The position numbers and the translations under genes were made by a program. The notes below the pieces were generated by a model. The model had not been told where the DNA came from, did no database searches, and worked only from the letters and a program-made list of their open reading frames with translations. This document shows, in pieces, positions 1 to 35,480 of a DNA stretch of 35,480 nucleotides. Numbering within the stretch: the first letter of the stretch is position 1; each line of letters begins with the position of its first letter. Origin of the DNA: Chloroflexota bacterium (lineage in GTDB: Bacteria > Chloroflexota > Dehalococcoidia > Lucifugimonadales > UBA3495). Location of the stretch: assembly GCA_022562475.1 (NCBI GenBank), contig JADFPD010000011.1:1-35480 (forward strand), read 5' to 3'.

Positions 1-19
1 GCCCACCATCGGCAGGGGA

Positions 20-358
20 ATGATGGACGCATTCGACATGTCCGAGATCGAGGAAGGTCACCGCAAGAACGGGGAGTTGTATCACGAGTTTTTCAAGGCC
101 GAACGCCGTAGCATCGGCCTGTACGCCTGTGAAGCTGGGGCCACAGATCCCCAGGTCCCTCATACCGAGGACGAGATCTACTACATCGTGTCCGGCACGG
201 GAATGATCGAGGTGGCCGGAGAACACCGCCCGGTGAGCGCCGGGTCGGTAATCTACGTGGGCGTCAACGTCGACCACCGCTTCCACTCCATCACAGAAGA
301 CCTCAGTGTGATCGTGGTATTCGCTCCGCCGCGCCGTTCCCTGGCAGTTCAGAGTTAG
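20..358 (+). CDS. small cupin-domain protein
   Basis: This is a 112-residue single-domain cupin. The first cupin motif reads as PHTEDEIYYIVSGTG (about residues 47-61) and the second as VSAGSVIYVGVNVDHRFHS (about 71-89), giving the His/Glu metal ligands expected of a small beta-barrel. The length is normal for a one-domain cupin. The frame stays open to the left edge, so the gene could begin upstream of the window, but ATG-ATG at 20/23 follows a purine-rich AGGGGA and gives a typical size. The stop codon overlaps the Shine-Dalgarno sequence of the downstream flavin monooxygenase, so the two are very likely cotranscribed. Cupins of this type may be isomerases, dioxygenases or sugar/ligand binders; the substrate cannot be read from the sequence. 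Confidence 0.8.
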   Translation: MMDAFDMSEIEEGHRKNGELYHEFFKAERRSIGLYACEAGATDPQVPHTEDEIYYIVSGTGMIEVAGEHRPVSAGSVIYVGVNVDHRFHSITEDLSVIVVFAPPRRSLAVQS

Positions 359-369
359 GAGCTGGTTCA

Positions 370-1491
370 ATGTCAGAAGTAGAGATAATGGGAATGATCG
401 GCGTCAACCGGGAGCGGGACTCCTCCCGGGGTGTTACCGTCAGCCTCTTCGGTGGCGGCATCAATCCTGCCGACGAGATTCCCGCCGGTATCGACCCGGA
501 TTACATCGCCGAATTCTCCCAGGCCCACGAGGACAGCGGGTTCGACAAGGTGCTTATCGGGTATTCCTCAGCGACGGCAGAGGGTTTCGGAGTCGCGGGT
601 TACGCCGCGTCACGGACCAAGACGCTGGGTTTTCTCATCGCCCACCGGCCCGGATTCATGGTCCCTACGCTGGCCGCCCGCCAGATAGCGACTCTGGACC
701 AACTGACCAAAGGCCGCATCGCCATGCACATCATCAGCGGCGGTAGCGACGTCGAGCAACGGCGGGATGGCGACTGGATAGACCACGACGCCCGCTACCG
801 GCGGACCGACGAGTACATGGAGGTGTTGCGGCGGGTCTGGACCGAGACTGTCCCCTTCGATTACGACGGTGAGTTCTACCGGTTTGAGCAGAATCTGAGC
901 GAAGTGAGGACCTTCCAAAAACCCCACGTGCCCCTTTACTTCGGCGGAGCATCGGATGTGGCCAAGGAAGTCGGCGCACAACGGGCCGATGTCTACGCAC
1001 TATGGGGGGAACCGCTGGCCTCCATAAAAGAGCAGATAGCGGATATCCGGGCGCGGGCCGCCAGATACAACCGCACCATTCGCTTCAGTGTTTCCGTTAG
1101 GCCCATCCTGGGGGACACCGAAAGTGAAGCGTGGGAACGGGCCAGGGGTATCCTCGAGCGGGTCAAGTCATCGGTGGGAGACACCATCGGACCGGGGAAA
1201 CCGGCCAGGCTGCAATCGGAGGGGTCACGCCGCTTGTTGGACTTCGCGGCCAAGGGCGATATCCACGACAAACGCCTTTGGATGCCCATCGCCGCAACCA
1301 CCGGGGCCGCAGGCAGCACCACCGCCCTGGTGGGCACCGCCGAGCAGGTGGCCGAATCTCTGCTGGCCTACCATCAAGCCGGAGCCGACGCATTCATCAT
1401 CCGGGGCTTTGATCCGATGCAGGACACGATCGACTGGGGGAAAGACCTGATTCCCATGGTGCGTGAGGGAGCGGCGGCGCTCGCTAAGTAG
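370..1491 (+). CDS. LLM-class flavin-dependent monooxygenase, SsuD-like
   Basis: The 373-residue protein matches the bacterial luciferase-like TIM-barrel family and most resembles alkanesulfonate monooxygenase SsuD. It shows FLIAHRPGFMVPTLAARQIATLD, then GRIAMHIISGGSD, DHDARYRRTDEY and PLYFGGASDVAKE in the family order. SsuD enzymes use FMNH2 and O2 to cleave C-S bonds. Related members act on other sulfonates, nitriloacetate or sulfur heterocycles, so the substrate is open. The ATG at 370 has AGGAG eight bases upstream inside the cupin stop region; an internal ATG at 397 is possible. No flavin reductase gene is nearby. The 3' end overlaps the convergent nucleoside hydrolase by 8 bp. Such FMN monooxygenases are strongly expanded in SAR202 Chloroflexota. 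Confidence 0.9.
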   Translation: MSEVEIMGMIGVNRERDSSRGVTVSLFGGGINPADEIPAGIDPDYIAEFSQAHEDSGFDKVLIGYSSATAEGFGVAGYAASRTKTLGFLIAHRPGFMVPTLAARQIATLDQLTKGRIAMHIISGGSDVEQRRDGDWIDHDARYRRTDEYMEVLRRVWTETVPFDYDGEFYRFEQNLSEVRTFQKPHVPLYFGGASDVAKEVGAQRADVYALWGEPLASIKEQIADIRARAARYNRTIRFSVSVRPILGDTESEAWERARGILERVKSSVGDTIGPGKPARLQSEGSRRLLDFAAKGDIHDKRLWMPIAATTGAAGSTTALVGTAEQVAESLLAYHQAGADAFIIRGFDPMQDTIDWGKDLIPMVREGAAALAK

Positions 1492-2407
1492 GCTGAAACC
1501 CCTCCAGTTCCAACAACCCCTCCAGAAGGCCGAAGAACCGGGCGGAGTCCACCTGCCGTGCCAGTGTTATCTCGCCCGGCCCACCCGTCTCTGAAGTCTC
1601 CCCCAAAGACTCGTTCTCTTCCAAACTAACGTCCAGGTCTACCTTGGCGACTGTAGTGATCGCCGGTTCCAGTGCGATAGCCAGGGCCAGGGGGTCGTAG
1701 AACTCGAATCTCTGTCTGCTAGGATGCTTCTTAAACCAACCTTGTAGCAGCTCCAATGTCAGTCGGCCGATTGGGTGGTCGGAGCGGAGTCGCATTGCCT
1801 GTTCGCGGCTGATTCCCACCTGACGGCAGGCCGCCAGATCGACCAAGGTCACCGGCAGGCGGCTGGAGAGGACAATCTCGGCGGCCGCCGGGTCACTGTA
1901 GAAATTGAACTCCGCCCGGGGAGTGACGTTGCCCGGAGTGTTCACGGCGCCGCCCATGACCACGATGTTTTTGGCCTGCCCCAAAGCGTCCGGGCGCTCC
2001 CAAATCAGGCGGGCCAAGTTGGTCAGCGGCCCCAAGGCCACCAGCACGACTTCACCCGGCGCCCGGGTCAACCGGTCGTAGAGAAATTGGACTGCTCCCT
2101 CTTTGACCGCCCGCGCTGCCGGCTCGGGTAGGCGGCGGGACAGCCCTCCTGGGCTGTGGACTTGGGGCGCATATTTAAACCTGCCCCGCAACGGACGAGA
2201 TGCCCCCTTGGCCACCGGGATGTCGCTCCGGCCCGCCGCTTGCAGAAGCGCCAAGGCGTTGCGGGTGGTCCGGGCCAGCGGGACGTTGCCACCAACCGTG
2301 GTCAGACCCAAGAGCTCAACCTCCGGCGCGGCAAGGGCCATCAATATGGCCACGGCGTCGTCCACGCCGGGGTCGGTGTCGATGATTAGTTTCGTCGGTT
2401 CGGCCAT
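1484..2407 (-). CDS. inosine-uridine-preferring nucleoside hydrolase family protein
   Basis: This 307-residue protein carries the signature N-terminal calcium-binding motif DTDPGVDDAVAI (about residues 10-21), a GGAVNTPGNV loop and the AEFNFYSDPAAAEIV segment. All are hallmarks of IunH/Rih N-ribohydrolases, which split the N-glycosidic bond of nucleosides to ribose and base. The length is standard. It is the last gene of the long minus-strand run that includes the hopanoid genes, 30 bp after the SDR gene. Its stop overlaps the end of the convergent monooxygenase gene. A housekeeping role in nucleoside salvage is most likely, but the position leaves room for a role on adenosylhopane-type nucleosides (inference). 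No clear Shine-Dalgarno sequence was seen. Confidence 0.9.
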   Translation of the reverse strand: MAEPTKLIIDTDPGVDDAVAILMALAAPEVELLGLTTVGGNVPLARTTRNALALLQAAGRSDIPVAKGASRPLRGRFKYAPQVHSPGGLSRRLPEPAARAVKEGAVQFLYDRLTRAPGEVVLVALGPLTNLARLIWERPDALGQAKNIVVMGGAVNTPGNVTPRAEFNFYSDPAAAEIVLSSRLPVTLVDLAACRQVGISREQAMRLRSDHPIGRLTLELLQGWFKKHPSRQRFEFYDPLALAIALEPAITTVAKVDLDVSLEENESLGETSETGGPGEITLARQVDSARFFGLLEGLLELEGFQPT

Positions 2408-2437
2408 CGGTTTATTGGATGCGCCCGATCGGTGAAG

Positions 2438-3418
2438 CTAAAATGGGGACGGGTCTTTGTAGAGATACGCCGAGTTGGCAAAGGCGGTTAGGGATTCCAA
2501 GGCCGTGTGCCAGAAGCGGTATCCGGTGGCCTTGTGGAGCTTGCCGGTGCTCATCACGATCGGCCAGCGGACCTGGTCAAGGCCGTTGCTGGACGCCTCC
2601 CGTTGTAAACGAAGCCCCCAGCACAACCGGACCAGGGGATAAGCCACGAACGGCGGCAGGTTGATCAACTTGCTCTTGATGATCTTGGCCATCTCACGGT
2701 AATGGACCACCCCGTCGCCGGCAACGTTGAATGTCCCAGGGATCTCTTGTTGAATCATGATGGCGATGACCCGGGCCAGGTCGTCGTCATAGACGAATTG
2801 CATGGGCGGGTCGTAGTCCAGCACGCCGAGAAGCCAGGGGCGAAAGAAGGACCGAGTTGCCCAGGTGTCGGCGCCGTGGCCCAACACCGTGCACGACCTT
2901 AGCACCGTAATCTTGACCTCTTCTTGGGCCTGGGCGAACTCCTCGAGGAGCAGCTCGCACTGGTGCTTGTCGTAGGCGTAGGGAAAATCGAGGGACGGCC
3001 GCATCGGCGCGTCGTCGGAGATGGGGACCGGGTTGTCGCTGTGCGCGCCATATACCGTGTGAGAACTGAGGTAGATCAGGTGAGTGACTCGTGCACTGGC
3101 GCACGAGGCCATCACTGACCGCAAGGTTTCCAAGTTCTCCTCATGTATGGCGGCCACCTCGCGGCGGTTGGCCCCACGGCGTGCGTTGAATGCCAGATGC
3201 ACCAATGTGGTGGCGCCCTGGTCGTTCAATTCGTCTTCGATGGGCTCCGAGACGTTTTTGCGGTAGAAGGCGATGTTATGGACGGGCAGGGGCAGCGGAT
3301 TAACGTCAAATGCCACCAATTTCCGTAGGCCGGATTCCTGTTCCAGCCGCGCCAGAAGCTTGGTGCCAACGTAACCGGAAGCTCCGGTGACCGCTACTAC
3401 CTTTCCCTGTTGGGCCAT
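2438..3418 (-). CDS. NAD-dependent epimerase/dehydratase (extended SDR)
   Basis: The 326-residue protein starts with a Rossmann glycine motif, TGASGYVGTKLL (about residues 11-22), has an acidic residue at the end of beta2 (FDVNP), then LSSHTVYG and the catalytic pair in PYAYDKHQCE (YxxxK). This is the extended short-chain dehydrogenase fold used by NDP-sugar epimerases, dehydratases and 3-beta-hydroxysteroid-type enzymes. Substrate specificity is not visible. AGGA lies five bases before the ATG. It lies between the squalene/phytoene synthase (76 bp upstream) and the nucleoside hydrolase (30 bp downstream) in the same direction. A role in modifying an isoprenoid lipid or its sugar headgroup is plausible but unproven. 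Confidence 0.85.
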   Translation of the reverse strand: MAQQGKVVAVTGASGYVGTKLLARLEQESGLRKLVAFDVNPLPLPVHNIAFYRKNVSEPIEDELNDQGATTLVHLAFNARRGANRREVAAIHEENLETLRSVMASCASARVTHLIYLSSHTVYGAHSDNPVPISDDAPMRPSLDFPYAYDKHQCELLLEEFAQAQEEVKITVLRSCTVLGHGADTWATRSFFRPWLLGVLDYDPPMQFVYDDDLARVIAIMIQQEIPGTFNVAGDGVVHYREMAKIIKSKLINLPPFVAYPLVRLCWGLRLQREASSNGLDQVRWPIVMSTGKLHKATGYRFWHTALESLTAFANSAYLYKDPSPF

Positions 3419-3494
3419 CCTATCCTGCCGTCTAATCAGGTGAACAATCGATCGAAAGAAAATTGTTGTTTAGACAAAAGGTCTCAGGTAGAGG

Positions 3495-4403
3495 TTACCG
3501 GAGGGGGGAAGGGAGGGGCAACATACTGCCCAGCCAGGTCTTAGCCGTTATGCCGATCTTTTCGGCCTTGCTCAGGGACACCCTGGACTCCAAGACATCG
3601 TAGTCCGACGCCTCGATCCGGTCTAATACCTTGGAGTAGAGCGCTCCTAATACGGCGGGGCAGGCGCGGGACCGCCGCGAGAGATAGGGCAACAGCTTGA
3701 AGCCGCGGTCGAAATATTCTCGGGCCCTTTGCGATTGGAACCTCATGAGGTCCTGAAACGCCTCGTTTCGGACCCCCATTCTCAGGTCCTCTTCCGAATA
3801 CCCGAATCGGGCCATCTCGTCCTGAGGTAGATACACCCGTCCCATATCGAAGTCTTCCCGTACGTCCCGGATGATGTTGGTCAACTGCATGGCCAATCCC
3901 AGGTCAACGGCGTATTCTTTGGCATCGTCGTCCTCGTAGCCGAAGATCTGAAGACAGATCAAGCCCACCACCGAGGCCACCCGGTAGCAGTAAATTTTAA
4001 GTTCCTCGAAGTTCTGGAACCGGTCCTTGACCAGGTCGCTTTCCACGCCCAGGATGACCTCTTTGAAGTAGTCCTTGGGGATATCGTAGTTGCGTGCGAC
4101 ATCCGCCAACGCCACATAGACCGGGCCGGTGGCGCCCCCTGAATAGGAGCTATCGAGGTCAGTCTGAAGCTCGGCCAAAGCCTTTAATTTGGCGTCGTGA
4201 GAGGTTTCCTCATCAACCGAATCATCGCAGTGGCGGCAGAAGGCATAGGCTGCGTAGATGGCCCGGCGCTTGGCGGCGGGGAGGGTCAAAAAAGCATAGT
4301 AAAAGTTCTTGGCTTCCCGGCGGGTGATGGTCCGGCAGGCCTCGTACGCCGATTCCAAGTCCAATGCCAAATTCGGCTCAGGTTCAGTGGTGGGAGGCTG
4401 CAT
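3495..4403 (-). CDS. squalene/phytoene synthase family protein
   Basis: This 302-residue all-alpha prenyltransferase joins two C15 (or C20) prenyl diphosphates head to head. The first aspartate-rich motif is DDSVDE (about residues 60-65), inside FCRHCDDSVDE. The second is DVREDFDMGRVYLP, just after LAMQLTNIIR. The family covers squalene synthase, HpnC/HpnD and phytoene synthase. Because a squalene-hopene cyclase lies 0.7 kb away in the same orientation, squalene (or presqualene diphosphate) production is the natural reading. No partner gene of the HpnC-HpnD-HpnE type and no carotenoid gene occurs in the window, so whether one enzyme does the whole reaction is open. It has its own candidate promoter (TATAAT at 4464-4469 on minus). 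Confidence 0.9.
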   Translation of the reverse strand: MQPPTTEPEPNLALDLESAYEACRTITRREAKNFYYAFLTLPAAKRRAIYAAYAFCRHCDDSVDEETSHDAKLKALAELQTDLDSSYSGGATGPVYVALADVARNYDIPKDYFKEVILGVESDLVKDRFQNFEELKIYCYRVASVVGLICLQIFGYEDDDAKEYAVDLGLAMQLTNIIRDVREDFDMGRVYLPQDEMARFGYSEEDLRMGVRNEAFQDLMRFQSQRAREYFDRGFKLLPYLSRRSRACPAVLGALYSKVLDRIEASDYDVLESRVSLSKAEKIGITAKTWLGSMLPLPSPLR

Positions 4404-4463
4404 AGGACCTACTGGAGGATACCGGGTGACGGGGAATGGCCGATATGTTTGGCCCGTTGAATA

Positions 4464-4493
4464 ATTATATTACAGAAAAGAGCTGGTCTTGAA
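4464..4493 (-). promoter_or_regulatory. candidate sigma70 promoter of the squalene/phytoene synthase gene
   Basis: Reading the minus strand, a perfect TATAAT (4469-4464) is preceded after an 18-bp spacer by TTCAAG (4493-4488), a weak -35 match. It lies about 60 bp before the ATG at 4403, in an AT-rich island. The -10 is convincing; the -35 is not. Confidence 0.4.
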
Positions 4494-4513
4494 TGCACCG
4501 GCAGATGGGACCT

Positions 4514-4547
4514 GGCCCAGACCGGGGGGTACGCTTTGGTCTGGGCC
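4514..4547. repeat. 10-bp perfect inverted repeat (stem-loop) after the YjbQ gene
   Basis: GGCCCAGACC (4514-4523) and GGTCTGGGCC (4538-4547) pair perfectly around a 14-nt loop, 26 bp downstream of the YjbQ stop and upstream of the squalene synthase promoter. No U-tract follows on the minus strand (AGGTCCCATC), so this is not a classical intrinsic terminator. It could be a 3'-end stabiliser, a factor-dependent stop or an operator. Confidence 0.5.
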
Positions 4548-4573
4548 GGAGTGACCTACCGTGATAGGCGAGG

Positions 4574-5017
4574 TTATTCGCCGACTACCTGGACCATGAC
4601 TTCACGATTGCGAGCATGGTCCAACTCGATGAAGAAGACGCTCTGGTAGGTCCCAAATTGCATCTCGCCGTTGATCACCGGCACGGTCTCGCTCGTGCCC
4701 AGTAGCAGGTGCTGTAGATGGGCGTGGCCGTTGGGCGATTCGTCGTCGTTCATATTTACGGTGCGAATCTCAAAGTTGTTGTGTTGGTAGCCGTTCTCCC
4801 GGGGAGACATCCTTTCTAGAAATTCCTTCATGTCTTCCAGCAACAACGGCTCATTCTCGTTGATCTTGACCGCCGCGGTAGTGTGCTTGGAATACACGAC
4901 GGCGAACCCGTTGGTGATCTGCGATTCAGCGACACACTGGGCCACCCAATCTGTGATGTCGATGAACTCCGGCGCACACTTGGTCTTTAACCGCTTGCAA
5001 AAGGACCTGGTTTTCAT
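4574..5017 (-). CDS. YjbQ/UPF0047 family protein
   Basis: The 147-residue protein is a full-length YjbQ (UPF0047) family member. It shows SKHTTAAVKINENE (about residues 44-57), GHAHLQHLLLGTSETVPV and the C-terminal ELDHARNREVMVQV, which supply the conserved His/Glu cluster at the trimer interface. Some family members have weak thiamine-phosphate synthase activity, but the physiological role is not settled. The gene is codirectional with the squalene-hopene cyclase (79 bp upstream) and is followed by a stem-loop, so it may be the last gene of the main hopanoid transcript. A purine-rich GGGGG precedes the ATG by eight bases. No link to hopanoids is known for the family. Confidence 0.9.
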   Translation of the reverse strand: MKTRSFCKRLKTKCAPEFIDITDWVAQCVAESQITNGFAVVYSKHTTAAVKINENEPLLLEDMKEFLERMSPRENGYQHNNFEIRTVNMNDDESPNGHAHLQHLLLGTSETVPVINGEMQFGTYQSVFFIELDHARNREVMVQVVGE

Positions 5018-5096
5018 CTTGGAGACCCCCTAATTTGTTAGCCCCATGCTACTTTTTGCTTTCGTCCTTGCCGCCTGAGATATTGTCCCTTACTTG

Positions 5097-7097
5097 CTAC
5101 CGGCCGGAAATGGCCTGGAAATATCTTCCCAGAGCCAGCAACGGCCAGTAGTTGCGGTACAGGTGGTAATTGATCATAAATCCGGCCGGCATATCCAAGC
5201 CTTGGTAATTGGTTTCTCCATGATCCGGCAACGCCTTCAGGCGCTCGCCTACCCCGTAGCCGGGAAATCCGGTGCCGGTGAAGTACGGCTCATCCCACGC
5301 GCCGTCTTCCTGTTGAGTTTCGGCCAGGTATGCCAAGCCCCGCTGGGTGGCCTCGCATCCATGCTCCCCGGCCGCCACCAGTCCAAGCAAGGCCCAGGCG
5401 GTCTGAGACGCGGTGCTGGGCCCAACGCCGCGGAGGGTTGGGTCCACGTATGAACCGCAGCTCTCGCCCCACCCACCGTCTTTGTTCTGGTGGGCAACCA
5501 GCCAATCAACCGCCCGGCGGACGTACGGCTGAGACATGTCTTCGCCGATGGCTTCCATCGCCGGCAGGACCGCTCCGGCGCCGTAGACGTAATTCACGCC
5601 CCAACGCCCGAACCAGGAACCGTCTTCTTCCTGCTCGCTGACGATGTAGCCGTATCCACGATTGACTGCCGGGTGTTCCTTGGTGTAACCCAAGCGTCCG
5701 TACATCTCCAGCAGATGGGCCGTCACATCGACGCTGGGCGGGTCCAGGGTCTCGCCAAAATCCGAGAACGGTATCTTGGTCAGGTATTTCTTGTTGTTGT
5801 CCTTGTCAAAGGCGGCCCAGCCGCCGTTCTTGGACTGCATACCGGCCATCCACTCCACACCCCTATGGATAGAATCGGCCCGGCGTGGTTCCTCGGCATC
5901 CGGCAGCCGGACTTGGTCGAGGGCCATCACGACGATGGACGCGTCATCGATGTCCGGGTAGATCAGGTTATCGAACTCGAATGACCATCCGCCGGGTCGG
6001 AGGTCTTTGGCCCGGACCTGCCAGTCGCCGCCGGCGAATATCTGCTTGTCCATCAGCCACCGGGCGGACGACTGGACCATGGGGTCGTCAGGGGCCACGC
6101 CCGATTCCAGCAGGGCTAATTGGGCGATGCCGGTGTCCCATACAGGGGAGATACAAGCCTGAAGGCTGCACTTGTCATCGTCTTCCAAGGCGAACCCTTC
6201 GAAGCCCTGGAATCCCCTTTTAACCGCCTCATGCTCCGGCCCATAGCCCATGATATGGAGGGCGATCAGAGAGTATACCCAGGGGGGCTGGATCCCGGCC
6301 CAGGAGCCATCGGCTTCCTGGTGCTCCAAGACCCATTGAATGGTCTTGCGCTCGGCACGGCCTCTGAGAGGGTGCACCGGCAACTTTTGGTAGAGTCCGA
6401 CCAGTTTGTCGGTCCAGTAGAGGGCCTTGGCCCAGCCGAATCCTCCCTTGGGTTTGGGCAAGGTGTAGTCGGTGCCTTCCCGTCCGCCGGGATAGAGTTC
6501 GTCGATGCTGGCCGACTCGGGCACCGGACAGTATGGCTGGTGGGTCAGGATGATCAGCATGGGGACCACGGTGGCGCGGGCCCAACTGGCGAATTCATAG
6601 ATGTTAAAGGGCGCCCAAGACGGTAGAAAAATCATCTCGGGGGGCATATTAGGCGTGCCTTTCCAGTCCCATTGGCCGAACAGCGCCAACCAGATCTTGG
6701 TGAACACCCGGACCTTGGGCATCCCGCCCTTGGACAAGATGAACTCACGGGCCCTTTGTAGAGGCTCTTCGTCCGGCGAATGACCCGCCAGTTTGAGGGC
6801 GAAGTAACACTCGACCGATGTGCTGACGTCGCCGGGAGCATCGTAGTACTGGGCCCATGAACCGTCGGTCCGCTGTTTGCTCAAGATGTAATTGCAGACC
6901 TTGCTCCATCGATCTTGGTCATGGCGGCCGGTGAAATGGCACAGCATCAGATACTCGGCTTCCATCGTGGGGTTGGATTCCAGTTCACCCCACCAGTAAC
7001 CTTCGGGATACTGGGTCCGGCGGAAATAGTCTTGGGACCGCCGCACCGCCTGCCCTGCCGCCTGATCGACCGGTGTATGTTTCTGTTGCGCCACCAT
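5097..7097 (-). CDS. shc: squalene-hopene cyclase
   Basis: This class II triterpene cyclase converts squalene to hopene/hopanol in a membrane-bound alpha/alpha-barrel. Using the ATG at 7097 the protein is 666 residues, normal for the family; the longer frame from 7163 would run into hpnA. QW repeats are plentiful (QRTDGSW, QEADGSW, QEEDGSWFGRWG, QNKDGGWGESCG, QQEDGAWDEP), and the C-terminus FTGTGFPGYG...MINYHLYRNYWPLLALGRY is typical. The protonating acid motif reads D382-I-D-D-A-S instead of the usual DxDDTA; the aspartates are kept but Thr and Ala are changed. The gene begins 2 bp after the hpnA stop, so translation is probably coupled. Its product feeds HpnH. Confidence 0.97.
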   Translation of the reverse strand: MVAQQKHTPVDQAAGQAVRRSQDYFRRTQYPEGYWWGELESNPTMEAEYLMLCHFTGRHDQDRWSKVCNYILSKQRTDGSWAQYYDAPGDVSTSVECYFALKLAGHSPDEEPLQRAREFILSKGGMPKVRVFTKIWLALFGQWDWKGTPNMPPEMIFLPSWAPFNIYEFASWARATVVPMLIILTHQPYCPVPESASIDELYPGGREGTDYTLPKPKGGFGWAKALYWTDKLVGLYQKLPVHPLRGRAERKTIQWVLEHQEADGSWAGIQPPWVYSLIALHIMGYGPEHEAVKRGFQGFEGFALEDDDKCSLQACISPVWDTGIAQLALLESGVAPDDPMVQSSARWLMDKQIFAGGDWQVRAKDLRPGGWSFEFDNLIYPDIDDASIVVMALDQVRLPDAEEPRRADSIHRGVEWMAGMQSKNGGWAAFDKDNNKKYLTKIPFSDFGETLDPPSVDVTAHLLEMYGRLGYTKEHPAVNRGYGYIVSEQEEDGSWFGRWGVNYVYGAGAVLPAMEAIGEDMSQPYVRRAVDWLVAHQNKDGGWGESCGSYVDPTLRGVGPSTASQTAWALLGLVAAGEHGCEATQRGLAYLAETQQEDGAWDEPYFTGTGFPGYGVGERLKALPDHGETNYQGLDMPAGFMINYHLYRNYWPLLALGRYFQAISGR

Positions 7098-7099
7098 CT

Positions 7100-8119
7100 C
7101 TAATTTGCTTTGCTCCGGATGATCTGGCGGTCTCCAGCCACATATCCGTGGGCGGCGAACCAATCGGCCGCCTTTTTCAATGCGGCTTCGATGGGCCGCT
7201 GGGGTTGCCCCAACTCTCTGACCGCCTTTTCGCAGTTGACGTAGGCCGGTGTCTTGGACGCCAACACCCCTTCGACTGGAATGGCCGGTTCCCGGCGAAG
7301 GAGAGTTCCCTCGACGAACCGGTCGGCATAGCCAACGCCCACCACCAGCCAGTAGGGCGCCCTTATACGGGGCGCCGGCAGGCCGGTCAGGTTGCTCAAT
7401 ATGTCGAATATTTCCTTCAAACTCACGTTCCGGTTGCCCAAGATATACCGTTCTCCGGACTTGCCCTTCTCCAAGGCCAAGATGTGGCCTTCAACCACAT
7501 CGGCCACGTCCACTAGATTCATTCCCGTCTTCAAATAGGCCGGCACCCGCCGGCGTAGAAAGTCCAATACCATCTTCCCCGTTGGCGTGGGTTTAACGTC
7601 CCACGGCCCTACCGGAGCGGTGGGATTCACCACCACCAGGGGCATACCCGCCGCGGCCAGCGCCAGTGCCTCCTGCTCCGCCTGGTATTTGGACCTCTTG
7701 TAATGGCCGTGGAGCGATTTGGGGTTGAGGTAGGTGTCCTCATCTCCGAGCCCCTGTTTGGGGAGCCCGACGGTCCCGACCGTGCTGGTGTAGACCGTAC
7801 GGGAGACCCCCGCCTGCCGCGCGGCTTCTAACACGTTCAATGTGCCCGCCACGTTGGTCCGCGTAACCGCTGTGGGGTCCCTGGACCAGAAAGTGTAGGC
7901 GGCGGCCACGTGGAATACTGCCTCACAGCCCTGGACGGCCCGGTCCACCGACTGCCGGTCCAGGATGTCGCCTTCCATGGGGACGATTCCGGTGTCTTCT
8001 ATTGTTAATCGGTTGCTTCCCGGGCGCACCAGCGCCCGGACATCGTCACCTCGCCGCCACAGCTCGCGGGCCAGGTTTCCGCCGATGAACCCGGTGGCGC
8101 CGGTGACAAGTACCTTCAT
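7100..8119 (-). CDS. hpnA: HpnA-like hopanoid-associated sugar epimerase
   Basis: The 339-residue extended SDR has TGATGFIGGNLAREL at residues 6-20, YTSTVGTVGLP and the catalytic YKRSK motif. It then has PTAPVGPWDVKPTPTGKM and a NLVDVADVVEGHILAL stretch, a pattern characteristic of HpnA. HpnA is found in hopanoid operons and proposed to act on the sugar-derived side chain, but its reaction has not been firmly established. The gene sits between hpnG (8 bp) and the cyclase (2 bp), so cotranscription is very likely. The ATG is preceded by a weak AGG. The context supports a hopanoid role over a general NDP-sugar role. Confidence 0.9.
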   Translation of the reverse strand: MKVLVTGATGFIGGNLARELWRRGDDVRALVRPGSNRLTIEDTGIVPMEGDILDRQSVDRAVQGCEAVFHVAAAYTFWSRDPTAVTRTNVAGTLNVLEAARQAGVSRTVYTSTVGTVGLPKQGLGDEDTYLNPKSLHGHYKRSKYQAEQEALALAAAGMPLVVVNPTAPVGPWDVKPTPTGKMVLDFLRRRVPAYLKTGMNLVDVADVVEGHILALEKGKSGERYILGNRNVSLKEIFDILSNLTGLPAPRIRAPYWLVVGVGYADRFVEGTLLRREPAIPVEGVLASKTPAYVNCEKAVRELGQPQRPIEAALKKAADWFAAHGYVAGDRQIIRSKAN

Positions 8120-8127
8120 TTTTTAAC

Positions 8128-8856
8128 CTAGCCGGCGCCGATAATTCCAGTCGCCTTCAGGTATGAAACCCCAAAGTTTGTCAGGACCGCCTGGCACAGT
8201 TGCAACTGGCTCTTCAGGCGCAGCACGGTGGGGATCCGCCAGGGCATGAGCAGAACATTGGTCAACACTTTGTATCGCGATTTGGCCAGCCCCGGCAGAT
8301 AGCCGGGGAGGCGTTGGCTTGCCGTGTCCAAAACCACCCGGACCGACAAGAAAGGGACGCCCGCATTCTGGGCCGCCTCTGCCGCCCGGTAGTCTTCCAT
8401 GTTGACGCTAGACGTCTGATACCGGGCCCGAAGCTCCTCACGTTCTTGGGGCCCCGCAACCAGATGGTCAACGGTCAACGACCCGCCATTAAAGATGGGG
8501 ACTGAAAGATCGAGGGCCGCCTGTTGCGCGGATTGAAGCATCACGGCGTCGGGCTTGATCGCCTGTCCCGCGCCTTTGACTGCTCCGTCTTGTAGGGCGT
8601 AACGGTCCGCCAGCAGCAGGTCTCCGGTCTCCAGTTCGGGGTCCACGCCTCCGGCGACTCCAATGACCAACACCCCATCCACATTGGAACGCCGGTTTTC
8701 CAGCAATGCCGCCATCGAAGCGCCCGCCCGTTCGGGCCCAACACCCAATACCTGAAACTCCACCTGGGGGTGGACCCCGGTGGCGTCTTCGATGTCGAGC
8801 AATTCACGGCGAAGGCCGTTTAATTCTTGCTCCATGCTGGCAGCCACGATCAACAA
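8128..8856 (-). CDS. hpnG: HpnG-like hopanoid phosphorylase/nucleosidase
   Basis: This 242-residue protein belongs to the purine/MTA-SAH nucleosidase-phosphorylase fold: GVAGGVDPELETGDLLLADR in the middle and SVNMEDYRAAEAAQNAGVPFLSVRVV near the C-terminus match the family's base- and ribose-binding regions. In hopanoid producers HpnG removes adenine from adenosylhopane on the way to ribosylhopane, and the hpnH gene next to it makes that the best call. The start is TTG: two TTG codons (8856, 8853) follow AAGGA, and the next ATG is seven codons later and would cut into the first beta strand. The gene lies 18 bp after hpnH and 8 bp before hpnA. Confidence 0.88.
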   Translation of the reverse strand: MLIVAASMEQELNGLRRELLDIEDATGVHPQVEFQVLGVGPERAGASMAALLENRRSNVDGVLVIGVAGGVDPELETGDLLLADRYALQDGAVKGAGQAIKPDAVMLQSAQQAALDLSVPIFNGGSLTVDHLVAGPQEREELRARYQTSSVNMEDYRAAEAAQNAGVPFLSVRVVLDTASQRLPGYLPGLAKSRYKVLTNVLLMPWRIPTVLRLKSQLQLCQAVLTNFGVSYLKATGIIGAG

Positions 8857-8874
8857 ATTTCCTTACTCTTGGAC

Positions 8875-9939
8875 CTAGGCAGCCGTTATTCCGCCCTTGT
8901 GGGCGGCGCCGGATTTGATCAGCGTGATCCAGTCCTTGGGCGTTGTCACAGCCGCGAAGATGGTGGCGGACTCGAAGCCGCAGTGCATCATGCAGTTGGC
9001 GCAACGCGGGTCTTTGCCCACGCCATATCTCTCCCAGATATCCTCGTCAAATAGCTCCGTGACGTGTTCGACATGCTCATCGGCCAGAGGGTAGCAGGGC
9101 TTCCTCCATCCCATCACGGTGTAGGTCGGGTTGGACCAAGCCGTGCACTGGTACTCCCGGTCCCCCTTCAGGAAATTCAAATAGAGGGGGTTGTTGTAAA
9201 AACGGGCGCCCTCGGAGTTTTCCGGCGACAGTAGGTCTTTGAATATCTCGTGGGACTCCTCGCGTGTCAAGAACATGTCTTGGTCGGGGGCGTCTTTAAA
9301 ATCGAAGCCTGGAGAGATCATGGAACCCTCGATTCCCATATCCGCCACCATGCGGAACATCTCGGAAAGGTCACCGACATCGCTGGTTCGGAAGACCGTG
9401 GAGTTGGTGCAGACGCGGTAGCCGCGGTCCAAGGCCGATTGGATGGCGTCGACAGCCTTCTTAAAGACTCCTTTCCGGTCCACCGACTCATCGTGCTTGT
9501 CTTCCATTCCGTCCAGATGCACCACCCAGCACAGGTACTTGGACGGGGGCACCTTGTTCATCACCCGGTCCAGCAACAGGCCGTTGGTGCAGCAATACAC
9601 GAAGTATTTTTCTTCGATCAACTGGTTGATGATCTGGTCGATCCGGGGGTGAATGGTAGGTTCTCCGCCGGCGATCGATACTATGGGCGCGCCCGACTCA
9701 CGAACGGCGGCCAGGGCTTCCTCCACCGGCATCATCTTGTCCAGAACCGGCTTGTATTCCCGAATACGTCCGCAACCGATGCAGGCTAAGTTGCACATCT
9801 CCAGAGGCTCAAGCATGGTCACCAACGGGAATTTCTTCCTTCCCTTGAGTTTATTCTTAAGGATGTAGCCCGCCAGTCTCGTGGATAGCTCCAGCGGCCG
9901 TTTGGCTCGTTTGGGTTGGCCTTTTTCTACCGTGGTCAT
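8875..9939 (-). CDS. hpnH: HpnH, adenosyl-hopene transferase (radical SAM)
   Basis: The 354-residue radical SAM enzyme has its cluster motif CNLACIGC (Cys49, Cys53, Cys56), then the SAM-binding IAGGEPTIHP, and YFVYCCTNGLLL and WVVHLDG strands. The C-terminal CYPLADEHVEHVTELF...CANCMMHCGFE matches the SPASM-like cysteine region of HpnH. HpnH adds the 5'-deoxyadenosyl group of SAM to hopene, making adenosylhopane, the first step to C35 hopanoids. The length is normal. The gene is 50 bp after the prenyl synthase gene and 18 bp before hpnG. Finding it here means the organism probably makes extended, not only C30, hopanoids. Confidence 0.95.
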   Translation of the reverse strand: MTTVEKGQPKRAKRPLELSTRLAGYILKNKLKGRKKFPLVTMLEPLEMCNLACIGCGRIREYKPVLDKMMPVEEALAAVRESGAPIVSIAGGEPTIHPRIDQIINQLIEEKYFVYCCTNGLLLDRVMNKVPPSKYLCWVVHLDGMEDKHDESVDRKGVFKKAVDAIQSALDRGYRVCTNSTVFRTSDVGDLSEMFRMVADMGIEGSMISPGFDFKDAPDQDMFLTREESHEIFKDLLSPENSEGARFYNNPLYLNFLKGDREYQCTAWSNPTYTVMGWRKPCYPLADEHVEHVTELFDEDIWERYGVGKDPRCANCMMHCGFESATIFAAVTTPKDWITLIKSGAAHKGGITAA

Positions 9940-9989
9940 ATCGTAAACACCTTAGCGGTTAGCGAATTCCGTATCGAGACGTATCTTGG

Positions 9990-11075
9990 TTAGTATTCTC
10001 TTCGGGCGAGAAAGTCAACCAGTTCTTCAGCCTCGGTTTGCGCCCATTGGGGCAGCGAAACCGGCTTCAAAGCCTCCAAAGCCCGGGCTGCCGCGGCTTC
10101 CGTAAGGCGTTGCGAATGCTCCTGGGACCCGACTTCGTCCAGCACGGCCAATACCCGCTGCACGTCGTCTTCTTTCAGCTCCTCCTGGCCATAGATGCGT
10201 AGCAGGTCTTCCATGGCCCTTCCGCTGGCCTGCTCCAGAGCGAACACCACCGGGTATGATTTCTTCCGCCGGCGTATATCGCTGTCGGTGGCCTTGCCCA
10301 AGGTGGCCTGGTCGCCCCAGATCCCCAGGTAATCATCCCTGATCTGGAATACCCGGCCAAGATGGTCGCCAAATTCGGCGAAAGCCCTCACCGCCGCCGC
10401 GTCTTCCGTGGCGAGGAGTGCCCCTATCTCAAGGGCGCAGCGTATCAAAGCGCCCGTTTTACAGGCGATCATATATAAGTATTCATCGGACTTGACGTCG
10501 GTCCGGGATTCGAATTCTAGGTCTAGGCATTGACCTTGAATCATTTCCAAGTAGCTCTCGGTCAAGATTTCGGAGACCTGGAGGACCATCGATGGGGTGG
10601 CGTCTTGGCCGGCGACCTCCAGCAGTGACAGGTCGCCGGTGCATTGCATCGCGTTGCCCGACCAAAGCGCCTTTGGGATCCCCCAAAGATGCCACACCGT
10701 TGGATGGTGCCTCCGCTCCACGTCCTGGTCTTGGATGTCGTCGTGGATCAGCGAGAAATTGTGGATCAATTCCACCGCCGCGGCCGCGGGCAGCGCCTTG
10801 GAGTAATCGTCGGCCAAGGCGTTGCAGGCGAAGAGACACAGCGTTGGGCGGAGCGCTTTGCCCTGGGTTATTGAGGTGTCCATCGGACCGCCAAGTTCAT
10901 CGACCCAGCCCAGGTGATAGCGGAGTAATCGGTGGGCCTCGAAGTTCTCGGCGCCGGGCACGGCGGCATAGAGCCCTTGCTCTACAGAGCTTTGGTATCT
11001 GGAGAACATGCCGGGAAGTTTTGTTCCCAGGTCCGAACTCCTATGTGATTGCTGTGCGCCGTCGTCTTTGACCAT
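9990..11075 (-). CDS. trans-polyprenyl diphosphate synthase (FPP/GGPP type)
   Basis: The 361-residue protein has the first aspartate-rich motif LIHDDIQDQD (about residues 110-119) and GKALRPTLCL, which fit an isoprenyl diphosphate synthase making FPP or GGPP. The second motif reads FQIRDDYLGIWGD: the usual DDxxD has Gly in place of the last Asp, with another Asp four residues later. This form is seen in some actinobacterial and Chloroflexi-type synthases. Chain length cannot be fixed by eye. It is the first gene of the hopanoid run and would supply C15 units to the squalene synthase. AGGAG sits only one base before the ATG, which is unusually close, so a slightly downstream start is possible. 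Confidence 0.9.
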   Translation of the reverse strand: MVKDDGAQQSHRSSDLGTKLPGMFSRYQSSVEQGLYAAVPGAENFEAHRLLRYHLGWVDELGGPMDTSITQGKALRPTLCLFACNALADDYSKALPAAAAVELIHNFSLIHDDIQDQDVERRHHPTVWHLWGIPKALWSGNAMQCTGDLSLLEVAGQDATPSMVLQVSEILTESYLEMIQGQCLDLEFESRTDVKSDEYLYMIACKTGALIRCALEIGALLATEDAAAVRAFAEFGDHLGRVFQIRDDYLGIWGDQATLGKATDSDIRRRKKSYPVVFALEQASGRAMEDLLRIYGQEELKEDDVQRVLAVLDEVGSQEHSQRLTEAAAARALEALKPVSLPQWAQTEAEELVDFLARREY

Positions 11076-11187
11076 ACTCCTATTCTCTATCGAGAAAAGG
11101 TGGGCCGCATATGGGCGGCCGGCTACTTAGGCTTACGCCAAGATCGGAGTGCCTCAAGATACCTCGGCATTCGATGGATGACGATGG

Positions 11188-11212
11188 CTGAAATGCTAGC
11201 AAAGCGTTTCAG
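11188..11212. promoter_or_regulatory. dyad operator candidate over the hopanoid promoter
   Basis: CTGAAATGC (11188-11196) and GCGTTTCAG (11204-11212) form an inverted repeat with 8 of 9 pairs matching and a 7-bp spacer. It covers the -10 box and most of the spacer of the promoter at 11193-11222, where a bound dimer would block polymerase. The cognate regulator is unknown; no regulator gene is adjacent. Confidence 0.45.
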
Positions 11213-11222
11213 ACCATGTCAA
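11193..11222 (-). promoter_or_regulatory. candidate sigma70 promoter of the hopanoid operon
   Basis: On the minus strand TTGACA (11222-11217) is followed after 18 bp by TAGCAT (11198-11193), with TG one base before the -10 (extended -10). Transcription would begin near 11186, giving a leader of about 110 nt before the polyprenyl synthase ATG. Confidence 0.6.
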
Positions 11223-11545
11223 GATATTTCGCCTCGCATGATTTTACCGTCCGGTCTATATCATTTGGCGATGGGGCTCCGATAATGCCCAGAGATGATT
11301 TCTGTCCATCAGATAAATGGTAGGTGTTTACGCCTCATCGATGACTGTGCTAACTGGACGGAAATTGATATGATTCCCACGTTGCCGGCCGTTTTGGCAG
11401 GAACTTGCTGATCAAAGGGCGGGTCCATCGGTTAAATCGAGCGAATATGGACCATTTGAACTAGAATGTGGGCCCTCAAAATCGCGGACAATTGGGGTTT
11501 TTGTCAGGCACCGTTTAGCTTCGGCAAAAACCGGCCGGATTTCAT

Positions 11546-11574
11546 TTGACACTTCTCCCACATTAGTTTATATT
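11546..11574 (+). promoter_or_regulatory. strong sigma70 promoter of the DUF1800 unit
   Basis: TTGACA (11546-11551), exactly 17 bp, then TATATT (11569-11574): 6/6 and 5/6 matches to consensus. Transcription should start near 11581, leaving an untranslated leader of about 140 nt before the ATG at 11721. Confidence 0.75.
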
Positions 11575-11581
11575 TCTTCCT

Positions 11582-11597
11582 TGTAATGAATGTTACA
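11582..11597. promoter_or_regulatory. perfect TGTAA-N6-TTACA palindrome at the start site
   Basis: TGTAA (11582-11586) and TTACA (11593-11597) flank six bases, right at the predicted +1 of the DUF1800 promoter. The 5-6-5 layout is that of CRP/FNR-family sites (TGTGA-N6-TCACA). A repressor site here would block initiation. Chance occurrence is possible because the arms are short. Confidence 0.35.
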
Positions 11598-11720
11598 TAA
11601 GGGGTGTATCGAGCCTGGGTTTAGCCCAAGCGCGTCGCGCCTTCTTGATGTGACCGAGAGATACGGGCGGCGGCGCTGCCCGATGACGAACCAAATAATA
11701 CATTCCCCAAGGAGAAGCAC

Positions 11721-13145
11721 ATGGCTGAACAGGATATTGCCTTGATGGCCCACCTCTTGCGTCGCGCCGGCTTCGGTGCGAGCCGCGATGAGATTGAGGC
11801 TAAGGCAACCCAAGGTTATGACAGTGTAGTCCAAGAGTTGCTCAATCCCGAGACCCAAGAGGCCGTCCCGGAAGACCTGCTGATTCGCTATAACCCTTCC
11901 TACTATGAAGCAGCTGCCATTGAAAACAACGTGCAGCAATGGGTCTGGCGCATGATCAACAGCCCCCGCCAGCTTCAAGAGAAGGTGACCCTCTTCTGGC
12001 ACATGATCTTCTGTGCTGGTCACAGCAAGATCGACAGCGGCCAAGAGATGGGTCTGATGGTCGATATCTTCCGCCAAAACGGAATGGGTAAATTCGACGA
12101 CCTGCTGCTCAAGCTCTCCACAAACCCCGGCATGATGTACTACCTGGACAACACCGAGAGCCACAAGGCCAACCTGAACGAGAACTATGGCCGTGAGCTG
12201 CTGGAACTCTTCTCCCTGGGCGTGGGGATGGACGAAGACTTCAACTACAGCGAAGACGACGTCAAAGCCTGCGCCAGGGCCTTCACCGGCTGGAACATCG
12301 CCCCGTCCTATCCTCCATTCCCCCACGGCCGCAGCCCCTGGGTGTTCCGGTTCGACCCCGCCGACCACGACTCCTCCGATAAGACCTTCTTGGGCGAGAC
12401 GGGCAACTGGAACGGCGAGGACATCATCAGAATCGCCTGCAAGCGGCCGGCCACTGCCCGGTTCCTTGCCCGCCATTTGTACAACTACTTCGTCGCTGAC
12501 GAGCCTCAGATCCCCGCCTGGCGGCTGACCCCGCCACGGGACCAAGCGGCCATCGAAGCCATGGAGAAGGCCTACTACGATTCCGACCACTCCATCAAGG
12601 CGATGTTGGAAGTCCTATTCACTTCCGACTTCTTCAAGGACGAAGCGGTCCGTTACCAAAAGGTCAAGAACCCCACTGAGATGGTTGTCAGTCTCCTCCG
12701 CATGACCGGTGAGTTCAAGGGCTACCAGCCCGGCCTGTTTGAGGCCTCCCAAGAGCCAAAGTACATGGGCATGGACCTCATGAACCCGCCCACCGTTGAA
12801 GGCTGGCACACCGGCCGCGAGTGGATCGACAGCGGAACACTGGTCGAGCGCATCAACTTCGCCTCCGATTTGTTGGGCAACACCGAGTTGGCGGGAGTCC
12901 GCTCTCTGGTGGACCGCCTGATGGGCCTGGGCGCCAAGCTCACCCCGGAACAGTTCGTCAACGGCTGTCTGGACCTGACCGGCCCGGTTGTCGTAACTTC
13001 GGACACTATGGGTCAGTTGGTGGGACACGCTTCCCAGGAAGGCGACCTCAGCCACGGTAGCGACGCCGAGGAATCCGAGTTCACCCGGCGCACCGGCGAG
13101 ATGTTCCAGATGATTGCCGCCACCGCTGAATTCCAATTCGAGTAA
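11721..13145 (+). CDS. DUF1800 domain protein
   Basis: The 474-residue protein is a full-length DUF1800 member: HLLRRAGFGASRDEIEA at residues 11-27, a PRQLQEKVTLFWHMIF helix, ENYGRELLELFSLGVG (about 154-169) and ARAFTGWNIAP are the family landmarks. DUF1800 has no established biochemical function; the gene is nearly always paired with DUF1501, as here, 52 bp downstream. Most members have an export signal; this one begins directly with MAEQDIALMAHLLRRAG and lacks any hydrophobic leader, suggesting a cytoplasmic protein or export by another route. AAGGAGAA precedes the ATG by four bases, a strong ribosome site. Codons are strongly C-ending with few rare codons, suggesting high expression. The antisense 340-aa frame is a shadow. 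Confidence 0.95.
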   Translation: MAEQDIALMAHLLRRAGFGASRDEIEAKATQGYDSVVQELLNPETQEAVPEDLLIRYNPSYYEAAAIENNVQQWVWRMINSPRQLQEKVTLFWHMIFCAGHSKIDSGQEMGLMVDIFRQNGMGKFDDLLLKLSTNPGMMYYLDNTESHKANLNENYGRELLELFSLGVGMDEDFNYSEDDVKACARAFTGWNIAPSYPPFPHGRSPWVFRFDPADHDSSDKTFLGETGNWNGEDIIRIACKRPATARFLARHLYNYFVADEPQIPAWRLTPPRDQAAIEAMEKAYYDSDHSIKAMLEVLFTSDFFKDEAVRYQKVKNPTEMVVSLLRMTGEFKGYQPGLFEASQEPKYMGMDLMNPPTVEGWHTGREWIDSGTLVERINFASDLLGNTELAGVRSLVDRLMGLGAKLTPEQFVNGCLDLTGPVVVTSDTMGQLVGHASQEGDLSHGSDAEESEFTRRTGEMFQMIAATAEFQFE

Positions 13146-13197
13146 GCCACCGCAAGTAAGCTAACTCTCGAGACACCAAATCACGTAAGGAGAAATC

Positions 13198-14337
13198 ATG
13201 GTTCAAACCAAGAAAGATCCCGTCCTGGCAGTACTTTCTCTGTCCGGCGGAAACGATGGCCTAAACTGCGTCATCCCCCGCAACAACGGATATTACCGGG
13301 ACTCCCGCCCCACCTTGGCGGTGCCCGAAGACCAGATCATTCCCATCACCGACGAGTTGGGCTTCCACCCCACGATGGGCCCATTGAAGAAGTACTGGGA
13401 CGAAGGTAAATTGGCCATCTTCGTGGGTATCGGATACCCCACCCCCAGCTACTCTCACTTCCGCTCGATGGACATCTGGCACACCTGTGAGCCGGACATC
13501 ATCGGGATCGAAGGCTGGCTGGGCCGGGCCACGAAACAGTTGGACCCCAACTCTGAGAACGTTCTGACCTGCGTCAACTTCGGTCGTGGTCTTCCCCGGG
13601 CTTTGGTCATGGACGGCGTTCCCGTCGCCTCCGTGGGCAACCTGGAGACCTACGGTCTGCTTACCGGCATCGAGGGCGAGAGGCAGCGGAACGACGCGCT
13701 TGACGTGTTTGGCCGCATGTACTCCCCCGCCATCGGCACCGGCGCGGTGATGGACTACATCCATCAGACCGGCACCGACGCCTTGAAGGGCGCCGACATC
13801 CTCTCGACGGCTCCGGACAAGTACACCTCCAACGTGGAGTACTCGACCACCGCCATCGGCCAGTACATGAAGAACATCGCACAGACCCACCTTGCTGGAT
13901 TCGGCACGCGGGTCCTGTACACCACTTCCCCGTACAACGGCTTTGACTCCCACGCCAACCAGGCCCAAGCCAACGCAGCGCTGTTGACGGACGTTTCCAA
14001 CACCGTGGATACGTTCATGACCGATCTCCGGGACCACGACGCCAGCGACAACGTCACTCTGCTGTTGTTCAGCGAGTTCGGCCGCCGTGTGGTCGACAAC
14101 GGCTCCGGCACCGACCACGGCGCCGCCGGAGTTGCCTTTGCGGTCGGCGAGCACGTCAAGGGCGGCATCTACGGCGAGTATCCGTCCCTGGAGCCTTCCA
14201 AACAGGAAGAGGGTGGCAACCTGAAGTTCAACCTGGACTTCCGGTCTGTCTACTCCACCATCTTGGAAGACTGGTTCCAGTTGGATCCCGAGCCGATCGT
14301 TGGCGGCAACTTCGAGCGGGTCAAGTTCCTCGCCTAG
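13198..14337 (+). CDS. DUF1501 domain protein
   Basis: The 379-residue protein carries the DUF1501 pattern: VLSLSGGNDGLNCVIPRN (about residues 11-28), HPTMGPLKKYWDEGKLAI, SHFRSMDIWHT, and SEFGRRVVDNGSGTDHGAAG (about 298-317). The fold is related to the alkaline phosphatase/sulfatase superfamily, and the GxDHG segment resembles its metal-binding region. The real substrate is unknown. Most relatives start with a Tat signal; here the protein starts MVQTKKDPVLAVLSLSGG with no leader, matching the leaderless DUF1800 partner. AAGGAG lies six bases before the ATG. Middle gene of the DUF1800-DUF1501-NHL unit. Confidence 0.95.
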   Translation: MVQTKKDPVLAVLSLSGGNDGLNCVIPRNNGYYRDSRPTLAVPEDQIIPITDELGFHPTMGPLKKYWDEGKLAIFVGIGYPTPSYSHFRSMDIWHTCEPDIIGIEGWLGRATKQLDPNSENVLTCVNFGRGLPRALVMDGVPVASVGNLETYGLLTGIEGERQRNDALDVFGRMYSPAIGTGAVMDYIHQTGTDALKGADILSTAPDKYTSNVEYSTTAIGQYMKNIAQTHLAGFGTRVLYTTSPYNGFDSHANQAQANAALLTDVSNTVDTFMTDLRDHDASDNVTLLLFSEFGRRVVDNGSGTDHGAAGVAFAVGEHVKGGIYGEYPSLEPSKQEEGGNLKFNLDFRSVYSTILEDWFQLDPEPIVGGNFERVKFLA

Positions 14338-14450
14338 TCGGCAGCAGGTCGATTCCAGCTATCTAACGCAACGAAATGCTGGGCCGCTTCCTTGGCAGAT
14401 CGCCACGCAACAGGCGGCCCGGCGCACTAAGTACGAAGAGGTAATGAGAT

Positions 14451-15455
14451 ATGGCAACACATTTCTTCGGCCTAACCAGCCGAACATACAAATACAGCCA
14501 TGCCGTTGGCCGGGCAGAATTTGCCGGGACCGGTTTCCGAAACCCCACGGACATGGCCATCGCAGCCGACGGAACGGTCTACATCTGCAACCGGTCTTAT
14601 GAGAACCGGCCGGATGGCGTACACATCACCGTGGTTACTATGGACGAAGAGTACATCACCGAATTTGGCTCCTACGGCGAGGCGGATGGTGAGTTCATGT
14701 GGCCGACCTCGGTGGCCCTGGACAGCAAAGGCAATCTCTTTCTGGCCGACGAGTGGCTGAACCGCATCACTAAATTCACCAAGGACGGTGAATTCGTTAG
14801 CAAGTGGGGCGTCGCTGGTTCCGGCGATGGAGAGCTCAAGGGACCCTCTGGTTTGGCCATCGACGCCGACGACAACATATTCGTCGTCGATGCCGGCAAC
14901 AACCGGGTCCAAAAGTTTAGTCTCGACGGCAAGTACATCAGCCAATTCGGCTCAGAGGGCAGCGCCGACGGCCAGTTCAACAATCCCTGGGGCATCGCAT
15001 TGGACGGCGAAGGCCACATCTACATCGCCGACTGGCGCAACGACCGGATCCAGAAGTTCACCGCCGACGGCAAGTGGGAAGCCTCCATCGGCTCCACCGG
15101 CAGCGGCATCGGCCAACTGAACCGGCCCAACGGCTTGGCCATAGACGCAGATGGCGATATCTACGTTGCCGACTGGATGAATAACCGGGTCCAGGTATTC
15201 GCTCCCGACGGCCGTTACATAACCGAGTTCCACGGGAACGCCGAGCTCTCCAAGTGGGGCCGGGACAAGCTGGCAGCGAACCCGGACATGATTCGGCAGC
15301 GGTCGCTTGCTTACGCCAACAACCCTGGCTACGGGCAAGGCTTGGCCCATCCTTGCGCCGTCAAGATCGACCCTCAGGGCCGGATCGTGATCATTGACCA
15401 CACACGGAACCGCCTCCAGGTTTATATCAAGGAAGCCGAGCCGGCGCTGGTCTAA
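14451..15455 (+). CDS. NHL-repeat beta-propeller protein
   Basis: This 334-residue protein consists almost wholly of NHL repeats of about 47 residues. Successive blades contain PTSVALDSKGNLFLADEWLN, PSGLAIDADDNIFVVDAGNN, PWGIALDGEGHIYIADWRND and PNGLAIDADGDIYVADWMNN, each followed by RxxKF or RVQVF. A degenerate first blade and a C-terminal HPCAVKIDPQGRIVIIDHTRN blade close a six-bladed propeller. There is no signal peptide or extra catalytic domain. NHL propellers usually bind proteins or nucleic acids; some are lyases (PAL-like), but catalytic residues were not identified. It lies 113 bp after the DUF1501 gene and directly before a strong terminator, so it ends the transcript. A GAGGT precedes the ATG. 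Confidence 0.93.
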   Translation: MATHFFGLTSRTYKYSHAVGRAEFAGTGFRNPTDMAIAADGTVYICNRSYENRPDGVHITVVTMDEEYITEFGSYGEADGEFMWPTSVALDSKGNLFLADEWLNRITKFTKDGEFVSKWGVAGSGDGELKGPSGLAIDADDNIFVVDAGNNRVQKFSLDGKYISQFGSEGSADGQFNNPWGIALDGEGHIYIADWRNDRIQKFTADGKWEASIGSTGSGIGQLNRPNGLAIDADGDIYVADWMNNRVQVFAPDGRYITEFHGNAELSKWGRDKLAANPDMIRQRSLAYANNPGYGQGLAHPCAVKIDPQGRIVIIDHTRNRLQVYIKEAEPALV

Positions 15456-15489
15456 GACCGCACCAAGCAGCAACAAGCAAGGCATAAAG

Positions 15490-15525
15490 AATGGGCCGGG
15501 GCGAAGCCCCGGCCCATTCTTTTTT
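15490..15525 (+). terminator. intrinsic terminator of the DUF1800 unit
   Basis: AATGGGCCGGGGC (15490-15502), a GAA loop, and GCCCCGGCCCATT (15506-15518) make a perfect 13-bp stem, followed by CTTTTTT. The U-tract is only on the plus-strand side, so it works for the NHL gene and not for the convergent gene. Confidence 0.93.
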
Positions 15526-15552
15526 ACTTACCCGATGATTGGAAGGCCGCTG

Positions 15553-15957
15553 CTATGGCCCATCGGGCATGCCTCCGTCGATCCATGCCACGACCTCGTC
15601 AACCTCTTCCGTTGACAAGAACGGCCCGCGCAGGGGCATCTTCCCCGAGGTCCCGACGGCCCTGGCCAGCGCCTTCACAAGATTGGTCTCCCTAGCAGGC
15701 AATCCAGGCTCGATCGTCCGAAGACCGGACAAGACGGAATCCTTGAGCTCTTGTGAAGTCTCCCAGTAATATGTGTGGATGCCGGGTAGCGGTTGCCGCT
15801 CCCAGCGCTCGGTCCAACGCGCCATGATACCGTCCAGAATCTCCTTAACTCTGGGCCAGTAAACAACCTGTGTTTGATTGCCGTCTTCGCTCATCGTCAC
15901 AGTTCTTTTCAGGTTAAGGCCGGAGCCGCCAGAAAATCGGGGCGGCCTCTTCGCCAT
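15553..15957 (-). CDS. small protein with a cytochrome c-like C-terminal tail, no heme motif
   Basis: I do not recognise the whole protein. It has about 112-134 residues depending on the start: GTG 15963, ATG 15957 and ATG 15894 are all possible, none with a good ribosome site. The C-terminus, PLRGPFLSTEEVDEVVAWID followed by GGMPDGP, resembles the last helix of Planctomycete/Chloroflexi-type cytochrome c domains, where a WIxxGxPxGP end is common. However, no CxxCH heme-binding motif and no Cys at all is present, nor a signal peptide. It may be a degenerate or heme-less cytochrome-like domain. It lies alone on the minus strand, 33 bp after the mogA-like gene, with which it may be cotranscribed. 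Confidence 0.6.
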   Translation of the reverse strand: MAKRPPRFSGGSGLNLKRTVTMSEDGNQTQVVYWPRVKEILDGIMARWTERWERQPLPGIHTYYWETSQELKDSVLSGLRTIEPGLPARETNLVKALARAVGTSGKMPLRGPFLSTEEVDEVVAWIDGGMPDGP

Positions 15958-15996
15958 TGGCACAGCTCTACTTGGGTTGGGACCGGGTCTGCCGGC

Positions 15997-16488
15997 CTAA
16001 CGGGGGTGTTCGCTTACGGTCTCGCGGTGGAGGAGTTCCAAAGCGTGGGGTATGACGGGCATCACCACGTCCAAGCACTCTTGGACTCCCTTGGTACTGC
16101 CCGGCAGCGTAATTATCAGGGTATTGCCCCGTATGCCGGTCACCGAACGGCTGATCATGGCCATCGGCGTAAACTCCAATGTCTTGGCCCTCATGGCTTC
16201 CGCCATACCGGGCACCTCTTTGTCCAGTATGGCCAAGCAGGCCTCGGGAGTAACGTCATACCGCCCCAGTCCCGTGCCGCCGGTGGTCACGATCAGGTCC
16301 ACGTCGTCAGAGTCGGCCCATTCGGCCAGCTTCGCTGAGATGGTGTCCTTATCGTCGCTCACGATCTCATAGCGGACCACCTGGAATTCATCACCTTCCA
16401 GCTGGTCTTTGATGGCTTGGCCGCTGCTGTCGTCCCGCTTTCCCTGAGACCCCGATGTGCTGACCGTTAGCACCGCTAATCCAAACAT
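15997..16488 (-). CDS. MogA/MoaB family molybdopterin biosynthesis protein
   Basis: The protein (163 residues from ATG 16488) has the MoCF-binding fold: LAVLTVSTSGSQGKRDDSSG at the N-terminus, DLIVTTGGTGLGRYDVTPEA (molybdopterin-binding GGTG and TPE) and TLIITLPGSTKGVQECLDVV. MogA/MoaB proteins adenylylate molybdopterin before molybdenum insertion. The GTG at 16515 opens a longer frame, but GGAGG five bases before ATG 16488 decides for the shorter form, whose first strand aligns with the family. No other molybdenum-cofactor gene lies nearby. It is divergent from the HIT gene and 39 bp upstream of the small cytochrome-like gene. Confidence 0.93.
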   Translation of the reverse strand: MFGLAVLTVSTSGSQGKRDDSSGQAIKDQLEGDEFQVVRYEIVSDDKDTISAKLAEWADSDDVDLIVTTGGTGLGRYDVTPEACLAILDKEVPGMAEAMRAKTLEFTPMAMISRSVTGIRGNTLIITLPGSTKGVQECLDVVMPVIPHALELLHRETVSEHPR

Positions 16489-16579
16489 GGCGCCCTCCGC
16501 GGAAAATGATACCACAGGCAGCGCTTAAGCCTGGGCGCGCCTGGATCACCTGACCCTTGCTTGTTTCAATTCAGTCTCG

Positions 16580-16608
16580 TTGACAAGAAAAAGGGGGCAA
16601 ACTATAGT
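16580..16608 (+). promoter_or_regulatory. strong sigma70 promoter of the HIT-crotonase unit
   Basis: TTGACA (16580-16585), 17-bp spacer, TATAGT (16603-16608): 6/6 and 5/6 to consensus. Transcription would begin near 16615, about 32 nt before the TTG start of the HIT gene. Confidence 0.75.
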
Positions 16609-16646
16609 CTCAAAGCGAGCCGCCAAACTATGAGGACCAACTGCTC

Positions 16647-16982
16647 TTGAGTTCAGACCCCAACTGCATATTCTGCCGAATCTCCCAAGGCCAAGAACCT
16701 GCCAAGTACCGCTATCTGGATAACGAGCTGATGGTCATCGTAAACAAGCTTACCTGGGTCCCTTTGATGCTGCTGGTAATGCCCCGCGAGCACATGAGCC
16801 AGATCCAGGTGTGGAGCAGCGGCCTGTTGGTCCGCATGGGTAATTTGGCGGTGGACATGGGCGCGATGTACTCTCCCAACGGCTTCCGGATACTCTCCAA
16901 TTTCGGTCCCGACGGCATGCAGAGCCAGAGCCACGGTCACATCCATGTGATCGGCGGAACAAATCTGGGGCCGTACGCGTAA
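16647..16982 (+). CDS. HIT-family nucleotide hydrolase/transferase
   Basis: The 111-residue protein is a compact HIT-domain protein. It begins SSDPNCIFCRISQGQEP, with the CxxC pair typical of HINT-like members, and ends with the histidine triad SHGHIHVIGG (HxHxHx). HIT proteins hydrolyse or transfer NMP groups from dinucleotides or nucleoside phosphoramidates; the middle His is the nucleophile. The start is TTG at 16647: GAGGA lies ten bases upstream, and the only nearby ATG (16630) is out of frame and stops after six codons. Second gene of the unit is the crotonase, 71 bp on. Confidence 0.9.
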   Translation: MSSDPNCIFCRISQGQEPAKYRYLDNELMVIVNKLTWVPLMLLVMPREHMSQIQVWSSGLLVRMGNLAVDMGAMYSPNGFRILSNFGPDGMQSQSHGHIHVIGGTNLGPYA

Positions 16983-17053
16983 GGCAGCATTCGGCCTTGA
17001 TCCGATCGCGGTGGCCGGGGCGTCAAATATCATTCCATCTAGGAGCAACAATC

Positions 17054-17830
17054 TTGGCTGAGACAATTATCTACGAGAAGCAGGGCAACATCGTCACGAT
17101 GACCCTCAACCGGCCGGACTCTTTGAACGCCATCAACCGGCTGCTGCGGAAGGAACTGGGGGAGGCCCTAGTTGAGTTCGACGCCGACCCCGAGGCCTAC
17201 GTCGCCATCATCACCGGCGCCGGCCGGGCCTTTTGCTCGGGACGGGACCTGAAGGAAAGGGCTGAAGACAACGCCAAGGGCGTGCAGGTGGACGCGTCCC
17301 ACAGTATGACCAAGGAGAGTCCCTTCATGTGGCCCCGGACCTGGAAGCCGTTGATCGCGGCAGTGAACGGTTTTGCCCTGGCCGGCGGTTGGTCCATCGC
17401 CCAGATGTGCGACCTGCGTATCGCGTCCGAGGAAGCCAAACTGGGTATATCCGAGACAAGGTGGAGCCTGCTGCCTCCCTTCGGCACCATCCTGCCCAAG
17501 CAGATGAACCTCGCCGCGGTGCTGGAACTTGTCTTGACCGCCCAGCCGGTGACCGCCCAACGGGCCTACGACATGGGTTTCCTGAACAAGGTGGTGCCTG
17601 CCGGAGACCTGATGGAAGAAGCCATGGCCATGGCCCAGCAGATCGCGGACAACGCTCCTTTGGCCGTCCAGACCTTTAAAGAGCTGGCCTACCGGGGCCT
17701 GAACATGTCCAACCAAGACATTTCAGCATTGACCTACCAGATGTACGACGCCCTGCTCCTCACCGAAGACTCCAAAGAGGGCCCCAAAGCCTTCGCCGAG
17801 AAACGAAAACCCCAGTGGAAGGGGCGGTAA
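17054..17830 (+). CDS. enoyl-CoA hydratase/isomerase (crotonase) family protein
   Basis: The 258-residue protein has LNRPDSLNAINRLLRKEL near the N-terminus, the oxyanion-hole segment GAGRAFCSGRDLKE (about residues 54-67) and VNGFALAGGWSIAQMCDLRIAS (about 103-124). In standard enoyl-CoA hydratases the last segment carries a catalytic Glu (GGGCE, Glu144 of rat mitochondrial enzyme); here that position is Ser114 (GGWSIAQ), while the second Glu (GISE) is kept. The protein may therefore be an isomerase or another crotonase activity instead of a hydratase. The start TTG at 17054 has AGGAG eight bases upstream; the ATG at 16997 would add 19 atypical residues. A perfect terminator follows. Confidence 0.9.
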   Translation: MAETIIYEKQGNIVTMTLNRPDSLNAINRLLRKELGEALVEFDADPEAYVAIITGAGRAFCSGRDLKERAEDNAKGVQVDASHSMTKESPFMWPRTWKPLIAAVNGFALAGGWSIAQMCDLRIASEEAKLGISETRWSLLPPFGTILPKQMNLAAVLELVLTAQPVTAQRAYDMGFLNKVVPAGDLMEEAMAMAQQIADNAPLAVQTFKELAYRGLNMSNQDISALTYQMYDALLLTEDSKEGPKAFAEKRKPQWKGR

Positions 17831-17854
17831 GCTTAGCCCCGTAAGCGGCCTAGC

Positions 17855-17889
17855 AAAACCCCCTCTCCATTAAGGAGAGGGGGTTTTTT
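17855..17889 (+). terminator. bidirectional intrinsic terminator
   Basis: AAAACCCCCTCTCC (17855-17868), loop ATTAA, GGAGAGGGGGTTTT (17874-17887), then TT: a perfect 14-bp stem with a T-tract. The A-run on the left side gives a T-run on the minus strand, so it can serve both the crotonase gene and the convergent acyl-CoA dehydrogenase gene. Confidence 0.93.
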
Positions 17890-17969
17890 GCCATTCCGGT
17901 GAAGGCCCGAATGACGGCACTTACTCGCAGAGGGGCCGCTATGGAGTGAGCAGACCGGATCCAACAATC

Positions 17970-19133
17970 TTACAGTTGATACTCCGGCAACCGGAGCAGT
18001 TGTTTGGCTATTACCAGCCGCATGATCTCGTTGGTGCCCTCGCCGATGACCATCAGAGGAGCGTCCCGGTAGTAGCGCTCCACCGGCAGGTCCTTGATGA
18101 ACCCGGCCCCGCCGTGGATACGCATCGAATCCATGGCCACTTCCAAACAGACCTCGCTGGCGAATAACTTGGCCATGCCCGATTCCAGGTCCACCCTCTG
18201 GCCGGTGTCCTTCTTGGCTGCCGCATCGTAGACCAACAACCGGGCGGCTTGAATCTTGGTGGCCATGTCGGCCAATTTGAGTTGTATCGCCTGATGCTGG
18301 GAGATGGGCTTGCCGAAGGTCTCCCGCTGCTGGGAATATTTGATGGCGGCTTCAAAGGCGGCTTGGGCCACGCCGACGGCCCGGGCGGCGATGTTGATGC
18401 GGCCGGTCTCCAGTCCGCTCATGACCATACCGAACCCGGCGCCCTCTTTGCCCCCGATCAAGTTGTCCTCTGGGACCGCGAAGTTATCGAAGATCAACTC
18501 GGAGGTGTCCAGGCCCCTATAGCCCATCTTGTCCATGTCCCGGCCCACCTCGAAGCCGGGGCCGCCCTTCTCCACCACGAAGCAGCTGATCCCTTTGTGC
18601 CTGGGTACCATGTCCGGGTCGGTGCGGGCCAACAGGCAGAACATGTCGCCATAGCGCCCGTTGGTGATGAACATCTTGGTGCCGTTTATTATGTATTCCT
18701 CACCGTCCTTTGTAGCCGTGGTCCGCAGGTTGGCCATATCTGTTCCGCCGGTGGGCTCGGTGAGCGCCAGTCCGCCCCGCTTGCGCCCCGAAGCCAGGTC
18801 GGGCAGGAACCGTTGCTTCTGCTCCTCGGTGCCGTAATGGGTTAGCACGTAAGTCAGGATGTGGTGGGTCCCGATGGCCCCGCTCAGGGTCATGAATCCC
18901 TTGCTGATTTCCTCGAAGATCGAGGCGAAGGTAGTGTAATCCAACCCCATGCCGCCATATTCCTCGGGCACCGTGATGCCGAAAAGACCCAACTCCTTCA
19001 TGCGGTCGATGAGGTCGTGGGGCACCGTGTCGTCGCGGTCGTGTTGGGCGGCCACCGGCTCCACTTCCCGCCGCACGAAGTCACGGACCATATTCACGAT
19101 CTGGGCTCGGGCCTCGGGGGGTGTAGTCGGCAA
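17970..19133 (-). CDS. acyl-CoA dehydrogenase
   Basis: The 387-residue flavoenzyme has the family pattern: GITVPEEYGGMGLDY (about residues 53-67), the FAD-binding LTEPTGGTDMANLRTTA and IINGTKMFITNGRYGDMFCLL, the KMGYRGLDTSEL substrate loop, and the C-terminal IHGGAGFIKDLPVERYYRDA...GEGTNEIMRLVIA. Glu365 in GEGTNE is at the catalytic-base position. It oxidises acyl-CoA to enoyl-CoA and passes electrons to ETF. Chain length is not predictable. The start is TTG, with AAGGAG six bases upstream. It faces the crotonase across a shared terminator. Its own promoter candidate lies at 19173-19201. Confidence 0.95.
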   Translation of the reverse strand: MPTTPPEARAQIVNMVRDFVRREVEPVAAQHDRDDTVPHDLIDRMKELGLFGITVPEEYGGMGLDYTTFASIFEEISKGFMTLSGAIGTHHILTYVLTHYGTEEQKQRFLPDLASGRKRGGLALTEPTGGTDMANLRTTATKDGEEYIINGTKMFITNGRYGDMFCLLARTDPDMVPRHKGISCFVVEKGGPGFEVGRDMDKMGYRGLDTSELIFDNFAVPEDNLIGGKEGAGFGMVMSGLETGRINIAARAVGVAQAAFEAAIKYSQQRETFGKPISQHQAIQLKLADMATKIQAARLLVYDAAAKKDTGQRVDLESGMAKLFASEVCLEVAMDSMRIHGGAGFIKDLPVERYYRDAPLMVIGEGTNEIMRLVIAKQLLRLPEYQL

Positions 19134-19172
19134 CTGAAACTCCTTGTTCTTCGGGAAATAGACTTGGTACGC

Positions 19173-19201
19173 AGTCTATCTCAGGGTCAAAACAGGGTCA
19201 A
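19173..19201 (-). promoter_or_regulatory. candidate promoter of the acyl-CoA dehydrogenase gene, with direct repeats
   Basis: On the minus strand TTGACC (19201-19196), 17 bp, TAGACT (19178-19173). The plus strand shows AGGGTCAA twice (19183-19190, 19194-19201) and a third imperfect copy AAGGTCGA (19205-19212), all at 11-bp steps, so the repeats lie on one face of the helix and could be a regulator site. Confidence 0.4.
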
Positions 19202-19221
19202 GATAAGGTCGAACGTACGAA

Positions 19222-19251
19222 GACGGCGCCCACCTCTAAGCGGACGCCGTC
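19222..19251. repeat. GC-rich stem-loop downstream of ppdK
   Basis: GACGGCG (19222-19228) and CGCCGTC (19245-19251) pair perfectly over a 16-nt loop, 30 bp after the PPDK stop. No T-tract follows, so a terminator role is only tentative. Confidence 0.35.
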
Positions 19252-19280
19252 GATTTCATCAAAGAGGGAGTTGCGGAGGT

Positions 19281-22037
19281 CTAACTATCGGCAAGGGCCG
19301 CCTGGGCCGCCGCCAACCGCGCCACCGGCACCCGGAAGGGCGAGCAGCTCACATAATCGAGCCCGGCCTCGTGGCAGAACACCACGCTGGCTGGGTCTCC
19401 ACCGTGTTCGCCGCAGATGCCGATCTCAAGGTTGGGCCTCTCCCTTCGTCCAGCTTCCACTGCCATCTTGACCAACACCCCTACGCCATGAGGGTCGATG
19501 GAAGCAAACGGGTCATTGGGCAGGATGCCCCGGTCGATATACGACCGGAGGAACTTGGCCTCGGCGTCGTCCCGGCTGAACCCAAAGACCATCTGGGTCA
19601 GGTCATTAGTGCCGAAGCTGAAGAACTCCGATTCCTTGGCGATCTCACCGGCGGTCAGCGCGGCCCGGGGTGTCTCGATCATGGTGCCGAATTTGTAGTG
19701 GACTTTGACGTCGAGGCGTTCCTGCACCTGGGATGCCACCAGGCTCAGGTCCTCCCGCAGCCGGTGCATCTCCTCCACATCCACGGTCAGTGGGACCATG
19801 ATTTCCGGACTTACATCCAGGCCCTCTTTCACCAGAAGGGCGCCGGCGGTGATGATGGCCTCCACCTGCATCCGGTAGATGGCCGGGAAGCTCAGACCCA
19901 ACCGGCAACCGCGGTGTCCCAGCATGGGGTTAGATTCCCGTAGCGAGTCCACCAGGTGCAAGAAGGTCTCTTTTTCCTCCAAGTCGGCCAGGGGCGCGCC
20001 GACATGGCGAAGCTCCAACAGTTCGATCAACAAAGTTTCATACGGTGGCAGAAATTCGTGGAGCGGAGCGTCCAGCAGGCGGATGATCACCGGCCGGGCG
20101 CCCATGACCCGCAGGATCCCGCCGAAATCATCCGTCTGAAGCTCCCGGACCTGGTCCAAGGCTTCGTAAAAGTCCTTTACCGCCTGGGGGGCATCGGCTT
20201 CATTCTCCGCCCGGAATACCCGATCGTTGTTTTCCGTGCGCCAGGCCTCGGCGGCCTCGGCATTAAGCAGCATCTGGCGGACCGACGGCAACCGTTGGGG
20301 GTCCAAGAACATGTGCTCAGTGCGGCAGAGGCCGATGCCTTCGGCGCCCATGATCAAGGCCTGGGTGGCGTCTGACGGAGTATCCGCGTTGGCCATGACG
20401 CCCAGTTTGCGGGTCTGGTCGGCCCAACGCAGCAGCTCGTTGGCCTCCGGTAGGTCTTCCAGGCTAGGACTGACGGTTTCCAACTCACCCAGATAGACCG
20501 ACCCTGAGGCCCCATCCATACTGATGAGTTCGCCTTCATGGACAGTCTTCTCTCCGGCCGTGAACAGACCGGCATCCAAGTCGACCTGTATCCCCTCGCA
20601 ACCGACGATGCAGGGCTTGCCCAGCCCTCTGGTCACCACCGCCGCGTGGCTGGTCACCCCGCCGCGGCTGGTCACGACGCCCACGGCCGCCGTGATTCCG
20701 TGGATATCGTCGGGCTTGGTCTCAGGGCGCACCAAGATCACCGCCACGCCGGCGGCGGCCAACTGGGCGGCTTTGGTGGCGTCGAAACAAACGGTCCCCG
20801 AGGCAGCGCCGGGGGAAGCGGGGGCGCCTCGCGCCAGGAATCTCTCCTCTAAGACATCTTTCGACAGCTCGTCCGAGAACTGGGGTACCAGCAAGTGGGA
20901 TATCTCTTCGGCATCGACCCTTAGCAGGGCCTGGGCTTGGCTGATCAGGCCCTCATTGGCCATATCCACCGCCGTCCTCACCGCTGCCAAGGGGGTGCGC
21001 TTGGCGGTGCGGGTCTGCAGCAAAAAGAGGCGGGAGTTCTCGATCGTGAACTCCACGTCTTGCATATCGGAATAATGGATTTCCAGGTTCTTGGCCAGGT
21101 CCATCAATTGGCCGTAGCACTCCGGCAAGACATCCTCGAGACTGGCGATAGGTTCCGGGGTGCGCACCCCGGCCACCACATCCTCGCCCTGGGCGTTGGT
21201 CAGGAACTCGCCGTAGACCTGCGCCTTGCCGGTGGAGGGGTCACGGGTGAATAGCACTCCGGTCCCGCTGCTGGGGCCCAGATTGCCGAAGACCATCGCC
21301 ATGATGGTCACTGCGGTGCCCATATCGTGGTCGATCTTGTTGTGGTCGCGGTAGAAGATGGCCCGGGGGGTGTTCCAACTTCGGAACACTGCCTCTACGG
21401 CGGCCATCAGTTGTTCCCAAGGGTCCGTGGGTGGCTCGGACCCGGAGGCTTCTCTTGTAACCTTCTTGAATTCGGCCACCAAGTCCCGCAACTGGTCTGC
21501 AGTTAATTGGTGGTCCAGAGTTACTCCCGCCTTTTTCTTATGTTCCGCCAAGACCGTTTCGAAGGTCTCGGGGTCCACGTTCATCACCACTTCCGAGTAG
21601 ATCTGGATGAAGCGGCGGTAGGCGTCGTAGGCTGGGCGCGGGTCGCCCATCATGGAGGCCAGCCCCTCGACTATCTGATCGTTGATACCCAGGTTCAAGA
21701 TGGTGTCCATCATTCCCGGCATGGAGATTCGCGCCCCGGAGCGCACGGACACCAAAAGAGGACTTGAGGTCGAGCCGAAGTTGCGGCCGATGGACCTTTC
21801 CAGTTGCTGGATATTGTCTTTGATCGACTCTTCGAGCCCTCTGGGCAGAGTCTGGTTCTTGGTCAGGTAGTCCCGGCACGCCTGTGTGGATATAACAAAA
21901 CCTGGTGGGACCGGCAGCCCCAACCGGACCATTTCACAAAGGTTGCTCCCCTTGCCCCCAAGGACGTCTGCCATCGAGGCGTTTCCCTCGTCAAACCGGT
22001 AAACAAGCTTCACAGTTTGTGGCGCCTCTATCGTCAT
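19281..22037 (-). CDS. ppdK: pyruvate, phosphate dikinase
   Basis: This 918-residue enzyme (from ATG 22037) interconverts pyruvate + ATP + Pi and PEP + AMP + PPi. The N-terminal nucleotide-binding part starts YRFDEGNASMADVLGGKGSNLCEM and contains RSGARISMPGMMDTILNLG. The central swivelling domain has the phospho-histidine loop GGVTSHAAVVTRG. The C-terminal PEP/pyruvate barrel ends with FSFGTNDLTQMVFGFSRDDAE and CGEHGGDP...CSPFRVPVARLAAAQA, including the catalytic Cys. The length is typical. GGAGG eight bases before ATG 22037 favours that start over the longer frame (22112), which adds 25 unconserved residues. It could act in gluconeogenesis or PPi-linked glycolysis. Confidence 0.97.
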   Translation of the reverse strand: MTIEAPQTVKLVYRFDEGNASMADVLGGKGSNLCEMVRLGLPVPPGFVISTQACRDYLTKNQTLPRGLEESIKDNIQQLERSIGRNFGSTSSPLLVSVRSGARISMPGMMDTILNLGINDQIVEGLASMMGDPRPAYDAYRRFIQIYSEVVMNVDPETFETVLAEHKKKAGVTLDHQLTADQLRDLVAEFKKVTREASGSEPPTDPWEQLMAAVEAVFRSWNTPRAIFYRDHNKIDHDMGTAVTIMAMVFGNLGPSSGTGVLFTRDPSTGKAQVYGEFLTNAQGEDVVAGVRTPEPIASLEDVLPECYGQLMDLAKNLEIHYSDMQDVEFTIENSRLFLLQTRTAKRTPLAAVRTAVDMANEGLISQAQALLRVDAEEISHLLVPQFSDELSKDVLEERFLARGAPASPGAASGTVCFDATKAAQLAAAGVAVILVRPETKPDDIHGITAAVGVVTSRGGVTSHAAVVTRGLGKPCIVGCEGIQVDLDAGLFTAGEKTVHEGELISMDGASGSVYLGELETVSPSLEDLPEANELLRWADQTRKLGVMANADTPSDATQALIMGAEGIGLCRTEHMFLDPQRLPSVRQMLLNAEAAEAWRTENNDRVFRAENEADAPQAVKDFYEALDQVRELQTDDFGGILRVMGARPVIIRLLDAPLHEFLPPYETLLIELLELRHVGAPLADLEEKETFLHLVDSLRESNPMLGHRGCRLGLSFPAIYRMQVEAIITAGALLVKEGLDVSPEIMVPLTVDVEEMHRLREDLSLVASQVQERLDVKVHYKFGTMIETPRAALTAGEIAKESEFFSFGTNDLTQMVFGFSRDDAEAKFLRSYIDRGILPNDPFASIDPHGVGVLVKMAVEAGRRERPNLEIGICGEHGGDPASVVFCHEAGLDYVSCSPFRVPVARLAAAQAALADS

Positions 22038-22242
22038 GGGCACTTCCTCCCATCGGCCTATGCCCTTCCGGGCTTTCGGTCCCCCGTGGCCAGAATACCG
22101 GCCCTGACCCAACCACCGGACTATATAACGGACGCAAAGATTAAATCAACTTATCAAGAAAAGATAAATGGCCAAAATTTACGCCTAGTCGTTACGATAT
22201 GCGTAGATATTCGGCCATATTCTCATTTATCCGTTGGAGTTT

Positions 22243-22269
22243 GCCGGGCGTTACACTAGTCCGCCCGGC
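22243..22269. repeat. GC-rich inverted repeat after the aldo/keto reductase gene
   Basis: GCCGGGCG (22243-22250) and CGCCCGGC (22262-22269) are perfectly complementary over an 11-nt spacer, 25 bp past the reductase stop. No U-tract follows on minus. The remaining 22038-22242 stretch is AT-rich and must hold the ppdK promoter, but no box pair was convincing. Confidence 0.4.
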
Positions 22270-22294
22270 GCATTCAGGTTGTCATAACAGCCGT

Positions 22295-23299
22295 TTAAAT
22301 CTCGCGGAATTGGGGTTCAGGTTCCGCGATGTCAAAACCATGTTCCCACAGCTCGTCCAACTTCGCCTGCTCCTCGTCGGTGATCTCGGGAGTGTCCAAT
22401 GCGCCGGTGTACTCTTTGAGTTCGGATAGGTTGGTCAAGTTGGGCAGCACAGAGATGATGCCCGGCTGTTTCAACACGAACTGTATGGCCGATTGCGCCA
22501 TGGTCCTCGTGTCTTCTTGCACCAAGAACCGTACCCGGTCGACCTTCCGCATGGCCTCTTCCAACCACTCATGCTTGCGGTGGGCCCGGTGGTCATCGGC
22601 GTCGAAGGTTGGCAGGCCGTGGTCGAACTCCCCGGTGAGGGTGTTGGACGCGTGGGGCACCCGCGACAGTAGGCCGACGTCATTCTCTTCGGCCAGTTTT
22701 ATGAAGTGCTTGGCCGGGTCTTGCTCTAGGATGTTGTAGATGATTTGCGTGCTTTTCACTTGGCGCTCGGCGATGGAATATTCCCCCTCTTCGAGCCACC
22801 CGATATCCGGACCTATCGCAACGCCGTAGTAGCGTATCTTTCCTTCAAACTGGAGTTGCTCCAGGGTCTCAAATAGCTCGTCCTTTTCCAAGTCGGCCAA
22901 TTTGATGTTGTGCGCTTGGTAGAGGTCGATATAATCGGTGCCCAAGCGGCGAAGGCTTTGCTCGCAGGCGTATTTCACGAACTCCCGGTCGAACTTCTGC
23001 GCCCGTTCCTTATGGCCCTCTCTAGGCTTCGGGTCATAGATGTCGTAGCCGAACTTGGTGGCGATGATGATTTCATTGCGTTTGTGGCCAAGCACCGAGG
23101 CTAGAATCTCTTCACCAAAACCGTCGCCATAGGTGTCGGCGGTGTCGAAGAAGTTGATCCCGGCTTCTACGGCATTTTCCAAGAGCGCCGTTTTGTCGGC
23201 GTCTTCAATCTTGCCCCACCAGTTGGTGGCGATGGTCCAGACTCCGAACCCTACCTCGGACAAAACCAGGTCGGTGTGGGGCATGTTACGGAATTTCAT
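22295..23299 (-). CDS. aldo/keto reductase
   Basis: The 334-residue TIM-barrel oxidoreductase has the catalytic tetrad regions: INFFDTADTYGDG (Asp and Tyr, about residues 49-61), IIATKFGYD (Lys) and DLYQAHN (His). It belongs to the YajO/Tas/AKR12-like group of NADP-dependent reductases of sugar or small aldehydes. The C-terminal QFVLKQPGIISVLPNLTNLSEL matches the usual cofactor-binding end. The natural substrate is not predictable. It follows the transglutaminase-like gene by 19 bp, so the two, perhaps with the DUF1802 gene, form an operon. Confidence 0.93.
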   Translation of the reverse strand: MKFRNMPHTDLVLSEVGFGVWTIATNWWGKIEDADKTALLENAVEAGINFFDTADTYGDGFGEEILASVLGHKRNEIIIATKFGYDIYDPKPREGHKERAQKFDREFVKYACEQSLRRLGTDYIDLYQAHNIKLADLEKDELFETLEQLQFEGKIRYYGVAIGPDIGWLEEGEYSIAERQVKSTQIIYNILEQDPAKHFIKLAEENDVGLLSRVPHASNTLTGEFDHGLPTFDADDHRAHRKHEWLEEAMRKVDRVRFLVQEDTRTMAQSAIQFVLKQPGIISVLPNLTNLSELKEYTGALDTPEITDEEQAKLDELWEHGFDIAEPEPQFREI

Positions 23300-23318
23300 T
23301 ATTGCTACGTCCTTAAAT

Positions 23319-23924
23319 CTAAGAGGTGTACTTACTCAACCACTCGCCCATTCCAATGATGAACCGGTCCCGGTCATCGGATTGCGGGCCGCAGAATTTT
23401 TCGATCAATTCTTCTTTGAACCCCTGGGGGTCCCGGCCTTCAGGGACCTCGTAGGTCTCTATGGGATCACACCCCAGCATCATATCCTTTCCAGGCTGAA
23501 AATCGCTATTTACCGTCATACCCAACGGCGCCGCTTTGGCCGGCCAGGTCGCATCAACGGTCATCCAACCGGCATCGGTCTTTAGCCGGATGTAAGTATG
23601 AACGTCCGGCACCGGTCCCCGGGCCACCATTTCTTGTAAATTGGGGGGATAATCGGCCGTGGTCTCCTCGGTGAACCGGTGGGTGCACATGATTAACTTG
23701 GACTCCATTCCTTCTTCCTTGAAGATGCGGTCCAGTAGGTAATGTTTGCCGGAGCAGGTGCCCCGCCACTCCTGAATCACAGACTCGGGAGCCCTGGTGC
23801 TGGCGCGCCGGTAGGGCATGTCTCTCACCAGCGCGAAGGCGGCTGCGGCATCAACGGTCTGGCCCGGCTGGCCCAGTCCCCTTCTTCGGCTTTCTGCTTC
23901 CAACATGGAGAGCAACTTACCCAT
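23319..23924 (-). CDS. transglutaminase-like superfamily protein
   Basis: The 201-residue protein shows a Cys-His-Asp arrangement of the transglutaminase-like (papain-type) fold: Cys in WRGTCSGKHYLLDRIFKEEG (about residues 53-72), His in VPDVHTYIRLKTDAGWM and Asp in TVDATWP. Bacterial members include peptidases, amidases and arylamine-type acyltransferases; the substrate cannot be inferred. There is no signal peptide, so it is likely cytoplasmic. It starts at ATG 23924 with a weak ribosome site and lies between the DUF1802 gene (59 bp upstream) and the aldo/keto reductase (19 bp downstream). Confidence 0.8.
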   Translation of the reverse strand: MGKLLSMLEAESRRRGLGQPGQTVDAAAAFALVRDMPYRRASTRAPESVIQEWRGTCSGKHYLLDRIFKEEGMESKLIMCTHRFTEETTADYPPNLQEMVARGPVPDVHTYIRLKTDAGWMTVDATWPAKAAPLGMTVNSDFQPGKDMMLGCDPIETYEVPEGRDPQGFKEELIEKFCGPQSDDRDRFIIGMGEWLSKYTS

Positions 23925-23983
23925 CAGCCCATCTTACACGCTCGAACCGGCGCACCCGATGGGGCGCCCGAGCTTGATGGCGG

Positions 23984-24574
23984 TTAACCCGCGGTTACCG
24001 TGAGGCCCAGGCTGCCCTTGATCTCATCAATCCGGAGCTCGAATTCGGCGTCGTCCAATACCGGTCCCATCTTGCCCAAGTTAACGTCCGATATGACCTC
24101 CACCCACGAGGTGCAACCGCCGTATTCCGGCAGGTAGGGCACGGTTACCGGCTTCTCCATCTCGTAGACGCGCAGCAGAAGCACCGACAATGGGAGCATG
24201 GGTTTCCAATGGAGCCTGGACTGGGCGTAGGCGGCAGTCCAGATGTAATGAGGCGCCAGGTCGTCCACCTTCTCCTGGTCGGAAATCTCCAGCACCTCTT
24301 CGGCCTTGGCCCAATGGCTGAAGGTGATGTGGCCGTTATCTTGGGGCTGTTCCAGTAGTTTGCGCAGCGCAGGCCGGTAGGCCGGCTGCAGCAGGTCTTC
24401 CTTCTGATGGAGATAGGTTGGATAGAACAAGAACTCCCGGTGAATAACCCGGAAGTCCTTGCCGTTTTCATGGATCCCGCCTTTGCGCAGGAGAAGCACC
24501 TGGTCTCCCTTGGCCATGGCTTCGACGGTTACGGCCCACTCTTTCAGGGCCATCTGGCAATTGTTGGGTAACAT
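23984..24574 (-). CDS. DUF1802 family protein
   Basis: The N-terminal MALKEWAVTVEAMAKGDQVL and LLRKGGIHENGKDFRVIHRE with FLFYPTYLHQKEDLLQP are the recognisable DUF1802 pattern. The family is small, found mostly in Cyanobacteria, Firmicutes and Chloroflexi, with no known function. The frame opens at a TTG (24607), but ATG 24574 has GGAG nine bases upstream and gives a 196-residue protein; ATG 24553, exactly at MALKEW, is a third option. It heads the group of three minus-strand genes ending in the aldo/keto reductase. No membrane segment or catalytic motif is obvious. Confidence 0.8.
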   Translation of the reverse strand: MLPNNCQMALKEWAVTVEAMAKGDQVLLLRKGGIHENGKDFRVIHREFLFYPTYLHQKEDLLQPAYRPALRKLLEQPQDNGHITFSHWAKAEEVLEISDQEKVDDLAPHYIWTAAYAQSRLHWKPMLPLSVLLLRVYEMEKPVTVPYLPEYGGCTSWVEVISDVNLGKMGPVLDDAEFELRIDEIKGSLGLTVTAG

Positions 24575-24790
24575 TTTATCGGTCTCCGTCGCCTGCGGTG
24601 TGTGCAACCTGGGAATTCAAATCGACTTGAAGTTGATTGAAAATTCCGGCAGCTAGAGGAAATCAATCGATTCCCAGATAATGCGACGCCAAGACGACTT
24701 GGTCGAAAGCACTAGACCGGGCGCCGCATGGTCAATGGTATCACCGGCCCAAGACGGCCTCAATCCCCTCGGAAAAACCGCCACTAGAAC

Positions 24791-25759
24791 CTATGAGCCG
24801 GCCGTTGAGTCAGAGAAGGACGGCCGCTCGGCCATTAAGAACTCTCGAAAAGCGCGTTGCGATGGAGACAGATAGCGTCCTTTCGGTTGGATCAATGTCA
24901 GGGGCCGGCGGCAATCCCAACCTACGACATCAAGCACCACGAGCATTTCGGCTTTCAACTCGGCGGAGATGCCCAGCCGGGAGATGATTCCGATGCCGCC
25001 GCCGGCCATTGCCGCCTGTTTTACGGCCTGATTGCTACCGAGTTCGATGGCGAATTCGGGCACGATGCCGAGGTCCCGGAGTTGGCGTTCCGCCGAAAGG
25101 CGTGTCGCCGACCCCTCTTCTCTCGACACCAGCCCCAGGTCCACTATTTGCTCCACGGTCGGGCGGACCAAGCTGGCCGCCGGGTGGCTGGGCGCGGCCA
25201 CCAGAACGATCTCGTCGTCTTGGAAATCCACCATCTCCAGTTCGTTGGAGAATTCTTCCACGTGGTCGCCAACCATCCCCAAATCCATGTCCCGGTCCAG
25301 TATCCGCTGGATGATGGTGCGGGTGTTGCCGATCACCAATTCAACGTGTATTCCGGGATACATCTGGCGGAACCGCCCCACGATACTGGGAAGCACGTAC
25401 TCGCCGGGTGTTGTGCTGGCGCCCAGCAACAGATGGCCGGACTGGAGGTCTTCCAGTTCCTGAACGGTATCCACTAGTTGACTGGAAAGCGCGAATATCT
25501 GTTGGGAGTAGGCCAAAACCGCATCTCCCGCTTCAGTGATCCTCAGACCGCGAGGCCGGCGGTGGAAAAGGGTGATGCCCAGGAATTTCTCCAACTCTTG
25601 GACCTGGATCGATACCGCGGGCTGGGTGATCTCCATCGCTTCGGCCGCACGAGAGAAACTCAGGTGGCTCGCGACCATCTGGAATATATAAAGTTGGTGG
25701 AAGTTCAATTGGCGGCCAGAGGAACCGCCGCCGGAGGCGCGCCTAGGTTGGTTGACCAT
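24791..25759 (-). CDS. LysR-family transcriptional regulator
   Basis: The 322-residue protein has an N-terminal winged helix-turn-helix, LNFHQLYIFQMVASHLSFSR then AAEAMEITQPAVSIQVQELE and LFHRRPRGLRITEAGDAVL (about residues 18-80). A periplasmic-binding-like effector domain follows (LLLGASTTPGEYVLPSIVGRF, DMDLGMVGD). An 17-residue Gly/Ser-rich extension precedes the HTH. LysR regulators bind a small molecule and usually control a divergent gene, but here no divergent neighbour exists; the upstream gene is tatD, 5 bp away in the same direction, so the two are cotranscribed. Target and effector are unknown. Confidence 0.95.
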   Translation of the reverse strand: MVNQPRRASGGGSSGRQLNFHQLYIFQMVASHLSFSRAAEAMEITQPAVSIQVQELEKFLGITLFHRRPRGLRITEAGDAVLAYSQQIFALSSQLVDTVQELEDLQSGHLLLGASTTPGEYVLPSIVGRFRQMYPGIHVELVIGNTRTIIQRILDRDMDLGMVGDHVEEFSNELEMVDFQDDEIVLVAAPSHPAASLVRPTVEQIVDLGLVSREEGSATRLSAERQLRDLGIVPEFAIELGSNQAVKQAAMAGGGIGIISRLGISAELKAEMLVVLDVVGWDCRRPLTLIQPKGRYLSPSQRAFREFLMAERPSFSDSTAGS

Positions 25760-25764
25760 GGCCG

Positions 25765-26562
25765 TTAACCTGTATCTGTTAGGCGCTCAAGCCGAAGCAG
25801 CCGCGCCAGATTTCCCGTAGTCACCTGTGCGACCTCTTCAACCGTGATTCCTTTGATCTCGGCCAGGGTCTGAGCCACCGACTGGACATGCCTTGGCTCC
25901 GTCCAGTTGGTGCGGTATTTCTTGAACGGCTGCGGCGCCGCGTCCGTCTCCAGGACGATGTTTTCCAAAGGTATGACTTTGGCCACTTCCTGCAATTCCG
26001 GCAACCGGGTTAGGGGGCGGGCCAACGAGATGTAGAATCCGCAGTCGATGGCTTCCCTGGCCGTGGCTTCGTCGCCCTGGAAGTAATGCATCGCACCGCC
26101 TACTTCACCGGCGTTTTCCTCTCGCAAGACCTTGAAAACCGCCGCGTGGGACTCCCTAGAGTGGAATATGATGGGCATTCTAAGCGTTCGGGCGAGGCGG
26201 ATGTGCTCCCTAAATACCTGGTTTTGTGTTTCGTGGTCTGGGGATGTGGGCAGGTAATCCAACCCAACTTCGCTGATGCAGACCACCTTGGGCGACGACT
26301 TGGCCATGCGCTCGAGCTCGGCGTAGATCTCGTCGGTGACGGGCTCACGGGCTTCCATGGGGTGGATTCCGACGCCGGCATAGAGCGGTTGGTGTTGCTC
26401 AGCCAGGTCGATGCAGTCCTGGGTGGACTGCAAGGTAGTGCCGGCGCAAACAGCGAACGCTACGCCTGCCTCATGGGCCCGGTCCAAAATCTCGGGCATC
26501 TCCGCAGGGGCGTATTGGTCTAGGTGGGTATGGCAGTCCGCCAGCATGATATCGCTAGGCAT
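25765..26562 (-). CDS. tatD: TatD-family metal-dependent hydrolase (DNase)
   Basis: The 265-residue TIM-barrel amidohydrolase has the first metal-binding DCHTHLDQY (about residues 9-17), ISEVGLDY (Glu ligand), IIFHSRES (His), AMHYFQGD (His) and LETDAAP (Asp) in the usual order. TatD proteins are metal-dependent 3'-5' exonucleases linked to DNA repair; D-aminoacyl hydrolase activity is another possibility in this superfamily. The start may be ATG 26562 or the internal ATG five codons on; neither has a strong ribosome site. It overlaps no neighbour and precedes the LysR gene by 5 bp. Confidence 0.93.
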   Translation of the reverse strand: MPSDIMLADCHTHLDQYAPAEMPEILDRAHEAGVAFAVCAGTTLQSTQDCIDLAEQHQPLYAGVGIHPMEAREPVTDEIYAELERMAKSSPKVVCISEVGLDYLPTSPDHETQNQVFREHIRLARTLRMPIIFHSRESHAAVFKVLREENAGEVGGAMHYFQGDEATAREAIDCGFYISLARPLTRLPELQEVAKVIPLENIVLETDAAPQPFKKYRTNWTEPRHVQSVAQTLAEIKGITVEEVAQVTTGNLARLLRLERLTDTG

Positions 26563-26844
26563 CGTGTATTACATCAACGGTAATATAGATTCGATTCATG
26601 TGCAAACGGGCACGTTAGGCGTCAGCACGATCAATTCATGAATAGAGAAATTATACACTATGGCTACAGATTCAGGTTGATTAATATCATTATTCGCTAA
26701 AAATCGAATTAAATATGCCGAATTATTGCCAAACCATGCCGGCATAATGTGTCCAAAATTTCAGTAAGTTTGAGCGGTCGCGCGCTCTCGGCAAAGGGTA
26801 TCTGGCAGTTGGAAAGGGGTTGCACCAGCCCATTACGAAACTCG

Positions 26845-26873
26845 TTGACACTCTCAAACACGAGTGGTAGCAT
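26845..26873 (+). promoter_or_regulatory. candidate sigma70 promoter of the suf operon
   Basis: TTGACA (26845-26850), 17-bp spacer, TAGCAT (26868-26873). The same TAGCAT -10 occurs in the hopanoid promoter. The start site would be near 26880, with a leader of about 118 nt before sufB. Confidence 0.55.
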
Positions 26874-26874
26874 A

Positions 26875-26899
26875 ATTGTTGACCAATTAGGTCGACAAT
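26875..26899. promoter_or_regulatory. Rrf2/IscR-like dyad at the suf start site
   Basis: ATTGTTGACC (26875-26884) and GGTCGACAAT (26890-26899) are inverted, 9 of 10 pairs matching, over AATTA. The core YYGACC-N5-GGTCRR is close to the IscR type 1 site YYGACT-RWWWY-AGTCRR and lies immediately after the -10 box, a position suited to repression when Fe-S clusters are plentiful. No Rrf2 gene is in the window. Confidence 0.5.
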
Positions 26900-26997
26900 G
26901 TTAAATTGCCGTTCGGCCAGCCGGTTGAAACCGCCCCGAAACCGCCATTATAGCCTCATATCAGGTCCGCCTTCCAGACCAAGATTAGGAGCAATCA

Positions 26998-28470
26998 ATG
27001 ACCGCACCCAAGGTCATCTCACGGAACTCCACTTCCAGTGAACTGGAATCTGACTACAAGTGGGGTTTCACAATCGATATCGATGCCGATTTGGCCCCCA
27101 AGGGTTTGAATGAGGACATCGTCCGGTTGATCTCCGCCAAGAAAGAAGAGCCGGAATGGCTGTTGGAATGGCGTCTCAAGGCGTTCAGCCATTGGCTGAA
27201 ACTGAAGCAGGAAGCGCCCACCTGGGCCAACGTGAAATATCCGCCCATCGACTACCAGGACATCTACTACTACGCGGCGCCCAAGACCGACGCGCCCAAG
27301 AGCTTGGATGAGGTCGACCCAGAGATATTGGCGGCCTTCGAAAAACTGGGGATCCCGCTCCAAGAAAGGGAGCGGCTGGCCGGTGTCGCGGTGGCCGGTG
27401 TCGCGGTGGACGCGGTATTGGACAGCGTGTCGGTTGCCACGACCTATAAAGAGACGCTGGAGAAGCAGGGCGTCATCTTCTGCCCGATCAGCGAAGCCGT
27501 CAGAGAGCATCCGGAGCTGGTCCGGAAATACCTCGGTTCCGTAGTGCCCTATGGCGACAACTTCTACGCTACCTTGAACTCGGCCGTCTTCAGCGACGGT
27601 TCGTTCGTCTACATCCCCAAAGGGGTACGCTGCCCCATGGAGTTGATGACCTACTTCCGTATCAACCAGGCCGACTCCGGACAGTTTGAGCGGACGCTGA
27701 TAATCGCCGAAGAGGGCTCATACGTCAGCTACCTGGAAGGCTGTACCGCTCCCGCCAGAAAGACCCACCAACTCCACGCCGCAGTGGTCGAACTGGTGGC
27801 CCTGGACGACTCTGAGATCAAGTACTCCACCCTTCAGAACTGGTTCCCTGGCGACAAGGACGGCAATGGCGGTGTCTACAATTTTGTGACCAAACGCGGC
27901 ATCGCCCACAAGAACGCCAAGATCTCTTGGACGCAGGTGGAGACCGGCTCGGCAATCACTTGGAAGTACCCCAGCGTGATCTTGGAAGGCGACAATTCCG
28001 TTGGCGAGTTCTACTCGGTGGCCCTGGTCAACAACTACCAGCAGGCCGATACCGGCACCAAGATGATTCACAAGGGCAAGAACACCCGCAGCACCATAGT
28101 GGCCAAGGGCATCTCCGCCGGGCACGGCAGCTCAACCTACCGCGGTCTGGTCAAGATTCTGCCCTCCGCCGATGGAGCGAAGAACTTCACCCAATGCGAC
28201 TCCCTTTTGGTCGGAGACCAGTGCGGGGCTCACACGGTGCCCTACATCGAGGTCAAGAACCCCACGGCCCAGATTGAGCACGAAGCGTCGACCTCTAAGG
28301 TCAGCGACGACCAACTTTTCTACTGCCAACAAAGGGGAATATCCGTCGAGGACGCCCACTTCATGATCATCAACGGCTTCTGCCGGGGCATCTTCCAGGA
28401 ACTCCCCTTCGAATTTGCCATGGAAGCCTCCCAACTCCTCAAGGTGAGCCTGGAAGGAGCAGTGGGCTAG
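26998..28470 (+). CDS. sufB: SufB, Fe-S cluster assembly scaffold subunit
   Basis: The 490-residue protein is a full Suf[21 protein letters not shown] at the N-terminus, [48 protein letters not shown] and the C-terminal [20 protein letters not shown]. SufB with SufC and SufD forms the SufBC2D scaffold that builds and transfers Fe-S clusters. AGGAG stands five to six bases before the ATG. A 15-bp in-frame tandem duplication (27379-27408) turns the usual AGVAVDAV into [13 protein letters not shown]. First gene of the suf operon; its stop abuts the sufC ATG directly. Confidence 0.97.
27379..27408 (+). repeat. 15-bp perfect tandem duplication inside sufB
   Basis: GCCGGTGTCGCGGTG occurs twice back to back, encoding [10 protein letters not shown], in frame. 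Other SufB proteins normally have a single LAGVAVDAV at this site, so the second unit is an insertion. Confidence 0.9.
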
Positions 28471-29259
28471 ATGGCTGCCGTTGCGAAAGGCCCCACACCC
28501 TTGCTGGCCATCAAGGGCCTCACCGCCTCGGCCGGCGACCTGGAGATCCTCAAGGGTATCGACCTTGAGGTCTTTGCCGGTGAGGTGCATGCCATCATGG
28601 GCCCCAACGGTTCGGGAAAGAGCACCCTGACCAATGTGCTGGCCGGCAGCCCCAACTACAAGGTCACCGGCGGCCAGGTATTGTTTGAAGGCCAAGACCT
28701 CCTGAAACTCGAACCGGAGATCAGGGCCCGCATGGGCCTGTTCCTGGCTTTCCAATACCCCCTTGAGCTCCCCGGCGTGCGGGCCTGGCAATTCCTAAAG
28801 GCCGGAGTGGACGCCCGCCGGCTACACAACGGCGAAGAGGAGATGGGCGCCCGCGAGTTCGACCAGATGTTGAAGGCAAAAGTCGAGCAGGTCCAGATCG
28901 ACCCGGATCTGGTTAAGAGGGCGGTCAACGAAGGGTTCTCCGGTGGCGAAAAGAAACGGAACGAAATCCTGCAAATGGCCGTGCTGGAGCCAAAATTAGC
29001 CCTTCTGGATGAGACCGACTCCGGTCTGGACATCGATGCCCTGCGTATCGTTGCCGACGGGATAAACAACCTGCGCTCTCCACAGAACGCCATTGTCCTG
29101 GTGACTCATTACCAGCGCATCCTCGAGTACATCACGCCCAACCACGTACACGTACTGTTCGACGGACGGATCGTTCGGTCCGGCGGGCCTGAACTGGCCC
29201 ACGAATTGGAAGCAAAGGGTTACGACTGGATCAAAGACGCCGTTAATGCGGGCGTGTAG
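28471..29259 (+). CDS. sufC: SufC, Fe-S assembly ATPase
   Basis: This 262-residue ABC-type ATPase drives conformational change in the SufBCD scaffold. Walker A is GPNGSGKS (residues 44-51), the Q-loop is in FLAFQYPLELPGV, the signature FSGGEKKRNEI and Walker B LALLDETDSGLD follow in order, with VTHYQRIL as the H-loop. The SufC-type DETDSGLD motif separates it from transport ATPases. Its ATG touches the sufB TAG, and an AAGGAG within the sufB end provides the ribosome site, so translation is coupled. Confidence 0.97.
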   Translation: MAAVAKGPTPLLAIKGLTASAGDLEILKGIDLEVFAGEVHAIMGPNGSGKSTLTNVLAGSPNYKVTGGQVLFEGQDLLKLEPEIRARMGLFLAFQYPLELPGVRAWQFLKAGVDARRLHNGEEEMGAREFDQMLKAKVEQVQIDPDLVKRAVNEGFSGGEKKRNEILQMAVLEPKLALLDETDSGLDIDALRIVADGINNLRSPQNAIVLVTHYQRILEYITPNHVHVLFDGRIVRSGGPELAHELEAKGYDWIKDAVNAGV

Positions 29260-29283
29260 CGCACACTGCTCCAACGAGACCTC

Positions 29284-30639
29284 ATGACCTCCGCACCCGC
29301 CAAATACGCCCATTATTTTGCCGATTTCCAGTCCTTGGTACAGGGACCGGGGGCCGGGGCGCCTCCCTGGCTGCGGGACCTCCGGGACAACGCTTGGTCC
29401 ATGTTCAGCGAGACCGGTTTCCCAACGGCGCGCCGGGGCAACGAACGCTGGAAGTACACCAACGTGGGCCCCATCGCCAAGATCGACTTCAATTTTTCCA
29501 CCCGGCCCACCGACGCCAACGGATCAAGATCGTTGGCGGCCAGCTACAAGATCGAAGGACCAGCGGTCTCCGACCTGGTCTTTATCGATGGCCGCTACTC
29601 CCCGGAATTATCTTCGCCGGCGGCCGCCACCGATGGAATCACCGCCGCCAGCTTGGCTTCCATCTTTACGGATAGTGCGTTTGACCTAGAGAGCCAGGTA
29701 GGGCGCTACGCTTCCCCGGATGGCGATGGGTTCGCCGCGCTTAACACCGCTTTCCTTCACGATGGGGCTTACATCCACGTTGGCGACGGCCATTCGGGGA
29801 AGGTGCTGGTACGCCTTTCATATATCACGGTTGATGGCACGCACCCCAAAGTAACCCACCCTAGGACTCTGATAGTTGCCGGCCGGAACACCGACGTTAC
29901 GGTGGTGGAGAGTTATTACGGCCCCAAGGATAGCGTCTATTTCACCAACGCCGTCACCGAGATCTCCGTCGGCGACGGGGCCCGAGTCGATCACTACCGG
30001 CTGCTCTTGGAGGGCGAAAAGGCGTTCCACGTCGGCACGAACCGCGTCAAACAAGAAAAGGACAGCAGTTTTAGCTCCGCGTCCTTCACCCTGGGCACGG
30101 CCCTCGCCCGCAACGACCTGGAAGTGCTCTTTGACGGGACCGGCGGCTACTGCTCGTTGAACGGCCTATATCTCACCGCCGACAACCAACACATCGACAA
30201 CCTTATCAGCATCGACCACGCTCAGCCTAATTGCACCAGCCGTTTGAACTACAAAGGAATACTGGACGGAAGGTCCCGTGCCGTGTTTGGCGGCACGGTG
30301 GTGGTGCGTCCCGGCGCCCAGAAGAGCGATGCGGAGCAGACCGACAAGAATCTGATCCTCTCAAAGTTTGCCGAGGTGGACAGTAAACCTAGCCTGTTGA
30401 TCTACGCCGACGACGTGAAATGCAGCCACGGCGCCACCGCCGGGCACATCGACGCCGACACCCTGTTCTACCTTCGCAGCCGAGGCCTCGACCTGGACAC
30501 TGCCAGCAGGATGCTGGTTCACGCCTTCGCCAGTGAGATTATAGAAAAAGTACAGCCCGAACCTCTACGTGATTACCTAAACACCATTTTCGCCGCCGCG
30601 ATACCCGACAAAAGCCTTCCGATCGCGTGGACCGGATGA
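29284..30639 (+). CDS. sufD: SufD, Fe-S assembly scaffold subunit
   Basis: The 451-residue SufD begins with a helical domain (ARRGNERWKYTNVGPIAKID) and ends with the conserved beta-helix tail, VKCSHGATAGHIDADTLFYL followed by RSRGLD, which carries the His residue important for SufB-SufD cluster formation. Mid-protein VSDLVFIDGRYSPEL and YNYKG-like repeats fit the family. It begins 24 bp after sufC, with a weak ribosome site, and its TGA stop overlaps the sufS start as ATGA. Confidence 0.95.
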   Translation: MTSAPAKYAHYFADFQSLVQGPGAGAPPWLRDLRDNAWSMFSETGFPTARRGNERWKYTNVGPIAKIDFNFSTRPTDANGSRSLAASYKIEGPAVSDLVFIDGRYSPELSSPAAATDGITAASLASIFTDSAFDLESQVGRYASPDGDGFAALNTAFLHDGAYIHVGDGHSGKVLVRLSYITVDGTHPKVTHPRTLIVAGRNTDVTVVESYYGPKDSVYFTNAVTEISVGDGARVDHYRLLLEGEKAFHVGTNRVKQEKDSSFSSASFTLGTALARNDLEVLFDGTGGYCSLNGLYLTADNQHIDNLISIDHAQPNCTSRLNYKGILDGRSRAVFGGTVVVRPGAQKSDAEQTDKNLILSKFAEVDSKPSLLIYADDVKCSHGATAGHIDADTLFYLRSRGLDLDTASRMLVHAFASEIIEKVQPEPLRDYLNTIFAAAIPDKSLPIAWTG

Positions 30640-31862
30640 CCACCGTGTTTGACGTTAACAAAGTCCGGGACGATTTTCCGATATTGAAGCAGTGGGTGAA
30701 CGGTTACCCGCTGGTCTACCTGGACAACGGCGCCACGTCCCAGAAACCCCAGTCGGTGATCGATGCCATCGTCAATTACTACACCACTACCAACTCGAAT
30801 GTGCACCGGGGCGTCCATACCTTGAGCCAACAGGCGACTGACAGTTACGAGGGCGCGCGGGCCAAGGTCCGGCAGTTCATCAACGCCGGCGACGACCGGG
30901 AGATCATCTTCACCAGAAACACCACCGAGGGCATCAACCTGGTGGCCCATTCCTATGGCCGCCAAAACGTGGGTCCCGGCGACGACATCATCGTCTCCAA
31001 CATGGAGCATCACTCCAACATCGTGCCCTGGCAGATGTTGTGCGAGGAGAAGGGCGCCAACCTGCGCGTTGTGCCCATCGACGACACCGGCGAACTGCTG
31101 ATGGACGAGTACGAAAAGATGCTTGGTCCCCGCACCAAACTGGTCTCCATCACCCATGTATCAAACGCGTTGGGCACCATTCTGCCGGTGGCCGAGATCG
31201 TTGAGATGGCCCACGCCCACGGAGCCCCGGTCTTGTTTGACGGCGCCCAAGCCGTCCCCCACATGCCTGTTGATATGAAAGAATTGGACTGCGAGTTTTA
31301 CGTGTTTTCCGGACACAAATTGTTCGGGCCCACCGGCATCGGCGTCCTCTACGGGAAAGCGGAGTACCTGGAGGCCATGCCGCCTTTCCTCGGTGGCGGC
31401 GAGATGATCAAGTCGGTCACCTTTGAAAAAACGATCTACAACGACCTGCCCTATAAATTCGAGGGCGGCACCCCCGACATCGCCGGGGCAATCGGCTTGG
31501 GCGCGGCCATCGACTACGTGAATGACCTGGGCTTCGATTGGATCACCTCCCACGAGGAAGAACTGCTCCGGTACGGCACCGAGGCCCTGTCGTCCATCGA
31601 GGGGCTGAAGATAATCGGCACGGCTGCCCACAAATCGAGCATCATTTCCTTCGTGATGGACAAAGCTCACCCCCACGACATCGGCACCATCTTGGACGAA
31701 CAAGGCATCGCGGTACGCACGGGACACCACTGCGCCCAACCGGTGATGCAGCGGTTCCGGATTCCCGCCACCGCCCGGGCCTCCATGGCCTTCTATAACA
31801 CCAAAGAAGATATCGACGCGCTAGTCAAAGGCATCGACCAGGTCCTTGAGGTCTTCAGTTAA
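30636..31862 (+). CDS. sufS: SufS, type II cysteine desulfurase
   Basis: The 408-residue PLP enzyme takes sulfur from cysteine for cluster assembly. YLDNGATSQKPQSVIDAI at the N-terminus, the PLP lysine at residue 228 in FSGHKLFGPTGIGVLYG, and the catalytic Cys366 in RTGHHCAQPVMQRF identify a SufS-type enzyme. The ATG at 30636 forms an ATGA overlap with the sufD stop; the GTG at 30627 would add three residues only. Sulfur goes probably to the SufU protein encoded by the next gene, whose start overlaps the sufS stop by one base (TAATG). Confidence 0.97.
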   Translation: MTTVFDVNKVRDDFPILKQWVNGYPLVYLDNGATSQKPQSVIDAIVNYYTTTNSNVHRGVHTLSQQATDSYEGARAKVRQFINAGDDREIIFTRNTTEGINLVAHSYGRQNVGPGDDIIVSNMEHHSNIVPWQMLCEEKGANLRVVPIDDTGELLMDEYEKMLGPRTKLVSITHVSNALGTILPVAEIVEMAHAHGAPVLFDGAQAVPHMPVDMKELDCEFYVFSGHKLFGPTGIGVLYGKAEYLEAMPPFLGGGEMIKSVTFEKTIYNDLPYKFEGGTPDIAGAIGLGAAIDYVNDLGFDWITSHEEELLRYGTEALSSIEGLKIIGTAAHKSSIISFVMDKAHPHDIGTILDEQGIAVRTGHHCAQPVMQRFRIPATARASMAFYNTKEDIDALVKGIDQVLEVFS

Positions 31863-32308
31863 TGGCCGGCCTCAGCGATCTATACCAGGAGATCCTCCTG
31901 GAGCATAACAGCAAGCCCCGGAACTTTCGGAAGGTCGAGGAGGCGAACCAGACCGCGGACGGGTACAACCCCCTCTGCGGCGATCAGATCACCCTCTATC
32001 TCAAGGTCATCGACGGGGTCATCGACGACGTCGGGTTCCAGGGCACCGGTTGCGCCATCTCCCGGGCCTCGGCTTCCATGATGACGCAGAGCATCAAGGG
32101 CCAAACCGTCGAGAAGGCCAAAGAGATCTTCGACGCCTTCCACCATATGATCACCGAGCCCGATGGCGAGTTGGACTTGGACACCCTGGGCGACCTGGAA
32201 ACGCTCTCCGGCATCAACGAGTTCCCCACCCGCATCAAATGCGCTGTCCTAGCCTGGCACACCATGAACGCCGCCCTCTCCGGAGAGTCACAAGTAACCA
32301 CCGAGTAG
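31862..32308 (+). CDS. sufU: SufU, zinc-dependent sulfur acceptor/IscU-like protein
   Basis: This 148-residue protein has the three Cys and one Asp of the IscU/SufU fold: NPLCGD (Cys39), GTGCAISRAS and RIKCAVLAWH. Between the second and third Cys are 62 residues, matching SufU (with its insert) and not the shorter IscU loop. SufU accepts persulfide sulfur from SufS by zinc-ligand exchange in Gram-positive and related bacteria. Coupled to sufS through a TAATG overlap. A second SufU-like gene follows 136 bp on. Confidence 0.95.
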   Translation: MAGLSDLYQEILLEHNSKPRNFRKVEEANQTADGYNPLCGDQITLYLKVIDGVIDDVGFQGTGCAISRASASMMTQSIKGQTVEKAKEIFDAFHHMITEPDGELDLDTLGDLETLSGINEFPTRIKCAVLAWHTMNAALSGESQVTTE

Positions 32309-32444
32309 TGCGCCGGCTCAGCCGGGTTTACTTGGGTGCCTTCTACTCTGTGATTGGTCGCCTTTTTCTGTTCAATGGATGAAGCTGCGCCAGTCGCCCT
32401 GTGCTAAGCTGGATACGATTCCGATATTTGACCGACTGATCTCA

Positions 32445-32903
32445 ATGCCTCAACTACCCGACGTCCCTCTGGACGGCCTCTACGGCGACTTGGTCATGGA
32501 CCATTACCGCAACCCCCGAAACCATGCGTCCATCAGTGACGCCGACGTGGAGGCCGAGGAGTTCAACCCGTTCTGCGGCGACCGGGCCACCCTGCAACTC
32601 AAACTGGACGGCCAAGGCAGGGTCTCCGAGATAGGCGCCCGCGCCGATGGGTGCTCCATAATCCAGGCCGCCACCTCCATGCTCTGTGACCAGCTTCACG
32701 GCAAGTCGTTGGATGAAGTGGCGGAGATTGGGGAAAGGTTCCGGCACGCCATGAAGAATGGCGCCGGAGATGATGACTTGGAATTGGGTGACCTGCTCGC
32801 CCTTCAGGTGGTGCGGCAGTACCCGGTGCGGATCAAGTGCGCGTTGTTGCCGCTAACCGCGCTGGAAGAGGGCATCAAAGCCTACCGCGCTAGACCCGGT
32901 TAA
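32445..32903 (+). CDS. second SufU-like scaffold protein
   Basis: From ATG 32445 this 152-residue protein is a divergent SufU paralogue: DLVMDHYRNPRNH, NPFCGDRATLQLKLDG, RADGCSIIQAATSML and RIKCALLPLTALEEGI keep all three Cys and the Asp. The spacing between Cys 2 and 3 (61 residues) is again SufU-like. The frame extends up to 32379, but the added 22 residues are not conserved and no ribosome site supports them. It differs considerably from the upstream sufU, so it is an older duplication or a separate subtype. Its stop and the convergent solute-binding gene's stop meet in TTAATTAA with no gap. Confidence 0.9.
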   Translation: MPQLPDVPLDGLYGDLVMDHYRNPRNHASISDADVEAEEFNPFCGDRATLQLKLDGQGRVSEIGARADGCSIIQAATSMLCDQLHGKSLDEVAEIGERFRHAMKNGAGDDDLELGDLLALQVVRQYPVRIKCALLPLTALEEGIKAYRARPG

Positions 32904-34595
32904 TTAACGGTCCAGCCAGGTTCTGGACCAGAAGTTGTATTCGGACAGCGCCGTGTTGGGTTCGAACCCTTTAAGGTCGCGGCTGAACACCCACCGGGAG
33001 GCGGCGGTCACCGGACTGAAAAGGTAGGCTTGGTCCAAGACCCGGCGCTGAATCTCCACCAACTGGCCGCGCCGTGCGAGGTCGTCGAACTCGGCCGCTT
33101 GTGCCTCAATCATCGAGTCCAGTTTGGTATCTTGGTGCCCAGCCAGGTTCCATTGGCCCTGGCTATGCAACAACCCGAACAGATAGCTGTTGGTGGTCGA
33201 TGTCGGGGGGACCGCTCCAACCGCCAACTGGAAATCCCGGGCCGGCCCCATGACCAGGTCGTCAAACTGCACCGGATTCATGCGCCGCAACTCCGGGTTG
33301 AATCCCACGGCGGTCAGGTCTGCGATCAGTCTCTCTTCCAGCGCCAGGTTCTCGCCGCCGGTCCGCTCGATACGCACCGTAACCTCTAAGTCTATGGGCA
33401 GTCTACGACCGGAATCGAGCAGTAATTGCCGGGCTTTGCCGGGGTCCGCGAAGAAGTTTTGGCGCATCTCCGTCCGGTCCAACAGCCAATCTGATTCCCG
33501 TACCGGGATGCCGACGCTGGCGAATCCCTGTCCCTGCCAAACAGTGTCCAGGTAGTCCCAGGGATCGATGGCCTGGAAGACCGCTTGGCGGACGACGGTC
33601 TCATTCAAGCTTGGCGCTTGGGAGTTCATGGCCAATACCACGCCGGCGCCGGATCTCCGTGACACCACCGACTGAAATTCGGTGTCGCCCCGGCGGACCC
33701 TATCCCATTCACTGGGGCCCACCGATAGAACATCGATCAGCCCGGCCCGGAACGCCGCCACTTTGTCCAACGCGACGGATGTTGGGGAACCGGCCAGTGG
33801 GCCGGAACGCATGACCGTGACGTTTAATTGGTCCAGGAATGGCAGACCGCCTTCGAAATAATTGGAATTTCGCGTGAATTCCATCCCCTCGCCTGGCCCG
33901 GTCTCCTGCCAGACCCAGGGTCCGGTGCCGACGACCGGAGCGTTCTTCAAGTCGCCATACATGGCTACGACCTCTGGAGCCACGATCTTGACGTGTCCGT
34001 CGGCCAGGGCCAGGAGGGCGTCGGCGTCTTGCAAGGCCAGTTCGACCTGCAGCGTCAGGTCGTCCAGGGCTTCGGCGTCCCCGATTGAAGCCAGGAGTGG
34101 AGCGTTGGGCCAACCGGCGGTCTTGAGACGGTCCAGGCTAAATACGATGTCCTGGGCATTTAGGGCCCGGCCGTTCACCGGCGCCACGTTCTGCCAACGG
34201 ATACCTGGCCGCAGCTTGAACACGTAGGCCAGGTCTTCGTTCAATTCCCAACTCTGGCAAAGGTCGCACTCCAATAGCAGGTTAGGCTGGTTCGATCCCT
34301 CGCCGGAACGGAGCCGCAGCAGTCTGCTGTAGGCCAGACCCGGCCCCAGGGCAGTCAGGGTCTCTTGGACCTCCTGGTGGACATCCCGGTGGGGAATCTC
34401 CGCCTCGGCGACAACCTTGAGTGTGCCGCCGGAAATTCCCGAGGGCGCAGGGGCTAACACGGCGGTGGGCGATGGCACGGGCACGCCATCGGTTTCCGCG
34501 GAGTTGGATGATGGGGTAGCGCCGGTAGAGGAGCAGCCGATGGCGAAGATGGCTGCTCCTACGATCAATAGCCGCCTTGCTGAGAATAATTTCAT
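32904..34595 (-). CDS. ABC transporter substrate-binding lipoprotein, family 5 (peptide/nickel type)
   Basis: From ATG 34595 the protein has 563 residues. A lipoprotein signal with KLFSARRLLIVGAAIFAIGC, lipobox AIGC, leads to a Ser/Thr/Pro-rich linker. The body has GTLKVVAEAEIPHRDVHQEV, YVFKLRPGIRWQNVAPVNGR, DIVFSLDRLKTAGWP and VGTGPWVWQETGPGEG, the SBP family 5 (OppA/DppA-like) pattern. Family members bind peptides, sugars or nickel chelates. No permease or ATPase gene is adjacent on this side, so the transporter partners are elsewhere or upstream. A GTG at 34604 is an alternative start. Confidence 0.9.
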   Translation of the reverse strand: MKLFSARRLLIVGAAIFAIGCSSTGATPSSNSAETDGVPVPSPTAVLAPAPSGISGGTLKVVAEAEIPHRDVHQEVQETLTALGPGLAYSRLLRLRSGEGSNQPNLLLECDLCQSWELNEDLAYVFKLRPGIRWQNVAPVNGRALNAQDIVFSLDRLKTAGWPNAPLLASIGDAEALDDLTLQVELALQDADALLALADGHVKIVAPEVVAMYGDLKNAPVVGTGPWVWQETGPGEGMEFTRNSNYFEGGLPFLDQLNVTVMRSGPLAGSPTSVALDKVAAFRAGLIDVLSVGPSEWDRVRRGDTEFQSVVSRRSGAGVVLAMNSQAPSLNETVVRQAVFQAIDPWDYLDTVWQGQGFASVGIPVRESDWLLDRTEMRQNFFADPGKARQLLLDSGRRLPIDLEVTVRIERTGGENLALEERLIADLTAVGFNPELRRMNPVQFDDLVMGPARDFQLAVGAVPPTSTTNSYLFGLLHSQGQWNLAGHQDTKLDSMIEAQAAEFDDLARRGQLVEIQRRVLDQAYLFSPVTAASRWVFSRDLKGFEPNTALSEYNFWSRTWLDR

Positions 34596-34764
34596 GGCTG
34601 ACACGTCCGCCCCAACCCAAAGAATGCCCGGAAGCCAAGTTGTGGTCCCGCCTTAGATCAACGGGACTCACACTCGATTATAAGCCTGGGCGGAGGCTGG
34701 TCCATGAGGCAGGGCGATGCACGGTACAGCGAAAACAGCGGGACGACGACGGGGTGGATAAGCA

Positions 34765-35480
34765 TCAGTCCAGAGGCGGCTGGGCCTCGGTTGCCGCGAT
34801 GTCCGGACTCAGGCGGGTTGGATTCCCACGGCCCGTGATGGCCCAAGTGGCAAAAACCATGAGGGCGATCAGTATCGGGGGCATGAAGAGGATCGCGTGG
34901 ATCACCAAGGCGAATCCCAAAGCATCACCGTCTCCCACGCCGATGGTGGTAAGCAGGTAAAAGACGGCAAATTCGAAGGTGCCCACGGAGGCCGGCAGGG
35001 ACGGAACAAGGGCCACGAAAGTTAGGGTCCCGATCACCAGCAGAGTGGCGACCAACAGGGAGATGTCGATCCCCATCCCGTAGGCCAAGACCCAGGCGGA
35101 GAGCCCCAACAGCATCCAATATCCCATGGTCAACAGAAAAGACCAAGTTAGCCTTACCTGCGCCCGAGTCAGCTCCCTGAGGGACGATGAAGTGGAAGCC
35201 AAGAATTGTAGGTGGGTAAGGCCGGGCCTTGACCCGAACCAGATAACCACGGGTATTGCCAGCACACTGATCACGGCGATCAAAACGGCCCCGATGACGT
35301 AGGGAGTAAATCCTTTCAGGCTGGGCAGGACCATCAGCCCCACGATCAACAAGATGGCTGCGATCACGAAATCCAAGACCCGTTGGATCCCCAAAGTGGC
35401 TGCCACTTCTTCGCCTTTCACCCGGTACCGCAGGGTGAGCATGAGGAATTGGGTGGCGTCGCTGATGATTCGAAGGGGAG
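34765..35480 (-). CDS. flippase-like/lysylphosphatidylglycerol synthase TM-region protein (partial)
   Basis: The frame has no stop up to the window's right edge, so this is the C-terminal part of a longer membrane protein. At least six hydrophobic segments occur (e.g. VIAAILLIVGLMVLPSL, YVIGAVLIAVISVLAIPVVI, LLVATLLVIGTLTFVALVPS). The motif VPSLPASVGTFEFAVFYLL is typical of the LPG_synthase_TM (UPF0104/YbhN, AglD-like) family, whose members flip or export lipids. The residues before ATG 35442 (PLRIISDATQFL) continue the family pattern, so that ATG is not the true start. A 169-bp gap separates it from the solute-binding protein. Confidence 0.85.
   Translation of the reverse strand, partial: PLRIISDATQFLMLTLRYRVKGEEVAATLGIQRVLDFVIAAILLIVGLMVLPSLKGFTPYVIGAVLIAVISVLAIPVVIWFGSRPGLTHLQFLASTSSSLRELTRAQVRLTWSFLLTMGYWMLLGLSAWVLAYGMGIDISLLVATLLVIGTLTFVALVPSLPASVGTFEFAVFYLLTTIGVGDGDALGFALVIHAILFMPPILIALMVFATWAITGRGNPTRLSPDIAATEAQPPLD

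Follow-up and report, generated by a model that had tools for sequence, protein, structure and literature searches.

A putative membrane-lipid repressor site conserved at the hopanoid operon promoter of SAR202 Chloroflexota

Introduction

Hopanoids are major molecular fossils, and SAR202 is an abundant, mostly uncultured group of the deep ocean. Transcriptional control of hopanoid genes is known from Alphaproteobacteria, where genes such as hpnP depend on EcfG; this is stress control by a sigma factor, whereas the putative SAR202 system described here would likewise act on transcription but through a repressor at a sigma-70-type promoter.

The closest described repressor systems are the FapR and FabT regulons of Firmicutes, which control fatty-acid and phospholipid genes and in which a palindromic operator likewise overlaps promoters of the fabF, plsY and fakB type. 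We take their operator sequences to be unlike CATCG-N5-CGATG, the core of the site reported below, and neither regulon is known to us to include a hopanoid operon. Another parallel is found in the same genomes, because the autoregulated lexA promoter is of the same type (TTGACA...CTTTGCTAG) and carries a palindromic operator just past its -10; this operator, GAAC-N4-GTTY, is unrelated in sequence to the putative hopanoid operator.

We found no operator or dedicated repressor described for a hopanoid operon in the open-access literature searched, and no discussion of regulators or promoters in the SAR202 genome paper (PMC5395668).

Results

The window, that is, the whole stretch of DNA analysed, comprises 35,480 nucleotides of contig JADFPD010000011.1 from a Chloroflexota bacterium that we assign to SAR202, class Dehalococcoidia, and contains the following genes.

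9990-11075, minus strand: polyprenyl (GGPP/FPP-type) diphosphate synthase, first gene of the operon (PF00348; NCBIfam prenyl synthase models below cut-off)
8875-9939, minus strand: HpnH, adenosyl-hopene transferase (TIGR03470, above cut-off)
8128-8856, minus strand: HpnG-like phosphorylase (best match TIGR03468, below cut-off; PF01048)
7100-8119, minus strand: HpnA, hopanoid-associated epimerase (TIGR03466, above cut-off)
5097-7163, minus strand: squalene-hopene cyclase, SHC (TIGR01507, above cut-off)
4574-5017, minus strand: YjbQ (TIGR00149, above cut-off), 3' of the cyclase in the gene order of the window and its relatives
3495-4403, minus strand: HpnD, presqualene diphosphate synthase (TIGR03465, above cut-off)

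The last two genes lie on the same strand as the synthase-HpnH-HpnG-HpnA-SHC run and follow it. Upstream of the run, an earlier note had described a promoter TTGACA-18-TAGCAT with an extended -10, which is in the sequence as described and proved to be strongly conserved.

11217-11222, minus strand: -35 hexamer TTGACA of the hopanoid operon promoter, a consensus match, invariant in 12/12 congeners
11193-11205, minus strand: extended -10, GCTTTGC-TAGCAT, with invariant upstream bases (-10 hexamer at 11193-11198), invariant in 12/12 congeners

Running from 11222 to 11193 on the minus strand, this promoter matches 10 of the 12 consensus bases and has the attributes of a sigma-70-type extended -10 promoter (hexamers TTGACA and TANNNT with 16-18 bp between them, and TG ahead of the -10). 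It stands well clear of chance, with 51 occurrences of TTGACA-17/18-TANNAT in the genome compared with one of the reversed pattern. Each of the 12 genomes available for the genus has TTGACA-18-TAGCAT before the synthase gene, with GCTTTGCTAGCAT invariant, and TTGACA...TTTGCTAG[G/C]AT is retained in most of the family's genera; judged by this conservation, we regard the promoter as real. We rejected CTTTGCTAG as a specific regulatory motif, since it also occurs before lexA and, in two relatives, before threonine-synthase-like genes, and it is therefore read as a strong extended -10.

At lexA of the window's genome (L062 3162-3230; G000 contig C163), TTGACA...CTTTGCTAG is followed by AGAACATAAGTTTTTATGTT, an arrangement conserved in relatives; we take AGAACATAAGTTTTTATGTT to resemble the Gram-positive SOS box GAAC-N4-GTTY. 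That box, present at lexA in the same genomes, was not found at the hopanoid promoter. The window also contains a divergent DUF1800/DUF1501 promoter, TTGACA-17-TATATT (11546-11574), followed by the dyad TGTAATGAATGTTACA (11582-11597; consensus TGTAAC-N4-GTTACA), which is kept in 11 of the 12 congeners and in G023 and may be a second, unrelated operator.

On the hopanoid promoter itself, the earlier note had placed a dyad through which the whole operon would be repressed.

11188-11212, no strand assigned: dyad CTGAAATGC-TAGCAAA-GCGTTTCAG, 8/9 pairs; unconserved and judged incidental

The dyad, CTGAAATGC-N7-GCGTTTCAG, is indeed there, with 8 of 9 pairs over the spacer and the -10, as expected of an operator on the promoter; the end coordinate given for it, 11222, is that of the -35. 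Repeats of its kind are common in the window, and taken alone it is not above chance: counting the whole window with loops of 3-20, we obtained 152 inverted repeats with 8/9 pairs or better, and 91 ± 15 in dinucleotide shuffles. Mean pairing in 11 congeners is 5.6/9. The outer arms neither co-vary nor persist, as on average 3.64 of the outer seven pairs are formed in these congeners versus 3.58 with arms re-paired between genomes. Where the window has the upstream arm CTGAAACGC (coding strand), its congeners show CTAAACCGC, CCAAAATGC, CTAAATCGC or CTCGAATGC, among other sequences. The pairing that is left stems from promoter bases. Alignment of the relatives thus went against the dyad, whose arms are unconserved while the promoter is kept; it is under no selection, a chance feature of a real conserved promoter. 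Conservation rules it out as the operator, a reading to which we give hardly any credence. The broader proposal, that an operator on this promoter represses the whole operon, finds support in a different palindrome, about 10 bp downstream, which is conserved across the order.

11159-11179, minus strand: putative operator ATCCATCGAATGCCGAGGTAT, with half-sites CATCG (11172-11176) and CGAGG (11162-11166); consensus ATnCATCG-N5-CGATGTAT
11182-11186, minus strand: additional CATCG half-site, lying 10 bp upstream of the operator's first half-site in the congener alignment and kept in several congeners only

This palindrome at 11159-11179, which overlaps the promoter or start site, is conserved with the promoter across lineages, and the reported dyad is not. 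In the window ATCCATCGAATGCCGAGGTAT is one base off the consensus and its core, CATCG-AATGC-CGAGG, starts 16 bases past the -10 with one half-site altered (CGAGG), so that the putative control may be weaker here than in relatives. Eight congeners have a perfect CATCG-N5-CGATG, and in other genera and families the same arms are found 2 to 11 bp past the -10. The extra half-site would roughly coincide with the transcription start, which we expect 7-11 nt past the -10.

The core matched CATCG-N5-CGATG in at least 9 of 10 bases near the -10 in 17 of the 31 genera with a recognisable promoter, or in 14 of 28 when the three genera found through the pattern search are left out, with an average of 0.04 in shuffles. 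Its offset from the -10 varies by lineage (2, 3, 4, 6, 11 or 16 bp), while the arm bases and their 5-N5-5 arrangement are constant, and in G056, from one family, the palindrome is the promoter spacer itself, between the -35 and the -10. The combined promoter-plus-dyad pattern had 22 matches in 250 genomes of the order and none with the reversed control. A scan of 84,980 species returned 26 matches, of which 19 belong to SAR202 relatives and lie 44-141 bp ahead of this polyprenyl synthase gene; the remaining seven are scattered and within the chance range (estimated at about four), one of them being L280, from another Chloroflexota genome.

Several lineages keep the operon without the site, namely three of the 12 congeners (G004, G001 and G007) and genera g2 and g7, and the putative control is therefore not universal. 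Hopanoid promoters of genus g2 (L028, L030, L178-L189) have TTGACA-17-TANATT followed by a CGTTGGAA-like sequence in place of CATCG-N5-CGATG, and some g2 genomes show a CCAACGTTGG palindrome after the promoter; the operator may have been replaced in this genus. Two g7 genomes share a variant palindrome, ATACATCGCCCTGCGATATAT and GTACATCGCTCTGCAATGTAT, in the same position between two thioredoxin-like genes (L162 4180-4200 in G060 and L163 827-847 in G062), whereas the hopanoid operon of g7 lacks it.

In most genomes the palindrome would sit at or just past the transcription start, where CATCG and CGATG could pair, as would suit a 5'-terminal hairpin that protects the mRNA or regulates translation. 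We consider such an RNA role improbable. The arm bases are fixed and the loop is variable; the recurrent CGAGG (in the window genome, G038 and G042) and the CTAGG of G036 break pairs and are uncompensated; identical bases recur before unrelated lipid genes; and in G056 the palindrome, lying between the -35 and the -10, would stay untranscribed, a position that favours a DNA operator over an RNA hairpin. No Rfam family, and hence no known cis-regulatory RNA, matched in the window at gathering thresholds.

The palindrome also lies near other lipid genes. At L280, in the other Chloroflexota genome, a tandem copy follows TTGACA...TAGGAT before a DegV/FakB gene. The longer palindrome, a 14-base pattern for which about three chance matches are expected (an estimate from database size), was found in five places among 393 genomes of the class: before plsY (G569), degV (G525 and G444, the latter being the locus of L280) and fabF (G419), and within a gene (G132). 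Two of these five sites show a perfect match across 16 bases. Four share the promoter register and a lipid function: at plsY, fabF and both degV/fakB genes, the palindrome begins 1-2 bp past a -10-like hexamer. One palindrome thus lies at several lipid-gene promoters, as expected of a Dehalococcoidia membrane-lipid regulon, in a small sample of four promoters.

Within SAR202 genomes the palindrome is close to unique. A wide SAR202 regulon was rejected: when up to 2 mismatches were allowed, the sites in 50 genomes of the family are scattered (before rpsP-like and nrdR-like genes, intragenic positions) and look mostly chance-like. Strong operator copies precede two genes of one other SAR202 genus, encoding a hotdog thioesterase (L119 6716-6736, G023) and an MFS transporter (L120 6963-6983, G033), which are possible, unproven extra targets.

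Discussion

The comparisons suggest that the hopanoid operon is transcribed from the sigma-70-type extended -10 promoter at 11222-11193 of the minus strand, and that the palindrome at 11159-11179, just past the -10 and probably on the transcription start or immediately after it, serves as a DNA operator. A dimeric repressor would bind both half-sites, whose spacing of 10 bp puts them on the same face of the helix, and would block RNA polymerase at the promoter of the polyprenyl synthase-HpnH-HpnG-HpnA-SHC run. We infer protein binding, and repression as its effect, from the dyad geometry, the bases conserved before different genes, and the positions in the spacer or past the -10. Among the neighbourhoods listed for the window and its relatives, no regulator gene recurs beside the operon.

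An activator or a nucleoid protein might bind the palindrome instead. This is unlikely, because a location within the spacer or 1-16 bp past the -10 suits a steric block, common activators binding at or upstream of the -35, and because the near-uniqueness of the palindrome in each genome speaks against a nucleoid protein.

We favour the repressor. Since fatty-acid and phospholipid genes of other Dehalococcoidia have this operator in contact with their -10, the repressor would probably be one of membrane-lipid homeostasis. As a whole, we think it likely that a putative repressor-operator pair, with the site ATnCATCG-N5-CGATGTAT on a sigma-70-type promoter, controls the hopanoid operon. More tentatively, and with slightly less than even confidence, a single undescribed Dehalococcoidia membrane-lipid repressor with the operator ATACATCG-N5-CGATGTAT might act across the class. 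In several lineages it would control genes for fatty acids and phospholipids; in SAR202 its main target would be the hopanoid operon, so that the synthesis of these sterol-like lipids would be coupled to membrane lipid supply.

The defined 21-bp site offers a bait for the regulator, and for the signal, that would switch hopanoid synthesis, and the link with plsY, fakB and fabF suggests what the nature of that signal might be.
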